NCBI RefSeq assembly: GCF_022760925.1
Contig: NZ_JAKTNT010000015.1
Location: 1-64,000, forward strand
Direction of reading: 5' to 3'
Length of the DNA stretch: 64,000 nucleotides
Source of the DNA: Thermus hydrothermalis
GTDB lineage: Bacteria; Deinococcota; Deinococci; Deinococcales; Thermaceae
This document shows, piece after piece, positions 1 to 64,000 of the stretch; positions within the stretch are counted from its first letter, which is position 1; the number at the start of each line of letters is the position of its first letter. The translations under genes were made by a program, and so were the position numbers. Under the pieces are notes generated by a model. That model ran no database searches and was not told the DNA's origin. It saw only the letters and a program-made list of their open reading frames with translations.

Positions 1-1208
1 ACCTCGCCCAAGGGCACTTCCTTCCCCTCCTCGTCCACCACCTTGGCCTCCACGCTGGGGAGGGGCATGCCGATGGAGCCCTTTTTCACCACCCCTTCCA
101 CGGGGTTGGAGTGGGTCACGGGGCTCGCCTCGGAGAGGCCGTAGCCCTCAATGAGCCTGGCCCCCGTGATCTCCTCAAAGCGCTTGGCCACCTCCACGGG
201 CAAGGGGGCCGCCCCCGAGAGGCAGATGCGGATGCTCTTGACGTTGCGCTTCTCAATCCCGGGGAAGTTGTTGAAGGCCACGTACAGGGTGGGCACCCCG
301 GGGAAGTGGGTGACCCCGTGCTTCTCAATGGCCTCCACCACGGCGTGGATCTCCGGGCGGGGGAGGAGGACGATCTTGTAGCCGGAGAAGAGGCCGTAGT
401 TCATGGCCACGGTCATGCCGTACACGTGGAAGAAGGGCAGGGCCCCAAGCATCACCCCCTTGCCCAAAAGCTCCCTGGAGGTGGGGTCCCAGGCGTCAAT
501 CTGCAGGACGTTGGCCACCAGGTTGCGGTGGGTGAGCATGGCTCCCTTGGAGATCCCCGTGGTGCCCCCCGTGTACTGGAGGAGGGCCAGGTCCTCGGGA
601 TCGGCCGGGTGGGGCGTGGCGGGGGGGCGCTTCAGGAGCTCGTTGAAGGCGAAGAAGCCTTCCCGCTTGGGGAAGCCTAGGGGAAGCTTGTCCCTTTTGG
701 CCTTCAGGGGGTAGAGGAGGTTCTTGGGGAAGGGGAGGAAGTCCTTAATCCCCGTGACCACCACCCGCTTTACGGGCGTTTCCTTCTCCACTTCCAGGAA
801 GCGGGGCAGGAGGTGGTCCAGGATGACCAGGGTTTCCGCCCCGGCGTCGGCGAGCTGGTGCCTAAGCTCCCTGGGGGTGTAGAGGGGGTTCACGTTCACC
901 CCCACGCCCCCCGCCAAGAGGGTGCCGAAGAAGGCCAGGACGAACTGGGGCGTGTTGGGGAGCATGATGGCGACCCGCTCCCCTGGCTTCACCCCTAGGT
1001 CCTGTAGCCCCCGGGCAAAGCGGCGGGCCAGGTCCCAGGTTTCCCCGTAGGTCAGGGTTTTCCCCAAGAACTCCAGGGCCACGTTCTTGGGAAAGCGCTG
1101 GGCGCTTTCCTCCAAAAGGCGCCAAAGGGGGATGGGGGGGACCTCTACCTCCGCGGGGACGCCTGGGTCGTAATGGGCCAGCCAAGGCTTGGTGCGGACT
1201 TCGGACAT
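1..1208 (-). CDS. fadD: Long-chain fatty acid-CoA ligase (partial, C-terminus beyond window)
   Basis: This enzyme of the ANL adenylate-forming superfamily activates long-chain fatty acids to acyl-CoA with ATP and CoA, feeding beta-oxidation or lipid synthesis. The first 402 residues are in the window and the C-terminal lid domain runs off the left edge. The AMP-binding P-loop is seen as YTGGTTGISKGA, and the later GYGLSEASPV motif fits the family. The ATG at 1208 is preceded by AGGAGGGTAGC, a good ribosome binding site. A TATAAA at 1243-1248 (minus strand) could be the -10 element. The neighbouring phosphoribosyltransferase is divergent. The sequence resembles the structurally known Thermus long-chain acyl-CoA synthetase, so the family is secure; chain-length preference is inferred. 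Confidence 0.93.
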   Translation of the reverse strand, partial: MSEVRTKPWLAHYDPGVPAEVEVPPIPLWRLLEESAQRFPKNVALEFLGKTLTYGETWDLARRFARGLQDLGVKPGERVAIMLPNTPQFVLAFFGTLLAGGVGVNVNPLYTPRELRHQLADAGAETLVILDHLLPRFLEVEKETPVKRVVVTGIKDFLPFPKNLLYPLKAKRDKLPLGFPKREGFFAFNELLKRPPATPHPADPEDLALLQYTGGTTGISKGAMLTHRNLVANVLQIDAWDPTSRELLGKGVMLGALPFFHVYGMTVAMNYGLFSGYKIVLLPRPEIHAVVEAIEKHGVTHFPGVPTLYVAFNNFPGIEKRNVKSIRICLSGAAPLPVEVAKRFEEITGARLIEGYGLSEASPVTHSNPVEGVVKKGSIGMPLPSVEAKVVDEEGKEVPLGE

Positions 1209-1297
1209 GCTACCCTCCTTTGCCCCCCAGGTTACCAAGCACTTTATACCGCGTTCAAGACCATGGGCTGGTGTAGCATGGATGGCGGAGGTTTCCT

Positions 1298-1924
1298 ATG
1301 CGCTTCCGTGACCGCCGGCACGCCGGAGCCCTTTTGGCCGAGGCCTTACAACCCCTAGGCCTGGAGCGTCCCGTGGTCTTGGGGATACCCCGGGGCGGGG
1401 TGGTGGTGGCGGAAGAGGTGGCCCGGCGTCTGGGGGGTGAGCTGGACGTGGTCTTGGTGCGCAAGGTGGGGGCGCCCGGCAACCCCGAGTTCGCCCTGGG
1501 AGCGGTGGGGGAGAAGGGGGAGCTCATCCTGCGCCCCTACGCCCTCCAGTATGCGGACCCGAGCTACCTGGAAAGGGAAGCGGCCCGGCAGAAGGACGTG
1601 ATCCGCAAGCGGATGGAGCGCTACCGCAAGGTGCGTCCCAAGGTCCCCTTGACGGGGCGGGACGTGGTCCTGGTGGACGATGGCATCGCCACCGGTTCCA
1701 GCATGGAAGCGGCCCTTTCCGTGGTTTTGGCGGAAAGCCCCAGGCGCGTGGTGGTGGCGGTGCCCGTGGCGAGCCCGGAAGCGGTGGAAAAGCTAAAGGA
1801 GCGGGCGGAGGTGGTGGCCCTTTCCACGCCTCCCGACTTCGCTGCCGTGGGGGCCTACTACCTGGACTTCAGCGAGGTCACGGACGAGGACGTGGAGGCC
1901 CTTCTGCTACAATGGGCGGCATGA
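1298..1924 (+). CDS. Phosphoribosyltransferase-domain protein
   Basis: A 208-residue type I phosphoribosyltransferase fold protein. The PRPP-binding loop is VVLVDDGIATGSS at about residues 122-134, with two acidic residues followed by the small-residue turn, and an early IPRGGVVVAEEVA segment supplies the PPi loop. The family acts on PRPP, but the acceptor substrate is not evident. Proteins of this kind are often annotated only as putative phosphoribosyltransferase, and Thermus has a structurally characterised homologue of the same size. The ATG at 1298 follows GGAGGTTTCCT. A TAGCAT at 1274-1279 is a possible -10. The stop overlaps the cupin start in an ATGA, which suggests co-translation. 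Confidence 0.85.
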   Translation: MRFRDRRHAGALLAEALQPLGLERPVVLGIPRGGVVVAEEVARRLGGELDVVLVRKVGAPGNPEFALGAVGEKGELILRPYALQYADPSYLEREAARQKDVIRKRMERYRKVRPKVPLTGRDVVLVDDGIATGSSMEAALSVVLAESPRRVVVAVPVASPEAVEKLKERAEVVALSTPPDFAAVGAYYLDFSEVTDEDVEALLLQWAA

Positions 1925-2289
1925 AGCCCGTGGTCAAGCAGGCGGCGAGCGTGGAGGCCCGCCCCGTGGAGCGGGGGGAGAAGGCCTTCATCCAGGTGCT
2001 CATAGGCCCCGAGGACGGGGCCCCTCACTTCATCACCCGCAAGTTCACCCTCCTCCCCGGGGGACGTATCCCCAAGCACAAGCACCCCACCATTGAGCAC
2101 GAGCAGTACGTGCTTTCCGGGCGGATGAAGGTCTTTTTGGGGGAGGAGGTGCGGGAGGTTTCCGCCGGCCAGGCGGTCTACATTCCCCCGGACACCCCCC
2201 ACGCCTACGTGAACGAGGGGGATGAGCCCGTGGAGTTCCTCTGCGTCATCCCCAAGACGAGCGCCTACGCCACGGAGTGGCTGGAGTAG
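1921..2289 (+). CDS. Single-domain cupin protein
   Basis: A 122-residue monomeric-type cupin. Motif 1 reads HKHPTIEHEQYVLSG, giving two histidines, a glutamate and a further His/Glu set for metal binding, and motif 2 contains PPDTPHAYVN with the last histidine. These residues normally hold one divalent metal in a small beta-barrel. The reaction is unknown: dioxygenase, isomerase and sugar-binding roles all occur in this fold. I chose the ATG at 1921 because it overlaps the stop of the upstream phosphoribosyltransferase as ATGA. An in-frame ATG at 1912 lies inside that gene. Co-transcription with the phosphoribosyltransferase is likely, but a shared pathway is not shown. Confidence 0.8.
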   Translation: MKPVVKQAASVEARPVERGEKAFIQVLIGPEDGAPHFITRKFTLLPGGRIPKHKHPTIEHEQYVLSGRMKVFLGEEVREVSAGQAVYIPPDTPHAYVNEGDEPVEFLCVIPKTSAYATEWLE

Positions 2290-2291
2290 CT

Positions 2292-3248
2292 TTAGGCCCG
2301 CACCTCCTGCCGCTGGAAGGCCACGTAGGCCAGGGTGAAGAGGAGGATCACCAGGGCGAAAAGCCCGGTGAGCTGGGGCCAGACGAGGAGGAGGCTTTGC
2401 CCTAAGGGCAGGGGGGTGCCGAGCACCGCCCCCTCCAGCTGGGTGATGAGGATGGGCCCCAGGGAGCGCACCGCCGGGTTCAGGACGGCGGTGAGGGTTT
2501 CGGCGTAGAGGGTGTTGGGGGAAAGCCGGGAGATCCAGAGGGCCAGGTTGGCCTGCCTTAGCTGGCTTTCCGGGTCAAAGGGGTCGGCTTGGAGGAGGAG
2601 GGCGTTGGCTGCCAGGTCGGTGAGGATGGGGAAGAAGACGGCGAAGAAGAGCCAGACCCCGATGGCGGCCAAGGCGGCGGTGGCGGGCTGGCGGAAAAGC
2701 ACCGAGAAGAGAAGGCCTAGGGCGAGCCAGACCCCAGCGTAGGCCAGGGTAGCCAGGAGGAAGAAGAAGGCCCGGGCCATCTCCTCGGCCTCCGGGGGCA
2801 CGCCCAGGGTGAAGAGCCCAAGGCCCACCACCAGGAGGAAGAGGGCCAGGAGGAGGACCGCCAGGGTGCCGAGCCCCGCCAAGAACTTGCCGAAGAGGAG
2901 GGCGTCCCGGTAGATGGGCTGGGAGAGGATGCGGGAGAGGGTGCCCCGGGCGTACTCCCCGTTCACGGCGTCAAAGGCCAAGGCGATGGCGGCCAACGGG
3001 ACGAAGAAGGAAAGGAAGCCCACGAAGGAGGGCAAGGGGTCCTGGGCCGTGGTGAGGAGCTTGAGGTAGAGGTAGGGGTCTTCCCCCACGGTCTGGCGCA
3101 GGGTCTGGGTGCCCGTGTACAGGGCGGCCAGGGCGGAGAGGAGGATGAGGGCCTCGAGGATCCGCATCCTGAGCCCCGAGAGGTGGTCGGCCATCTCCTT
3201 GAAGAAGACGGCCCAAAGCCCGGTCCAAGGGGAACCTTCACGCCGCAT
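2292..3248 (-). CDS. ABC-2 type transporter permease
   Basis: A 318-residue polytopic membrane protein of the ABC-2 permease class. It shows an N-terminal helix around residues 30-48 followed by an external loop, then about five more hydrophobic segments, with the last at the C-terminus. The cytoplasmic motif [25 protein letters not shown] is the typical gate/coupling region after the second helix. It overlaps the upstream ATP-binding gene by 11 bp and forms an operon with it and the NEW3 protein. Relatives (NosY/GldF-like) export or assemble diverse substrates, and the cargo here cannot be read from sequence. Confidence 0.88.
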
Positions 3249-4161
3249 GGGCCACCTCCTTAAAGTAGTGGGCGTAGACCTCGTCCAGGCTCGGCTTGCG
3301 CAAGGCGAGGCCGTAGAGGCTACCCCGCTCCACGGCGATGCGGGCGAGTTCGGGCCTGAGGTCCCGGGTGGCGAGGATGCGGTAGCGCCCTTCCCCCGCC
3401 TCCACCTTGGCCACCCCGTCCAAGGCGGCGAAGGCCTCGGCGAGGCCCGGGCCCGCCTCCACCAGGATCTCGTACCCGCCCCCGAGGACCCGTTGGGCGA
3501 GCTCCTCCACCGTGCCCAAGAGGGCGAGCCGCCCCTTGTGGAAAAGCCCCACCCGGTCGCAGATCTCCTGCACCTGGTGCAGGAGGTGGCTGGAAAGGAG
3601 GACGGTGATGCCCTCCTGCTTGAGGCCCTTGATGAGCGCCAAGAACTCCCGGGCGGCCTCGGGGTCCAGTCCCAGGGTGGGCTCGTCCAGGATGGCCACC
3701 TTGGGCTTTTTGAGGAGAACCTCCGCCAGGCCGAGGCGCTGGCGCATCCCCCGGCTGAAGGCGGCGACCCGCCGGTCCCTTACCTCCCAAAGCCCCATGC
3801 GCTTTAGGACCTCCTCAATCCGGGCCTTGGCCTCGGCCTCGGAAAGGCCGAGGAGCCTTGTGGTGTAGCGCAGGTTCTCCCAGGCGGTGAGTTCTCCGTA
3901 GAAGCCCACCTGGTCCGGGAGGTAGCCCACTTTGGCCTTCACCTTCAGGGGTTCCCGCATGGGGTCAAGGCCCAGGACCCGGGCTTCGCCTGCGGTGGGC
4001 TCGGTGAGGCCCAGGAGCATGAGGATGGTGGTGGTCTTGCCCGAGCCGTTGGGGCCTAAGAGGCCGAAGACCTCCCCCTCCGCCACCTCCAGGTTCAGGT
4101 CCTCCACGGCCACCACCCGGCCGTAGCGCTTGGTGAGGCCGCGGGTTTGGATGATCGCCAT
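3238..4161 (-). CDS. ABC transporter ATP-binding protein
   Basis: A 307-residue nucleotide-binding subunit. Walker A is GPNGSGKT near residue 36, the signature motif is [13 protein letters not shown], and Walker B is [15 protein letters not shown], followed by the H-loop [11 protein letters not shown]. The extra C-terminal ~80 residues are typical of ABC-2 exporters of the DrrA/NosF kind. It powers the adjacent permease. Start ATG at 4161 lies one base after the stop of the exported NEW3 protein, and the permease start overlaps its 3' end, so the three genes form one transcription unit. Confidence 0.92.
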
Positions 4162-4162
4162 G

Positions 4163-5308
4163 CTACCTCCGGCCGAAGCGGTTCACGGCGAAGCCCAGGA
4201 CCAGAAGGGCCACGGCCATGATGCCCACCCCCACCAGGCCCCAGAGGCTGGAGCGGACCACGGTGGCCCGGTAGTCCAGGCTTTCGGACACCCCCTCGTC
4301 CCCCGAGAGGGAAAGGGTCACCATGTAGTCCCCCGTGACCGCCTTGGGAGAAGGCTTGATGCGGGCGGTCACCTCCTGTTCCTGGCCGGGGTCCAGGGCT
4401 TCCAGCTTCTCGGGCTCAAACTTCACCTCCCAGCCCGAGGGTTCCATGGCGCTGAAGGAGAGGTTCTTGGCGGGGGCGCTTCCCTCGTTCTTCACCAAGA
4501 GCTTCACGGCGTTTTCCCGGCCCGCCACCACCTGCCCGGAAAGCCGCCCTTCCTTGGTGGTGAAGCGCACCTCGGGCCGCCCCGTGACCTCCAGGGTAAG
4601 GGCGAGCTCCGCCTTGGCCTCCCCCGCCACCGCCCGTAGGGTGAGGCCGTAGGTGTCCGCCTTGGTGTCCCTAGGCAGGGAGACCTCCACGTCCAGGTCC
4701 TTGCTCTCCCCGGCCTTGAGGGGCAGGCTCGTCACCTGCTGGCTGGAGAAGGCAGGGGTGAAGGTGACCTGGAAGCCCTTGGGGGCCTCGTACTCTAAGG
4801 AGACCAAAAGGTCCCGGTCGGACTCGTTCTTGAGGGTGACCCGGTAGCGGAAAGAGCTGGTGGGGGGGCCCTTGAGCACGGGAAGTTCGGCCTCGAGGCT
4901 AAGCCGTTGCGGCAGGCCCTGGCCCACCACCAAGGCGATGGGGAGGCTCGCCGCCTGCCCTAGGCCTTCCGCCCTCACCAGGAAGCGGTAGGTGCCCGGC
5001 CTTACCTCCCTGGGAGGCTGGAGCCTGAGGGTAAGGGTGGTTTCCCCGTCCGTGGGCAGGTACACCGCCCGCACTAGCCGCCCGCCCCCGATCAGGCTCG
5101 CCTGCCAGCCCTGGGGGACCTCCGCCAGGGCGAGGCGCACCACCCCAGGCGGAAGCCCGTAGTTCTTCAGGGTCAGGGTCAGGTTGACGCTTTCTCCCGG
5201 CTGCACCCCCATCTCGGGGTAGGGGGTGCCCAAGGAGAGGCCCCGGAAGCCCTGCGCCAGGGTGAAGCCCAAGAGGAGCACCACCAGGGGAAGGAGCTTA
5301 CGCACCAT
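4163..5308 (-). CDS. Exported NEW3-repeat membrane-anchored protein
   Basis: A 381-residue protein with an N-terminal signal peptide ([19 protein letters not shown]) and a C-terminal membrane helix ([20 protein letters not shown]) followed by basic residues, so most of it is outside the cytoplasm and anchored at its end. The body contains about three Ig-like NEW3 modules (NPCBM-associated type), recognisable by repeated LTLKNYG, VTLKNES and LLVKNEG strands and terminal [12 protein letters not shown]-like strands. ATG 5308 has GGAGG nine bases upstream; an in-frame ATG at 5353 lacks the signal-peptide fit. It leads the ABC operon, so a role as an exported partner of that transporter is inferred. 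Confidence 0.82.
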
Positions 5309-5350
5309 ACCTAAGCCTCCTCTATCAAGGCTAGGCAGAAAACATGAGTG

Positions 5351-5379
5351 CAAAATGAAAACCCCGGGCGTGCCCGGGG
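5351..5379 (-). terminator. Intrinsic terminator downstream of speD
   Basis: An 8-bp perfect stem CCCCGGGC/GCCCGGGG at 5362-5369 and 5372-5379 is followed, reading on the minus strand, by TTTTCATTTTG. It lies 17 bases beyond the speD stop and separates speD from the NEW3/ABC operon. Confidence 0.85.
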
Positions 5380-5395
5380 AAGGGGGGTGGGTCCG

Positions 5396-5830
5396 TCAGC
5401 TGACCCGGGCCTCCAGGTACTCCCGTTCGCCCAGGACGATCTTCCGGGCCAGCTCGGGGTCTTTAGGGAACTCCTTGCCCCGGTGGATCATGTAGGTTTC
5501 GTAGCGCCCGATTTCAAAGACCTCGGCCAACTTCTTCAGGGCCTTGGCCATGTCAAAGGCCTTGCAGGAGAAGATGTCAATGGAGAGGAAGCGCTTCTTG
5601 GGGAAGGTATGGATGGCGATGTGGCTTTCGGCGATGATCACCACCCCCGTCACCCCGTCCTCCCCGTTCGGGCCGTAGCTGTAGACGAAGGGGGGGAGGA
5701 CCTTGGTCATCTCCATCTCCTGGGGGAGCTCGTCCAGGACACGGCGCACCAGCTCAGCGTCCTGGAGCTTTGCGGGGTTGGCGTCGTACCCGTCCACCAT
5801 GAGATGCGGACCGAATCCGAAGAGTTCCAC
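5396..5830 (-). CDS. speD: S-adenosylmethionine decarboxylase proenzyme (SpeD family)
   Basis: A 144-residue prokaryotic-type AdoMet decarboxylase. It is a self-processing pyruvoyl enzyme: the sequence AESHIAIHTFP places the cleavage point between Glu68 and Ser69, with Ser69 becoming the pyruvoyl group and His70 following. Decarboxylated AdoMet is the aminopropyl donor for polyamine synthesis, which Thermus uses extensively (via N1-aminopropylagmatine, established knowledge). The GTG at 5830 is preferred because AAGGAGGTG sits six bases upstream; a GTG at 5839 overlaps that Shine-Dalgarno. It stands alone between a strong promoter and a terminator. Some SpeD homologues in other taxa have become amino acid decarboxylases, so substrate should be held with slight caution. 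Confidence 0.9.
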   Translation of the reverse strand: MELFGFGPHLMVDGYDANPAKLQDAELVRRVLDELPQEMEMTKVLPPFVYSYGPNGEDGVTGVVIIAESHIAIHTFPKKRFLSIDIFSCKAFDMAKALKKLAEVFEIGRYETYMIHRGKEFPKDPELARKIVLGEREYLEARVS

Positions 5831-5883
5831 CCTGACCACCTCCTTCCCGTGCCCCCCGGGGTATCCCCCGCGGCACGCCCCCC

Positions 5884-5912
5884 ATTATGCCCCCCCCTCC
5901 CCCCCCTGTCAA
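5884..5912 (-). promoter_or_regulatory. speD promoter with homopurine G8-A-G8 spacer
   Basis: On the minus strand a perfect -35 TTGACA (5907-5912) and -10 CATAAT (5884-5889) are separated by exactly 17 bases. The spacer is eight G, one A and eight G. The expected start site is near 5877, giving a leader of about 47 bases with a strong ribosome binding site. Confidence 0.85.
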
Positions 5913-6086
5913 TACCTCGTTCCCGGGCGGGAAAAGCCCGCCTTGCCCCCGGGAAAGCCCCCTTCCTGGGGCGGTGGGGGTAGCCAAGGAAGGAAGCTTC
6001 GTTTGGGCCAAGCCTCTTATACGGGAATGGGGTATCTGGCGGCGGGAAGGTGGCCTGCCCGACGCAAGGCCCTTGGGGGAAAGGTG

Positions 6087-6092
6087 TATGAT
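6087..6092 (+). promoter_or_regulatory. Candidate -10 element of the sdh operon
   Basis: TATGAT lies 20 bases before the sdhC ATG, with AAGGAGGTG between them. No convincing -35 hexamer is visible at normal spacing, so the call rests on the -10 alone. Confidence 0.5.
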
Positions 6093-6112
6093 AACTCCGG
6101 CAAGGAGGTGCC

Positions 6113-6478
6113 ATGTACAGGGGAAGAGAAGGGCAGTGGGCGTTTTACCTGCACCGGATCTCGGGCCTGGGCATCCTGGTCTTCCTCATGCTCCACGTGG
6201 CCAACATTGCCAGCGCCATGTGGGGGCCGGAGGTGTCCAACGCCCTCATGAAGTTCTACCACCAGCCCGTGTTCCAGGTGGGGCTATTGCTCCTCATCGC
6301 CGGGGTGCTCTACCACGGGTTTAACGGGCTTAGGATCATCCTTATGGACTTCACCGCCTGGGGGGTGCGGTACCAGAGGCAGCTTTGGTACGCCGTCTGG
6401 GTGCTTTTTGTCCTCTTCTACCTGCCCTTCTTGGTGAAGATTGGCGGGGGCATCCTGGGAGGGGGCCATGGCGATTAA
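6113..6478 (+). CDS. sdhC: Succinate dehydrogenase cytochrome b556 subunit
   Basis: A 121-residue membrane anchor of respiratory complex II. Three hydrophobic helices are seen. The segment LHRISGLGILVFLMLHVANI carries the family HRxSG motif near the quinone site, and the histidines in LMLHVAN and GVLYHGFNGLR are candidate haem b ligands. The ATG at 6113 has AAGGAGGTG four bases upstream. It is the first gene of sdhCDAB; sdhD starts inside its last codons. The complex oxidises succinate to fumarate and passes electrons to menaquinone at the cytoplasmic membrane. Confidence 0.93.
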   Translation: MYRGREGQWAFYLHRISGLGILVFLMLHVANIASAMWGPEVSNALMKFYHQPVFQVGLLLLIAGVLYHGFNGLRIILMDFTAWGVRYQRQLWYAVWVLFVLFYLPFLVKIGGGILGGGHGD

Positions 6479-6863
6479 GTCCAAGCGCTACCAAGAGGCG
6501 CGGCTCGAGGCCAGCACCAACCTGGAGCTTTACTGGTGGGTTTTCATGCGCATCTCCGGGGTGGTCCTCGTCTTCCTCCTCATCGGCCACATGTGGATGA
6601 ACGCCATCCTCACCGACCTCAACAAGATTGACTACACCTACGTGGCCAAGAGACTTTCCCAGACCACCTGGAAGATCTACGACTGGCTCATCCTGGCCCT
6701 GGCCCTCCTGCACGGGGGCAATGGGCTTCGCTACGTTCTGGACGACTGGATCCGCCATCCCGCCAAACGCTTCTGGACCAAGGTGGTGCTCTACGGCCTC
6801 ATCGCCTTCCTCTTCTTCCTGGGGAGCCTGAGCCTTTTTAACCACGACTTTGGGGTGAACTAG
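6468..6863 (+). CDS. sdhD: Succinate dehydrogenase membrane anchor subunit
   Basis: A 131-residue second membrane anchor of complex II with three transmembrane segments. The motif YWWVFMRISGVVLVFLLIGHMW parallels the HRxSG region of sdhC, and LALALLHGGNGLRYVLDDW contains the conserved second histidine region. I chose the ATG at 6468, which follows GGGAGGGGG and overlaps the sdhC stop by 11 bp; an in-frame upstream start at 6441 would lie deep in sdhC. It is translated together with sdhC and sdhA, whose start is one base after its stop. Confidence 0.92.
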   Translation: MAIKSKRYQEARLEASTNLELYWWVFMRISGVVLVFLLIGHMWMNAILTDLNKIDYTYVAKRLSQTTWKIYDWLILALALLHGGNGLRYVLDDWIRHPAKRFWTKVVLYGLIAFLFFLGSLSLFNHDFGVN

Positions 6864-6864
6864 T

Positions 6865-8598
6865 ATGGCGCACAGGCACGAGGTCATCGTGGTGGGTGCG
6901 GGCGGGGCGGGCCTCGCCACCGCCCTTTATGCGGCTAGGGAAGGCGCCGACGTGGCGGTGGTCAGCAAGCTCTACCCCACCCGGAGCCACACCGGGGCGG
7001 CCCAAGGGGGGATAGGGGCGGCCCTGGGCAACGTGGAGGAGGACCACTGGGAATGGCACATGTTTGACACGGTCAAGGGGGGGGACTACCTCACCGACCA
7101 GGACGCCGCCGAGGTCTTCGCCAAGGAGGTCATTGAGGCGGTGATTGAGCTAGAGCACATGGGCCTTCCCTTTGACCGCCTCCCCAACGGCAAGATCGCC
7201 CAGCGCCGTTTCGGCGGGCACACCAAGGACTGGGGCAAGGCCCCCGTGCACCGGGCGGCCCACGCCGCCGACCGCACGGGGCACATGATCCTCCAGACCC
7301 TCTACCAGCAGTGCGTCAAGCACAACATCACCTTCTACAACGAGTTCCACGTCACCGACGTGATCCTCGAGGACGGGGTAGCCAAGGGCCTGGTGGCCTT
7401 GGAACTGGCCACGGGGGAGCTTCACCTTTTCCAGGCCAAGGCCATCGTCATCGCCTCCGGGGGGTTTGGCCGCATCTACAAGGTGACCTCCAACGCCTAC
7501 ACCCTCACGGGGGACCTGCAGGCCATCCTCTACCGCAAGGGCTTGCCCCTGGAGGACATGGAGTTTTACCAGTTCCACCCCACGGGGCTTTACCCCTTGG
7601 GCATCCTCCTCACGGAGGGGGCCCGGGGCGAGGGGGGCATTTTGCGCAACGGCCTAGGCGAGCGCTTTATGGAGCGTTACGCTCCCACCATCAAGGACCT
7701 GGCCCCCCGGGACGTGGTGGCCCGGGCCATGTACCTGGAGGTGCGGGAGGGGCGCGGGGCAGGCCCCAAGAAGGACCACGTCCTCCTGGACCTCACCCAC
7801 CTGCCCCCGGAGGTCATTGAGAAGAAGCTCCCCGACATCACCGAGTTCAGCCGCATCTACCTGGGGGTGGACCCCTTGAAGGAGCCGGTGCCGGTGATGC
7901 CCACGGCCCACTACGCCATGGGGGGGATTCCCACCACCCTGTGGGGCCAGGTGATCCAAGACGAGAAGAACACCGTGGTCCCAGGCCTCTACGCCGCCGG
8001 GGAGGCGGCCTGTGTGAGCCTCCACGGGGCGAACCGCCTGGGCACCAACTCCTTGGGGGACCTGGTGGTCTTTGGGCGCCGGGCCGGGATCCACGCCGCC
8101 CGCTTCGCCAAGGACGCCGATTACCACGAGCTCACCGAGGAGCACCTGGGTCCAAGCCGGGAGCGCATTGAAAGGATCAAGAACTCCACGGGCAAGGAGA
8201 AGGTGGCGGTGTTGCGGGCCGAGCTCCAACAGTCCATGATGGACCACGCCTCCGTCTTCCGCACCGGGGAGCTTTTGCAAAAGCAGGTGGAGATCCTCAA
8301 GGAGCTCATGGACCGCTACAAGCGAATCTCCATTGACGACAAGGGGGACGCCTACAACACGGAGCTGGTGGAGGCGTTGGAGCTCGGGTACCTCCTCGAG
8401 GTCTCCGAGGCCCTGGTTCACTCCGCCCTGAACCGCACGGAGTCCCGCGGGGCCCACGCCCGGGAGGACTACCCCGAGCGGGACGACCAGAACTGGCTCA
8501 AGCACACCCTGGCCTACAAGGTGGCGGATGGCAAGGTGGCCTTCCGCTACAAACCCGTGGTCCTGGGCCGCTTTGAGCCCAAGGCCCGCACCTACTAG
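6865..8598 (+). CDS. sdhA: Succinate dehydrogenase flavoprotein subunit
   Basis: A 577-residue catalytic FAD subunit. The N-terminal dinucleotide fold reads VIVVGAGGAGLATALYAA, and SHTGAAQGG carries the histidine that covalently binds FAD in the family. The substrate region includes FHPTGLYPLGIL and the TAHYAMGGIPT motif. Length matches bacterial SdhA. It catalyses succinate oxidation in the TCA cycle and hands electrons to the SdhB iron-sulfur clusters. It sits in the conserved order C-D-A-B, nine bases before sdhB. Confidence 0.97.
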   Translation: MAHRHEVIVVGAGGAGLATALYAAREGADVAVVSKLYPTRSHTGAAQGGIGAALGNVEEDHWEWHMFDTVKGGDYLTDQDAAEVFAKEVIEAVIELEHMGLPFDRLPNGKIAQRRFGGHTKDWGKAPVHRAAHAADRTGHMILQTLYQQCVKHNITFYNEFHVTDVILEDGVAKGLVALELATGELHLFQAKAIVIASGGFGRIYKVTSNAYTLTGDLQAILYRKGLPLEDMEFYQFHPTGLYPLGILLTEGARGEGGILRNGLGERFMERYAPTIKDLAPRDVVARAMYLEVREGRGAGPKKDHVLLDLTHLPPEVIEKKLPDITEFSRIYLGVDPLKEPVPVMPTAHYAMGGIPTTLWGQVIQDEKNTVVPGLYAAGEAACVSLHGANRLGTNSLGDLVVFGRRAGIHAARFAKDADYHELTEEHLGPSRERIERIKNSTGKEKVAVLRAELQQSMMDHASVFRTGELLQKQVEILKELMDRYKRISIDDKGDAYNTELVEALELGYLLEVSEALVHSALNRTESRGAHAREDYPERDDQNWLKHTLAYKVADGKVAFRYKPVVLGRFEPKARTY

Positions 8599-8607
8599 GA
8601 GGCGCCC

Positions 8608-9306
8608 ATGCAGGTCACCCTGAAGATCCTCCGCTTTGACCCCGCCAAGGACCAAAGGCCCCACTGGCAGACCTACCAGGTGGAGGCCGAGCCCACGGAC
8701 CGGGTCTTGGACCTCCTGCACAAGGTCAAGTGGGAGCAGGACGGCACCCTGGCCTTCCGCCGGAGTTGCGGCCACGGCATCTGCGGCTCCGACGCCATGC
8801 TCATCAACGGCAGAAACCGCCTGGCCTGCAAGACCCTGGTGAAGGACCTGGGCAAGGTCATCACCGTGGAGCCCATCCGGGGCCTGCCGGTGGAGAAGGA
8901 CCTCATCGTGGACATGGAGCCCTTCTTCGCCGCCTACCGGGCGGTGAAGCCCTTCCTCATCAACGAGGAGCCCCCGCCCCAGCGGGAGCGCCTCCAGTCC
9001 CCCGAGGAAAGGGAGCGCTTTGACCACGGTACCAAGTGCATCCTCTGCGCCAGCTGCACCACCAGCTGTCCCGTCTTCTGGGTGAACGGCACCTACTTGG
9101 GCCCGGCGGCCATCGTCCAGGCCCACCGCTTCATCTTTGACTCCCGTGACCGGGGGAAGAGGGAGCGCTTCAAGGCCCTGGGCTCGGGGAGCGGGGTGTG
9201 GCGTTGCCGCACCGCCTACAACTGCACCGAGGCCTGCCCCCGGGAGATCCCCGTGACCCAGCTCATTGAGGAGGTGAAGCGGGAGATCCTCTTTGACCGT
9301 TTCTAG
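8608..9306 (+). CDS. sdhB: Succinate dehydrogenase iron-sulfur subunit
   Basis: A 232-residue protein with three cluster motifs. RRSCGHGICGSDAMLINGRN plus the following LAC binds the [2Fe-2S] cluster, with Asp in place of one cysteine as in E. coli SdhB. CILCASCTTSCPVFW and CRTAYNCTEACPREIPV bind the [4Fe-4S] and [3Fe-4S] clusters. It carries electrons from SdhA to the membrane quinone site. ATG 8608 follows AGGAGGCGCC. A long hairpin follows the stop, so this is the operon end. Confidence 0.96.
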   Translation: MQVTLKILRFDPAKDQRPHWQTYQVEAEPTDRVLDLLHKVKWEQDGTLAFRRSCGHGICGSDAMLINGRNRLACKTLVKDLGKVITVEPIRGLPVEKDLIVDMEPFFAAYRAVKPFLINEEPPPQRERLQSPEERERFDHGTKCILCASCTTSCPVFWVNGTYLGPAAIVQAHRFIFDSRDRGKRERFKALGSGSGVWRCRTAYNCTEACPREIPVTQLIEEVKREILFDRF

Positions 9307-9317
9307 GAAAGTGGCTC

Positions 9318-9354
9318 GGTAAGCCCGAGGGGAAGAAAACCCCTCGGGCTTACC
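9318..9354 (+). terminator. Probable terminator after sdhB
   Basis: A perfect 15-bp stem (9318-9332 with 9340-9354) encloses a seven-base A-rich loop. The downstream tract is ATTAAA rather than a T-run, so it may terminate weakly or act as an mRNA 3' stabiliser. Confidence 0.65.
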
Positions 9355-9368
9355 ATTAAACTGCTCCC

Positions 9369-9686
9369 ATGGAGATTCGCGACCTCAAACGCCTGGCCCG
9401 CTACAGCCAGGAGAAGATGGCGAAGATCCCGGTGTTTGACTCGCCCTACATGTTCTACGACCTCTACGCCCTCCTCCCCGGCCAAGCCCAGAAGGTGCAC
9501 GCCCACGAGGGGGCGGACAAGGTCTACTACGTGTTGGAGGGGGAGGTGGTGGTGCAGGTGGGGGAGGAGGAGGCCCTTCTGGCCCCCGGGATGGCCGCCT
9601 TGGCCGAGGCGGGGAAGCCCCACGGGGTGCGGAACGCCTCGGCAAGCCCAGCCCTCCTCCTGGTGGTCATGGCCCCTAAGCCCTAG
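9369..9686 (+). CDS. Small cupin protein
   Basis: A 105-residue cupin. The barrel motifs are GQAQKVHAHEGADKVYYVLEG, with His, His, Asp/Lys and Glu, and a second half ending GKPHGVRN with the last histidine. Metal binding is likely, and the reaction is unknown. It is a single gene between the sdh terminator and the kinase gene. A TAAACT at 9357-9362 lies six bases before the ATG, and no Shine-Dalgarno is visible, which fits a leaderless transcript. Confidence 0.75.
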   Translation: MEIRDLKRLARYSQEKMAKIPVFDSPYMFYDLYALLPGQAQKVHAHEGADKVYYVLEGEVVVQVGEEEALLAPGMAALAEAGKPHGVRNASASPALLLVVMAPKP

Positions 9687-9728
9687 GCCTTCACGCCCCT
9701 TTCAAACCCTTGGGCTAGGCTAAGGGAA

Positions 9729-11900
9729 ATGCTACAGGAGCGCCCCCCCGCGGACCTGGCCTTCTTGGCCGAGGTCCTGCGCCGCTACCCGGTGCGGGTG
9801 GTCTTCCGAGGGGAGGTGTTGCCTGAGCCCCCGGTGCGGGGGGAGAAGCTTTGGGAGGAAGGGGACCTCGCCCTTTACTGGGAAGGAAAGCCGCCTTCCC
9901 GCGAGGTCCAGGAGGCCTTGCGCCTCCTCCTTCGGGCCTTTCGGGAGCTCCTTGAGCTCCGGGAAAGGGAGCTTGCCCTCCTAAAAGCCCAAGGGGAAAC
10001 GGGGAGGCTTCTTGGCCTTCTCCTCCACGAGATCAAGAACCCCTTGATGAGCGTCCTGGGGGCCCTGGAGCTTCTCCGGGAAACCGAGGGTTTGCCGGAA
10101 GAGGCCCTGGAGCTTTTGGAGATCGCTGAGCGCTCAGCAAGGCGCATCCGGGAGCTTTTGCAACGGGCCCAGGAGTACCTGAGCCTAGGCCAGGGGGTGC
10201 GGCTTAAGTCCGAGCGGGTGGACCTGAAGGCCCTCCTCCTGCAGGCGGTGGAGGAGGTGCGGCCCCTGGCCCGCAGAAAGGGGCTAGCCATCCGCCTTTC
10301 CCTTCCCCGGCGGGAGGCTTGGGTCTATGGGGACCGGGACTGGCTTTACCAGGCGGTTCTCAACGTCCTTAACAACGCCGTGAAGTACACCCCGGAAGGG
10401 GGGCGGGTTTCCGTGCGGCTCCTCGCTGGCCCGGACCGCTACGGGATCGCCATCGGCGACACCGGGCCCGGCATACCCAAGGAGGAGGCGGAGAAGGTTT
10501 TTGAGCCTTTCTACCGGGCTTCCACCCGGGGGGAGGCGGAGGGGACGGGGCTGGGCCTGGCCTTGGTGAAGCGGGTCCTCGAGGCCCACGGGGGGGAGGT
10601 GCGCCTGAAAAGCCGCTTGGGGAAGGGAAGCACCTTCCTGCTCCTCCTTCCCCGGCCCCGGCCCGGGCAGCGGGCCCCCGTGGGGAGGCTCCTTCTCCTC
10701 ATGCTGGCCCTCATCGCCTTGGCCCGGCTTCCCATCTACCCTGCCCCCCTGGGCTCCCGGGCCTTCGGAGAGGTGCCGGCAGGGGAGGTGGTGCGGCTAA
10801 GGGGGTTAGAACTCGCCTTTAGCCCCGATGCCCAGGGGGAAGCCCGGCGTTGGCGGAGCCTTTGGGGCGGGGGGGAGAGGCTAAGGGTGGCCTTGGAAAG
10901 GGGTGGGGTGGAGGCGGTGCGGGAGGGGAACATAGGCCTCGCCTTTTCCACCCCCGAGGGGGAGGTAAGGCCCACGGGCACCCACCTGCGCCTTTCCCGG
11001 GAGGAGCGGGGTAGGGTTTCCCTCTACCGGGGCCGGCTTGCCCTGGGCCAGGAGGCCCTGCCCGCCGGGGAGGGGGCCCTCTTGGGCACGGGGGTGCGCA
11101 GGAAGCTCCTTCCCGCCCCCTTGGTGCGGCCGGTGCCGGGGGAGGGGGGCGAGGTGGTCTTCCGCCTCCTGGGCCCGGAAGGGGCGAAGGGCTTTCTCGT
11201 GGAGGTGCGAAGCGGGGAAAGGGTGGTCCTCTCCGCCCGGGCGGAAGGGGGGCTTTTCCGCTACCTGCCCCAGGCGGACCGCTTAAGCCAGGTGCGGGCC
11301 TTCGCCCTGGACGAGGTGGGGCTTTTGGGCTACCCCTCGGACCCTGTGCCTTTCCGCGAGCGGTATAGCTTCTACCAAGGGAAAAGCCGCCTGCCCCGCG
11401 ACCCCACGGGGGCCGAGGCCTTTTTGCGCAGGGCGGTGGCCGCTTTCCCCGACGACGCCGAGGCCCTTGGGGAGCTCGCCTTCGCCCTCTACCTCCAGGG
11501 CCGCCACGCTGAGGCCAAGCCCCTTTACGAGAGGGCTTTGGCCCTCTTGGATAGCCCCGACATCCGCGTGCGGTACGGGCGGCTCCTTTACCACATGGGC
11601 CGCTACGCCGAGGCGGAGGAGAGCTACCGCAAGGTGCTGGCCTTGGACCCGGGCAACCTGGACGCCCGCTGGGGCCTCGCTGAGGTGGTCTTGGCCCTGG
11701 GGCGGCCTCGGGAGGCGGAGCTTTTGGCCCGGCAGGTGCTTTCCCTAAAGCCCGACTACCCCTTGGCCCGCTTCACCCTGGCCAAGGCCCTTCTGGAGGC
11801 GGGCAAGCGGGAGGAGGCCCGGCGCCTCCTCGAGGAGGAGCTTCGCCGCAACCCCGACCCCGAGGTGCGGGCCCTTTTGGAGCGTCTAGCCGGGGAATAG
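9729..11900 (+). CDS. Histidine kinase with extracytoplasmic FecR-like and TPR tail
   Basis: A 723-residue protein of unusual order. Residues 75-155 form the dimerisation/phosphoacceptor domain with His100 in LLLHEIKNPLMSVL. Residues 195-308 are the HATPase domain (N box NVLNNAVKY, G1 GDTGPGIP, G2 GTGLGLALVK). A single membrane helix lies at about 319-335, preceded by arginines, so the kinase is cytoplasmic and the rest outside. Residues 340-540 resemble a FecR-type beta domain with the VRAFALDEVGLLGYPS end. Residues 555-720 contain about four TPR units. There is no N-terminal sensor. A TAGGCT at 9716-9721 is seven bases before the ATG. The next gene is a receiver protein, its likely partner. 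Confidence 0.85.
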   Translation: MLQERPPADLAFLAEVLRRYPVRVVFRGEVLPEPPVRGEKLWEEGDLALYWEGKPPSREVQEALRLLLRAFRELLELRERELALLKAQGETGRLLGLLLHEIKNPLMSVLGALELLRETEGLPEEALELLEIAERSARRIRELLQRAQEYLSLGQGVRLKSERVDLKALLLQAVEEVRPLARRKGLAIRLSLPRREAWVYGDRDWLYQAVLNVLNNAVKYTPEGGRVSVRLLAGPDRYGIAIGDTGPGIPKEEAEKVFEPFYRASTRGEAEGTGLGLALVKRVLEAHGGEVRLKSRLGKGSTFLLLLPRPRPGQRAPVGRLLLLMLALIALARLPIYPAPLGSRAFGEVPAGEVVRLRGLELAFSPDAQGEARRWRSLWGGGERLRVALERGGVEAVREGNIGLAFSTPEGEVRPTGTHLRLSREERGRVSLYRGRLALGQEALPAGEGALLGTGVRRKLLPAPLVRPVPGEGGEVVFRLLGPEGAKGFLVEVRSGERVVLSARAEGGLFRYLPQADRLSQVRAFALDEVGLLGYPSDPVPFRERYSFYQGKSRLPRDPTGAEAFLRRAVAAFPDDAEALGELAFALYLQGRHAEAKPLYERALALLDSPDIRVRYGRLLYHMGRYAEAEESYRKVLALDPGNLDARWGLAEVVLALGRPREAELLARQVLSLKPDYPLARFTLAKALLEAGKREEARRLLEEELRRNPDPEVRALLERLAGE

Positions 11901-11901
11901 A

Positions 11902-12273
11902 ATGGCTTCCGTGGCCCGGGTTCTGGTGGTGGAGGACGACCCCGCCGTGGCCAAGGTCCTGGAGCTCGCCCTTAAGCGGGAGGGCTTTTGGCCCCACTTG
12001 GCCCGGGACTATGCCTTGGCCCTGGCGGCCTTGGGGGAGGATTGGGACGCCATCCTCCTGGACCTCAACCTCCCTGGGGGGTTTGGCCTGGACCTCCTGC
12101 GCCACCTGCGCCAGACCTTGGGGAAGGCGACCCCGGTTTTGGTCCTTTCGGGCCTAAAGCAAGAGCACCACGTGCTGGAGGCCCTGCGGGCGGGGGCGCA
12201 GGACTACCTCACCAAACCCTTTAGCCCGAAAGAGCTGATCCTCCGCTTGGGGCGGCATGTGGCGGTCCGGTGA
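11902..12273 (+). CDS. Stand-alone response-regulator receiver protein
   Basis: A 123-residue CheY-like receiver with no output domain. Acidic residues are in VVEDDPAV, the phosphoacceptor Asp is in ILLDLNLPGG, the conserved Thr/Ser is in LVLSG, and the lysine is in DYLTKPFSP. The gene starts one base after the kinase stop and its 3' end overlaps the HEAT-repeat gene by 17 bp. Phosphorylation by the upstream kinase is inferred. Without a DNA-binding domain it should act by protein contact, and the HEAT protein encoded next is an obvious candidate partner. Confidence 0.9.
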   Translation: MASVARVLVVEDDPAVAKVLELALKREGFWPHLARDYALALAALGEDWDAILLDLNLPGGFGLDLLRHLRQTLGKATPVLVLSGLKQEHHVLEALRAGAQDYLTKPFSPKELILRLGRHVAVR

Positions 12274-13390
12274 AGGGCTTTACGCCCTGGTAGTCTTCCT
12301 GGTGGTCCTCCTCGAGGCCCTGGCCCTCGGGTATTTGGTCTTCGCCTTCACGGCCCGCCTCTTCGGCCTCCTGGGCTACGGGGAGACGGTGGGCGCCCTC
12401 CTCTTAGGCCTCGCCCCCACCGGGCTCGCCCTTGTCCTCCTGGGGGCCTATGTCCTCCTTTACCATGCCTACACCGCCTGGCGGGAAGGGGAGGAGGAAA
12501 GGCTCCGGGAAAGATACCTGGAGGGGTTCGCCCAGGCCCTCCTGGCGGGGGAAAACCTGCCTCCTCCTCCCTGGCCCAAGGAGGCCTTCGCCGCCCTTTT
12601 GGCCTTAAGGGAAAGCCTGGAGGGGGAGTTGGCCCAGGCCCTCCTCCCTTGGCTCCGCCTGGGCCTACCCCGGTGGCGGAGGGCCCTTACGAGCCCCTTC
12701 GCTTCCCGGGCCCGCCGCCTCGAGGCCCTGGACGCCCTGGCCCAGGCCCGCCTGCCCGAGGCCTTCCCCCTCGTCCTCCCCTACCTGGCCCACCCGGACC
12801 CTGTGTTGCGTCTGGCGGCGGCCCGGGCGGGGGCCCGCCTGGTGGGGGAAGAGGACCTGGAGGCCTTCGCCGAGGCCTTGTTGCGGGCGGCGCTACCCAG
12901 AGGGGCGCTTTTGGAGGTTCTCCTCCTTTTGGAGGACCGGGCGGAGCCGGTGGCGCGGCGCTTTTTGCAGGCGGGGGGAGAGGAAGAGGCGTGGGCGGCC
13001 TTGGAGGCCTTGGGCCGGCTCAAGCTCCACGGCCTGGCGGAGGCGGTCCTGGGGTTCCTCCGCCACCCCGACCCCGAGGTGCGGGCGGCGGCCATGCGGG
13101 CCCTTTGGCGCCTGGAGTACCCCCCCTTGGGGCACGAGGAGGCGGTGCTCGCCGCCTTGGGGGCGGAGGAGGAGTTCTTGCGGCTACAGGCGGTGCGCCT
13201 CCTTCCCCTCCTTGGGGGAGCCCTGGCCCGAAGGGCTTTGTGGAAGGCCCTTTCCGACCCTTCCTTCTATGTGCGCCGGGGGGCGGCGGAGGCCCTTAGG
13301 GCCTTGGACCCGGCGCTCCTGAAACAGGCGGCCGAGGCCCACCCGGACCCCTACGGCCGGGCCATGGCCAGGCAGGTGGCGGGGGCGTGA
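12257..13390 (+). CDS. Membrane-anchored HEAT-repeat protein
   Basis: A 377-residue protein with two N-terminal membrane helices (about residues 7-33 and 44-70) and a long cytoplasmic alpha-helical solenoid. HEAT/PBS-lyase-type repeats are visible as LPYLAHPDPVLRLAAARAG, LGFLRHPDPEVRAAAMRALW and ALSDPSFYVRRGAAEALRAL, at roughly 35-residue intervals. Such solenoids bind other proteins. No enzymatic motif is seen. The gene overlaps the receiver gene by 17 bp and its stop overlaps the glycosyltransferase start, so it probably links the signal to the glycosyltransferase. This role is inferred from context. Confidence 0.82.
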   Translation: MWRSGEGLYALVVFLVVLLEALALGYLVFAFTARLFGLLGYGETVGALLLGLAPTGLALVLLGAYVLLYHAYTAWREGEEERLRERYLEGFAQALLAGENLPPPPWPKEAFAALLALRESLEGELAQALLPWLRLGLPRWRRALTSPFASRARRLEALDALAQARLPEAFPLVLPYLAHPDPVLRLAAARAGARLVGEEDLEAFAEALLRAALPRGALLEVLLLLEDRAEPVARRFLQAGGEEEAWAALEALGRLKLHGLAEAVLGFLRHPDPEVRAAAMRALWRLEYPPLGHEEAVLAALGAEEEFLRLQAVRLLPLLGGALARRALWKALSDPSFYVRRGAAEALRALDPALLKQAAEAHPDPYGRAMARQVAGA

Positions 13391-14820
13391 TGGAGGCGCT
13401 TCTTTGGTTCCTTTTCGCTTACCAGGTCTTCGTCCTCTACTACTTCGCCCTCTTGAACCTCCTTTACGCCTACTTCGCCGTAAGCGGCCTCGCCATGGTG
13501 GCCCGCTACGCCCGGGAGCTCTCCGAGCTCGCCCTCAAGGACCTTTTGGAGCGGGAGGCTTACCTGCCCGTTTCCATCCTGGTGCCCACCTACAACGAGG
13601 AGAAGACCATCGCCGCCTCGGTGCGCTCCTTCCTCGCCCTGCACTACCCGGAGTTTGAGGTGGTGGTGGTGGCGGACGGGCCGAAGGACAAGACCCTCGA
13701 GGTCCTGAAGGAGACCTTCCACCTGGTGGCGGTGGACTGGGTGTACCGCCGGGTGCTCCCGAGCAAGCCGGTGCGGGCGGTGTACCGCTCGCTCCTATAC
13801 CCCAACCTTCTGGTGGTGGACAAGGAGAACGGGGGCAAGGCGGATGCCCTAAACGCCGGGCTCAACTTCGCCCGCTATCCCCTCTTCTGCGCCGTGGACG
13901 CCGATAGCCTCCTGGACGCCCAGGCCCTCCTGCGGGCGAGCCGGCTTTTCCTGGAGGACGACCGGGTTTTGGCCGTGGGGGGCACCATAAGGCCCCTGAA
14001 CGGGGCGGTGGTGCGGGGCGGGGTGGTGCGGGAGATGCGGCTACCCCGGGGCTTCTTGGAGAAAATGCAGGTCATTGAGTACGCCCGGGCCTTCTTCATG
14101 GGGCGCGCCGGCTGGAGCGCCATGAACGCCCTCCTCATCATCTCCGGGGCCTTTGGGGTGTTCCGCAGGGAGGAGGCCCTCCGCATTGGGGGTTACCGCA
14201 CGGACACCGTGGGGGAGGACATGGAGCTCGTGGTGCGCCTCCACCGCCGGGCCCGGGAGGAGGGGCGGGAGTACCGCATCCTCTACACCCCGGACCCCAT
14301 CTGCTACACCGAGGTGCCGGCGGACCTGGCCACCTTGCGGAGGCAACGGAACCGCTGGCACCGGGGGCTTTGGGAGGTGCTCTGGGCCCACCGGGCCATG
14401 CTCTTCAACCCCCGGTACGGGCGGCTGGGCCTCGTGGCCATGCCCTACTTTTTCCTCTTTGAGGCCTTGGGCCCGGTGGTGGAGGTGCTGGGCTACGCCA
14501 TTCTTCCCGTCTTCTGGCTTTTGGGCCTCCTGAACCCCGAGGTGGCGGTGCTCTTCCTGGCCCTGGCGGTGGGGTACGGGGTGCTCCTTTCCCACCTCGC
14601 CGTGGGGATGGAAACCCTGCTCCTCAAGCGCTACCCCCGGCTAAGGGACAGGCTTTGGCTTCTCTTCTTGGGGGTCCTCGAGGCCCTGGGCTACCGCCAG
14701 CTCCTCGCCTGGGAGCGCTTTCTCGCCACCTTCCAGGTGTGGCGCAAGCGGGGGGTCTGGGGGGAGATGCAAAGGAAGGGCCTAGAGGCGCCGGAGGGAG
14801 AGGGCCACGAGAAGCCGTAG
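13390..14820 (+). CDS. Membrane glycosyltransferase, family 2 (processive type)
   Basis: A 476-residue GT2 enzyme with an N-terminal membrane helix and three to four C-terminal helices. Catalytic motifs are in order: SILVPTYNEEKT, VVADGPKD, DADS at about 169-172, GED near 275 and QRNRWHRG near 317. The Q/RxxRW motif marks processive synthases of the hyaluronan, cellulose or poly-GlcNAc kind. It should polymerise a sugar from a nucleotide-sugar and export the chain through its membrane domain. The product is unknown. There is no PilZ domain, so control may come from the neighbouring receiver and HEAT proteins. ATG 13390 overlaps the upstream stop; a GTG one codon earlier is possible. Confidence 0.88.
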   Translation: MEALLWFLFAYQVFVLYYFALLNLLYAYFAVSGLAMVARYARELSELALKDLLEREAYLPVSILVPTYNEEKTIAASVRSFLALHYPEFEVVVVADGPKDKTLEVLKETFHLVAVDWVYRRVLPSKPVRAVYRSLLYPNLLVVDKENGGKADALNAGLNFARYPLFCAVDADSLLDAQALLRASRLFLEDDRVLAVGGTIRPLNGAVVRGGVVREMRLPRGFLEKMQVIEYARAFFMGRAGWSAMNALLIISGAFGVFRREEALRIGGYRTDTVGEDMELVVRLHRRAREEGREYRILYTPDPICYTEVPADLATLRRQRNRWHRGLWEVLWAHRAMLFNPRYGRLGLVAMPYFFLFEALGPVVEVLGYAILPVFWLLGLLNPEVAVLFLALAVGYGVLLSHLAVGMETLLLKRYPRLRDRLWLLFLGVLEALGYRQLLAWERFLATFQVWRKRGVWGEMQRKGLEAPEGEGHEKP

Positions 14821-15954
14821 ACCCAAGGAAACCAGGATGGGGAGGTGGTAGGGGCTCGGACCCAGGCCGAGGTGGGCGATCCCCCCGGCGAGAAGGCTTC
14901 CCCCAAGCCCCCCAAGCCCCAGGGCCAGCCAAAAGAGGGCCAGGTAGCCGCCCCGTACCTCCTCGGGGGCCCGGGCCAGGGCGGCGTTGGCCATGGCGGT
15001 GCTTAGGCCGCTCCAGGCCAGGGCGTCGGCCACGGCGGAAAGCCAGATGGGCCAGGGGAAGGTGGGGGAGCCTAGGAGCCACAAAGCGGGCATTAGGGCC
15101 CCCACCATTCCCGCCCGGAAGAGGACCACCCCATGCCCCTCCCGGTCCGCAAGCCGGCCCCAGAGGGGGCCAAAGACGAGCCCCGAGGTGGCGGAGAGGA
15201 GGGTCCAAAGCCCCACCGCGGCCATGGAGAGCCCGCCCACCTGCACGAAATAAGGCACCACGAAGGGTCCGCCCACCATCACCGCCCCGTACCAGAGGAG
15301 GACGCGGCTTAGGTAACGGCGGTAGGCCCGGTCTTGGAAGGCGGCCCGCAAGGCGGCGCGGGGCGGGGGAGGGGAGGGCTTTGGGGGTTCGGTTTGCAGG
15401 CGCAAAACCCAAACGGAGAGGAGCCCTGCCCCTACCCCCAGAAGGAGCACCGCCTGGTAACCGGTGGGCGGGGGAAGGGTATCCGCCACCAGGCCGCCCA
15501 AGGCGTTCCCCAAGGTGCCCACCAGGCCCAAGAGGGCGTTGCGGAAGCCGAAGTAACGGCCCCGCCTTTCTGGGGGCACGAGGTCCGCCATCCAGGAAAG
15601 CCAAAGCACCCCCACCGGGGCGGCGAGGAGCTGGGAAAAGGCGGCGAAAAGGAGGAGGCCCGGCACCCTTAGCCCTTCGGGCAAGAAGGGGGAGAGGATG
15701 GCGGGCACGAAGAGGAGGCGGGAGGCCAGGTTAAGCCGCACCGCCCAAGCCTTCCGGCTTCCCCGGAGGAAGGGGGCCAGGGGGGCCGTGAGTTGGGCCA
15801 AAAAGGGCAGGGCCCCCAGGAGGGCCAGGGCCAAGGGCGGGGCCCCTAGGGCCAGGGCGTACCCCGTGACGAGGACCCCGGTGCTCCAGTTGAGGAAAAG
15901 GACGGCCAAGGTGCCTTCCCAGAGGGAGAGGCGGAGGGAGCGGTCGGGTTCCAC
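14782..15954 (-). CDS. MFS transporter
   Basis: A 390-residue major facilitator with about 12 hydrophobic segments. The loop between helices 2 and 3 is PFLRGSRKAW, a later loop has PPERRGRYFGFRNALLG, and LWGRLADREGHG is the motif-A-like loop of the second half. The substrate is not predictable. The frame stays open upstream into the divergent gene, but the GTG at 15954 is chosen because a GATAAT lies six bases before it and the preceding residues are not membrane-protein-like. It converges with the glycosyltransferase gene and overlaps it by 39 bp. Confidence 0.82.
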   Translation of the reverse strand: MEPDRSLRLSLWEGTLAVLFLNWSTGVLVTGYALALGAPPLALALLGALPFLAQLTAPLAPFLRGSRKAWAVRLNLASRLLFVPAILSPFLPEGLRVPGLLLFAAFSQLLAAPVGVLWLSWMADLVPPERRGRYFGFRNALLGLVGTLGNALGGLVADTLPPPTGYQAVLLLGVGAGLLSVWVLRLQTEPPKPSPPPPRAALRAAFQDRAYRRYLSRVLLWYGAVMVGGPFVVPYFVQVGGLSMAAVGLWTLLSATSGLVFGPLWGRLADREGHGVVLFRAGMVGALMPALWLLGSPTFPWPIWLSAVADALAWSGLSTAMANAALARAPEEVRGGYLALFWLALGLGGLGGSLLAGGIAHLGLGPSPYHLPILVSLGLRLLVALSLRRL

Positions 15955-15960
15955 CCGCCC

Positions 15961-15983
15961 ATTATCCTTGAACCGGGTAAAAT
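15961..15983. promoter_or_regulatory. Divergent -10 elements for two leaderless genes
   Basis: On the minus strand GATAAT (15961-15966) ends six bases before the MFS GTG. On the plus strand TAAAAT (15978-15983) ends seven bases before the ATG at 15991. No clear -35 hexamers are visible for either. The 36-bp intergenic space cannot hold two conventional promoters with ribosome binding sites. Confidence 0.6.
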
Positions 15984-15990
15984 CTCCCCC

Positions 15991-16845
15991 ATGGAGACCG
16001 CCATCACGAGGATGTTGGGCATCCGCTACCCCATCGTGGCCGCCCCCATGTTTTTGGTTTCCGGGGCCAGGCTCCTTTTGGCCGTGGCCGAGGCGGGGGC
16101 CATCGGGGTCATCCCTAGCCTCAACTTCCGCACCCACGCCGCCTTTCGGGAGTTCCTGGAAACCTTCCCCCAGGGGGTTCCCTTCGGCGTGAACCTCATC
16201 CTTAAGAATAACCCCCGCCTCGAGGAGGACCTGGAGGCCGTGGCCGAGCGCAAGGTCCCCTTGGTGGTCACCTCCTTGGGGGACCCCACGCGGGTGGTGG
16301 AGAAGGTCAAGGCCTATGGGGGCGTGGTCTGGTGCGACGTGGTGGGCTTAAGGCACGGCAGGAAGGCGGTGGAGGCGGGGGCCGACGCCCTGGTGGCCGT
16401 GGCGGCGGGGGCCGGGGGGCATGCCGGGGGCGTTAGCCCCTTCGTCCTCGGTCCCTGGCTGAGGGAGGAGCTGGGGGTCCCCGTCCTCATCGCCGGGGGG
16501 ATCGCCACGGGGAGGCAGCTCCTCGCCGCCTTGGCCCTGGGGGACGGGGCCTACATCGGCACCCGCTTCATCGCCACCCTGGAGTCCGAGGCCCCCTTGG
16601 ACTACAAGGAGTCCCTTCTCCGCGCCACCCCTGAGGACATCCAGTACACCCCCGAGGTGACCGGGGTGCCCGCCAACTTCCTCAAGGAGTCCCTGGAGCG
16701 CTTCCGCCAAGGCGGGGGGAAGGCCTGGAAGGAGGTCTACTCCGCCGGGCACGGGGTGGCCTTCATCCGGGATATCCCCTCGGCCAAGGAGGTGGTGGCC
16801 CGTCTGGTAAAGGAGTACGAGGAGGCGAAGCGCCAACTGCCCTAA
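15991..16845 (+). CDS. Nitronate monooxygenase / FabK-like flavoprotein
   Basis: A 284-residue TIM-barrel FMN enzyme of the 2-nitropropane dioxygenase family. The N-terminal PIVAAPMFLVSG, the central AGAGGHAGG with the catalytic-type histidine, and the phosphate-binding LIAGGIATGRQLLAALALGDGAYIGTRF are all present. Members oxidise alkyl nitronates or, in the FabK branch, reduce enoyl-ACP; sequence alone does not decide. It starts at an ATG with no Shine-Dalgarno but with a -10 seven bases away. It is followed after 52 bp by an exported flavoprotein gene. Confidence 0.85.
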   Translation: METAITRMLGIRYPIVAAPMFLVSGARLLLAVAEAGAIGVIPSLNFRTHAAFREFLETFPQGVPFGVNLILKNNPRLEEDLEAVAERKVPLVVTSLGDPTRVVEKVKAYGGVVWCDVVGLRHGRKAVEAGADALVAVAAGAGGHAGGVSPFVLGPWLREELGVPVLIAGGIATGRQLLAALALGDGAYIGTRFIATLESEAPLDYKESLLRATPEDIQYTPEVTGVPANFLKESLERFRQGGGKAWKEVYSAGHGVAFIRDIPSAKEVVARLVKEYEEAKRQLP

Positions 16846-16897
16846 AAGGCTTGGTTCCTGGATAAGGCCCCGCATGGGGGCAGTGGGGGAGGGGGTT

Positions 16898-18607
16898 ATG
16901 CGGGCGTGGATGGGGCTCCTTGCCCTCTTGGGGCTAGCCTTGGCCCAGTACGACCTGGTGGTTTACGGGGCCACCCCGCAAGGGGTAACGGCGGCGGTGG
17001 CCGCAGCCCAGGAGGGGCTCAAGGTGGCCTTGGTGGAGCCCGGCCGGGGCGTGGGGGGCGTCCTTACCCAGGGCTGGCTCGCCACCTTGGACCTGGCCAA
17101 GGATGGGGAAGGCCTTCTCCAAGGGGGGCTTTTCCGGAGGTTTTACCGCCTTGTGGGGGGCGAGGCTTCCTTTGACGTGAGACGGGCGGAGGAAGCCTTC
17201 CTTGCGATGCTTCGGGAGGCGGGGGTGGAGGTGCGCCTCGAGGAGCCCTTGGACGGCGTGGAGGTGGAGGAAGCGCGCCTTCTCGCCCTGAAGACGCCCA
17301 AAGCCGCCTACCAGGCCCCCTACTTCCTGGACGCCAGCGACACGGCGGAGCTGGCCTTCCGCGCCGGGGCCTCCTTCACCTTGGGCCGGGAGGACACGGG
17401 GCTAGACCGGCGCACCATGGCCGCCACCTTGGTTTTCCGCCTGGAAGGGGTGCCTTGGGGGGCGGTCTTCCTGGCCCTCAACTACGAGGGGCAGGTGCGG
17501 CGCACGGGGGCTGGGGCCTGGGGGCGGAGCGGCTGGGGCTTTGGCGAGCTGGTGCGGGGGTATACGCCCTCCGACCCTGGCCGTTACGCCTTAAGGGGCC
17601 TGAACCTGGCCCGGCAGGATGACGGGAGCCTCCTGGTGAACGCCCTTCTCCTTTTCGGCCTGGAAGGGCTAGACCCCGCGGATCTGGAACGCAGACGGCA
17701 GGAGGCGGCTTTGGAAGCGGAGCGGGTGGTGGCCTTTCTGCGGGAAAAGGACCCCTTGCTCTTCGGCACCGCCCGGCTTGCGGGGGTAGCCCCGGCCCTT
17801 TACCTGCGGGAAAGCCGCCACCTCAAGGCCCTTTACCGCCTGCGGGCGGAGGAGGTCCTCCTGGGCAAGGACTTTCCCGACGCCGTGGCCCTGGGCGGCT
17901 ACCCCCTGGACGGCCAGGCCTACTTTCCCGGGGAGACCCCCTACCTCCTAGGGACCCCGGCGCCCTATGGCGTCCCCTTCCGCACCCTCGTCCCCAGGGA
18001 GCTCGCCAACGTGCTGGTGGTTTCCCAGGCGGCGGGGTTTGACAGCGTGGCGGCCTTCTCCGCCCGGGTGGTTCCTTTGCAGATGGCCTTGGGGGAGGCG
18101 GCGGGGGTGGCGGTGGCCCTTCTACGGCTTGCCCCCCAGGCGGGGCTTATGCGGGTGCCCCTGGGGAGCTTCCAGGAGTTCGCCGCAAGCCCAAGCGCCC
18201 TCGAGGCCCTGCGCAAGCGGCTTTTGGAGCGGGGGGCCCGGCTTTCCTCCAAGGAGAAGGGCCGGGTGGAGGCGGAGGGAGGGGCTTACCGGGAGGCGGT
18301 GCGCCTTTTGCGGCGGGGGCTTTTCGCCGGGCCTTACTACCTCAAAGGGAGCCTGGGCCTTGGGGAGCCCATGTTGCTGGGCGACTTCCTGGCCAACCTG
18401 GAGCACTACTACCGGGCCAAGGGGCCCGAGGAGCGCCTGAGGGTGGTCCTCAAGGCCAGGGAGCTTTACCGGGAAGAGTTGCAAAAACCTATGCGACGCC
18501 CCCTTTTGAACGCCCTCCTCCAGGCCCTGGGAGAAGCCCCGGTCCCCGGGAAGGAACGGGTGAGCCGGGGCGAGGCGGCCCGGCTCCTCTTCCGCCTTCT
18601 GCCATAA
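16898..18607 (+). CDS. Exported FAD-dependent oxidoreductase with SLH-like tail
   Basis: A 569-residue protein with a signal peptide (MRAWMGLLALLGLALAQ) directly followed by a dinucleotide-binding fold YDLVVYGATPQGVTAAVAAA and a GGVLTQGW motif of the FAD_oxidored family. The body continues through DASDTAELAFRAGA and a second FAD-contact region NVLVVSQAAGFDSVAAF. The last ~130 residues are different: YLKGSLGLGEPMLLGDFLANL and VSRGEAARLLFRLLP look like S-layer-homology helices. I prefer the ATG at 16898 over 16874 because it begins the signal peptide cleanly. Substrate unknown. A cell-surface location is inferred. Confidence 0.78.
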   Translation: MRAWMGLLALLGLALAQYDLVVYGATPQGVTAAVAAAQEGLKVALVEPGRGVGGVLTQGWLATLDLAKDGEGLLQGGLFRRFYRLVGGEASFDVRRAEEAFLAMLREAGVEVRLEEPLDGVEVEEARLLALKTPKAAYQAPYFLDASDTAELAFRAGASFTLGREDTGLDRRTMAATLVFRLEGVPWGAVFLALNYEGQVRRTGAGAWGRSGWGFGELVRGYTPSDPGRYALRGLNLARQDDGSLLVNALLLFGLEGLDPADLERRRQEAALEAERVVAFLREKDPLLFGTARLAGVAPALYLRESRHLKALYRLRAEEVLLGKDFPDAVALGGYPLDGQAYFPGETPYLLGTPAPYGVPFRTLVPRELANVLVVSQAAGFDSVAAFSARVVPLQMALGEAAGVAVALLRLAPQAGLMRVPLGSFQEFAASPSALEALRKRLLERGARLSSKEKGRVEAEGGAYREAVRLLRRGLFAGPYYLKGSLGLGEPMLLGDFLANLEHYYRAKGPEERLRVVLKARELYREELQKPMRRPLLNALLQALGEAPVPGKERVSRGEAARLLFRLLP

Positions 18608-18616
18608 TGGCCTAGG

Positions 18617-19111
18617 GTGCTTGCGGTCCTGCTCCTTCCCGAGTTCTCCGAGCTGGAGGCCGCCCTTGGCCTCGAGGCGGCCCGCCGTCTAGAGATCCCC
18701 GCCTACACCGTGGCCAAGGGCAGGAAGGGGACGCCTGGGCTTGCGGGGTCCGTTTGGACCCCTACCTACGCTTTCCCGGCGGCCCCAAAGCCCAAGGCCC
18801 TCCTCATCCCCGGGGCTAGGAGGCCTAAGCGGGTAGCCGGGGACCCCGCTTGGCTGGCCTTCTTGGAAGAGGTGTGGGGGGATTTGGAAGCTGTCTTCGT
18901 GGGCTTCAACGCCCACCTCTTTTTGGCGGAGGCGGGAAGGCTTCCCCTGGAGGTGGCGGCGGGGGGAGAGGTGGCCCAGGACCTGGCGCGGATGGGCTAT
19001 CGGGTGCGGGAGGGGGTTTTCTGGAAGGTGGACAGGGTCTATTCCTCCCAGGGGGGGCTCGCCCTCCTTCCGGCCATAGAAGACTGGGCTCAGAAAGCGG
19101 TTGTGCTTTAA
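18617..19111 (+). CDS. DJ-1/PfpI-like protein lacking the nucleophile
   Basis: A 164-residue protein with the DJ-1/PfpI outline: an N-terminal VLLLPEFSELEAALGLEAARR, a middle KALLIPGA, and a nucleophile-elbow region VFVGFNAHLFLAEAGRLP. In the family the elbow normally has a cysteine where Phe (GFN) stands here. The catalytic residue therefore seems lost, suggesting a binding or regulatory role. Start is GTG, nine bases after the oxidoreductase stop, so the two are probably co-transcribed. Function is not assigned. Confidence 0.6.
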   Translation: MLAVLLLPEFSELEAALGLEAARRLEIPAYTVAKGRKGTPGLAGSVWTPTYAFPAAPKPKALLIPGARRPKRVAGDPAWLAFLEEVWGDLEAVFVGFNAHLFLAEAGRLPLEVAAGGEVAQDLARMGYRVREGVFWKVDRVYSSQGGLALLPAIEDWAQKAVVL

Positions 19112-19130
19112 GTTTGAACTGGAGTACACT
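19101..19130 (+). promoter_or_regulatory. tetR promoter, leaderless type
   Basis: TTGTGC (19101-19106) and TACACT (19125-19130) are spaced by 18 bases, and the -10 ends six bases before the tetR ATG. The -35 lies within the last codons of the upstream gene. Confidence 0.6.
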
Positions 19131-19136
19131 AAACCC

Positions 19137-19754
19137 ATGTCCGTCCGGGAATACCAAAAGAAGCGCCGCCGGGACCGCATCTTCCAGGCGGCCATGAAGC
19201 TTTTCCGCGAGCGGGGCTTCCAGGAAACCACCGCCACGGACATCGCCAAGGCGGCCCACGTTTCCCGGGGCACCTTCTTCAACTACTTCCCCTACAAGGA
19301 GGCGGTGTTGCTGGAGTACGGCGCGCAGCTTTTGGAATACGCCAAAGCAGAGGTGCGCCGCTACCTTTCCCAGGGCATGGATCCTCTGGAGGTGCTTTAT
19401 CAGCTCTTCAACGAGCTTGCCCGGTACACCAAGGAGGAAAAGGGGCTCCTGTTGCCCCTTCTTTACGAGCTTCTCAATCCGGACCCCGTACGGGCCAGGG
19501 CGGCTTTTGAGGCGCTTCCTTTAGGGGATCTTATCGCCGAGGTGTTGCGCCCTTTGCAGGAAAAGGGGGTTGTGCGGCGGGACCTTTCTCTGGAGCGAAT
19601 GGGGCGGACCCTGGCTGACCTGTACTTCCTTGCCGCCTTGCGGTGGGCTGCCTATACGCCGCATCGCGATTTGACCGTGGAGTTGGAGCGGTCGCTGCGC
19701 TTGGCTTTAGAGGGAATCCTTACCCGTCAGGGTGTCCCGGCTGCGGAGGCCTAG
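19137..19754 (+). CDS. TetR family transcriptional regulator
   Basis: A 205-residue repressor-type protein. The N-terminal helix-turn-helix is RIFQAAMKLFRERGFQETTATDIAKAAHVSRGTFFNYFPYKEAV, a clear TetR signature (reported here as its position, residues 11-54, ending NYFPYKEAV). The C-terminal ligand domain is helical and of unknown specificity. ATG 19137 was chosen because a -10 TACACT lies six bases before it and the conserved region begins just after. Base composition is slightly less GC-rich than its neighbours. It is six bases from trmD, so it may be co-transcribed with it. Confidence 0.9.
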   Translation: MSVREYQKKRRRDRIFQAAMKLFRERGFQETTATDIAKAAHVSRGTFFNYFPYKEAVLLEYGAQLLEYAKAEVRRYLSQGMDPLEVLYQLFNELARYTKEEKGLLLPLLYELLNPDPVRARAAFEALPLGDLIAEVLRPLQEKGVVRRDLSLERMGRTLADLYFLAALRWAAYTPHRDLTVELERSLRLALEGILTRQGVPAAEA

Positions 19755-19760
19755 GGCGCG

Positions 19761-20480
19761 ATGCGCTACACCTTCCTGACCCTTTTCCCCGATTTGTTGC
19801 GGCCATGGTTTCGGGAGTCTCTTATCGGCAAGGCGTTAGGGCGAGGACTTTTGCAGGTGGAGGTGGTGGACCTGCGGGCCTTCGGCCTGGGGCGTCACCG
19901 GAGCGTGGACGACACCCCCTATGGGGGCGGGGCCGGGATGGTGATCCGGCCCGACGTGGCTGTGGCCGCCATTGAGTCCGTCCTGCCCGCGGACGAGGTC
20001 ATCCTCCTCACGCCGGCGGGGGAGCCCTTTACCCAGGAGGTGGCGGAGGAGCTGGCCCATAAGTCCCACCTGGTCCTCCTCTCGGGCCGCTACGAGGGGT
20101 TTGACGCCCGGGTGGAGGCCTTCGTCACCCGGACGCTCTCCATCGGGGACTACGTCCTCATGGGGGGGGAGGTGGCGGCCTTGGCGGTGCTGGAGGCCAC
20201 GGCCCGCCTCCTTCCGGGGGTCATCGGCGACCCGGAGAGCCACCGGGAGGACTCCTTCGTGCGGGGGCTTCTGGACTACCCTCATTACACGCGCCCCCCC
20301 GAGTTCCGGGGGTTAAGGGTGCCGGAGGTCCTCCTCACGGGCCACCACCAGGAGGTGGAAAGGTGGCGCCGGCGGGAGGCCCTAAAGCGCACCCTGCTCC
20401 TTAGGCCGGAGCTCTTGCGGCGGGCGAGGCTTGGGGCCCTCGAGGCCACCTGGCTTGCGGAACTGGACCGGGAGGAATAG
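19761..20480 (+). CDS. trmD: tRNA (guanine37-N1)-methyltransferase
   Basis: A 239-residue SPOUT methyltransferase that makes m1G37 in tRNAs reading codons starting with C, preventing frameshifting. Visible motifs are [17 protein letters not shown], the AdoMet-knot segment [27 protein letters not shown] and [11 protein letters not shown]. Length is typical. It is followed by rplS as in many bacteria, but rpsP and rimM, the usual upstream genes, are not here; a tetR gene takes their place. Confidence 0.97.
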
Positions 20481-20483
20481 ACT

Positions 20484-20520
20484 AGAGGCTGTTGCCCACG
20501 AACCCTTGAAGGGTTCCTCT
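20484..20520 (+). promoter_or_regulatory. Hairpin in the trmD-rplS spacer (possible rplS leader control)
   Basis: A 7-bp stem GAACCCT/AGGGTTC (20500-20516, loop TGA) is enclosed by AGAG/CTCT (20484-20487 and 20517-20520). It ends just before the ribosome binding site GGAGG of rplS. It has no T-run and so is not a normal terminator. An autoregulatory L19 leader is possible. Confidence 0.45.
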
Positions 20521-20536
20521 GGGACGGAGGCCGAGC

Positions 20537-20965
20537 ATGAACCGAGGAGCGCTTCTTAAGGTGGTGGAATCCCGTTACACCCGCACCGACCTGCCCGAGT
20601 TCCGGCCGGGCGACACCGTGCGGGTGGCCTACCGGGTGAAGGAAGGCAACCGCACCCGCATCCAGAACTTTGAGGGCATCGTCATCAAGGTTAAGCGGAA
20701 CGGGTACAACTCCAGCTTCACCGTGCGCAAGGTGAGCTATGGGGTGGGGGTGGAGCGCATCTTCCCCATGAACTCCCCCCTGATTGACAAGGTGGAGATC
20801 GTGCAGCGGGGCCGGGCCCGGCGGGCCAAGCTCTACTTCATCCGGGAGCTCTCCGAAAGGGAGATCCGCCGCAAGCTCCGGGCCGACCGCAAGCGCATCG
20901 GCCAGGACCAGGAGCGGGCCAAGGCGGCGGCCCAGGCCGAGGCCCAGGGCGGGGCAGAGGAGTAA
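20537..20965 (+). CDS. rplS: 50S ribosomal protein L19
   Basis: A 142-residue large-subunit protein sitting at the subunit interface. The family segments [32 protein letters not shown] and [16 protein letters not shown] are present. The C-terminal tail from about residue 115 is long, charged and Ala/Gln/Glu-rich compared with the usual ~115-residue L19, as known in Thermus. It is followed by a strong terminator hairpin. Confidence 0.98.
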
Positions 20966-20980
20966 GGGGGTCTTCCGCCG

Positions 20981-21008
20981 GGGGGCGGCTATGCCGCCCC
21001 CTTTCACT
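20981..21008 (+). terminator. Terminator after rplS
   Basis: A perfect 9-bp stem GGGGGCGGC/GCCGCCCCC (20981-20989, 20993-21001, loop TAT) followed by TTTCACTT. It lies between the convergent rplS and response-regulator genes. Confidence 0.8.
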
Positions 21009-21582
21009 TCAAAAAGCCCAGGGCCCTTGCCCGCTCCAGCGCCTCTACCCGGTTTTTGGCCAAGAGCTTGCCGTAAAGGCTTTCTAGGTGGTCCTTGACC
21101 GTGTCGGGGGAGAGTCCGAGGAGGCGGGCCATCTCCTTCACGGATAGCCCTTGGGCCAGGAGGTGGAGCACCTCCCGTTCCCGGGGCGTGAGGGGGGGGA
21201 GGTCCGGGGGGGTTAGCTTTTCCTCGCCCCGCGCCACCTTGAGGAGGCGGTGTTTCAGTTCGGGGGCGGAAAGCTCCTTGGAGAAGTAGGCGTCGGCCCC
21301 CGCCCGCCAGGCCTCCTGGACCAAGGCGGGCTCCTGGTAGGTGGTGAGGAGGGCGAGAAGGCCCCGGTAGCCCTTCGCCCGAAGCTGTCTCACCACCTCC
21401 AGGCCGTCCAGGCCGGGAAGCCTCAGGTCCAGGAGCGCCGCGTCCGGGTTTAGGGCCAGGGTCTTTTCCAGGGCCTCCAGGCCGTCCTGAGCCTCGCCCA
21501 CCACCTCGAGGCCCTGCGCCTCGAGGCCTGCCCTCAGGCCCAGGCGGAAGAGGGGGTGGTCGTCGGCGATGAGGAGGCGCAC
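21004..21582 (-). CDS. NarL/FixJ-type response regulator
   Basis: A 192-residue regulator with a receiver domain (residues 1-115: [20 protein letters not shown], Lys in YFSKELS) and a LuxR-type helix-turn-helix (about 130-185: [28 protein letters not shown] region, ending [14 protein letters not shown]). No histidine kinase lies next to it, so it is an orphan here. It starts with GTG and has AAGG just upstream. Its promoter region overlaps that of the divergent L-serine dehydratase gene, which it might regulate; this is only inferred from position. Confidence 0.9.
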
Positions 21583-21593
21583 GTTCCTTAAAG

Positions 21594-21601
21594 ACTATAC
21601 T
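21594..21601. promoter_or_regulatory. Shared palindromic -10 for divergent genes
   Basis: The sequence ACTATACT reads as TATACT on the plus strand (21596-21601, six bases before the sdaAA ATG) and as TATAGT on the minus strand (21594-21599, eleven bases before the regulator GTG). The two -10 hexamers overlap by four bases. Confidence 0.6.
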
Positions 21602-21607
21602 GGACGC

Positions 21608-22465
21608 ATGGCCCTCACGCTTAACCGCCTGGCGGAGCTTTCCGGCCGGGCTTCGGAACACGTCCTTAAGGAGGAAGTGGAGGAAACGGGCCTAGCCCCC
21701 GAGGCCATTTTGGCCAAACTGGCGGAGCGCCTTAGCGTCATGCGGGACTCCATTCGCCGGGGCCTGGCCTCGGACGCCCCCAGCGTGGCAGGGATGGTGG
21801 GGAAAAACGCCAAGACGCTTTGGGAAGCGGAAGACCCCCTAAAGGACCCTCTCTTGAAGCGGGTCCAGGCCTACGCCATGGCGGTGAACGAGGAGAACGC
21901 CCGCATGGGGCGCATCGTGGCCGCCCCCACGGCGGGGAGCGCCGGCACCCTGCCCGGGGCCCTTTTGGGGGTGGCGGACCACCTGGGCATTCCCGACGAG
22001 AAGCTCCTCATGCCCCTGGTCCTGGCGGCCGGGGTGGCCAAGATGATCAGCCGGGTCATCCACATCGCCGGGGCGAGCGGGGGGTGCCAGGCGGAGATCG
22101 GTGCTTCCGCCGCCATGGCCGCCGCCGCCGTGACGGAACTCCTTGGGGGAAGCCCCGAGGCCTCGGCCCACGCCGCCGCCCTGGCCCTTCAGAACACCCT
22201 GGGCCTCGTCTGTGACCCCGTGGGGGGGTTCGTGGAGGTGCCCTGCGTGATGCGGAACGGCTTCTACGCCGTGCACGCCGTGAGCGCTGCCTCCATGGCC
22301 CTGGCGGGGATAAGGAGCGTCATCCCCCCGGACGAGGTGGTCTTGGCCATGGCAGGGATTGGCCGCCTCCTCCCTCTGGAGCTCAAGGAAACGGGCCTTG
22401 GCGGCCTGGCCGATACCCCCACGGGGCGCAAACTGGCCGAAGAGGCCCTCAAGAAAGCCCCCTAG
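21608..22465 (+). CDS. sdaAA: L-serine dehydratase, iron-sulfur-dependent, alpha subunit
   Basis: A 285-residue alpha chain that with a beta chain converts L-serine to pyruvate and ammonia using an oxygen-labile [4Fe-4S] cluster. Cysteines in [23 protein letters not shown] and [10 protein letters not shown] are the family ligands. [13 protein letters not shown] is the substrate-binding region. The beta-subunit gene is not adjacent. ATG 21608 is used because a TATACT lies six bases before it, indicating a leaderless message. It converges with the downstream dehydrogenase gene with a 4-bp overlap. Confidence 0.93.
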
Positions 22466-23217
22466 CGGGCGGTCCAGCCCAGGTCAATGGGGAAGACCGC
22501 CCCTGTGATGGCCCCCGCTTTCTCCGAGGCCAGGTAGAGGGCCAAGGCCGCCACCTCCTCGGGCTCAATGAGGCGCTTGATGGCGGCCTGGGCCAGGAAG
22601 ACCCGCTCCACCACCTCCGCCTCCGGTATGCCCAAGGTCCGCGCCTGGTCGGCCACCTGGTTTTCCACCAAGGGGGTGCGCACGTAGGCCGGGGCGATGG
22701 CGTTTGCCGTGACCCCATAGGGCCCGGCCTCCAAGGCCACCGTCTTGGTGAGGCCGATAAGCCCGTGCTTGGCGGCGATGTAGGCGGATTTGTAGGGGCT
22801 TGCCACCAGGCCGTGGACGCTGGCGATGTTGAGGATGCGGCCATACCCTCGCTCCTTCATGCCCGGCAGAAGGGCCTGGATGAGCTGGAAGGGGGCGGTG
22901 AGCATCACCTGGAGCATCCTCTGCCAGGTTTCCAGGGGGAAGGCCTCCACGGGGTCTATGTGTTGGAAGCCGGCGTTGTTCACCAGGATGTCGGCGCCGA
23001 AGCGGGCCGCCTCCCGCCCCAGGGCGGCCACCTGTTGGGGATCCGCCAGGTCGGCCTGGAGGTAGACCCCGCCTAGCTCCTCTGCGAGGGCGCTTGCATC
23101 CCTTACGTCGTGGACCAGGACCTTGGCCCCTTCCCGGGCGAAGGCCTCGGCGATGGCGCGCCCGATGCCGCTGGCGGCGCCCGTGACGAGGACCGTCTTG
23201 CCTGCGAAGCTATCCAT
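22462..23217 (-). CDS. Short-chain dehydrogenase, 3-hydroxybutyrate dehydrogenase-like
   Basis: A 251-residue classical SDR. The cofactor motif is TGAASGIG, followed by LVNNAG (residues ~84-89) and the catalytic Ser/Tyr/Lys set with NIASVHG and YIAAKHG (YxxxK is YIAAK). The motifs [14 protein letters not shown] and [18 protein letters not shown] closely match bacterial D-3-hydroxybutyrate dehydrogenases, which convert 3-hydroxybutyrate to acetoacetate. Start ATG 23217 has GAGGAG just upstream; the longer frame has no support. Monocistronic by context. Confidence 0.85.
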
Positions 23218-23300
23218 CTCCTCGTTGCCTCCTTGGGCTATCCTACATCGGGTAGACCGCGCGTATCCGGAAGCGCCTCGTGCAAGGGGTTTCCCCCTTG

Positions 23301-23333
23301 GCAAAGGGAACCCGGGCCCACACGGGGCCCGGG
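23301..23333 (-). terminator. Terminator downstream of secDF
   Basis: A 9-bp stem CCCGGGCCC/GGGCCCGGG (23311-23319, 23325-23333) followed on the minus strand by TTCCCTTTGCC. A second stem CAAGGGG/CCCCTTG at 23283-23300 follows it and may reinforce termination. Confidence 0.65.
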
Positions 23334-23349
23334 CGAAAGCGCTTGGGGT

Positions 23350-25557
23350 TTAGGCCGCCTTCTTCGCCTCCTTCCGCCTAAGGTTCTTCCAGAACACCAC
23401 CAGGGCGCTCACCACGTAGATGGAGCTATAGGTGCCCACGAAGATGCCCACGAAGATGGCCAGGGCGAAGTCCCGGAGGACGCTTCCTCCCAGGAAGAGG
23501 AGGGCCAGGATGGGGAGGAGGGTGGTGAGGCTCGTCATGAGGGTGCGGGAGAGGGTCTGGTTGATGGAGCGGTTCACCAGTTCGGCGTACGGCAAGCCCC
23601 TAAGGAGCTTCTGGTTTTCCCGTATCCGGTCGGAAACCACGATGGAGTCGTTGATGGAGTAGCCCACCACGGTGAGGAGGGCGGCGATGGTGGGGATGGA
23701 GAACTCCAGGTTGAGAAGGCTATACATCCCCGCCACGATGGCCACGTCGTGGGCCACGGCCAAGACGCTCGCCACCCCGAAGGTCCAGTCAAAGCGGAAG
23801 GCCACGTAGAGGAGGATGAGCCCCAGGCCCACCAGCACCGCCATGACCGCATCCCGGCGGAGCTCCGAGCCGATGGCTGGGCCCACGGTCTCCGAGGTGA
23901 GGACCGTGGCCTTGAGCTCCGTTTCCAGGAGCCTTTCCAGTTCCAGGCGCTTCTCGTCGGGGAGAGGGGGGAGCTTGACGGAAAACTCCTTGTGGTCCGC
24001 CACGGGGGCCTGGACCTCGGTGATCACCGCTTCTTTAGCGGGGAAGCCCCTTTCTTCCAGGAAGCGCCTTAGGGCGTCCACGCTCGTCCCGGGAGCGGTG
24101 CGCAGGGTGTAGGCGGTGCCCCCCGTGAAGTCAATGGAGTAGTTGAAGCCCTTGGTGAAGACCACCCCCGCCGCAAAGACGGCCAGGAGCAGGGTGGCCA
24201 CGGTGATGTACCGGGCAGGGCCCATGAAGTTGAAGCGGGGGTCCACGAGCCACATGGGGGGGCGGATTTCCCGGCGTTCCGCCAGGCGTTCCAGGAGGTA
24301 GCGGCTAAAGACCAGGTTGGAGAAGACGCTCGCCACCACCCCGATGGCCAGGACCACGGCGAAGCCCCGCACGGGCCCCGTGGCGTACTGGTAAAGGGCC
24401 GCCGCCGCCAGGAGGTGGGCGGCGTTCACGTCCAGGATGGTGAGGGTGGAGTGTTTGAAGCCCTCGGGGATGGCCTGGCGGAACCGTTTCCCGGCCCGTA
24501 GCTCCTCCTTGATGCGCTCAAAGGAGAGGACGTTCCCGTCCACCGCCGCCCCCAGGGTGAGGACCAGGCCGGCGATGCCGGGGAGGGTCAGGGTGGCCCC
24601 GAGTCCCGAGAGGAGGCCGAGGATAAGGGCGGAGGTGTAGAGGAGGCCCAAGGAGGCCACCAGGCCGAGGCTTGTCCCGTAGTAGGCGAAGATGAGGAGG
24701 AAGATGGCGAGCGTTCCGATAAGGGCCGAGCGGATGCCCGCCTGGATGGCGTCTTGGCCCAGGGTGGGGCCGATGGCCCGGATCTCCGCCACCTTGAGGG
24801 GCACGGGCAGGGCCCCTGAGCGCAGGACCAGGGCGATCTCGCTGGCCTCCTCGAGGCCGGAAAGGCCCTCAATCACCGCCTGCCCTCCGGTGATGGCCTG
24901 GCGGATTACGGGGGCGGTGTAGACCTTGCCGTCCAGGACGATGGCGAGCTGCTTGCCCACGTTGGCCCGGGTCACCTCCTCAAACTTCTTCGCCCCTTCC
25001 GGGGTGAAGGTGAGGGCCACCTGGGGGCGGCCAAACTGGTCAAAGACCGCCCGGGCGTCCGCCAGGTCCGCTCCCGTCAAAAGGGGTGGGCCTAGGTCCT
25101 CGGGCTTGATGAGGTCCTTTTCCAAATCTTCCCGCTTGAGCCGCGGGTTTTCCCTAAGGGCCTGGTTGATCTGGGCCACGGTGGTGCCGGTGGCCCCTTC
25201 CTTGAGGATGCGGAACTCCAGCACCGCTCGCTGGCCGATGAGCTTGAGCGCCCGGTCCTGGTCCGCCTGGGAGAGCCCGGGCAGCTCCACCACGATGCGC
25301 TTCTGGCCCTGGATCTGGATGAGGGGTTCCGCCACCCCCAGGGCGTTGATGCGGTTTTCCAGAACGGTGCGGGCCTTTTCCAGGTCATCGGGGGTGGGGT
25401 TCTCCACATCCGCTTCCAGGACGATGCGCAAGCCCCCTTTGAGGTCCAGACCTAGCTTGATCTTGGGTTCGCTTGGGGCCCAAGGCTTCCAGACGAAGAG
25501 CAAGGAAAGGAGAAAGAGGGATAGGAGGAAAAGTCCGTTAAGTAGCTTGCGGTTCAT
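23350..25557 (-). CDS. secDF: Protein translocase subunit SecDF (fused)
   Basis: A 735-residue membrane protein that uses the proton gradient to pull secreted proteins through SecYEG. SecD and SecF are one chain, as in T. thermophilus where the structure is known, with 12 helices and two large external domains. Seen are LGLDLKGGLRIVLEADVEN-like P1 start, GAAVDGNVLSFERIKEE (conserved Asp of helix 4) and VGYSINDSIVVSDRIRE (conserved Asp and Arg of the SecF half). ATG 25557 follows AAAGGAG; an upstream in-frame GTG/ATG at 25581 lacks support. Confidence 0.97.
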   Translation of the reverse strand: MNRKLLNGLFLLSLFLLSLLFVWKPWAPSEPKIKLGLDLKGGLRIVLEADVENPTPDDLEKARTVLENRINALGVAEPLIQIQGQKRIVVELPGLSQADQDRALKLIGQRAVLEFRILKEGATGTTVAQINQALRENPRLKREDLEKDLIKPEDLGPPLLTGADLADARAVFDQFGRPQVALTFTPEGAKKFEEVTRANVGKQLAIVLDGKVYTAPVIRQAITGGQAVIEGLSGLEEASEIALVLRSGALPVPLKVAEIRAIGPTLGQDAIQAGIRSALIGTLAIFLLIFAYYGTSLGLVASLGLLYTSALILGLLSGLGATLTLPGIAGLVLTLGAAVDGNVLSFERIKEELRAGKRFRQAIPEGFKHSTLTILDVNAAHLLAAAALYQYATGPVRGFAVVLAIGVVASVFSNLVFSRYLLERLAERREIRPPMWLVDPRFNFMGPARYITVATLLLAVFAAGVVFTKGFNYSIDFTGGTAYTLRTAPGTSVDALRRFLEERGFPAKEAVITEVQAPVADHKEFSVKLPPLPDEKRLELERLLETELKATVLTSETVGPAIGSELRRDAVMAVLVGLGLILLYVAFRFDWTFGVASVLAVAHDVAIVAGMYSLLNLEFSIPTIAALLTVVGYSINDSIVVSDRIRENQKLLRGLPYAELVNRSINQTLSRTLMTSLTTLLPILALLFLGGSVLRDFALAIFVGIFVGTYSSIYVVSALVVFWKNLRRKEAKKAA

Positions 25558-25620
25558 GCCCACTCCTTTGGCATACGTCAAGGCTCCTATAGCCGGGGGA
25601 AGGCCGGAAGACCCCCTAGG

Positions 25621-25650
25621 CTTGGCGCCCCCTTCCCGTAAGGCGCCAAG
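25621..25650. other. Strong inverted repeat between the small exported gene and secDF
   Basis: CTTGGCGCC (25621-25629) and GGCGCCAAG (25642-25650) form a 9-bp stem. There is no T-run on either strand, so it may be a processing or stabilising structure rather than a terminator. Confidence 0.4.
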
Positions 25651-25665
25651 GGCGGGGGGAGGGCC

Positions 25666-25953
25666 TTAGCCGCCTTCTAGCTGGAGTTTCCGATAGAGGA
25701 GGTAAAGCCCGGGTTGGGGTAGGGTCTCCCGTAGGGCGGGAAGCGGGCTATTCCTAGGCCGGGGCGGCCGGGGCAGGGTGGGCCGGCTTACGCTCCCCCA
25801 AAGGGGCGGCGCAAAGCTCCCGCCCCGGTCTTCCTTTAACACGAGGGTGGGGCCTTTAGCCAGAAGCCCCGCCTCCCCCTTGCCCGGGGAAGGGGAGAGG
25901 GCGAACCCCGGCAAGAGGAGGCCTAGGGCGGCCAGAAGCCTCAGGCCCCGCAT
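25666..25953 (-). CDS. Small predicted exported protein, function unknown
   Basis: A 95-residue frame that begins five bases after the infB stop on the same strand. The N-terminus MRGLRLLAALGLLLPGFALS has a basic start and a hydrophobic core like a signal peptide. The remainder is Pro/Arg/Leu-rich with no motif I recognise. The match of a signal sequence to a frame in operon position is the main support; codon usage alone is not decisive in this GC-rich DNA. It could also be untranslated operon tail. Confidence 0.5.
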   Translation of the reverse strand: MRGLRLLAALGLLLPGFALSPSPGKGEAGLLAKGPTLVLKEDRGGSFAPPLWGSVSRPTLPRPPRPRNSPLPALRETLPQPGLYLLYRKLQLEGG

Positions 25954-25958
25954 GGCCT

Positions 25959-27674
25959 TTAGGCGGGCACCTCCACCATCTGGAAGGCTTCTATGATGTC
26001 CCCTTCCTGGAAGTCGTCAAAGCCCTCGAGGCCAATCCCGCACTCGTACCCCTGGGCCACCTCCCGCACGTCCTCCTTGAAGCGCTTGAGGCTGGCGATG
26101 CGGCCTTTCCAGATCTCCTGCCCCTTGCGCAGGACCCTCACCTCGGCGTTCCGGGGGATCTTGCCCTGGGTCACCATGCACCCCGCCACCTGCTTGCCCG
26201 TGGGCAGGCGGAAGACGGCGCGCACCTCGGCCCGGCCCAGGATCTCCTCCTTGTACTGGGGCTCCTTCTGCCCCTTGACCATGGCCCGCACCTCGTCAAT
26301 AAGGTCGTAGATGATGCGGAAGGTCTTGAGGAGCACGCCCTTCTGCTCCGCCGCCTTCTTCACCGAGCCTGGGGGGTTCACGCCGAAGGCCAGGATGGCG
26401 GCCCCCGCCGTCTGGGCCAGGAGGACGTCCGACTCCGTGGGGGCGCCCACCTGGGCCAGGAGGACGTTGATGCCCACCTCCTCGGTGCTCTCCTTGGCCA
26501 GGATGTGCTGGATAGCTTCCAAGGAGCCTTGGGTGTCCGCCCGCAGGATGAGGTTCACCTCCTTCTTGCCCTCCTCCTGCAAGGCCCGCAGGAGGTCGGC
26601 CATGGTCTTGGGGCGGCGCTCCTTTTCCGCCTCTTCCCGGGCGCGGCGCTCCTCCTTCCGCTCCTCGGCGATCTCCTTGGCAGCCTCGAGGTCCGGCACC
26701 CACTCCACCACATCCCCGGCGTGGGGGAGTTCTTGGAAGCCCAGGACCTGGACGGCGCTCCCCGGCCCCGCTTCCTTGCGCTGGTTCCCGTCGGCGTCCA
26801 GCATGGCCCGGATGCGCCCGTAGACCTCCCCGGCCACCACGTAGTCCCCCACGCGGAAGGTGCCTTCCTGCACCAGCATGTTGGCGATGATCCCCGCCTG
26901 CTTGTCCAGCTTGGACTCCAGGATCACCCCCCGGGGCTCGGCGTTGGGGTCGGCCCGGTAGTCCTCCAGCTCGGCGATGAGGAGGATCATCTCCAAAAGG
27001 TCCTGCACCCCCTGCCCCGTCTTGGCGCTGATGGGGACGATGATGGCGTCCCCGCCGTACTCCTCCGGGACGAAGCCCCGCTCCATGAGTTGCCGCTTCA
27101 CCTTCTCGGGGTCGGCCTGGGGCAGGTCCATCTTATTCAGGGCGAAGATGATCTTCGCCCCGGCGGCCTTGGCGTGGGCGATGGCCTCCTCGGTCTGGGG
27201 CATGACCCCGTCGTCGGCGGCGATGACGATGACGGCGATGTCCGCCACCTTAGCCCCCCGCTGGCGGATGGTGGTGAAGGCCTCGTGGCCCGGGGTGTCA
27301 ATGAAGACCACGGTACCCTGAGGGGTCTTGACCTCAAAGGCCCCCACGTGCTGGGTAATCCCCCCCGCCTCCTTCTCGGCGATGCGGCTTTTGCGCAGGT
27401 AGTCCAAGAGGGTGGTCTTCCCGTGGTCCACGTGGCCCATGATGACCACCACGGGGGGGCGTTTGGGGAGGCTCTTCCTGCGCTCTTCCTCCGCCAGCTT
27501 CTCTTGGAGCCCCCGTTGCTCCCGCACGAGCTCCCGCACCGCCTCGGCGTCCTCTTCGGAAAGGGTGGAGGCGTGGGACTTGTAGGGAACCCCCATCTGG
27601 TCCAGGAGCTCCAAAAGCTCCTCGTTTTCCATGCCCAGCTCTTTAGCCAGCTGGTAGATGCGTACCTTGGCCAT
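25959..27674 (-). CDS. infB: Translation initiation factor IF-2
   Basis: A 571-residue GTPase that brings initiator tRNA to the 30S subunit and promotes subunit joining. A short N-terminal domain (IYQLAKELGMENEELLELLDQ) precedes the G domain: GHVDHGKTTL (G1), DTPGHEAFT (G3), NKMDLPQ (G4) and ISAKTGQG (G5). The long N-terminal extension of E. coli IF2 is missing, and the size equals Thermus IF2. Start ATG 27674 lies within the 3' end of ylxR (32-bp overlap). Confidence 0.98.
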   Translation of the reverse strand: MAKVRIYQLAKELGMENEELLELLDQMGVPYKSHASTLSEEDAEAVRELVREQRGLQEKLAEEERRKSLPKRPPVVVIMGHVDHGKTTLLDYLRKSRIAEKEAGGITQHVGAFEVKTPQGTVVFIDTPGHEAFTTIRQRGAKVADIAVIVIAADDGVMPQTEEAIAHAKAAGAKIIFALNKMDLPQADPEKVKRQLMERGFVPEEYGGDAIIVPISAKTGQGVQDLLEMILLIAELEDYRADPNAEPRGVILESKLDKQAGIIANMLVQEGTFRVGDYVVAGEVYGRIRAMLDADGNQRKEAGPGSAVQVLGFQELPHAGDVVEWVPDLEAAKEIAEERKEERRAREEAEKERRPKTMADLLRALQEEGKKEVNLILRADTQGSLEAIQHILAKESTEEVGINVLLAQVGAPTESDVLLAQTAGAAILAFGVNPPGSVKKAAEQKGVLLKTFRIIYDLIDEVRAMVKGQKEPQYKEEILGRAEVRAVFRLPTGKQVAGCMVTQGKIPRNAEVRVLRKGQEIWKGRIASLKRFKEDVREVAQGYECGIGLEGFDDFQEGDIIEAFQMVEVPA

Positions 27675-27918
27675 CGTTACCTCCTAAATGGGCCCAAAGG
27701 GCCTCGGAAAGCGCCTTGGCCCGGGCCCCGGCGAAGCGCCTTAGTTTCTTTTCCGTCCAGCAGTCCGGGTTGTCGGGGCAGACGTAAGCCCCCCGGCCCG
27801 GAAGCTTGCCCGTGGGGTCCAGCCGGAACCCCTCGGGGGTCATGAGGATGCGCAAAAGCTCCCCTTTAGGCCGCCTCCTACGGCAGGCCACGCACATGCG
27901 TAAGGGGATGTGCCGCAT
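27643..27918 (-). CDS. ylxR: YlxR family RNA-binding protein
   Basis: A 91-residue DUF448 protein. The family motif is RMCVACRRRRPKGELLR near the start, followed by GRGAYVCPD. In other bacteria it lies between nusA and infB, as here, and has been linked to RNA binding and to RNase P; its role in Thermus is not established. The ATG at 27918 shares bases with the nusA stop (TGATG), and the 3' end overlaps infB, so translation is coupled on both sides. Confidence 0.93.
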   Translation of the reverse strand: MRHIPLRMCVACRRRRPKGELLRILMTPEGFRLDPTGKLPGRGAYVCPDNPDCWTEKKLRRFAGARAKALSEALWAHLGGNDGQGTHLPAG

Positions 27919-29081
27919 CACTCGGAAAGGTCCTTGAAGAGCTTTTCAAACTCTTCCCGGGCCCGGGTGGGCGCACCCGCTTCCTCCTCGGCGGCCCGGC
28001 GGATGGCCTCGTCCAGGTCGGAGATCTCCGCCTCCTCAAAGTGGATGTCGTACCCCGTGAGCTTGGAGGCCAGGCGCACGTTCTGCCCCCCGGTGCCGAT
28101 GGCCAGGGAGTGCTGGTCCTTGGTCACCTTTACCCGGGCCTTCTTCGTTTCCGGGTCCAGCTCAATGGAGCCCACCTGGGCGGGGGAGAGGGCGTTGCGG
28201 ATGAACTCCTTGGGGTCCTTGGACCAGAGGATGATGTCCACCTTCTCCCGGCCCAGCTCCGCCGAAACCGCCTGGATGCGCTGCCCCTTGTGGCCGATGC
28301 AGGCCCCGATGGGGTCCACGTTGGGGTTGTGGCTCATCACCGCCACCTTGCTGCGGCGGCCAGGCTCCCGGGCGATGGCCTTGATCTCCACGATGCCCTC
28401 GGCGATCTCCGGGACCTCCTGCTTGAGGATGTGTTCCAAGAGCTTCTCGTGGGCCCGGCTCACGATGAGGGAAGGCCCCTTGGCGGAGCGGTCCACCTTC
28501 TTCAGGTAGACCTTAAGGCGCTGCCCGGGGTAGTACTTCTCCGTGGGGATCTGCTCGCTCTTGGGCAGGTAGGCCTCGCCCCGGCCCAGCTCCACGAAGA
28601 CGTTCCCCCGGTTGTCCACCCGGGTCACCACCCCCGTGAGCACCTGGCCCTCCTTGTCCTTGTACTCGTTGTAGATGCGGTTGCGCTCGGACTCCTTGAG
28701 GCGTTGGGTGAGGATCTGGCGCAGGTCCTGGATGGCCATGCGGGAAAGCCCCTCGGGGTCAATGGGGAACTCCATCTCGTCCCCCACCTGCACCTCGGGG
28801 TCGTACTGGAGGGCCTCGGAAAGGGCGATCTCCTTGTCCGGGTCCTCCACCTTCTCCACCACCTTGCGGACCTCCACCATCTCAATGCGGCCCGTCTGGG
28901 GGTCAATGTACACGTCCACCTCGGGGCCCTTGCCGGCGTCCACCTCTTCCTTGCGGTAGCCCTTCTGCCGTTTGATGTAGGCCTTGCGCAGGGCCTCCTT
29001 GAAGGCTTCTAGGATCTCTTCGGTGCTTACGCCCCGCTCCAGGGCCAGCTGTTGCATGGCGTCAACGAATTCCCGGTTCAT
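27918..29081 (-). CDS. nusA: Transcription termination/antitermination factor NusA
   Basis: A 387-residue RNA polymerase factor that modulates pausing and termination. Domains in order are an N-terminal RNAP-binding domain (1-130), S1 (about 135-200, QVLTGVVTRVDNRGNVFVEL) and two KH domains (about 205-345, with GACIGHKGQRIQAV). There is no E. coli-type acidic C-terminal repeat, as is usual outside proteobacteria. It lies in the rimP-nusA-ylxR-infB operon. Confidence 0.97.
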   Translation of the reverse strand: MNREFVDAMQQLALERGVSTEEILEAFKEALRKAYIKRQKGYRKEEVDAGKGPEVDVYIDPQTGRIEMVEVRKVVEKVEDPDKEIALSEALQYDPEVQVGDEMEFPIDPEGLSRMAIQDLRQILTQRLKESERNRIYNEYKDKEGQVLTGVVTRVDNRGNVFVELGRGEAYLPKSEQIPTEKYYPGQRLKVYLKKVDRSAKGPSLIVSRAHEKLLEHILKQEVPEIAEGIVEIKAIAREPGRRSKVAVMSHNPNVDPIGACIGHKGQRIQAVSAELGREKVDIILWSKDPKEFIRNALSPAQVGSIELDPETKKARVKVTKDQHSLAIGTGGQNVRLASKLTGYDIHFEEAEISDLDEAIRRAAEEEAGAPTRAREEFEKLFKDLSE

Positions 29082-29089
29082 GCTTCCTC

Positions 29090-29521
29090 CTACCTAGGCT
29101 CCTCGGGCCACTCGGCCAGGTTGGCGCGGAAGGTGCCGAGCTTTAAGCGCTTCTCCTCGAGGCCCACCTGGAAGACCACCTCGTCCCCCTCCACCCTGAG
29201 GATCCGCCCCACGAAGCCCTCGGGCCCTGCTACCTTGGCCTTTAGGCCCTGGAAGCGCTCAAAGTGGCGGCGGGTGAAGAGGGGGCGCTTGGGCCCGGGG
29301 GACTCCACCAGAAGCCGGTAGCTTCCCGGGATGGGGTCTTCCCGGTCCAAGGCGGCCTCTATGTGGCGGCTCGCCCGTTCCAGGTCGGCCACGGTGATGG
29401 GCTTCTCGTCTAGGCGCTCCAGGCGCACCAGGACTTCGCCTGGGGCTTCCTTCACCTCCAGGACCTGAAGGCCCAAGGCCTCCACCGCCTCTTCCACCAA
29501 CCGCCAAAGGTCTACAGGCAC
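29090..29521 (-). CDS. rimP: Ribosome maturation factor RimP
   Basis: A 143-residue protein needed for 30S maturation. The N-terminal half (VEEAVEALGLQVLEVKE) and the middle YRLLVESPGPKRPLFTRRHF match the family. The GTG at 29521 is chosen because GGGAGGTG is placed five bases upstream; the frame extends to another GTG at 29539 that would place this site inside the coding region. It is the first gene of the rimP-nusA-ylxR-infB operon and is eight bases from nusA. Confidence 0.92.
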   Translation of the reverse strand: MPVDLWRLVEEAVEALGLQVLEVKEAPGEVLVRLERLDEKPITVADLERASRHIEAALDREDPIPGSYRLLVESPGPKRPLFTRRHFERFQGLKAKVAGPEGFVGRILRVEGDEVVFQVGLEEKRLKLGTFRANLAEWPEEPR

Positions 29522-29536
29522 CTCCCCACCTCCCTT

Positions 29537-29566
29537 CACAAAGGAAGGGTGGGCTTACACCCACCC
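29537..29566 (-). promoter_or_regulatory. Leader hairpin with T-rich tail upstream of rimP
   Basis: On the minus strand GGGTGGG (29560-29566) and CCCACCC (29547-29553) form a 7-bp stem that is followed by TTCCTTTGTG. It lies about 25 bases before the rimP start and downstream of the proposed promoter, so it could act as an attenuator. Confidence 0.45.
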
Positions 29567-29590
29567 CCCTCCCTTGGGAGCACTGGGCTC

Positions 29591-29620
29591 AGTTTACACC
29601 CAAGGGGCGCTTGACTACAA
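29591..29620 (-). promoter_or_regulatory. Candidate promoter of the rimP-nusA-infB operon
   Basis: Minus-strand TTGTAG (29615-29620) and TAAACT (29591-29596), spaced by 18 bases. The -35 overlaps the ssrA -35 on the other strand by two bases. Confidence 0.5.
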
Positions 29621-29640
29621 CCCCTTTAGCCTGGTACACT
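29611..29640 (+). promoter_or_regulatory. ssrA promoter
   Basis: TTGACT (29611-29616) and TACACT (29635-29640) with an 18-base spacer. The start site would be near 29647, about 27 bases before the mature tmRNA 5' end, leaving a leader for RNase P to remove. Confidence 0.75.
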
Positions 29641-29673
29641 CAAGGTTGCCGGTCCGAGCCCGGCTTAGGACAC

Positions 29674-30020
29674 GGGGGTGAACGGTCTCGACGGGGGTCG
29701 CCGAGGGTGTGGCTGCGCGCCGAGGTGCGGGTGGCCTCGTAAAAACCCGCAAAAGAATAAAGGCCAACAAGCCTCTTGCTCTCGCGGCTTAATGACCGCG
29801 GCCTCGCCTGGAAGCCCCGCCGGGGGCTCGCCAGCGCGGGGACACGAAACCCGGCTAGCCGAGGGCCAGGCTCCGTAGCCCAAGGCGAAGCTTAACGGAG
29901 CTCGCTCCTGGCCGCCCGTCCGCGGGCTAAGCCAGGAGGACACCCAAAACGCGGACTACGCGCGTAGACGCCCGCCGTAGGGACCTTCGGACGGGGGTTC
30001 AACTCCCCCCACCTCCACCA
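29674..30020 (+). ncRNA. ssrA: Transfer-messenger RNA (tmRNA)
   Basis: A 347-nt RNA that rescues stalled ribosomes and tags the nascent peptide. The 5' end GGGGGTGAACGGTCTCGACG and the 3' end GGGGGTTCAACTCCCCCC plus ACCTCCACCA are hallmark tmRNA segments. The acceptor stem pairs 29674-29680 with 30010-30016, including a G-U at the third pair, the alanine identity element. The CCA end is encoded. The T-loop reads GTTCAAC. The tag frame lies at 29763-29792, followed by the pseudoknot region. A promoter precedes it and an intrinsic terminator follows, so it is monocistronic. Confidence 0.98.
29763..29792 (+). other. tmRNA tag-peptide frame
   Basis: The resume codon GCC begins ANKPLALAA followed by TAA. 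The ALAA end is the normal protease recognition signal. The middle differs from the T. thermophilus tag, which I recall as ANTNYALAA. Confidence 0.9.
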
Positions 30021-30023
30021 GAC

Positions 30024-30054
30024 AGGGCGCCCCAAGGGGCGCCCTAACCTTTTT
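30024..30054 (+). terminator. Intrinsic terminator of ssrA
   Basis: A 10-bp perfect stem AGGGCGCCCC/GGGGCGCCCT (30024-30033, 30036-30045) followed by AACCTTTTT. Confidence 0.9.
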
Positions 30055-30100
30055 GGGCGCTTTGGGACACATCTCCTTTGGCCTCTTGGTAAAGTGAGGT

Positions 30101-30230
30101 AGGTGCCTTGGGCACCTCCTTCGGGGCGGGGTGGAAGTCCCCACCGGCGGTGACAGCCCGCGAAGCCCTTTGGGGCCCGACCCGGTGGAATTCCGGGGCC
30201 GACGGTGAAAGTCCGGATGGGAGAAGGAGG
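30101..30230 (+). promoter_or_regulatory. FMN riboswitch (RFN element) controlling ribD
   Basis: Conserved RFN blocks are present in order: CTTCGGGGCGGGGTGGAAGT, ACCGGCGGTGACAGCCCGCGA, CCCGGTGGAATTCCGGGGCC, GACGGTGAAAGTCCGGATGG and GAGAAGG. The closing helix P1 pairs CCTCCTTC (30115-30122) with GAAGGAGG (30223-30230), and that second strand is the Shine-Dalgarno of ribD. FMN binding should therefore hide the ribosome binding site. An upstream hairpin AGGTGCC/GGCACCT (30101-30107, 30111-30117) shares three bases with P1 and may act as the alternative fold. TAAAGT at 30090-30095 is a possible -10. Confidence 0.95.
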
Positions 30231-30235
30231 GCCGT

Positions 30236-31369
30236 TTGCGCGAACTGGACGAGCGGTTTCTCAAAAGAGCCTTGCAACTGGCGGAAAGGGCCCGTGGCCA
30301 CACGAGCCCCAACCCCCTGGTAGGGGCGGTGCTGGTTCGGGAAGGGCGCATCGTGGGGGAGGGGTACCATCCCCGGGCGGGGGAGCTCCATGCGGAGGTC
30401 TTTGCCCTGGAGGAGGCGGGGGAGAAAGCCCGGGGGGCCACGGCCTACCTGACCCTGGAGCCCTGCGACCACTTTGGCCGCACGCCCCCTTGCTCCTTGG
30501 CCCTCCTCGAGGCGGGGGTGGCGCGGGTGGTGGTGGCGGCCCGGGACGAGAACCCCGTGGCCCGGGGCGGCTTGGAGCGCCTGAGGCGGGCAGGGGTCCA
30601 GGTGGAGGAGGGCCTTTTGGCCGAGGAGGCGAGGCTTCAGAACGAGGCCTTCTTCACCGCCTTGAGGAAGGGGAGGCCCTTCGTCCTCCTAAAGGCCGCC
30701 CTCACCCTGGACGGGAAGGTGGCGGCCGCCTCGGGGGATGCCCGCCACGTGTCCTCGGAGGCGAGCCGCCGGGTGGCCCACGCCTACCGCCAGTGGCTCC
30801 CGGCGGTGGTGGTGGGGGTGGGCACGGTGCTAAGGGACGACCCCGCCCTCACCGTGCGCCACCCCGACTTCCGCCCCTTTCCCCACATGGTGGAGCCGCC
30901 CCCCTTGCGGGACCCCCTGAAGGTGGTCCTGGACACCGAGGCCCGCACCCCCCCCACCGCCCGGCTTTTCGCCCCGGGGCCTCGAGGGGAGCCCGCCCGG
31001 GTCCTCCTCCTGGTGGGGCGAGGGGCCCCCAAGGACAGGCTTTTGGCCCTGGAGCGGGCGGGGGCGAGGGTGGTGGAGCTTCCCCGGGAGGGGGGAAGGG
31101 TGAGCCCGGAGGCCGCCTTGGCCTTCCTCTGGGAAGAAGGGGTGGACGGGGTCTTGCTGGAGGGGGGGCCTCGGGTGGCGGGGGCCTTTTGGGCCCGGGG
31201 GCTGGTGGACAAGGTGGCCCTTTTCCTCGCCCCCAAGGTGGTGGGGGAGGGGAAGGGGCTTTTGGAGGGCCTGGCCCTTTCCCGCATGGCGGAGGCCTTC
31301 CGGCTTCGCCTGGTGCGGCGGGAGTGGCTTGGGGAAGACCTTTGGCTGGAAGGGTACCTGGAGGTATAG
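30236..31369 (+). CDS. ribD: Bifunctional riboflavin biosynthesis deaminase/reductase
   Basis: A 377-residue two-domain enzyme carrying out the deamination and reduction steps from the first GTP-derived pyrimidine in riboflavin synthesis. The deaminase zinc site is HAEVFALEEAG with PCDHFGRTPPC. The reductase domain begins near residue 150 (RPFVLLKAALTLDGKVA) and ends with LLEGGPRVAGAF. The start is TTG, five bases after AAGGAGG, which also forms part of the FMN riboswitch helix. It is followed directly by ribE. Confidence 0.96.
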   Translation: MRELDERFLKRALQLAERARGHTSPNPLVGAVLVREGRIVGEGYHPRAGELHAEVFALEEAGEKARGATAYLTLEPCDHFGRTPPCSLALLEAGVARVVVAARDENPVARGGLERLRRAGVQVEEGLLAEEARLQNEAFFTALRKGRPFVLLKAALTLDGKVAAASGDARHVSSEASRRVAHAYRQWLPAVVVGVGTVLRDDPALTVRHPDFRPFPHMVEPPPLRDPLKVVLDTEARTPPTARLFAPGPRGEPARVLLLVGRGAPKDRLLALERAGARVVELPREGGRVSPEAALAFLWEEGVDGVLLEGGPRVAGAFWARGLVDKVALFLAPKVVGEGKGLLEGLALSRMAEAFRLRLVRREWLGEDLWLEGYLEV

Positions 31370-31969
31370 GTGTTCACGGGACTGGTGGAGGAAACCGGGG
31401 AGATCCTTAAGGTGGAGGAAGGCCCCTTCCTGCGGGTGCGGGTCGCCGCCAAGGAGGTGCTTTCCGACCTGAAGGTGGGGGATTCCGTAGCGGTGGACGG
31501 GGTCTGCCTCACGGCGGTGGCGGTGGACGGGGAGGGGTTTTGGGTGGAGTTGGCCCAGGAAACCCTGCGCCGCACCGCCCCCACCTGGCGGGTGGGGCAC
31601 CGGCCCAACCTGGAGCGGGCCCTTAAAGTGGGGGACCGGCTTGGGGGGCACTTCGTCACCGGGCACGTGGACGGGGTGGCGGAGCTCGTGGGGGTGCGGG
31701 AGGCCCCGGGGGCCAAGGACTTCTACTTTAGGCCCCCAAGGCCCCTCGCCCGCTACATCGCCGAGAAGGGGAGCGTGGTCCTAAACGGGGTTTCCCTCAC
31801 GGTGGCGGGGCTTGAAGGGGAGGCTTTCTGGGTCACCTTGATCCCCCACACCCTAAAGGTCACCAACCTGGGGGGCCTCCGGGTGGGGGACGGGGTGAAC
31901 CTGGAGGTGGACCTCATCGCCCGGTACGTGGAGCGGCTTTTGGGGGAGAGGGATGGAAGGCTTGGCTAG
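31370..31969 (+). CDS. ribE: Riboflavin synthase, alpha subunit
   Basis: A 199-residue enzyme that dismutates two lumazines to riboflavin. It shows the internal duplication of the family: [12 protein letters not shown] at the start, [12 protein letters not shown] in the first barrel, and [13 protein letters not shown] in the second, with [14 protein letters not shown] between. Starts with GTG immediately after the ribD stop and overlaps the ribBA start by 17 bp, so it is translated in series with them. Confidence 0.96.
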
Positions 31970-33152
31970 CGTCAGGGAGCTTCTGGAAGAACTCCGCCAG
32001 GGCCGCCCGGTGGTCCTGGTGGACGACGAGGACCGGGAGAACGAGGGCGACCTCATCATGGCGGCGGAGCACGTCACCCCCGAGTGGGTGAACTTCATGC
32101 TACGGGAGTGCCGCGGCCTCCTCTGCGTGGCCCTCACGGAGGAGAGGGCTAAGGCCTTGGACCTCCCCCTCATGGTGGAGAAGAACCAAGACCCCCAGGG
32201 CACCCGCTTCACCGTGAGCGTGGACGCCCGGGGGACCACCACGGGGATCTCCGCCTACGAGCGGGCGGCCACCATCAGGCTTTTGGCGGACCCCGAGGCC
32301 ACGGCCCAGGACTTCCGCCGCCCGGGGCACATCTTCCCCTTGGTGGCCCGGCCTGGGGGGGTGTTGCGCCGCGCCGGGCACACCGAGGCCACGGTGGACC
32401 TCCTGCGCCTCGCCGGGCTTACCCCGGTGGGTAGCCTCATTGAGATCCTCAAGGAGGACGGCACCATGGCCCGCCTGCCGGACCTCTTGGAGTTCGCCCG
32501 GCGGCACGGCCTAAAGGTGGGGACCATCGCCGACCTCATCCGCTACCGCCTGGAGAAGGGGGACCTGTACGTGCGCCGAGAGGCGGAGGCCACCCTTCCC
32601 ACCCGCTTCGGGGAGTTCCGCATCCTGGGGTACCGGGACACCCTCACGGGGGAGGAGCACGCCGCCTTGGTCATGGGGAGCTGGGAGCCGGAGGAGCCCG
32701 TCTTGGTGCGCATGCACTCGGAGTGCCTCACGGGGGATGCCCTCCACTCCCTAAGGTGCGACTGCGGCTTCCAAAGAGACCTGGCCCTGGAGCGCATCGC
32801 CCAGGAGGGGAAGGGGGTCTTGGTCTACCTCAGGCAGGAGGGGCGGGGGATTGGCCTCATCAACAAGATCCGCGCCTACCACCTCCAGGACCAGGGCCTG
32901 GACACGGTGGAGGCCAACCTGGCCCTGGGCTTCCCCCCGGACCTCAGGGACTACGGGGTGGGGGCGCAGATCCTCTACGACCTGGGGGTGCGGAAGATGC
33001 GCCTTTTGACCAACAACCCCCGCAAGGTGAAGGCCCTTTCCGGCTTCGGCATAGAGATCGTGGAGCGCATTCCCTTAAGGGCCGGGGACAACCCCTTCAA
33101 CGAGCGCTACCTCCAGGCCAAAAAGGAGAAGCTGGGCCACTGGATGGACTAG
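31953..33152 (+). CDS. ribBA: Dihydroxybutanone phosphate synthase / GTP cyclohydrolase II
   Basis: A 399-residue fusion providing both precursors of riboflavin. The RibB half (1-200) has [17 protein letters not shown] with metal and substrate residues and [24 protein letters not shown]. The RibA half (from about 205) has the zinc ligands in [20 protein letters not shown] and the GTP site [10 protein letters not shown]. The third gene of the riboswitch-controlled operon; no ribH follows. The next gene encodes a VWA protein and starts after a single intervening base. Confidence 0.97.
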
Positions 33153-33153
33153 G

Positions 33154-35295
33154 ATGCCCCTTGGGGTGCGCCTCTTAAGGGCCTCCGTTATCCTCCTGCT
33201 CCTCCTCGCCTTCCTAGACCTCCGCCTGCCCCTAAAGGGGCGGGTGGTTTACCTATTGGATTTCTCCCCTTCCGCCCGGGAAAGCGTCTTCGCCGCGGCG
33301 GAAAGGCTTCCTAGGGACGGGGTCTATTTGGCCTTTGCCGAAAGGGTGGCGCGGCTTCCGGGCCCCACGGCGAGGCGGCTGGACCTAGGGGAGGGGACGG
33401 AGGTGCAGGGGGCTTTGGCGGAGGCCTTGCGCCTGGGGGCGGACCGGGTGGTCCTGGTTTCCGATGGGCTTTTCCCCCCCGTGCCCTCCCCCCTTCCCCT
33501 GGATGCGGTGTACGTGCTCCCAAGGCCCTTCGTGGCCCTTCGCCTCCTCCCCCCGCCCTTTCCCCTCCTGGGGGAGACGGTGGGGGTGCGGGTGGTCCTC
33601 GAGGCCCCCTTGCCCGCCGAGGTGCGGCTTAGGGTGGAGGGGCCGGGGGGCACGTGGGAGCGGGCGCTCAGGGTGGAGGGGCGGGTGGCCTTCACCTACA
33701 CCTTTCCCCTTTTGGAGGAAGGGGAGGTGCGGGCGGAGGCGGTGGGGCCCTGGGGGCGGAGCGCGGCCAGGGTGGAGGTGGCCCCCCAGGACCGGGCGAG
33801 GGCCTTGGTCCTGGGCGACCCCGCGTTGGCCCGCTACCTCGAGGCCCAGGGCTTCCAGGTGGAGGAAGGCCCTTTCCGGCTTCCCCTGGAGGCGGACCTG
33901 GTGGCGGTGGGCCTTGGGGTCTTGGACCTGCCCGAGGGGGCGCCGGAGGCCCTTAGGGACTACCTCCGCCGGGGCGGGGGCCTCCTCTTCACCGCCACCC
34001 CCAAGGGGCTTTTCTTCGGGGGCTGGGACCGGGCGATGCCCGAGGAGCTTCCCCTGAAGCCCCTGGGGCGGCAAGGGGCGGCCTTGGTCCTGCTCCTGGA
34101 CGTTTCCGGGAGCATGGAGGGGGAGAAGCTCGCCCTGGCGGTGGCGGCGGCCCTGGAGCTCGTGCAAAGCGCCGCCCCCGAGGATTACCTGGGGGTGGTG
34201 GCCTTCGCCTCGGGGCATCGGGTCCTCTTCCCCCCGAGGCCCATGACGGACCGGGCCAAAAAGGAGGCGGAACGCCTCCTCCTCTCCCTAAGGGCGGGCG
34301 GGGGCACGGTGCTGGGCGGGGCCCTGCGGGAGGCGGTGGGGCTCTTGCGGGGGGTCCCCGTGGCCCGCAAGGGGATCTTGGTCCTCACGGATGGCCTCGT
34401 TTCTGACCCCAAAGAGCCCCTCCTGGCCCTGGCGGAGGGGGCGGGGGCGGAGGTTTCCGCCATCGCCTTGGGGGAGGATGCGGACCACGACTTTTTGGAG
34501 GCGCTTTCCCGGCGGGGCGGGGGCCGCTTCTACCGGGCGGCCACGGCCCGGGAGCTTCCCCGGCTTTTCCTCAAGGAGGGGCAGGAGGTCTTCGGGAAGG
34601 AGGCGGTGGAGGGGCGGTTTCCCGTGGAGGCGCTTCCCCACCCCCTCACGGAGGGCTTCCTTTTCCCGCCCCTTTCCGTCCTCCTCCCGGCAAGGGCCGA
34701 GCCCTGGGCCGAGGTGCTCCTAAAAAGCGGGGAGCGGGCGGTGCTCGCCGTGGGGGAGCGGGGCGAGGGGCGGGTGGCGGCCCTGGCCACGGACCTTTCC
34801 CGCTCCTGGCGGGACTTTGAGGGGGCTTCCGCCTTCCTTGGGGGGCTCGCCCGGTACCTGGCGGGCACGGGGCGGGCCCTCGCCCTCTACGCCTACCCCG
34901 AGGGGGAAGGGGTGCGGGTGGTGGCCCTGGGGCGGCTCGAGGCCCCGAGGCTTCTGACGGGCGGCGCGGAAACCCCCATGGTGCCCACGGGGCCTTTGCG
35001 CTTTGAGGCCCGCGTGGCGGGTCCCGGGGTTCTCCTGGACGGGAAGCGCCGCATCCCCTTGGCCGTTCCCCTTCCCGGGGAGTGGACGCCCAGGGACGGG
35101 GCGGCCACCCTCAGGGCCATGGCGGAGGCGAGCGGCGGGCGGCTTCTGGCCCTGGAGGAGGTGGGCAGGCCCCCTCCTAGGCCCCTTCCCCTAAGGCCCT
35201 ACCTCCTGTGGGCGGCTCTTCTCCTCTTCCTCCTGGAGCGGGTTTGGGAGGCCCGGGTGAGCCGGGGCACACTTTCCCAAGGCGCCCTCGGTTAG
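33154..35295 (+). CDS. Membrane protein with von Willebrand factor A domain
   Basis: A 713-residue protein with an N-terminal helix (residues ~9-25) and a C-terminal helix (~682-700). A first, degenerate VWA-like fold (VVYLLDFSPSARES to VVLVSDGLF) spans ~30-110. A middle region with an Ig-like stretch and a glutamine-amidotransferase-like segment (ALVLGDPALARYLE, LRDYLRRGGGLLFT) follows. The main VWA domain starts near residue 315 with an intact metal site DVSGSMEG and the later LVLTDGLVSD. A second amidotransferase-like beta part precedes the C-terminal helix. This layout occurs in large bacterial VWA membrane proteins of unknown role. It may be expressed from the rib operon by read-through. 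Confidence 0.8.
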   Translation: MPLGVRLLRASVILLLLLAFLDLRLPLKGRVVYLLDFSPSARESVFAAAERLPRDGVYLAFAERVARLPGPTARRLDLGEGTEVQGALAEALRLGADRVVLVSDGLFPPVPSPLPLDAVYVLPRPFVALRLLPPPFPLLGETVGVRVVLEAPLPAEVRLRVEGPGGTWERALRVEGRVAFTYTFPLLEEGEVRAEAVGPWGRSAARVEVAPQDRARALVLGDPALARYLEAQGFQVEEGPFRLPLEADLVAVGLGVLDLPEGAPEALRDYLRRGGGLLFTATPKGLFFGGWDRAMPEELPLKPLGRQGAALVLLLDVSGSMEGEKLALAVAAALELVQSAAPEDYLGVVAFASGHRVLFPPRPMTDRAKKEAERLLLSLRAGGGTVLGGALREAVGLLRGVPVARKGILVLTDGLVSDPKEPLLALAEGAGAEVSAIALGEDADHDFLEALSRRGGGRFYRAATARELPRLFLKEGQEVFGKEAVEGRFPVEALPHPLTEGFLFPPLSVLLPARAEPWAEVLLKSGERAVLAVGERGEGRVAALATDLSRSWRDFEGASAFLGGLARYLAGTGRALALYAYPEGEGVRVVALGRLEAPRLLTGGAETPMVPTGPLRFEARVAGPGVLLDGKRRIPLAVPLPGEWTPRDGAATLRAMAEASGGRLLALEEVGRPPPRPLPLRPYLLWAALLLFLLERVWEARVSRGTLSQGALG

Positions 35296-35317
35296 CCTGG
35301 CGGCGAAGGGGGTCAGT

Positions 35318-36235
35318 ATGGACCGCAGGCGGTTTATCGGCCTTTCTGGTGGGTTTCTCTTGGCGGCGGGGTTTGCCCCCGCCTGGGGCCAGGGGCGGCC
35401 TCCCAAGGGGGTGAACGGGGGCGGGTTTTACCGCTTCGCCCTAGGGCGGATGGCCGTCACCATTCTCTCCGATGGCCAGTCGGCCCCGGGGCCCCTTCTC
35501 CCCAACTGGGGGGCGAACCCCGAGCTCCAGGGGGAGTTCCGGCGCGTGCTCCAGGAGCACTTCCTCAACCCGGACGCCACCCGCAACAACTTCAACCCCG
35601 TCCTCCTGGACCTGGGGGAGGCGAGGCTCTTGGTGGACACGGGCCGGGGGGTGGGGGCTGGGGGGAGGCTTCTTGCGCACCTGGAGCTCGCCGGCTACGC
35701 CCCCGAGGACATCACCCACGTCTTCCTCACCCACGGCCACCCCGACCACATCGGGGGGCTGGTGGACGAAAGGGGGCGGCCGGCCTTCCCCCAGGCGGTC
35801 CACCTCATGGGCCGGGTGGACCTGGACTACTGGCTCAAGAACCCCTCCCAGGCGGTGGAGCGGGCCCTCTTTCCCTTGCGGGACCGCATCCGGCCCGTGG
35901 AGGACGGGGAGGAGATCCTCCCTGGGGTAAGGGCCGTGGCCTCCTTCGGCCACACCCCGGGGCACATGAGCCTCGAGGCCACCTCCGAGGGGAAAACCCT
36001 CTTCCTCTTCGGGGACGCCGCCGGGCACTACCTCCTCTCCTTGCGCTTTCCCCAGGCCTACCTCGGCTTTGACATGGACAAGGCGGAGGTGGTGCGCACC
36101 CGGGCCCGGCTTTTTAGGAAGGTGAGCGAGGAGAAAAGCCTCATCACCGCCTACCACTTCCCCTGGCCCGCCCTGGGGTACATCCGCCGGGAAGGGGAGG
36201 GGTATGCCTTCGTCCCCGCCTTCTTTGAGTTCTAA
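35318..36235 (+). CDS. Tat-exported metallo-beta-lactamase-fold hydrolase
   Basis: A 305-residue MBL-fold protein. The N-terminus MDRRRFIGLSGGFLLAAGFAPAWG is a twin-arginine signal, so it is exported folded with its metals. The metal motif is HVFLTHGHPDHIGG, followed by HTPGHMSL and FGDAAGH, giving the binuclear ligand set. Fold members include lactonases, phosphodiesterases and others; the substrate cannot be read. Starts 22 bases after the VWA gene. An AT-rich inverted repeat follows its stop. Confidence 0.85.
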   Translation: MDRRRFIGLSGGFLLAAGFAPAWGQGRPPKGVNGGGFYRFALGRMAVTILSDGQSAPGPLLPNWGANPELQGEFRRVLQEHFLNPDATRNNFNPVLLDLGEARLLVDTGRGVGAGGRLLAHLELAGYAPEDITHVFLTHGHPDHIGGLVDERGRPAFPQAVHLMGRVDLDYWLKNPSQAVERALFPLRDRIRPVEDGEEILPGVRAVASFGHTPGHMSLEATSEGKTLFLFGDAAGHYLLSLRFPQAYLGFDMDKAEVVRTRARLFRKVSEEKSLITAYHFPWPALGYIRREGEGYAFVPAFFEF

Positions 36236-36283
36236 TGTGCAAAAATCACATGGGCAACAGGGAAGGGGGCCTAGGCTAAGGCC

Positions 36284-36661
36284 ATGTTCCACTGGGACGA
36301 TGACCTGGAGCGCCGCATGCGGGCGGAGTTGGCGCGGCGCGAAATGTGGGAGAAGCCCCTGAGGGAGGAGATTGACAGGTTACGCCTGGAGGTGTTGCGG
36401 CTCAAAGAGCTGGTCCGGCACCTGCAAGGGGACAGGGAAGCCCTCCGGTGGCAGGTGCGGGAGATCTTCCTGGGGCGCGCTTTCCCCGAGGAGGAGCTCC
36501 TTTGGGCCAAGAGGGTCCTGGAGGAAGCCTGGCTGGAGCTTAGCCTCATGGGCTCGGAGCGGGCCTCCGAGGTGAGCCAGCTCATCCACCATCTGGAGCG
36601 GATTTGGAACGCCCGAAATCCTCGCCGATCTGTATCAAAACCGCCTCCCCCCGAACCGTGA
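36284..36661 (+). CDS. Small coiled-coil protein, unknown function
   Basis: A 125-residue, highly charged protein. Residues ~5-55 form a heptad-like coiled coil (EEIDRLRLEVLRLKELVRHLQ), and the rest is helical apart from a Pro-rich end. No catalytic motif. TAGGCT at 36272-36277 lies six bases before the ATG, with AAGGCC between. Its last 80 bases overlap the convergent thioesterase gene. I do not recognise the family. Confidence 0.65.
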   Translation: MFHWDDDLERRMRAELARREMWEKPLREEIDRLRLEVLRLKELVRHLQGDREALRWQVREIFLGRAFPEEELLWAKRVLEEAWLELSLMGSERASEVSQLIHHLERIWNARNPRRSVSKPPPPEP

Positions 36662-37070
36662 GGGTCCCCTCGGCGTAAAGCTCCGTTTCCACCACCACCT
36701 TCTTGCCCTTGACCTCCTTGGGCCTGCCCACCAGGAGGAGCTCGGGGCCCAGGGGGGTGGGCTTCAGGTAGTCCACCTTGAGGCTTGCGGTGACGAAGCG
36801 CAAGGGGTGGGCCTCGAGGCTAAGCCCTTCCGCCGCCGCCTTGGCTGCGGCGGCGGTGGCGGTGGAGTGGCAGTCCACCAGGGAAGCGAGAAGCCCCCCG
36901 TAGACGAAGCCAGGGATGGCGGTGTGGTGGGGGTTTGGGGTGAAGCGGGTTTCGCTTTCCCCCTTTTCCCCGCGCCAATAGGTCTTGATGTGGAGGCCGT
37001 GGGCGTTGAGGTAGCCGCACCCGTAGCAGTGGGCCCACTCCGGGGGGTAGTAGAGCTGGATGGCCTTCAT
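36582..37070 (-). CDS. Hotdog-fold thioesterase
   Basis: A 162-residue PaaI/YigI-like thioesterase. The core helix is [23 protein letters not shown], where Gly-Gly and Asp-Cys match the active-site region, followed by [16 protein letters not shown]. The cysteine pair in [13 protein letters not shown] near the start is typical of a subgroup. The ATG overlaps the stop of the mutase small subunit (ATGA), so it belongs to the mcm operon and may hydrolyse an acyl-CoA of that pathway; this is inferred. Confidence 0.85.
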
Positions 37071-37495
37071 CCGAGCCCCTGGGCCCGCCAGCGTTCGGGC
37101 ACCGCTTGCCGGAGAAAGTCCACGATGTCCTGGGTGCTGGTGCCGGGGCCGAAAACCGCCGCCACCCCGAGCTCCTTGAGCTTGGGCACGTCCTCGTCGG
37201 GGATGATGCCGCCCCCGAAAAGCAGGATGTCCGAGGCCCCTTGCTCCTCCAAAAGCCGCTTCACCTCGCGGAAGTAGTGCATGTGGGCCCCGGAGAGGAT
37301 GGAAAGTCCAATGGCGTCCACGTCCTCCTGGATGGCGGCGGAGACGATCATCTCAGGGGTCTGGCGGAGCCCCGTGTAGATCACCTCCATCCCCGCATCC
37401 CGCAGGGCCCGGGCCACCACCTTGGCCCCCCGGTCGTGCCCGTCCAAGCCCGGTTTGGCGATGAGTACCCGTATGCGCCGGTCCACGCCTTGCAT
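37067..37495 (-). CDS. mcmA2: Methylmalonyl-CoA mutase, cobalamin-binding subunit
   Basis: A 142-residue B12-binding domain as a separate chain. The cobalamin motif is [15 protein letters not shown] (DxHxxG), followed by LSILSGAH and [10 protein letters not shown]. It pairs with the large catalytic chain encoded just upstream to interconvert (R)-methylmalonyl-CoA and succinyl-CoA. A separate small subunit is the arrangement known in archaea and Thermus. Ten bases separate it from the large subunit gene. Confidence 0.95.
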
Positions 37496-37505
37496 CCTAA
37501 ACCTC

Positions 37506-39161
<1,656 letters not shown>

Positions 39162-39215
39162 GGGCCCTCCCTTTACCCTAAAGTTTACGCTTTTTTGCGC
39201 TAGGGGAAAAGGGCG

Positions 39216-40082
39216 TTATGCCTGGCGTTCGCTTTCCGGCTCCACGTGGATGGTGACCACCAGGCCCGGCATCTCCTTCTCCAGGGCCCGCTCCAGCTCG
39301 TCGCAAAGGCGGTGGGCCTCCTCCACGCTCATCCTGCCCGGCACCACCAGGTGGAACTCCAAAAAGCTCTTGGGCCCGGCCCGTCGGGTCTTTATGTCGT
39401 GCACTTCCAGGGCCCGCCCCCTCAGGTGGGCCTGGATCACCCCCTGGATCCGCTCCACCTCCTCGGGGGAAAGCCCCTCGTCCATGAGCCCCCCCACGGA
39501 CTGCCGCACCAGGCGGAAGCCCATGAGGAGGATGTTCCCCGCCACCAGGAGGGCCAAGAGGGGGTCCAGAACCCAAAACCCCGTGGCCCAGGCGAGCCCC
39601 ACCCCCGCCAGGACCCCCAAGGAGGTGAGGACGTCGGAAAACACGTGGTACCCGTCGGCGGTGAGGGCGGGGGAGCGGTGGCGGCGTCCCTCCCGGAGGA
39701 GGAAGTAGGCGAGAAGGCCGTTCAAGCCTGCGGCCAAGAGGCTCACGCCAAGCCCTGGGCCCAGGCCCTCGAGGGGCACGGGCCTAAGGAGGCGGGGGAG
39801 CGCCTCCTTGGCGATGAGAAGCGCCGCCCCCACCACCAAGACCCCCTCCAGCACGGCGGAGAAGTACTCCGCCTTGGTGTGGCCGAAGGGGTGGGTTTCG
39901 TCCGGGGGCTTCTGCGCCAGGCGGATGGCCAGGAGGGCGGCCAGGGCGGCGGCCACGTTCACCGTGGACTCCAGGGCGTCGGAGAGGAGGGCCACGGAGC
40001 CCGTGAGGAGGTAGGCCAGGGCCTTGAGCCCCAGGACCAGGAGGGCCACCGCAAAGCTCACCCAGGCGGCCCGTTCCGCCAC
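39216..40082 (-). CDS. Cation diffusion facilitator family transporter
   Basis: A 288-residue divalent metal exporter. Six membrane helices fill residues ~5-200, with the transport-site motifs LLSDALESTVN (Asp) and ADGYHVFSDVLTSLGV (His/Asp). The cytoplasmic C-terminal domain (~205-285) has HDIKTRRAG and VVTIHVEPE. A zinc/cadmium-type substrate is probable by family, and Thermus has a characterised member (CzrB). Start is GTG, one base after the lysS stop, so it is co-transcribed with lysS and gfh1. Confidence 0.9.
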   Translation of the reverse strand: MAERAAWVSFAVALLVLGLKALAYLLTGSVALLSDALESTVNVAAALAALLAIRLAQKPPDETHPFGHTKAEYFSAVLEGVLVVGAALLIAKEALPRLLRPVPLEGLGPGLGVSLLAAGLNGLLAYFLLREGRRHRSPALTADGYHVFSDVLTSLGVLAGVGLAWATGFWVLDPLLALLVAGNILLMGFRLVRQSVGGLMDEGLSPEEVERIQGVIQAHLRGRALEVHDIKTRRAGPKSFLEFHLVVPGRMSVEEAHRLCDELERALEKEMPGLVVTIHVEPESERQA

Positions 40083-40083
40083 C

Positions 40084-42026
<1,943 letters not shown>

Positions 42027-42089
42027 AGCTCACCTCGTAAGTCATGGAGGCCGGCCAAAGCCGACCTCCTTGGCCCAAGGGCCCCCTTC

Positions 42090-42452
42090 TCAGGTGAGTA
42101 TACCCCGAAGGAGGATTTCCCTCAAACGTTCCGGCTCGGCGTGGCTGGCGCAGGAGGCGGTGTCCAGGCAAAGGACCAGGTAGCGGAGGTGGGTGTCCTT
42201 GCCCCCCACCGGGTGGCGGAAAAAGCCGAGGGCGCTTCCCGAGAGGTGGCGGCGGCAGGCTTCGCACACCTGGGGGCCATGGGCGGTGCCGGGGAGGGGT
42301 TCCAGTTCCAGCCGGAGCTCCGGGGGGCCCTTCTCCAGGATCACCACCCGGCCTTCCGCATCCCGGTAGTAGAGGATCTCCCCCAAGGGGAGGAGTTCAG
42401 GGGAGGTTCCTGGAAAGAGCTCCAGGATCATCTCCCGCTCTTCGTGGTCCAT
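42090..42452 (-). CDS. Protein with treble-clef-like zinc motif, unknown function
   Basis: A 120-residue protein. Two CxxC-type half sites, VCEACRRH and LCLDTASC, flank about 30 residues (GSALGFFRHPVGG...), resembling the C-terminal treble-clef domain of FBP-type proteins that bind elongation factor G in some bacteria. The N-terminal half is a small acidic alpha/beta region without a recognised motif. The gene follows dgkA by four bases on the same strand. The FBP similarity is from pattern only. Confidence 0.6.
   Translation of the reverse strand: MDHEEREMILELFPGTSPELLPLGEILYYRDAEGRVVILEKGPPELRLELEPLPGTAHGPQVCEACRRHLSGSALGFFRHPVGGKDTHLRYLVLCLDTASCASHAEPERLREILLRGILT
42097..42125 (-). promoter_or_regulatory. 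Promoter of gfh1-lysS
   Basis: Minus-strand TTGAGG (42120-42125), 17-base spacer, TATACT (42097-42102). The leader of about 60 bases contains a hairpin at 42046-42069 (stem GGAGGCCGGC/GCCGACCTCC with one mismatch). Confidence 0.65.
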
Positions 42453-42456
42453 GGCC

Positions 42457-42804
42457 TTAGCTTAGCCCAAGGCGGGCGAGAAGGGGGGGTAGGAAAAGCC
42501 ATAGCCCCGCGAGGAAGGCAAAGAGGCTCGCCAGGAGGACCGCCGCCGCCGCCGTGTCCTTCGCCCGCTTGGCCAGGGGGTGGTAGACGGGGCTTGCCAG
42601 GTCGGTGAGGGCCTCGAGGGCCGTGTTCACGAGCTCCAAGGAGAGGACCAGGGCGGTTAGGAGGAGGACGGGCACCAGGTTCACCCCAAGCCAAAGGGAG
42701 AGGCCCACCGCCAGAAGGCCCAAAAGGACCTCTATGCGAAAGTTCCGCTGCACCCGCCAGGCGTAGACCACGCCCTCCCAGGCGTAGCCGAAGGAGCGCG
42801 CCAC
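42457..42804 (-). CDS. dgkA: Diacylglycerol/undecaprenol kinase family protein
   Basis: A 115-residue membrane kinase with three helices. The family motifs are ARSFGYAWEG at the start, ELVNTALEALTD in the second region and AKDTAAAAVLLAS in the third. The Gram-positive-type members phosphorylate undecaprenol, recycling the lipid carrier for cell-wall synthesis. I use the GTG at 42804, which begins the conserved region; the longer frame lies in ybeY. It is placed after phoH-ybeY, as in many bacteria. Confidence 0.88.
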   Translation of the reverse strand: MARSFGYAWEGVVYAWRVQRNFRIEVLLGLLAVGLSLWLGVNLVPVLLLTALVLSLELVNTALEALTDLASPVYHPLAKRAKDTAAAAVLLASLFAFLAGLWLFLPPLLARLGLS

Positions 42805-42809
42805 CCCCT

Positions 42810-43229
42810 TTAGAGGGCGAGGATCCTCTCTTGGACGCGGCGGAACCCTTCCCAATCCTCCTCCTTCTGGTGGTCGTGGCCCAAAAGGTGCCATAGCCCG
42901 TGGGCCGCCAAGACCAAGACCTCCTCCTCCAGGGAAGCGCCCCGGGCTTCCGCCTGGCGCCTGGCGGTGTCCAGGCTGATCCAGATGTCCCCCAGGTGGG
43001 GGGGGACAAAGGGGTCCCCGGGCTCGTAGTGGGGGAAGGAGAGGACGTCCGTGGCCTCGTCCTCCCCCCACCAGGCCCGCTTCAGGGCCCTAAGGCGGCG
43101 GTCCCCGCTGAGGATCACCGTCACCCCCTTGTCCCCCACGCCGAGCTCGGTCATGAGGGCCGCCAGCGCCCGGCGAAGCCGGGGCCTAAGGCCTTTGGGA
43201 GGGCGCTTATTGGCTACGATCGCCACCAC
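42810..43229 (-). CDS. ybeY: Endoribonuclease YbeY
   Basis: A 139-residue metal-dependent RNase for 16S rRNA 3' maturation and ribosome quality control. The zinc motif is HGLWHLLGHDH (HxxxHxxGHxH). LRALKRAWWGEDEATDVLSFP and LGDIWISLDTA are the other conserved blocks. GTG 43229 (or 43226) is used because family similarity begins directly after; this overlaps the phoH 3' end by 23 bp. Confidence 0.93.
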   Translation of the reverse strand: MVAIVANKRPPKGLRPRLRRALAALMTELGVGDKGVTVILSGDRRLRALKRAWWGEDEATDVLSFPHYEPGDPFVPPHLGDIWISLDTARRQAEARGASLEEEVLVLAAHGLWHLLGHDHQKEEDWEGFRRVQERILAL

Positions 43230-44202
43230 GCTCGGCTTCCTCGTAGGCCTTGATGATGCGGGCCACCAGGGGGTGGCGCACCACGTCGGACTCTTTGAAG
43301 TAGATAAAGGCGATGCCCTCAATCCCCTTGAGGATGCGGGTGGCCTCAATGAGGCCCGACTTCTGGTGCTTGGGCAGGTCAATCTGGGTCACGTCCCCCG
43401 TGATGACCATCTTGGAGGAGAAGCCCATGCGGGTGAGGAACATCTTCATCTGCTCGGGGGTGGTGTTTTGCGCCTCGTCCAGGATGATGAAGGCGTCGTT
43501 TAAGGTCCGTCCCCGCATGAAGGCCAGGGGGGCCACCTCAATGATGCCCGACTGCAGGTACTGTTCAAAGCGCTCGGCGTCAATCATGTCAAAGAGGGCG
43601 TCGTAAAGGGGCCGGAGGTAGGGGTCCACCTTGGCTTGGATGTCCCCGGGCAAAAAGCCCAGCTTCTCCCCCGCCTCCACCGCCGGCCGGGTGAGGACGA
43701 TGCGCTTCACCTTGCGGGCGCGGAGGTGGCTTACCGCCATGGCCACGGCCAAGTAGGTCTTCCCCGTGCCGGCGGGGCCGATGCCGAAGGTGATGTCGTG
43801 CTGGGCGATGGCTTCCACGTACCGCTTCTGGCCCGGGGTCTTGGGGCGAAGCCGCCCGGGAAGGCCGAGCTCCGTTTCCGGGGTGGTGGCCTGGTAAAGC
43901 CCCTCCCCCCCTTGCGCCAGGGCCACCGCCTGCTCCAGGGTGGGCTCGTCCAGCTCGGCCCCTTGCCTAAGGAGGGCGAGGAGGTCCCTAATGGACCGCT
44001 CGGCCACCGCCACCGCCTCGGGGTCGCCGGAAAGCTCCACCTGCTCCCCGCGCACCACAAGCCGAAGCCGCTCCCCGAAGGCCTCGCGGAAAAGGGCCCT
44101 AAGCTTCTTTAGGTTCTTGTCCGCATGGCCCAGGAAGGCCAGGGTTTCCTCGGGTTTTAGGGGGATCACAAGCCTTTGGGCTTCTTCAGGATTTCGTGCC
44201 AT
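43207..44202 (-). CDS. phoH: PhoH-like ATPase
   Basis: A 331-residue P-loop ATPase. An N-terminal KH-like part (residues 10-80) is followed by the ATPase with Walker A GPAGTGKTYLA, Walker B FIILDEAQNTTPEQ and sensor ITGDVTQIDLP. It is the usual partner of YbeY and is thought to work in RNA metabolism; its precise action is unsettled. The start ATG 44202 lies inside the preceding gene (37-bp overlap). Confidence 0.94.
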   Translation of the reverse strand: MARNPEEAQRLVIPLKPEETLAFLGHADKNLKKLRALFREAFGERLRLVVRGEQVELSGDPEAVAVAERSIRDLLALLRQGAELDEPTLEQAVALAQGGEGLYQATTPETELGLPGRLRPKTPGQKRYVEAIAQHDITFGIGPAGTGKTYLAVAMAVSHLRARKVKRIVLTRPAVEAGEKLGFLPGDIQAKVDPYLRPLYDALFDMIDAERFEQYLQSGIIEVAPLAFMRGRTLNDAFIILDEAQNTTPEQMKMFLTRMGFSSKMVITGDVTQIDLPKHQKSGLIEATRILKGIEGIAFIYFKESDVVRHPLVARIIKAYEEAERGGDRSQ

Positions 44203-44555
44203 ATCACCCCTTTGAGCAAGCTTTCCCGGTCCGTGGCGAGAAGGCGTTTCTTGGCGGGCTTTTCCCGCACTTCCTCCGCTATATCCTCCCGGAAGCGAAC
44301 CTCCAAGCGCTCCCGTCCCGGTGTTATGGTCCTTTCCAGGCTTTCCCCTTCCCGGGAGGGTGGGGGGCTTGGGGGCAGGGCGGGCTTGGGCTTCGGCCTG
44401 GGTTTGGGCCTGGCCTTGGGCCTAGGGGGCTCGGGCAGGGGCAGGTCCTCGGGGAAGACCGGCGGGGCCTGGGGGCTTCTCCGCAACCCCTGCAGGGCGG
44501 GGAGGACGATGAAGAAGAGGAGAAAGAGGAGGCCCAAAAGGTCGTCCAGGCTCAT
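44166..44555 (-). CDS. Small membrane protein with Pro/Lys-rich linker
   Basis: A 129-residue protein. A single N-terminal membrane helix ([19 protein letters not shown]) is followed by about 30 residues of Pro-Lys-Arg repeats ([20 protein letters not shown]) and a basic C-terminal helical part ([17 protein letters not shown]). No family recognised. The start overlaps the floA stop by four bases and its end overlaps phoH, so it is embedded in the nfeD-floA-phoH transcription unit and probably works at the membrane with flotillin. Confidence 0.7.
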
Positions 44556-45529
44556 TCCTCACCCTCGGGTTTGGCGGCGCGGCTGATGGATTCCCGCATG
44601 TCCGTGTCCGCCTCAATGTTCTTGAGGCGGTAGTAGTCCATGACCCCTAGGTTCCCTTGGCGCAAGGCTTCCGCCAGGGCTAGGGGCACCTGGGCCTGGG
44701 CCTCCACCAGCTTGGCCCGCATGGCCTCCACCAGGGCCCGGTTCTCCTGCTCCGCCGCCACGGCCATGGCCCGGCGCTCCTCTGCCTTGGCCTGGGCGAT
44801 CTTCTTGTCCGCCTCCGCCTGGTCAATCTGAAGCTGCGCCCCGATGTTCTTGCCCACGTCCACGTCGGCGATGTCCACGGAGAGGATCTCAAAGGCGGTG
44901 CCGGCGTCCAGGCCCTTTTCCAGGACGGTCTTGGAGATGCGGTCGGGGTTTTCCAGGACCTCCTTGTGGGAGTTGGCGCTGCCGATGGTGGTCACGATGC
45001 CTTCCCCCACCCGGGCGATGATGGTTTCCTCCCCGGCCCCGCCCACCAGGCGGTCAATGTTGGCCCGCACCGTGACCCGGGCGGTGGCCAGAAGCTGGAT
45101 CCCGTCCTTGGCCACGGCGGCCACCATGGGGGTCTGGATCACCTTAGGGTTCACGGAAACCCGGACCGCCTCCAGGACGTCCCGCCCCGCCAGGTCTATG
45201 GCCGCCGCCCGATCAAAGGTGAGCTTGATGCCCGCCTTGTCGGCGGCGATGAGGGCGTCCACCACCCGGTCCACGTTGCCTCCCGCCAGGTAGTGGGCCT
45301 CGAGGCGGTCCAGCCGCACGTCCAGCCCCGCCTTGGTGGCCTTGATGAGGGGGTAGATGATCTTGGCCGGGGGCACGCGCCTAAGGCGCATGGCCACCAG
45401 GGTCAGGAGGGGCACCCGTACCCCCGCCGCCCAGGCGGAGATCCAAAGGCCTACCGGGATGAAGCTAAAGAAGAGGAAGACGAGGACGAGGACCAAAAAG
45501 GCCAGAAAGAGTACGCCGAGTCCTTCCAT
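44552..45529 (-). CDS. floA: Flotillin-like protein FloA
   Basis: A 325-residue membrane-associated scaffold. A hydrophobic N-terminal hairpin ([26 protein letters not shown]) precedes a PHB/SPFH-type domain ([34 protein letters not shown]) and an Ala/Glu-rich coiled coil ([17 protein letters not shown]). FloA organises fluid membrane domains in other bacteria. ATG 45529 follows GGAGGAAT; upstream codons in the frame belong to nfeD. It directly follows nfeD, its conserved partner. Confidence 0.93.
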
Positions 45530-45530
45530 A

Positions 45531-46799
45531 CTATTCCTCCAAAGGTTCCACCAGCACCGTGGGACCCCGCACCTCCACCACCCGTATGGCCGTGCCCTTG
45601 GGGATGAAGCCCCGGTGGGCCACCACGTCCACGCGCTTGGCGCCAAACCGCCCCACGCCCCCGGGGCGGAGGTCGGTGAGGGCTACCCCCACCGAGCCCA
45701 CCTCCACCGCTTCCTCCGTGGCGTGGGCGGCGATGGCGCTTTCCAACACCAAGGCCCGGGCGGGCCGCGTCCTGGGCAGGTAGCGGAAGACCACCAGGAG
45801 GCCAAGCCCCAAGGCGATCACGGCGATGGCCAGGACCAAAAGGGCGTTCTCCCCGAAGGTGAAGTAGACGGAGGCCAGAATGGACCCCACGCCCAAGGCC
45901 CCGGCCAGGCCAAAGCCGGGGAAGAGGAAGGCTTCCGCCAAAAGGAGCACCACCCCCAGGAAGAAGAGGAGGAGCTCAAAGGCCCCGGAAAGCCCCGCAA
46001 GCCACCCCCCGGCGAAGTAAAGGGCCAAGAAGGCGAGGCCCAAGGCCCCCATGACGCCAAAGCCCGGGGTGAAGAGCTCTATGAGGAGAAGGAGAAGCCC
46101 AAGGGCGAGGAGGAGGCCGGCCACGGCGGAGCTCGTGAGGAAGCGGGCCACCTGGACCCTAGGCCCCGGCTCCAGGCGCTCCGTTTCCGGGCTGAGGCCC
46201 GCCTGCCTGAGGGCTTCTGGGAGGCTTGCCGCCTTGAAGTCCGCCACCTTGAGCTCCACCGCCTTGTCGGCGGAGAGGGTTAGGGGTTCTCCCTTGGCGG
46301 AAAGCCCGGGGACCTCCACGTTGGGGTCCACCATGGCCTCGGCGAGCTCCGTGGGCCGCCCCCGGGCCTCGGCCACGGCGCGGAACTTGCCCTTGAGGGC
46401 GGAGATGACCTTCTGGTCCGCCGCCTGGGGCTGGCCGAGGGGCGGGGCCACCAGGGGCAGGGCGGCCCCGATCTCCGAGCCTGGGAGCATGGCCACCTGG
46501 CGGCAGGCGAGGGCGATGAGGGCCCCGGCGGAGAAGGCGTTTTGCACCACGGCCAGGGTGGGGAGGGGGGTTTGCAGGATGCGGTCGGTGATGCGGATGG
46601 CGGCGTCCACCCGGCCCCCCGGCGTGTCTATGAGGAAGGCCACGCCGCTTGCCCCTTCCCGTTCCGCCCGGGAGAGGGCCTCTTCCACGAAGACCGCCAG
46701 GGCCGGGTCAATCTCCCCTTGGATGGGGATGAGGTAGGTCTTCCCCCATGCCAGGGAGAGGAGGAAGGCTAGGGCTAGGAGCCTTTTCACCGCCCTCAT
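45531..46799 (-). CDS. NfeD-type membrane serine protease
   Basis: A 422-residue protein with a signal peptide ([15 protein letters not shown]), an external ClpP-like protease domain (about 20-210: [13 protein letters not shown] and the nucleophile segment [17 protein letters not shown]), four to five membrane helices (~225-360) and a C-terminal OB-fold NfeD domain. Such proteins partner with flotillin-like proteins. The ATG at 46799 touches a TATAGA at 46800-46805; a GTG at 46790, beginning MKRLL and nine bases past that hexamer, is an equally good leaderless start. Confidence 0.88.
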
Positions 46800-46829
46800 T
46801 CTATACGGCCCCCGGGAAGGAGTGTGGGC

Positions 46830-46835
46830 TATGCT
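46830..46835 (+). promoter_or_regulatory. -10 element for leaderless aroE
   Basis: TATGCT ends seven bases before the ATG at 46843. No -35 is evident. An alternative ATG at 46831 overlaps this hexamer. Confidence 0.5.
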
Positions 46836-46842
46836 GAAGGGG

Positions 46843-47643
46843 ATGTTGCGCCTTGCCGTCCTGGGCCACCCCGTGGCCCACTCCCTCTCCCCGGCCATGC
46901 ACCGCTACGCCCTGGAAAGCCTGGGCCTTAGGGGGAGCTACGAGGCCTGGGAGACCCCTTCGGAGGCCTTGCCCGATAGGCTTTCCGCGGTGCGGCGGGG
47001 TTTTCGGGGGGTGAACCTCACCATTCCCCTGAAGGAGGCGGCCTTGGCCCACTTGGACTGGGTTTCCCCGGAGGCCAAGGCCATTGGGGCGGTGAACACC
47101 GTGCTCCAGGTGGAGGGGAGGCTTCTTGGCTTCAACACGGACGCCCCCGGGTTCTTGGCCGCTTTGGAGGCGGGGGGGATACCCCTCGAGGGCCCCGCCC
47201 TGGTCCTGGGGGCGGGGGGGGCGGGGCGGGCCGTGGCTTGGGCGCTTAGGGAGGCGGGCCTCGAGGTCTGGGTTTGGAACCGCACCCCCGAGCGGGCGGA
47301 GGCCTTGGCGGCGGAGTTCGGCCTGAAGGCCGTGCCCCTCTCGTGGGCCAGGAGGGCCCGGCTTCTCGTGAACGCCACCCGGGTGGGCCTGGAGGATCCC
47401 GAGGCCACCCCCCTTCCCGAAGCGCTCCTCCCCGAGGAGGGGGCGGCGGTGGACCTGGTCTACAGGCCCCTTTGGACCCGCTTCCTCAAGGAGGCGAAGG
47501 CCCAGGGGTTAAGGGTGCAGACCGGGCTTCCCATGCTGGCCTGGCAGGGGGCCTTGGCCTTCCGCATCTGGACGGGCCTCCTCCCCGACCCCAAGGGCAT
47601 GGAGGAGGCGGCCTTAAAGGCCTTAGGGGAGCCATGCGCCTGA
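46843..47643 (+). CDS. aroE: Shikimate dehydrogenase
   Basis: A 266-residue NADPH enzyme that reduces 3-dehydroshikimate in aromatic amino acid synthesis. The substrate domain has AHSLSPAMH and NLTIPLKEAALAH (catalytic Lys), with NTDAPGF for the Asp. The cofactor loop is LGAGGAGRAV, followed by WNRTPERA, and the end has GLPMLAWQGALAF. I use the ATG at 46843 because it fits the known Thermus enzyme start and has a -10 seven bases upstream. An ATG at 46831 with AAGGAG eight bases before it is the alternative. Overlaps yigZ. Confidence 0.95.
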   Translation: MLRLAVLGHPVAHSLSPAMHRYALESLGLRGSYEAWETPSEALPDRLSAVRRGFRGVNLTIPLKEAALAHLDWVSPEAKAIGAVNTVLQVEGRLLGFNTDAPGFLAALEAGGIPLEGPALVLGAGGAGRAVAWALREAGLEVWVWNRTPERAEALAAEFGLKAVPLSWARRARLLVNATRVGLEDPEATPLPEALLPEEGAAVDLVYRPLWTRFLKEAKAQGLRVQTGLPMLAWQGALAFRIWTGLLPDPKGMEEAALKALGEPCA

Positions 47644-48203
47644 CCCTGGCCGAGCCCGTCTTCCACGAGGAAACCATCCAGAAAAGCCGCTTCATCGCCA
47701 AGGCGGCGCCCGTGGCCTCGGAAGGGGAGGCCCGGGCTTTTTTGGAACGAAACCGGGAGGAGGCGGCCACCCACAACTGCTTCGCCTACAAGATCGGCCA
47801 CCTTTACCGCTTCTCGGACGATGGGGAGCCTACGGGAACGGCGGGCAAGCCCATCCTCCACGCCATTGAGGCCCAGGGCCTGGACGGGGTGGCGGTCTTG
47901 GTGGTGCGCTACTTTGGCGGCGTCAAGCTTGGGGCCGGGGGGCTCGTGCGGGCGTACGGGGGGGTGGCGGCGGAGGCGCTCAGGTGGGGGAAAAAGGTGC
48001 CCTGGGTGGAGTGGGCGGAGGCCACCTTCCTCGTCCCCTTCGCCGAGCTAGGCCGGGTCTACCCCTTGGTGCGGGACCAGGTGGTGGGGGAAAGCCACGG
48101 CCAGGAGGGGGTTCTCCTGCGCCTCCGGCTTCCCCAGGAGGCCCTCCCTTCCCTGGAGGCGGCGCTACGGGAGGCCACCCGGGGGAAGGCCCGTAGAATG
48201 TGA
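47634..48203 (+). CDS. YigZ/IMPACT family protein
   Basis: A 189-residue protein of the UPF0029 (YigZ/IMPACT) family. The conserved block THNCFAYKIGHLYRFSDDGEPTGTAG-type region occupies residues ~42-70, followed by LVVRYFGGVKLGAGGLVRAYGG. The family is widespread and may bind RNA or ribosome-associated factors; the molecular role is not established. It overlaps aroE by 10 bp and stops four bases before polA, so the three genes form one unit. Confidence 0.88.
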   Translation: MRLTLAEPVFHEETIQKSRFIAKAAPVASEGEARAFLERNREEAATHNCFAYKIGHLYRFSDDGEPTGTAGKPILHAIEAQGLDGVAVLVVRYFGGVKLGAGGLVRAYGGVAAEALRWGKKVPWVEWAEATFLVPFAELGRVYPLVRDQVVGESHGQEGVLLRLRLPQEALPSLEAALREATRGKARRM

Positions 48204-48206
48204 GGG

Positions 48207-50699
48207 ATGCTTCCCCTCTTTGAGCCCAAGGGCCGGGTGCTCCTGGTGGACGGCCACCACCTGGCCTACCGCAACTTTTTCGCCCTCAAAGGGCTCACCA
48301 CGAGCCGGGGCGAGCCGGTGCAAGGGGTCTACGGCTTCGCCAAAAGCCTCCTCAAGGCCCTGAAGGAGGACGGGGACGTGGTCATCGTGGTCTTTGACGC
48401 CAAGGCCCCCTCTTTCCGCCACGAGGCCTACGAGGCCTACAAGGCGGGCCGGGCCCCCACCCCGGAGGACTTTCCCCGGCAGCTCGCCCTCATAAAGGAG
48501 CTGGTGGACCTCTTGGGGCTGGAGCGCCTCGAGGTCCCGGGCTTTGAAGCGGACGATGTCCTCGCCACCTTGGCCAAGCAAGCGGAGCGGGAAGGGTACG
48601 AGGTGCGCATCCTCACCGCCGACCGGGACCTCTTCCAGCTCCTTTCGGACCGCATCGCCGTCCTCCACCCGGAAGGGCACCTCATCACCCCGGGGTGGCT
48701 TTGGGAGCGGTACGGTCTGAAGCCGGAGCAGTGGGTGGACTTCCGCGCCCTGGCCGGCGACCCCTCCGACAACATCCCCGGGGTGAAGGGAATCGGGGAG
48801 AAGACCGCCCTGAAGCTCCTCAAGGAGTGGGGGAGCCTGGAAAACCTCCTCAAGAACCTGGACCATGTGAAGCCTCCTTCCGTAAGGGAGAAGATCCTCG
48901 CCCACCTGGACGACCTCAGGCTCTCCCAGGAGCTTTCCCGGGTGCGCACGGACCTCCCCTTGAAGGTGGACTTTAAAAAGCGGCGGGAGCCCGATAGGGA
49001 AGGGCTTAAGGCCTTCTTGGAGCGGCTTGAGTTTGGAAGCCTCCTCCACGAGTTCGGCCTCCTGGAAAGCCCCCTTCCGGCGGAGGAGGCCCCATGGCCG
49101 CCGCCGGAAGGGGCCTTTTTGGGCTACCGCCTTTCCCGGCCCGAGCCCATGTGGGCGGAGCTTCTTGCCTTGGCGGCGAGCGCCAAGGGCCGGGTTTACC
49201 GGGCGGAGGAGCCCTATGGGGCCCTAAGGGGCCTGAAGGAGGTGCGGGGGCTTCTTGCCAAGGACCTCGCCGTCTTGGCCCTAAGGGAGGGCCTGGACCT
49301 TCCCCCCACGGACGACCCCATGCTCCTCGCTTACCTCCTGGACCCCTCCAACACCACCCCCGAGGGCGTGGCCCGGCGGTATGGGGGGGAGTGGACGGAG
49401 GAGGCGGGGGAGCGGGCGGTGCTTTCCGAAAGGCTCTACGAGAACCTCCTTGGGCGCTTGAGAGGGGAAGAGAAGCTCCTTTGGCTTTACGAGGAGGTGG
49501 AAAAGCCCCTCTCCCGGGTCCTCGCCCACATGGAGGCCACGGGGGTGAGGCTGGACGTGGCCTACCTCAAGGCCCTTTCCCTGGAGGTGGCGGAGGAGAT
49601 GCGCCGCCTGGAGGAGGAGGTCTTCCGCCTGGCGGGCCACCCCTTCAACCTCAATTCCCGCGACCAGCTGGAAAGGGTGCTCTTTGACGAGCTCGGCCTT
49701 CCCCCCATCGGCAAGACGGAGAAGACTGGGAAGCGCTCCACGAGCGCCGCCGTCCTCGAGGCCCTGCGGGAGGCCCACCCCATCGTGGAAAAGATCCTTC
49801 AGTACCGGGAACTGGCCAAGCTCAAGGGCACCTACATTGACCCCCTTCCCGCCCTGGTCCACCCCAAGACGGGGCGGCTCCACACCCGCTTCAACCAGAC
49901 GGCCACGGCCACGGGCCGCCTTTCCAGCTCCGACCCCAACCTGCAGAACATCCCCGTGCGCACCCCCTTGGGCCAAAGGATCCGCCGGGCCTTCGTGGCC
50001 GAGGAGGGGTACCTGCTCGTGGCCCTGGACTATAGCCAGATTGAGCTCAGGGTCCTGGCCCACCTCTCGGGGGACGAGAACCTCATCCAGGTCTTCCAGG
50101 AGGGCCGGGACATCCACACCCAGACGGCGAGCTGGATGTTCGGCCTGCCGGCGGAGGCCATAGACCCCCTCATGCGCCGGGCGGCCAAGACCATCAACTT
50201 CGGCGTCCTTTACGGCATGTCCGCCCATCGGCTTTCCCAAGAGCTCAGCATCCCCTACGAGGAGGCGGTGGCCTTCATTGACCGCTATTTCCAGAGCTAC
50301 CCCAAGGTGAAGGCCTGGATTGAAAGGACCCTGGAGGAGGGGCGGCAGAGGGGGTATGTGGAAACCCTCTTCGGCCGCAGGCGCTACGTGCCCGACCTCA
50401 ACGCCCGGGTAAAGAGCGTGCGGGAGGCGGCGGAGCGCATGGCCTTTAACATGCCCGTGCAGGGCACCGCCGCCGACCTGATGAAGCTCGCCATGGTGAG
50501 GCTTTTCCCCAGGCTTCCCGAGGTGGGGGCGCGGATGCTCCTCCAGGTGCACGACGAGCTCCTCCTGGAGGCGCCCAAGGAGCGGGCGGAGGCGGCGGCG
50601 GCCCTGGCCAAGGAGGTCATGGAGGGGGTCTGGCCCCTGGCCGTGCCCCTGGAGGTGGAGGTGGGCATCGGGGAGGACTGGCTTTCCGCCAAGGGCTAG
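48207..50699 (+). CDS. polA: DNA polymerase I (Taq-type, no proofreading)
   Basis: An 830-residue thermostable polymerase for repair and Okazaki-fragment processing. The N-terminal 5' nuclease domain (1-290) has VLLVDGHHLAYR, VVFDAKAPSFRHE, FEADDVLATL and KGIGEKTA. The middle domain (~293-420) lacks the acidic residues of 3'-5' exonuclease, as in Taq. The polymerase domain shows motif A ALDYSQIELRVLAHLSG, the O helix RRAAKTINFGVLYGMS with Phe (not Tyr) at the ddNTP-selecting position, and motif C LLQVHDELLLEAP. Sequence resembles Tth and Tfl enzymes most in places but equals neither. An in-frame TGA just upstream fixes the start at 48207. Confidence 0.99.
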   Translation: MLPLFEPKGRVLLVDGHHLAYRNFFALKGLTTSRGEPVQGVYGFAKSLLKALKEDGDVVIVVFDAKAPSFRHEAYEAYKAGRAPTPEDFPRQLALIKELVDLLGLERLEVPGFEADDVLATLAKQAEREGYEVRILTADRDLFQLLSDRIAVLHPEGHLITPGWLWERYGLKPEQWVDFRALAGDPSDNIPGVKGIGEKTALKLLKEWGSLENLLKNLDHVKPPSVREKILAHLDDLRLSQELSRVRTDLPLKVDFKKRREPDREGLKAFLERLEFGSLLHEFGLLESPLPAEEAPWPPPEGAFLGYRLSRPEPMWAELLALAASAKGRVYRAEEPYGALRGLKEVRGLLAKDLAVLALREGLDLPPTDDPMLLAYLLDPSNTTPEGVARRYGGEWTEEAGERAVLSERLYENLLGRLRGEEKLLWLYEEVEKPLSRVLAHMEATGVRLDVAYLKALSLEVAEEMRRLEEEVFRLAGHPFNLNSRDQLERVLFDELGLPPIGKTEKTGKRSTSAAVLEALREAHPIVEKILQYRELAKLKGTYIDPLPALVHPKTGRLHTRFNQTATATGRLSSSDPNLQNIPVRTPLGQRIRRAFVAEEGYLLVALDYSQIELRVLAHLSGDENLIQVFQEGRDIHTQTASWMFGLPAEAIDPLMRRAAKTINFGVLYGMSAHRLSQELSIPYEEAVAFIDRYFQSYPKVKAWIERTLEEGRQRGYVETLFGRRRYVPDLNARVKSVREAAERMAFNMPVQGTAADLMKLAMVRLFPRLPEVGARMLLQVHDELLLEAPKERAEAAAALAKEVMEGVWPLAVPLEVEVGIGEDWLSAKG

Positions 50700-50968
50700 A
50701 AGAGGGCGTAGGCCGCCATCCCGAGGAGGACGCTCAGCCCTAGGCGGCGGGAAAGCCGAAAGGCCAAGGAAACCACAAGAAGGGCGGCCAGGGTCTTGGC
50801 CCAAAGCCAAGAGGGGGGCGGCCCGAAGGCGGATACCAGGAAGAGGGCCACCGCCAAGGCGGGCCCCGCCTGGCCCGGGGAAGGGCCCCTTTCCCCCCGC
50901 CAGGGGAGATAGCGGAGGAGAAGGGTGCCCAAGGCCAGAACCAGGATGGGGATCAAGGCCGCCTCCAC
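50696..50968 (-). CDS. azlD: Branched-chain amino acid exporter small subunit
   Basis: A 90-residue membrane protein with three to four helices and the typical TLLLRYLPW segment of AzlD. With AzlC it forms a two-component exporter for branched-chain amino acids. Start GTG 50968 lies within the azlC 3' end (16-bp overlap). It converges with polA and the two stop codons overlap. Confidence 0.88.
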   Translation of the reverse strand: MEAALIPILVLALGTLLLRYLPWRGERGPSPGQAGPALAVALFLVSAFGPPPSWLWAKTLAALLVVSLAFRLSRRLGLSVLLGMAAYALF

Positions 50969-51618
50969 AAGAAGCCCAAGACGCCCGCCAAGACGAGCCC
51001 CCAGGCGGTCTGGCCCAGGAGGTGGAGGGCGAAGGCCAAAAGCCCGGCGCCCAGGGCCACGGGGTTCCGCAAATGGGGCAGGGCGAGGAGCAGGAAAAGG
51101 GCGGGGAGGGCAAAGGAAAGGCCTTCCTCCGCCCCCGGGAGCCCTTTTAGCCCGGCGGCGCCGAAGACGCCCAGGAGGGTGCCCAGGTTCCAGGCCAAAT
51201 AGGCCCCGAGGCCGAGGCCTAGGAAAAACCCCGTGCGGGCGGGTTCGGGAAGGCCGGGAAGGGACTTTAGGGCCACGGCGAAGACCTCGTCGGTAAGGAA
51301 AAAGGCCAGGACGGGATGGCCTGCCAGGTAAGGTCTAAGGGCTGGCCCGTAGAAGGCGTGGCGCAGGTTTAGGAGAAGGGCCACCCCTACGGCGAGCCAG
51401 GGGGAGGCTCCTTCCGCCAGGAGGCCGAGGAAGGCGAACTGGCTCGCCCCGGCGAAGACAAAGAGGGAAAGGAGCGCTACGGCCCAGGGGGCAAGCCCCG
51501 CGCTCGCTCCGGCCATGCCGAAGGCCACGGCCACGGGGAAGTACCCCAAGGCCACGGGCCAGGCGGCGAGAAGCCCCTGGCGCAAAGGGCTTGGTGTGGA
51601 CGGCGGGAGGGCGGCCAT
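50953..51618 (-). CDS. azlC: Branched-chain amino acid exporter large subunit
   Basis: A 221-residue protein with about seven helices. The family signature is GYFPVAVAFGMAGASAGL and FVFAGASQFAFLGLL, followed by NLRHAFYG and FFLTDEVFAVAL. It exports branched-chain amino acids with AzlD. ATG 51618 is 39 bases from the divergent glmM start, so the two promoters must overlap. Confidence 0.92.
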   Translation of the reverse strand: MAALPPSTPSPLRQGLLAAWPVALGYFPVAVAFGMAGASAGLAPWAVALLSLFVFAGASQFAFLGLLAEGASPWLAVGVALLLNLRHAFYGPALRPYLAGHPVLAFFLTDEVFAVALKSLPGLPEPARTGFFLGLGLGAYLAWNLGTLLGVFGAAGLKGLPGAEEGLSFALPALFLLLALPHLRNPVALGAGLLAFALHLLGQTAWGLVLAGVLGFLWRRP

Positions 51619-51644
51619 GGGGGGATTTTATAAAGGGGGTGGGG

Positions 51645-51650
51645 TATAGT
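51645..51650 (+). promoter_or_regulatory. -10 element for leaderless glmM
   Basis: TATAGT ends seven bases before the glmM ATG at 51658. There is no Shine-Dalgarno between them. Confidence 0.65.
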
Positions 51651-51657
51651 GGGCCGG

Positions 51658-52959
51658 ATGAGGCGCTACTTCGGTACGGATGGGGTGCGGGGGGAGGCGG
51701 GCAAGCACCCCCTTACCCCGGAGTTCGTCCTGAGGCTAGGCCAGGCGGCGGGGGCGTACTTCCGGAAGGAAGCGGCGAGGCCGGTGGTCCTCCTCGCCAA
51801 GGACACCCGGGAGTCCTCGGACCTCCTGGAGGCCGCCTTGGCGGCAGGCCTCCTTTCCCAAGGGGTGCGGGTGGAGCACCTGGGGGTGCTCCCCACCCCG
51901 GGGGTGGCCCACCTCACGAGGCGGCTTGGGGCCACCGCCGGGGCCATGATCTCGGCGAGCCACAACCCCTACCAGGACAACGGCATCAAGTTCTTTGGCC
52001 CCGCTGGGGAGAAGCTTCCCGACGAGGCGGAGGAGGCCATAGAGGCGCTACTGGAGGAGGCCCACCCCACCCGGGGCATCGGCACGGTGGGGGACTTCCG
52101 GGAAGCGGAAAGGATGTACCTGGACTTCCTCTTGGAACATGCCCCGGACCTTTCGGGCCTCAAGGTGGGCCTGGACCTGGCCCACGGGGCCACCTACCGG
52201 GTGGGGCCGAAGCTCTTCCAGAGGGCGGGGGCTGAGGTCATGGCCTTCTTCAACACCCCCGATGGGCGCAACATCAACAAGGGGTGCGGCTCCACCCACC
52301 CGGAGGCCCTAAGCCGCTTCGTGGTGGAGCTGGGCCTGGACCTGGGCATCGCCTTTGACGGGGACGGGGACCGGGCCCTTTTCGTGGACCGGAGGGGCCG
52401 CCTCTTCCACGGGGACCACGTCCTCTACCTGGCCGCCTTGGCCTTTGGGGAGAAAGGGGTGGTGGGGACTGTGATGAGCAACATGGGCCTCGAGGTGGCC
52501 CTCAAGGAAAGGGGCATCGCCTTCCACCGGGCGCAGGTGGGGGACCGGTACGTGCTGGAGATGCTCAAGGAAAAGGGCCTTTACCTTGGGGGGGAGCCCT
52601 CGGGGCACGTGATCTTCCGCCGCCACCACACCACGGGGGACGGGCTTTTCACCGCCCTCATGGTGTTAGGGGCCCTAAAGCGCATGGGCGGGGACCTGGC
52701 CGACTGGTACGAGGCCCTTCCCCTCTACCCGCAGGTCCTGCTCAACGTGAAGGTGGCGGATAAGGCCAAGGTGGTGGCCCATCCCAGGCTCAAGGAGGCG
52801 GTGGCCGAGGCCGAGGCCAGGCTCCAAGGGAGGGGCCGGGTGAACGTGCGCCCCTCGGGCACCGAGCCCTTGGTGCGGGTCATGGTGGAGGCGGAGGAGG
52901 GGGCGGAGGGCTTGGCCGAGGAGCTCGCCGCCCTGGTGAGGGCTTTGGACCAGGGGTGA
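51658..52959 (+). CDS. glmM: Phosphoglucosamine mutase
   Basis: A 433-residue enzyme converting glucosamine-6-phosphate to glucosamine-1-phosphate for peptidoglycan and polysaccharide precursors. The start RRYFGTDGVRG, the phosphoserine loop TAGAMISASHNPYQDNGIK, the metal loop AFDGDGDRALFVD, the sugar loop GGEPSGHVIF and the phosphate site RPSGTEPLVRV are all present. The ATG at 51658 is used because a -10 lies seven bases before it and conservation begins at once; a start nine bases earlier is unsupported. Confidence 0.96.
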   Translation: MRRYFGTDGVRGEAGKHPLTPEFVLRLGQAAGAYFRKEAARPVVLLAKDTRESSDLLEAALAAGLLSQGVRVEHLGVLPTPGVAHLTRRLGATAGAMISASHNPYQDNGIKFFGPAGEKLPDEAEEAIEALLEEAHPTRGIGTVGDFREAERMYLDFLLEHAPDLSGLKVGLDLAHGATYRVGPKLFQRAGAEVMAFFNTPDGRNINKGCGSTHPEALSRFVVELGLDLGIAFDGDGDRALFVDRRGRLFHGDHVLYLAALAFGEKGVVGTVMSNMGLEVALKERGIAFHRAQVGDRYVLEMLKEKGLYLGGEPSGHVIFRRHHTTGDGLFTALMVLGALKRMGGDLADWYEALPLYPQVLLNVKVADKAKVVAHPRLKEAVAEAEARLQGRGRVNVRPSGTEPLVRVMVEAEEGAEGLAEELAALVRALDQG

Positions 52960-52973
52960 GGAGCCCCAAGGGT

Positions 52974-53017
52974 TATCCTTGCGTTTTTAGCGTCGCAATG
53001 CCCAATTAGCAAGGATA
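52974..53017. repeat. AT-rich inverted repeat before the ATPase remnant
   Basis: TATCCTTGC (52974-52982) and GCAAGGATA (53009-53017) are perfect complements around a 26-base centre that contains a TTTTTA tract. The segment is clearly richer in A and T than its surroundings. It may be an old promoter/operator or the end of a lost element. Confidence 0.5.
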
Positions 53018-53608
53018 GGGTACCCTGCCGCCTCCGACCCCTCCTCCATGCCCGCCTGGAAGAGGTCCCGGTGGTGGTCCTCACAGGACCCCGGCAGGTG
53101 GGCAAGACCACCTTGGCCTTGGCGGTGGGGGAGGAGCGGAAGGCCCTCTATCTGGAATTGGAGTCCGAGGCGGACCGGCCCGGCTAAGCGATCTGGAGGG
53201 CTAAACCTGGGCCTGGATGGGCGCACGGTCAACCCCTACTTGGACGTGCTGGTAGACCTTTACCTGCTCCGGCGCCTTCCGCCTTTGCAGGCCAACGTGG
53301 GCAAGCGCCTGGTGAGGTCGCCCAAGATCTACCCGATAGCGGTCTGGTGCGCGCCCTTCTCCACATCCCCGACCTCGAGGCCCTGCTGGCCCACCCCGTG
53401 GTGGGGGCGAGTTGCGAGGGCTTTGTCCTGGAAAACCTCCTGCGCGTCTTGCCCGAGGGGGAGGTGGGTGGCGGTGGAGGGGAAGCGGAGCCTGTCCCCC
53501 CCAGGCGGCCTAGGTGGTCTACCCCGGGAAAGAGGCCTTCCCCCGTGGGAGGGGGTTTGGGCCACGCCCCTCAAGGCCTTGATGGAAACCCTTTGGCGGG
53601 GTGGATAG
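53017..53608 (+). pseudogene. Remnant of a DUF4143-type AAA ATPase
   Basis: Three pieces of one gene lie in changing frames. Piece 1 (about 53017-53187) reads RLEEVPVVVLTGPRQVGKTT, a Walker A of this ATPase family, and stops at a TAA. Piece 2 (about 53200-53340, other frame) reads NPYLDVLVDLYLLRRLPPLQ and NVGKRLVRSPKIYP, the DUF4143 domain. Piece 3 (about 53340-53520, first frame again) reads HPVVGASCEGFVLENLLRVLP. Near 53565-53608 the frame has shifted once more to give VWATPLKALMETLWRGG and a stop. The Walker B part, roughly a hundred residues, is missing. A complete gene would be near 390 codons. It is the only clearly decayed accessory gene in the window. Confidence 0.85.
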
Positions 53609-53657
53609 GGGTGCGGATGGGGATACCCTTCCCCAAGGCTTGGGATAAGCTAAGGCC

Positions 53658-53942
53658 ATGTACGGCCGGGCCCATTTGGAGGAGCGCCTGAAGCGGGCCC
53701 TGGCCGAGGCCCTCCAGGGCCTCGAGGACCCCCGGCTCTTCCTCCTCACCGTGGAGGCGGTGCGGCTTTCCCCCGACGGGCAGGTCCTCACCGTCTACGT
53801 GGAGGCCTTCGCCGAGGAGGAAAAGGCCCTGGCCGCCTTGGAGCACGCCAAGGGGAGGCTCCTTTCCGCCCTGGCGGAAAGGGTGCGCCTCCGCCGCCTG
53901 CCCCGGCTAGCGTTTGTGCCATGGAGACCACAACCCTCCTAA
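53658..53942 (+). CDS. rbfA: Ribosome-binding factor A
   Basis: A 94-residue KH-like protein that assists late 30S maturation. The N-terminal helix HLEERLKRALAEALQGLEDPRL and the beta strands FLLTVEAVRLSPDGQVLTVYV fit the family, and the size agrees with the short Thermus RbfA. TAAGCT at 53646-53651 lies six bases before the ATG, with AAGGCC between. It is not in the nusA-infB operon, where many bacteria keep it. The end overlaps the thioesterase by 22 bp. Confidence 0.9.
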   Translation: MYGRAHLEERLKRALAEALQGLEDPRLFLLTVEAVRLSPDGQVLTVYVEAFAEEEKALAALEHAKGRLLSALAERVRLRRLPRLAFVPWRPQPS

Positions 53943-54319
53943 AGGTCCGCTACGCCGAAACCGACCAGATGGGGGTGGTGCACCACTCCGTCTACGCCGT
54001 TTACCTGGAGGCGGCCCGGGTGGATTTTCTGGAGCAAGCGGGGCTTCCCTACCACGCCATTGAGGCCCGGGGCGTCTATTTCCCCGTGGTGGAGCTTGGC
54101 CTCACCTTCCGCGCCCCGGCCCACTTCGGCGAGGTGGTGGCGGTGAAAACCCGGCTTGCCGGCCTTTCCCGGCGCGACCTCCGCTTCGCCTACCGGGTGG
54201 AGCGGGAGGGCCTGCTCTTGGCGGAGGGCTACACCCGCCACGTCTGCCAGGTGGGGGAAAGGGCGGGGCGTATTCCGGAGGACCTCTACCAAGCCTTGAG
54301 TGTGCTACACTTAGGGTAG
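53921..54319 (+). CDS. YbgC-type acyl-CoA thioesterase
   Basis: A 132-residue hotdog thioesterase. The active-site motif is VRYAETDQMGVVHHSVYAVYLEAARVDF, where Asp in ETDQMG is the catalytic residue of the 4-hydroxybenzoyl-CoA thioesterase group (motif at residues 9-36). FPVVELGLTFRAPAHFGE follows. It hydrolyses acyl-CoAs, and the chain specificity is not predictable. The ATG at 53921 overlaps rbfA, indicating coupled translation. Confidence 0.9.
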   Translation: METTTLLKVRYAETDQMGVVHHSVYAVYLEAARVDFLEQAGLPYHAIEARGVYFPVVELGLTFRAPAHFGEVVAVKTRLAGLSRRDLRFAYRVEREGLLLAEGYTRHVCQVGERAGRIPEDLYQALSVLHLG

Positions 54320-54329
54320 CATTTTGGGC

Positions 54330-55568
54330 ATGGACCCCTTCACCCTCTTTGAACGGCACATCAACCCTGGGCTCGCTGGGCTTCTCCGCTTTACCGGCCT
54401 TGACCGCATTGAGTCCCACGCCGAAGGCCCTTACGTCTGGGACACCACGGGCAAGCGCTACCTGGACTTCCTGGGGCTTTACGGCACCCTGAACCTGGGG
54501 CACCGCCACCCCAAGGTGGTGGCGGCGGTGGAGGCCCAACTGAGGCGCATGCCCATGTCCGTGCGGGTTCTGGTTTCCGAGCCCACGGCCCGGCTTGCCG
54601 CCAAACTGGCGGAGATCACCCCCGAGGGCCTGGAGATGGTCTTCTTCGGCAACTCTGGGGCCGAGGCGGTGGAGGCGGCCATCAAGCTGGCCCGGGCCTA
54701 CACGGGGAAGCCCGGCATCGTCACCACCCAAGGGGGCTTCCACGGCAAGACCATGGGGGCCCTTTCCCTCACCCCCAAGCCCGAGTACCAGGACCCCGCC
54801 AAACCCCTCCTTCCCGGGGTCAAGGTGGTGCCCTATGGGGACCTCGAGGCCCTGGAGGCTGCCATAGACGAGGAAACCGCCGCCGTCATCGTGGAGCCCA
54901 TCCAGGGGGAAGGGGGGATCCGGGTTCCCCCGGAAGGGTACCTGAGGGGTGTCAGGGAGCTTACCCAAAGGCGGGGCGTCCTCATGATCGCCGACGAGGT
55001 GCAGACCGGCCTCGGCCGCACCGGGAAGCTTTTTGGGGTGGACTGGGAAGGGGTTTCCCCCGACCTCATGACCCTAGCCAAGGCCTTAGGGGGTGGGGTG
55101 ATGCCCATCGGGGCCTGCGTGGGCCGGCGGGAGGTCTTTGAGGTCTTCAAGCAAAACCCCCTCTACCACTCCTCCACCTTCGGCGGCAACCCCCTGGCGG
55201 CGGCGGCGGCCCTGGCGGCCATTGAGGTCACCTTGGAGGAGAGGCTTCCCGAGAGGGCCTTGGAGGTGGGGGGCTACCTCATGGAGGGGCTCAAGGCCCT
55301 GCAAACGGAGTTCCCCCACCTCATAGAGGACGTGCGGGGCCGGGGGCTGATGCTGGGCATAGAGTTCACCGACGCCGACATCGGGGCCTTGGTGGTGGCG
55401 GAGCTGGCCGAGCGGGGGGTCATCACCGCCTTCGGCCTCAACAACCCCAAGGTGGTGCGCCTCGAGCCCCCGCTCATCATCGGCAAGGAACACGTGGACG
55501 AGGCCCTGTCCGCCCTCTCCGAGAGCTTGAAGGCCACGGAGAAGGCCTTGGAGGGCCTCCTAGGTTAG
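54330..55568 (+). CDS. Class III aminotransferase (putrescine/GABA-type)
   Basis: A 412-residue PLP enzyme. FFGNSGAEAVEAAIKLAR and GGFHGKTMGALSLT are the early cofactor motifs, VIVEPIQGEGG and IADEVQTGLGRTG carry the Asp for PLP, and the Schiff-base Lys is in MTLAKALGGGVMPIGA. A long N-terminal FERHINPGLAGLLRFTGLD is typical of putrescine or 4-aminobutyrate-type enzymes rather than acetylornithine aminotransferase. Substrate is inferred by family only. TAGCAT at 54317-54322 is seven bases before the ATG. It precedes rnr by one base. Confidence 0.85.
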   Translation: MDPFTLFERHINPGLAGLLRFTGLDRIESHAEGPYVWDTTGKRYLDFLGLYGTLNLGHRHPKVVAAVEAQLRRMPMSVRVLVSEPTARLAAKLAEITPEGLEMVFFGNSGAEAVEAAIKLARAYTGKPGIVTTQGGFHGKTMGALSLTPKPEYQDPAKPLLPGVKVVPYGDLEALEAAIDEETAAVIVEPIQGEGGIRVPPEGYLRGVRELTQRRGVLMIADEVQTGLGRTGKLFGVDWEGVSPDLMTLAKALGGGVMPIGACVGRREVFEVFKQNPLYHSSTFGGNPLAAAAALAAIEVTLEERLPERALEVGGYLMEGLKALQTEFPHLIEDVRGRGLMLGIEFTDADIGALVVAELAERGVITAFGLNNPKVVRLEPPLIIGKEHVDEALSALSESLKATEKALEGLLG

Positions 55569-55569
55569 A

Positions 55570-57798
55570 ATGCAAGAAACACTTCTAGAGTTTTTCAAAA
55601 AGACGGGTAGGCCCCACCGCCTGGAGGAGATCCTCAGGCGCTTCGGCCTGGAAAAGCGCGAGGCCAAAGCCTACCTCAAGGCTTTGGTGCGGGAAGGGCT
55701 TTTGGAGAAGCGGGGAAGCCAGTACTTCCTCCCCGCCAAGGTGGTGGGCTCCCTTAGCCTCCACCGGGACGGCTACGGCTTCGTGCGGCTTCCGGAAAAG
55801 GACCTCTTCATCCCCCCTGGCTACACCCTGGACGCCTGGCCCGAGGACCTGGTGGAGGCCCGCATCATGCCCCCGGGGCGGGACGGCAGGCCTTGGGGCG
55901 TGGTGGAGCGGGTGCTCAAGCGGGCCAGGGAGCGGGTGGTGGGCACCTTGGACTTCCGCCGGGGCTACGCCGTCCTCGTCCCCGACGAGCCGGGCCTCCC
56001 CGAGCTCAGGCTTCTCCCGGAAGGGCTCCACGGCCTCAAGCGGGGAAGCCGCATCGTGGTGAAGGTCCACTACGGCAAGCGCCCTTACGGGGAGTTCTTG
56101 GAGTACCTGGGGGAAGGGGACGCCCCGGAGACGGAGACCGAGGCGGTCATCGCCAAGTACGGCCTGAGGGCGGAGTTCCCCGAGGAGGTCCTCAAGGAGG
56201 CGGAGGCCATTCCCCTGGAGATCCCGGAAGCGGAGCTTAGGAGGCGGCAGGACTTCCGCTCCCTTCGGGTCTTCACCATTGACGGGGTGGACGCCAAGGA
56301 CTTTGACGACGCCATCCACATTGAGAGGCTTCCCCGGGGTTACCGGGTGGGCGTCCACATCGCCGACGTTTCCCACTACGTGAAGGAGGGAAGCCCCTTG
56401 GACCAGGAGGCCTTCCTCCGGGGGACGAGCGTCTATTTGCCGGGCCGGGTCCTGCCCATGCTCCCGGAGAGGCTTTCCAACGGGGTCTGCTCCTTGAAGC
56501 CTGGGGAGGACCGCCTCACCCTTTCCGTCCTCTTTGACCTCACGGAGGACCTAAAGGTCCAACGGGTCCGCTTCGCCGAAGGGGTCATAAGGAGCGTGGC
56601 CCGCCTCACCTACACCGAGGTGGAGGCCTTCGCCGAGGGGTTTGGCCTGCCCGACCATCACGCCTTCTTGGCGGAGGACCTGAAGCTCCTCCTTGACCTC
56701 ACGGGGCGGCTTAGGGAAAAGCGCTTGGCCGCCGGGGCCCTGGACTTTAGCTTCCCCGAGGTGAAGGTGGAGGTGGAGGAGGGGACCCTCCACCTCATCC
56801 CCCAGGAGGAGCCCAGGGCGCGGAGCCTCATTGAGGAGCTCATGCTCCTCGCCAACCAGGCGGTGGCCGAGTACCTGGTGAAGAAGGGCCTTCCTGGCCT
56901 CTTCCGGGTGCACGAGGAGCCCTTGGAGGAAGCCTATGGCAAGCTCCGCCTGGCCCTGGCCCGGCTCGGCTACACCTTGCCCGAGGAGGTTTCCTCCCAG
57001 GCCTTGCAACGGGTCCTGCTCCAGGCCAAGGGCCGTCCCGAGGAGCCCGTGGTGGCCAATCTGGTCCTCCGCTCCTTGCGCCTCGCCCGCTACGCCGCCG
57101 AGAACCTGGGTCACTTCGGCCTTGCCATGGAGCACTACCTCCACTTCACGAGCCCCATCCGCCGCTACCCGGACCTGGTGGTGCACCGGGTGCTCCGGGC
57201 TGCCCTGCGCCGCACCTTGACTCCGGCCAAGAAGGCCCGCTGGCTGGAAACCTTTCCCGCCATCGCCGAGCACGCCTCGGAGAGGGAGCGCAAGGCGGAG
57301 GCGGCGGAGAGGGAGCTCACCAAGTACTACATGGCCAAGTGGGCGGAGCTCCACGTGGGGGAGCGCTTCACGGGGAAGGTGACGGGGGTGGCGGGCTTCG
57401 GGGCCTTCGTCACGCTGAAAAACGGGGTGGAGGGCCTGGTGCGCCTCGAGGCCCTCGGGCCCTACACCTATAGCGAGGAGGCCCTGGCCCTCCTGGGCCC
57501 CAAGGGGAAGCGCATCCGCCTGGGGGACGAGATGGAGGTGGTGATCGCCGGCGCCAACCCCCGGCTACGGCAGATTGACCTGGTGCCCTACCGGGAAGAA
57601 GAGGCCCCCAAGAAGGGGGCTAGGGGAAAGGAGGTGGATATGCGCAAAGTGGTAGGACCACCCAAGGAAAAGGCGCGGGACACGCGGCCCGAGCGGGCCA
57701 CCGTGGAAACGGTGTACTTTGGGGAGTGGCAACCCAGGGAAAACCGGGAAACCCGTCCCGTGGACACCCGGGCCCGGAAGCGGCGCCGGCGCCGCTAG
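55570..57798 (+). CDS. rnr: Ribonuclease R
   Basis: A 742-residue 3'-5' exoribonuclease. In order it has a winged-helix start (LLEFFKKTGRPHRLEEIL), two cold-shock/OB domains (~65-220), the RNB catalytic domain with FTIDGVDAKDFDDAIHIERL (metal aspartates) and TSPIRRYPDLVVHRVL, and a C-terminal S1 domain (~590-660: FTGKVTGVAGFGAFVTLKNGVEG). A basic tail RARKRRRRR ends it. RNase R degrades structured RNA and works with tmRNA and SmpB on faulty messages. It begins one base after the aminotransferase stop and overlaps the convergent Memo gene by four bases. Confidence 0.96.
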   Translation: MQETLLEFFKKTGRPHRLEEILRRFGLEKREAKAYLKALVREGLLEKRGSQYFLPAKVVGSLSLHRDGYGFVRLPEKDLFIPPGYTLDAWPEDLVEARIMPPGRDGRPWGVVERVLKRARERVVGTLDFRRGYAVLVPDEPGLPELRLLPEGLHGLKRGSRIVVKVHYGKRPYGEFLEYLGEGDAPETETEAVIAKYGLRAEFPEEVLKEAEAIPLEIPEAELRRRQDFRSLRVFTIDGVDAKDFDDAIHIERLPRGYRVGVHIADVSHYVKEGSPLDQEAFLRGTSVYLPGRVLPMLPERLSNGVCSLKPGEDRLTLSVLFDLTEDLKVQRVRFAEGVIRSVARLTYTEVEAFAEGFGLPDHHAFLAEDLKLLLDLTGRLREKRLAAGALDFSFPEVKVEVEEGTLHLIPQEEPRARSLIEELMLLANQAVAEYLVKKGLPGLFRVHEEPLEEAYGKLRLALARLGYTLPEEVSSQALQRVLLQAKGRPEEPVVANLVLRSLRLARYAAENLGHFGLAMEHYLHFTSPIRRYPDLVVHRVLRAALRRTLTPAKKARWLETFPAIAEHASERERKAEAAERELTKYYMAKWAELHVGERFTGKVTGVAGFGAFVTLKNGVEGLVRLEALGPYTYSEEALALLGPKGKRIRLGDEMEVVIAGANPRLRQIDLVPYREEEAPKKGARGKEVDMRKVVGPPKEKARDTRPERATVETVYFGEWQPRENRETRPVDTRARKRRRRR

Positions 57799-58910
57799 GC
57801 AAAGGCCAGGGTGCCCGCCCCCACGGCGCTTAGGGTGGGGGCCTCGAGGTCCAGGCGGCAGGCCAGGACCTCGCCCTTTTGGCCCTGGAGGAGGGGGCTG
57901 AGGCTCGCCACCACCTCCGTGGCGTCCACCCGGGTAGGGTTCGCCCCCAGGTGGGCCAAGGCGGCCTCCGGCTCCCCTTGGGCCAGGCGCCCCAGGAAGC
58001 CCAAATCCCGCCGCCGCGCCTCCTCCGCCAGGGGGCGGGAGAGGGGCTTGTCCCCGAAGCGGGGCCCCACGTGGGAGAGGTCCACCGCCAGGACCAAAAG
58101 GCCCGGGTGCTCCGAAAGGACCGCCTTCAGGGCCTCGCCCAAGGCCGCCGTCCTTTGCCCCACCAGGAGGGGGAGGAAGCGGGCCTTGGGGAAAAGCCCT
58201 TTGAGGAAGAAGAGGGGAAGCTCTAGGCTATGCTCCTCCCGGAAGGCCAAGGGGGTGTTGAAGAGCTCAAAGGGCAGGAGGGCGTCCAGGGCCTGGAGGG
58301 CGGGGAGGTCCGGCTCCGCCGGGCCAAAGGGGGTGTGGAAGGGCACGGGGAGGGCGGCCGCCCGTTCCTTCAGGGGCCTATGGGCCACCCCCACCAGGTA
58401 GATGCGCTCGGGGGGCGGGGTTCTTTCCAGGCTGGCCAGGGCCGCCCCGTAGGCCTCGGGCACGCGGCTTGGCTCCAGGTGGGGGAGGAGGAGGGCCCTA
58501 GCGGGCGGAGCCTCCCCCGAGAAACTGGCCCGGAAGGCTTCCAAAAAAGCCCGGGCCTCCTCCTCCCTTTCCGGGTAGGAGAGCCCGGCGAGGCGCATGG
58601 GCCTTTCCCGCTTGAGCTTTTCCTCTTCCTCCTTGAGCCTCGCCTCCACCTTTTCCGTGAGGAGAAGCCCCGCCTCCTCCAGGGCGCGGGCGAGCTCCTC
58701 TAGCTCTTGCAAAGGCACGATGACCCCGTGGGCCTTGAAGACCTCCTCCCGCACCTCCTCCAGGGTGCGCCCCTCCATGAGGGAGAGGAGGAAAAGCCCC
58801 CCCTCCGTGAGGGCCAGGGGCTTCTCGTAGACCCCGTAAGGGTCCCGCAGGAGGAAGCCCCCTTCTATGGGGGTGATCTCGGGCGTGCGTAGCCTAAGCC
58901 GGCCTTCCAC
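57795..58910 (-). CDS. Memo-family protein with N-terminal winged-helix domain
   Basis: A 371-residue protein. Residues 1-85 form a PqqD-like winged helix (GGLFLLSLMEGRTLEEVREE). Residues ~105-365 follow the MEMO1/AmmeMemoRadiSam-B fold: LLLPHLEPSRVPEAYGAALA, IYLVGVAHRPL, the EEHSLELPLFFLKGLFP block and VLAVDLSHVGPRFGD. The canonical first histidine motif (PHAGYxYSG) is changed to PHLEPSRV, while His in EEHSLE and in DLSHVG remain, so metal binding is uncertain. Function unknown in bacteria. Start GTG 58910; overlaps cca. Confidence 0.8.
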   Translation of the reverse strand: MEGRLRLRTPEITPIEGGFLLRDPYGVYEKPLALTEGGLFLLSLMEGRTLEEVREEVFKAHGVIVPLQELEELARALEEAGLLLTEKVEARLKEEEEKLKRERPMRLAGLSYPEREEEARAFLEAFRASFSGEAPPARALLLPHLEPSRVPEAYGAALASLERTPPPERIYLVGVAHRPLKERAAALPVPFHTPFGPAEPDLPALQALDALLPFELFNTPLAFREEHSLELPLFFLKGLFPKARFLPLLVGQRTAALGEALKAVLSEHPGLLVLAVDLSHVGPRFGDKPLSRPLAEEARRRDLGFLGRLAQGEPEAALAHLGANPTRVDATEVVASLSPLLQGQKGEVLACRLDLEAPTLSAVGAGTLAFA

Positions 58911-60180
58911 CCTTCCAATATAGGAGAAAGGCCTCCGCCTCCTCGCGGCTTCCCACCCTCCCCTCCGCCTGGGCGAGGAGGAGGGCCTCGAGGGCCCTTC
59001 CCACCTCGGGGCCCGGCCTTAGGCCCAAAAGGGCCATGACCTCCTCCCCGGAGAGGAGGGGCTTTTGCGGCAAGGGTTCTGCCATGGCCTCCTGGAAGCG
59101 CTCTAGGAGTTCCCAGGCCTCCGCCTCCACCTTTTTGGCCCCCAGGCGGTCCGCCGCCATGAGGTAGAGGAGGTGGGGGAGGAGGTCTTGGCGCTTGAGG
59201 AGGAAGCGGCGGAGGGCCCCTTTCTCCTCGGGGGGGCGGTCCATGTGCCGGCGCACCAGGGCGGCCACCTTCTCCTGCACCTCCTTGGGGAAGCGGAGCC
59301 AGGAAAGGGCCGCCTTGGCCACCTCGGCCCCCACGTCCGCATGGCCCAGGAAGCGGTACCGCCCCACCTCGGGGTCAAACCGGCGGGTGAGGGGCTTCCC
59401 CACATCGTGGTAGAGGGCGGCCAGGCGGGCCTCGAGGGGGGCGTGGGGCCAGAGCCAGAGGAGGTGGAAGAGGACGGAGAGGGTGTGCCGCCAGGCGTCC
59501 AGGTGGTGCACCCCGCCCTGGACGTGGCCCACGAGGGGGGTGAGCTCGGGGAGGTAGACCGCCAGGAGCCCAAGCCGCTCCAGGAGGGCGAGGCCGAAGG
59601 CCGCCCGGGGGGAAAGGAGGAGCTTGGCGAGCTCCTCCTGCACCCTTTCCCGAGCGGGGAGGGCCTCGGGGTGGGCCTGGAGGTGGCGGGCGTGGCGGCG
59701 GAGGGCCTCCCGGGTGGCCTCGGGGAGGCCCAGGCCTAAGGTGGCGGCAAGCCGCACGCCCCGGAGGCTCCGGAGGGGGTCCGCGTAGAGGTTTTCCTCC
59801 TTGACGGGCACCAGGACCCTCTTCTTTAGGTCCCTTTCCACCCCTTCCAGGCCGAAGATGGCCCCGTCTTTCCAGAGGAGGGCGTTCAGGCGGTAGTCCC
59901 GCCGGAGGAGGTCGGCCTCTAGGCTCCCTTCCAGGGGGGTGAAGTCCAGGGTGAGGCCCTGGGCCACCAGGCGGTAGTGGCCCCGCGCCGCATCCAAGGG
60001 GAAGAGGCTTCCCCCAAGGCGGCCTTGGGCCTCCTTCGCCGCCCTTTCCGGGTCCATGGCCACGTAGTCCAGGTCCTTGGGCCTAAGGCCCAAGAGGAGG
60101 TCCCGAAGAGCCCCTCCCACGGGGAAGGCCCCCTTGGGGGTATAAAAGGGGAAGTCCCTATGGCGCACCAGGCGAAGCAC
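58894..60180 (-). CDS. cca: tRNA nucleotidyltransferase (CCA-adding type) with HD domain
   Basis: A 428-residue class II nucleotidyltransferase. The head has FPVGGALRDLLLGLRPKDLDYV (GG and DxD residues), followed by RRDYRLNALLW and the nucleotide-selecting ADPLRSLRGVRLA. An HD domain spans ~210-330 (HHLDAWRHTL, AALYHDVGKPLTR). It adds or repairs the tRNA 3' CCA end; a split into CC- or A-adding cannot be excluded from sequence. The frame remains open far upstream, but the GTG at 60180 is preferred because a GATAAT lies six bases before it. This start overlaps the 5' end of coaE by 21 bp. Confidence 0.9.
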   Translation of the reverse strand: MLRLVRHRDFPFYTPKGAFPVGGALRDLLLGLRPKDLDYVAMDPERAAKEAQGRLGGSLFPLDAARGHYRLVAQGLTLDFTPLEGSLEADLLRRDYRLNALLWKDGAIFGLEGVERDLKKRVLVPVKEENLYADPLRSLRGVRLAATLGLGLPEATREALRRHARHLQAHPEALPARERVQEELAKLLLSPRAAFGLALLERLGLLAVYLPELTPLVGHVQGGVHHLDAWRHTLSVLFHLLWLWPHAPLEARLAALYHDVGKPLTRRFDPEVGRYRFLGHADVGAEVAKAALSWLRFPKEVQEKVAALVRRHMDRPPEEKGALRRFLLKRQDLLPHLLYLMAADRLGAKKVEAEAWELLERFQEAMAEPLPQKPLLSGEEVMALLGLRPGPEVGRALEALLLAQAEGRVGSREEAEAFLLYWKGGRPA

Positions 60181-60192
60181 CCCATCATTATC
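60141..60192. promoter_or_regulatory. Interleaved divergent promoters of cca and coaE
   Basis: The plus-strand TATAAA (60141-60146) lies within the first codons of cca and 13 bases before the coaE ATG. The minus-strand GATAAT (60187-60192) lies within the first codons of coaE and six bases before the cca GTG. There is no non-coding DNA between the genes. Confidence 0.6.
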
Positions 60193-60765
60193 GGCATCAC
60201 CGGCAACATCGGGAGCGGCAAAAGCACCGTGGCCCGCCTCCTTAGAGCCTGGGGCTACCCCGTCTTGGACCTGGACCTCCTGGCGGAAAGGGCCAGGGAG
60301 AACAAGAAGGAGGAGCTTAGGCGCCTTTTCCCCGAGGCCTTTCGGGGCGAGGCCCTGGACCGGAGGGCCTTGGGGAGGCTCGTCTTCGCCCACCCGGAGA
60401 AGCTTCGGGCCCTGGAGGACCTCCTCCACCCGGAGATCCGCCGCCTCCTGGAGGAAGAACTGGCCCGCCTCCAGGCCCCCCTCGTCTTCCTGGAGATTCC
60501 CCTCCTCTTTGAGAAGGGGTGGGAGGGGAGGCTGGACGCCACCCTCTTGGTGGCCGCCCCCTGGGAGGAACGCCTTCGGCGGGTGGTGGCCCGCTCGGGG
60601 CTTAGCCCCGAGGAGGTCCTGGCCCGGGAACGGGCGCAGATGCCCGAGGAGGAGAAGAGGAAACGGGCCACCTGGGTGGTGGAGAATGCGGGGAGCCTCG
60701 AGGACCTGGAAGGGGCCCTCAGGCGGGTTCTCGCCGACATCGGGGAGCGCTTTGGGGTAAGGTAA
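60160..60765 (+). CDS. coaE: Dephospho-CoA kinase
   Basis: A 201-residue P-loop kinase for the last step of coenzyme A synthesis. [20 protein letters not shown] is the Walker A region, [13 protein letters not shown] contains the substrate-side Asp, and the [19 protein letters not shown] and [19 protein letters not shown] blocks match the family. The ATG at 60160 fits the start of the known Thermus enzyme. It is divergent from cca, with their 5' ends overlapping. Confidence 0.96.
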
Positions 60766-60769
60766 GGCC

Positions 60770-61462
60770 ATGCGGGTGGCGCTCATCTCGGGGGCGAGCC
60801 GGGGCATCGGCGAGGCCACGGCCCGCCTCCTCCACGCCAAAGGGTACAAGGTGGGGCTTTTCGCCCGGGACGGGGAAAGGCTTCGGGCTTTGGCCGAGGC
60901 GCTCGGGGAAGGGGCCATGGCCCTCCCCGGGGACGTGAGGCGGCTTGCGGACTGGGAAAGGGCCGTATCGGCCCTGGAAGAGGCCTTCGGTGGGCTTTCC
61001 GCCCTGGTCAACAACGCCGGCATCGGCATCATGAAGCCGGTGGCGGAGCTTTCCGAGGCGGAGGTGCGGGAGGTCTTGGAGGTGAACCTCCTGGGGCCTT
61101 TCTTGGGCTTAAAGGCCGCCCTCCCCGCCCTCAAGCGGTGGCGGGGCGTGGTGGTGAACGTGGGAAGCCTCGCTGGCAAGAACCCCTTTAAGGGGGGTGC
61201 GGCCTACAACGCTAGCAAGTTCGGCCTCTTGGGCCTCATGGGGGCGGCCATGCTGGAGCTAAGGGAGGAAGGGGTGCGGGTGGTGAACGTTTTGCCGGGC
61301 TCGGTGGACACGGGCTTCGCCGGGAACACCCCGGGCCAGTCCTGGAAGCTTTCCCCCGAGGACGTGGCCCAGGCCATCCTCTTCGCCCTGGAGATGCCGG
61401 AAAGGGCCCTGGTGAGCGAGATAGAGCTCAGGCCCACCCACCCTCCCGCCAAGGCGGGGTAG
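60770..61462 (+). CDS. Short-chain dehydrogenase/reductase
   Basis: A 230-residue classical SDR. The NADP-binding motif is [15 protein letters not shown] with a following [13 protein letters not shown] is the central motif, the catalytic Ser is in NVGSLAGKN and YxxxK is YNASK. The substrate is unknown; general 3-ketoacyl or sugar reductases share these features. The gene follows coaE by four bases and is followed by sufE. Confidence 0.9.
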
Positions 61463-61471
61463 GCTTAGAAC

Positions 61472-61876
61472 ATGTTGCCTCCCAGGCTTCAAGCGGCCCT
61501 GGACCTCATCCGCTCCCTGCCCAAGGAGCTCAAGACCGAGGTCCTCCTGGAGTACGCCAAGAAGGTCCCCCCGCCCCCCCAAGGGGTGGAGCTGGAGCGG
61601 GTGCACGAGTGCCAGACCCCCTTCTTCCTCCGGGCGGAGGTGGAGGGGGGAAGGGTGCGCCTCCACTTCATGGTTCCCGACGAGGCCCCCACGGTGAAGG
61701 CCTTCGCCGGGATTTTGAAGGAGGGCCTCGAGGGCGAACCCCCCGAGGCCGTTCTGGCCGTGCCCCCCTCCTTTTACCGGGGGGCGGGGCTTGAGGAGAT
61801 CCTCACGCCCCTAAGGCTCAGGGGCCTCGAGGCGGCGCTTCTCCGCCTGCAGGAGCAGGTGCGCAGGGCCCTCTGA
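61472..61876 (+). CDS. SufE-like sulfur acceptor protein
   Basis: A 134-residue SufE family protein, which accepts persulfide sulfur from a cysteine desulfurase for iron-sulfur cluster assembly. The sulfur-carrying cysteine is in ERVHECQTPFFLRAEV at about residue 49. FMVPDEAPTVKAFAGIL and VPPSFYRGAGLEEILTPLR are further family blocks. No suf genes are adjacent. TAGGCT at 61460-61465 lies six bases before the ATG. The stop overlaps plsY (TGATG). Confidence 0.88.
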   Translation: MLPPRLQAALDLIRSLPKELKTEVLLEYAKKVPPPPQGVELERVHECQTPFFLRAEVEGGRVRLHFMVPDEAPTVKAFAGILKEGLEGEPPEAVLAVPPSFYRGAGLEEILTPLRLRGLEAALLRLQEQVRRAL

Positions 61877-62418
61877 TGCTTCTCGCCTTTCTGCTCGGCT
61901 ACCTTCTCGGGGGGCTCCCCATCGCCTACTGGTTCGGGGCCCTTCGGGGGAAGAACCTCCTCCAGGAGGGTTCGGGTAACCCGGGGGCTTTGAACGCCTA
62001 CCGCCTCCTGGGGCCCATACCCGGCCTCATGGTCCTCTTCCTGGACCTCTTCAAGGGGGTGCTCTCCGTGGCCTTGGGGGAAGGGGCCATGGGAAGCCCC
62101 TTAGGGGGGCTTCTCGGGGGCGTGGGGGCGGTGTGGGGGCACGCCTTTTCGCCGTGGCTCCTCTTCCGGGGGGGCAAGGGCTTGGTTCCGGGGGCCGGGG
62201 TGCTCCTGGCGGTGGACCCTAGGCTTCTCTTTGGGGCCCTCTTCCTTTTTGCCCTCCTGGCCTCCTTGAGCCGCAGACCCCAGCGTGCCCTTCTGGCCGT
62301 GGCCCTAGGCATGCCCATCCTCGCCGCTTGGGTGGGGAAGACCCTGCCCTATCTTTTTTTCGGGCTGGGCCTTGGCCTTCCTGTCGCCCTGCGCCTCTTT
62401 CAGGACCGGTCACGTTAG
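61876..62418 (+). CDS. plsY: Glycerol-3-phosphate acyltransferase PlsY
   Basis: A 180-residue membrane enzyme that transfers an acyl group from acyl-phosphate to glycerol-3-phosphate, the first step of phospholipid synthesis. The catalytic loops are GSGNPGALNAYRLLG, LDLFKG and GHAFSPWLLFRGGKG, between about seven helices. Its ATG shares bases with the sufE stop. A short hairpin with a T-run lies about 40 bases downstream. Confidence 0.95.
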   Translation: MLLAFLLGYLLGGLPIAYWFGALRGKNLLQEGSGNPGALNAYRLLGPIPGLMVLFLDLFKGVLSVALGEGAMGSPLGGLLGGVGAVWGHAFSPWLLFRGGKGLVPGAGVLLAVDPRLLFGALFLFALLASLSRRPQRALLAVALGMPILAAWVGKTLPYLFFGLGLGLPVALRLFQDRSR

Positions 62419-62456
62419 GTGGCTTACCCCGCCCGAAGGTATAGTCTAGGAAGGCG

Positions 62457-62477
62457 CGGCCTTGGTGGCCGGTTTTT
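62457..62477 (+). terminator. Short hairpin with T5 downstream of plsY
   Basis: A 5-bp stem CGGCC/GGCCG (loop TTGGT) followed by GTTTTT. A TATAGT at 62440-62445 lies just before it, so either it ends the coaE-plsY unit or it terminates a very short transcript. Confidence 0.55.
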
Positions 62478-62487
62478 ACGTGGGATA

Positions 62488-62517
62488 TTGCTTGGCGGTG
62501 AACAAGGGGGCCATAAA
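62488..62517 (+). promoter_or_regulatory. Candidate promoter of the RNB exonuclease gene
   Basis: TTGCTT (62488-62493) and CATAAA (62512-62517), spaced by 18 bases. The leader of about 35 bases contains AGGAGA eight bases before the ATG. Confidence 0.5.
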
Positions 62518-62559
62518 GCCCCGAAGGCTAGCCCTCTTTCTATGACAGGAGATACCCGT

Positions 62560-64000
62560 ATGCCTTTAAGGCAGGCCCTCGTCATCTACAAAGGCAAGCC
62601 CGCCCTGGCCGAGGAAAAGGGCGACCGGCTGGAGCTCACCCTGGCCACGGGGGAAAGGCTCAAGGTCCGGCCCAAGGACGTCCTCCTCCTCCACCCGGGC
62701 CCGGCGGGCCTGGCCCTGGAGGTGCCCCCCGGGGAGGAGGAGGCGGCGTGGGAGCTCCTGCAGGGGGAGGCGGTGAGCCTGAAGGAGCTCGCCGAGCTGG
62801 TCTACGGGGCCTACACGCCCGAGACGGCCTTGGGGGCCTACCTCCTTGCCCAGAAGGGGGAGCGGTTCGTGCTGGAGGGGGAAAGGGTTAGGGCCCGCAC
62901 CGCGGAGGAGCTCGCCGCCTGGCTTGCGGCCAAAAGGGAGAAGGAGGCCCGGGAAAAGGCCTTCCAGGAGGGCATCGCCCGGCTCAAGGCGGGAAGCCCC
63001 GCCCCGGAGGACCGCCCCCTCCTCGCCGAGGTGGAGGCCCTGGCCTGGGGCGAGCGGAAGGAAAGCCCCGTGCTGAAGGCCTTGGGCCTCCCCGAAACCC
63101 CCGAGGCGGCCCACGCCCTTCTCCTCCGCCTCGGCCTTTGGCGGCGGGAAAACCCCCACCCCAGGCGGCTTGGCCTGCCCCTCGAGGCTCCCCACCTCCC
63201 CCTTCCCCCCTTGCCCGAGGAAAGGCGGGAGGACCTCACCCACCTCCCCGCCTTCGCCATTGACGACGAGGGGAGCCAGGACCCCGACGACGCCCTCTAC
63301 GCCGAGCGGGTGGAAGGGGGTTTCCGCCTCCTGGTGCACGTGGCGGACGTGGCCGCCCTGGTGGCCCCGGGAAGCCCCCTGGACCGGGAGGCCCTGCGCC
63401 GGGGGGCGAACCTCTACCTCCCCGAGGGCACCGTGCCCATGCTTCCCCCGGAGGCCACGGCCCTTTTGGGCCTGGGCCTACAACCGGTTTCCCCAGCCCT
63501 CACCTTTGAGCTTTGGGTTTCCGAGGAAGGGGAGCTCCTTGAGGAGCGGATTTTCCCGAGCTGGGTGCGGGTGGAAAGGCTCACCTACGCCGAGGCCCTG
63601 GGCCATGGCGGGCTTTCCCCCTTGCGGGAGGTGGCGGAGGCCTTCCGCAGGCGGCGCCTCGCCCAAGGGGCCCTGGAGATCTCCCTCCCCGAGGTGAAGG
63701 TGCGGGTGGAGGGGGAAAGGGTGCGCATCACCCCCCTTCCTCCCTACGAGAGCCGCATCTGGGTGCGGGAGGCCATGCTCCTTGCGGGCTACGCCGCCGC
63801 CCACCTGGCCTTCCGGGAGGGGCTCCCCTTCCCCTACGCCACCCAGGAGGCTCCAAGCCGCAGGGTGGAGGGGGAGGGCCTCGCCGCCATGTGGGAGCAG
63901 CGGAAGACCCTGAAGCGGGCCCAGCTCAAGGCCACCCCTGCCCCCCACAAGGGCCTTGGCCTTCCCCTCTACGCCCAGGTGACGAGCCCCTTGCGGCGCT
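62560..64000 (+). CDS. RNB-family exoribonuclease II (partial, 3' end beyond window)
   Basis: The first 480 residues of a second RNB-domain exoribonuclease. The N-terminal ~200 residues are not the winged helix and cold-shock domains of RNase R; they start QALVIYKGKPALAEEKGDRLEL with an SH3-like strand pattern and continue in charged helices, as in RNase II-like proteins of cyanobacteria and Deinococci. The RNB domain begins near residue 225 with FAIDDEGSQDPDDALYAERV (metal aspartates) and contains PYESRIWVREAMLLAGYAAAHL. It probably degrades single-stranded RNA from the 3' end. The TSPLR segment is the last visible. Confidence 0.9.
   Translation, partial: MPLRQALVIYKGKPALAEEKGDRLELTLATGERLKVRPKDVLLLHPGPAGLALEVPPGEEEAAWELLQGEAVSLKELAELVYGAYTPETALGAYLLAQKGERFVLEGERVRARTAEELAAWLAAKREKEAREKAFQEGIARLKAGSPAPEDRPLLAEVEALAWGERKESPVLKALGLPETPEAAHALLLRLGLWRRENPHPRRLGLPLEAPHLPLPPLPEERREDLTHLPAFAIDDEGSQDPDDALYAERVEGGFRLLVHVADVAALVAPGSPLDREALRRGANLYLPEGTVPMLPPEATALLGLGLQPVSPALTFELWVSEEGELLEERIFPSWVRVERLTYAEALGHGGLSPLREVAEAFRRRRLAQGALEISLPEVKVRVEGERVRITPLPPYESRIWVREAMLLAGYAAAHLAFREGLPFPYATQEAPSRRVEGEGLAAMWEQRKTLKRAQLKATPAPHKGLGLPLYAQVTSPLRR

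Follow-up and report, generated by a model that had tools for sequence, protein, structure and literature searches.

The speD locus and its promoter

The stretch of Thermus hydrothermalis DNA analysed here, 64,000 nucleotides long and called the window below, carries speD on its minus strand, preceded by a promoter whose two hexamers are separated by an almost homopolymeric tract (Table 1). The plus strand at 5884-5912 reads ATTATG CCCCCCCC T CCCCCCCC TGTCAA, so that the description given in a first-pass annotation, TTGACA, a 17-bp spacer of G8-A-G8 and CATAAT on the minus strand, is exact to the base from 5912 to 5884. The same annotation had assigned the promoter to speD, and rightly so: the downstream gene matches TIGR03330 with 83.5 bits in a profile search (cut-off 75.65). 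With its hexamers 17 bp apart, inside the 16-18 bp typical of sigma-A promoters, the element is a housekeeping promoter of the sigma-A class that serves speD. It matches 11 of 12 hexamer positions and is the sole promoter-like match between 5300 and 6200; transcription is predicted to start near 5876-5878, 6-8 nt past the -10 hexamer.

Table 1. Features of the speD promoter, leader and gene in the window
Feature	Position	Strand	Remarks
-35 hexamer TTGACA	5907..5912	minus	identical in 26/26 genus genomes; present at 31/32 speD loci outside the genus
17-bp spacer, G8-A-G8 (GGGGGGGGAGGGGGGGG)	5890..5906	minus	G7-8 A G7-8 (+C) in 26/26 genus genomes
-10 hexamer CATAAT	5884..5889	minus	kept in 25/26 genus genomes; GATAAT in the other
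G6 discriminator, between -10 and predicted transcription start	5878..5883	minus	invariant in 26/26 genus genomes and the sister genus
Predicted 5'-terminal leader hairpin	5848..5877	minus	arms CGTGCC (5877-5872) and GGCACG (5853-5848); inner GGGG/CCCC stem
Shine-Dalgarno AAGGAGG	5839..5845	minus	conserved in genus
speD, S-adenosylmethionine decarboxylase, 144 aa	5396..5830	minus	TIGR03330; conserved GTG/ATG-GAA-CTC start
Terminator-like hairpin 3' of speD	5362..5379	minus	weak: 1 found against 1.1 expected in shuffles

The mechanical open reading frame of speD begins at 5839, within the Shine-Dalgarno sequence. The likely start is instead GTG at 5830: across the order, the conserved start is an XTG codon followed at once by GAA or GAG. 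At locus L012 (genome G023; its named counterpart, L164, is from Thermus tenuipuniceus) the conserved start codon is ACG and neither GTG nor ATG, so that speD of this species may use ACG itself or a GTG within the Shine-Dalgarno sequence as its start.

Conservation of the spacer within Thermus

How constant is the tract among relatives? A speD hit was obtained in 26 genomes of the genus, and every one of them keeps the tract; a 27th genome, 65% complete, gave no hit and stands outside this count. The comparison proposed in the first-pass annotation, whether the tract and its length persist in other Thermus, thus comes out in its favour: 21 genomes have a 17-bp spacer and five a 16-bp one, and a sister genus has G6TAGAG7. 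The variants are one-G insertions or deletions in either run and, three times, replacement of the last G by C; where one run counts seven, an added C restores 17 bp in three genomes. The symmetry to the base that had also been pointed out is exact in the window but is not required elsewhere, as 7/8, 8/7 and terminal-C variants occur. Retention in 26 genomes excludes an artefact of assembly or of homopolymer sequencing.

The speD spacer has a mean pairwise identity of 0.95; the spacers of the groES and metF promoters reach 0.58 and 0.74, the 50 bp upstream 0.65 and the fourfold sites of speD 0.76. By parsimony on the genus tree, nine changes are needed over the 17 sites of the speD spacer, six of them alignment shifts of the A, against 97 over 17 sites for the groES spacer, 42 over 17 for the metF spacer and 239 over the 50 upstream positions in the same genomes; per site this makes 0.53 for the speD spacer, 5.7 for groES, 4.8 upstream and 2.2 at fourfold sites. 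The groES promoter is a telling control, with hexamers and a CIRCE-like repeat conserved while its 17-bp spacer drifts freely. Since the speD tract changes so slowly beside this control, strong purifying selection on it is well supported.

Upstream of groES (L127-L153) the CIRCE-like inverted repeat reads TTTGACACTC...GAGCGTCAAA, and the -10 hexamer is mostly AATAAT in the genus. The metF promoter (G000, contig C7:110182-110210; L095) is TTGACC-GGGGGTGGGGGAGGGGC-TACACT, and the G-richness of its spacer is partly kept across the genus. The ATG of metF lies about 8 nt past the -10 hexamer, so its mRNA is probably leaderless. MetF supplies methionine and hence S-adenosylmethionine, the substrate of SpeD. 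In G008 and G020 (L124-L126) and in G016 (L123) metF appears to be broken up between frames or to contain an in-frame stop, to be read as frameshift or sequencing error.

Rarity of the tract in the genome

G7AG7 occurs once in the 2.36-Mb genome, and a search of the whole genome with a 77-bp promoter-leader query found no second copy. The pattern TTGACA-N(16-18)-NATAAT has two sites only, those of speD and groES. By pattern search, on which all these genome-wide promoter statistics rest, 123 promoter-like sites were found, against five for a reversed-pattern control; among the 100 of the 123 that were listed, metF alone, with G at 14 of 17 positions, has a strongly G-rich spacer besides speD. 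Within the window, G8 runs are depleted, eight being seen where dinucleotide shuffles lead one to expect 125. As such runs are rarer than expected, the adjacent pair in the speD promoter is not a by-product of composition.

The promoter beyond the genus

The frame TTGACA-(16 to 18)-(C/T/G)ATAAT stands upstream of speD at 31 of 32 further loci read in the order; at the remaining one, L060, it was sought and not found. Outside Thermus and its sister genus, the spacer read on the coding strand is often C-tracted, such as CCCCTACCCCCCCTCCC, or mixed, such as TTCTGGATCCTCGAGCC, and several genomes of genus g4 have a spacer without any tract. A run of at least six G or C is found in 14 of these 30 spacers against 1.5% of background 17-mers from the same loci, the genera being non-independent samples. 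In Aquificota relatives, the DNA upstream is AT-rich and the tract is absent. Outside Thermus, then, the hexamers outlast the tract, whose polarity flips; the common denominator, where there is any, is a homopolymeric dG.dC duplex.

The leader RNA

The short leader and the G6 after the -10 hexamer are as frozen among the genus genomes as the spacer tract. The arms CGTGCC and GGCACG are invariant in 27 genomes and the segment that they enclose varies in length, a combination more in keeping with a hairpin in the RNA than with an operator in the DNA; being invariant, the arms offer no covariation as evidence for the hairpin. In the predicted fold at 70 C the arms stay paired and the Shine-Dalgarno sequence is open, while the stability of the window's leader fold is no greater than that of shuffled sequence. 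Rfam covariance models gave no match at E up to 1 to 11 speD loci including the window's. The leader may be a 5' hairpin that would shield the end of the mRNA and leave the ribosome site free. Reiterative initiation, as in pyrG, might also occur at the G6/C start of speD.

The speD leaders of related genera are structured too, but differently from that of Thermus. Those of genus g4 (L037-L050, L061, L062) are 78-110 nt long and have in common two hairpins and a GGTGGCCGTC segment that hardly varies. They show some covariation and make a candidate cis-regulatory RNA, with no Rfam match at E up to 1. In the two-hairpin structure 95.9% of cells are paired and three pairs are changed on both sides, whereas slid controls reach 27-45% pairing; it fared better than the RNAalifold fold, which was rejected for an implausible G-U-rich helix. 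No common structure is evident between this leader and that of Thermus.

What is selected in the spacer?

The most economical mechanism is an effect of the homopolymeric spacer on the DNA shape of a strong sigma-A promoter, and we give about an even chance to the reading that the tract is a selected DNA-shape element, an undertwisted, stiff and partly A-like dG.dC duplex in the spacer of an otherwise ordinary sigma-A promoter. The dinucleotide twist of G8AG8 sums to 528.8 degrees, below every one of 20,000 17-mers sampled from the window (mean 543.7, sd 3.7), while 8% of window 17-mers are more stable in stacking. The twist is extreme and the stacking is not; it is thus shape rather than melting energy that is distinctive. 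In the open complex of T. aquaticus, the polymerase makes no contact with DNA between -29 and -18 (PMC4593229), and direct reading of the spacer bases by the enzyme is therefore unlikely; in solution, poly-d(G) duplexes take a form between B and A (PMC3902906). The A-like duplex proposed in the first-pass annotation agrees with both of these reports. It is also to be noted that GC-rich spacers make promoters of E. coli dependent on negative supercoiling (PMC8695583). If shape is indeed what matters, and not the strand, replacement of G-tracts by C-tracts in sister genera is to be expected.

Selection would then act on the shape of DNA in cis, not via a bound protein or a G-quadruplex. The physical state of the spacer duplex would set how RNA polymerase meets the perfect -35 and near-perfect -10 hexamers and how readily the complex opens, and the single A may break up what would otherwise be a long run prone to slippage. 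Expression of speD might thereby respond to superhelicity, temperature or ions, and possibly to polyamines. Some points run counter to selection on shape. An undertwisted spacer might lengthen to 18 bp, yet the variants shorten to 16; several g4 genomes lack any tract; a sequence-specific protein could also explain the conservation; and published modelling finds that the sequence of a spacer affects the alignment of -35 and -10 less than one base of length does (PMC9303308).

Could the tract instead fold into a G-quadruplex, with an i-motif opposite, or into a triplex in the negatively supercoiled promoter, and gate the polymerase, with polyamines shifting the equilibrium and so feeding back on speD? 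Four G runs of at least three with short loops are complete inside the spacer in 26 of 26 genus genomes and, on the opposite strand, in six of 31 others, against 0.02-0.03% of background 17-mers and 0.017% of those in the window; the G4Hunter score of the tract is 3.76, and its mirror symmetry and all-purine strand would be suitable for a triplex as well. Duplex shape and quadruplex capacity are therefore both extreme here, and sequence alone cannot separate the two. Polyamines can induce B-to-A or B-to-Z changes (PMC3317384), and T. thermophilus depends on SpeD1 both for its long and branched polyamines and to grow above 75 C (PMC6418473). However, the G strand flips or the motif vanishes in sister genera, where the spacers other than those six are C-tracted or mixed; as the hexamers persist there, a quadruplex on the coding strand is not a general requirement. 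Two Thermales motifs, of sequences other than this one, failed to fold in vitro and motifs in Thermales show no enrichment at start sites (PMC6200779), spermidine and spermine prefer AT-rich over GC-rich DNA (PMC3722294), and speE of the same pathway has no such promoter. Indeed, a promoter motif shared by polyamine genes was considered and rejected, since speE, at the loci that were read, follows immediately on another reading frame. The published evidence leans mildly against both the quadruplex and the polyamine feedback, and their combination is considered unlikely. Less likely again is the broader idea of product sensing with no regulator, in which the polyamine pool would alter the conformation of the dG.dC spacer (by a B/A shift, quadruplex or triplex) and hence how the speD promoter is aligned or opened.

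A sequence-specific regulator, for example one of the CsoR/RcnR type, that recognises the spacer and acts on speD as repressor or activator is rated as unlikely as the quadruplex. This family recognises G-tract DNA, which is A-like, by shape (PMC3902906), and the roughly 80 bp conserved here are comparable to a regulated promoter. The spacer, however, is flanked by TTGACA and CATAAT, not by TAC-N9-GTA or a TACT/AGTA dyad, and holds a mirror repeat but no inverted one; the flips of polarity in other genera also speak against a protein reading it. A TAC-N9-GTA palindrome does lie 107-123 bp upstream of the promoter (6019-6035), but nearer to sdhC, and the pattern finds none in 5 of 26 genomes. 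Changes in run length are known to switch genes elsewhere, as in phase-variable promoters with poly-G or poly-C spacers such as Neisseria porA. That speD is switched in this way by slippage is hardly credible: one-G differences between species do occur in either run, but the A interrupts the G run, the total stays at 16-17 bp in 26 of 26 genus genomes, partly by the compensating C described above, two conspecific genomes (L001, L002) are identical, and speD of T. thermophilus is required for high-temperature growth (PMC6418473). It is just as improbable that the tract has no function of its own and persists through recent common ancestry or a bias of mutation. The GC-richness of Thermus DNA and the existence of further G-rich spacers, that of metF among them, would fit such a view. 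Yet per-site rates of change are 4-11 times higher in the upstream DNA, at fourfold sites and in the spacers of groES and metF, by which this explanation is already disfavoured, and G8 runs are depleted in the window.

The palindrome in the sdhC-speD intergenic region has the form ATAC-N9-GTAT (ATACCCCATTCCCGTAT on the minus strand) and so contains TAC-N9-GTA, the pattern of type 2 operators of CsoR (PMC3902906). A matching TAC/GTA palindrome is found at the corresponding place in 21 of 26 genus genomes, only loosely in two of them (L022, L023), and in the sister genus.

Comparison with known promoters

The nearest relatives of an element selected for its shape are the spacer-tuned sigma-70/sigma-A promoters (PMC8695583, PMC9303308, PMC2613000), which like that of speD have canonical hexamers at optimal spacing and a variable spacer that is not contacted. 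Spacer composition tunes promoter strength and the response to supercoiling (Auble and deHaseth 1986/1988, as cited in these papers). The speD spacer differs in being close to a single-base homopolymer and conserved in sequence genus-wide, while natural spacers are described as rarely conserved (PMC8695583). The G-quadruplex motifs in promoters of Deinococcales, of the same phylum, likewise have four G runs (PMC6200779), but in speD two G8 runs fill the space between -35 and -10, whereas the Thermales motifs are reported to be randomly placed and the two that were tested did not fold. The operators of RcnR type 1 (TACT-G6-N-AGTA) and CsoR type 2 (TAC-N9-GTA) share with speD an A-like G-tract at the promoter (PMC3902906) and differ by their flanking dyad. 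Phase-variable spacers also place a homopolymer between -35 and -10; that of speD is interrupted, constrained in length and conserved between species. No earlier report of a conserved speD spacer was found in the literature searched, whose coverage leaves out most subscription journals.

Promoter spacers are usually regarded as linkers of about 17 bp, neutral in sequence. A G8-A-G8 tract frozen throughout a genus, in a region that the T. aquaticus polymerase leaves uncontacted in its open complex, makes a clean natural case for the question: can DNA shape alone be a selected element of a promoter? The product of speD serves to make polycations that bind DNA, and structures of Thermus RNA polymerase have been solved. 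If the polyamine pool did act on the spacer, the end products of the pathway would feed back directly on the shape of promoter DNA.
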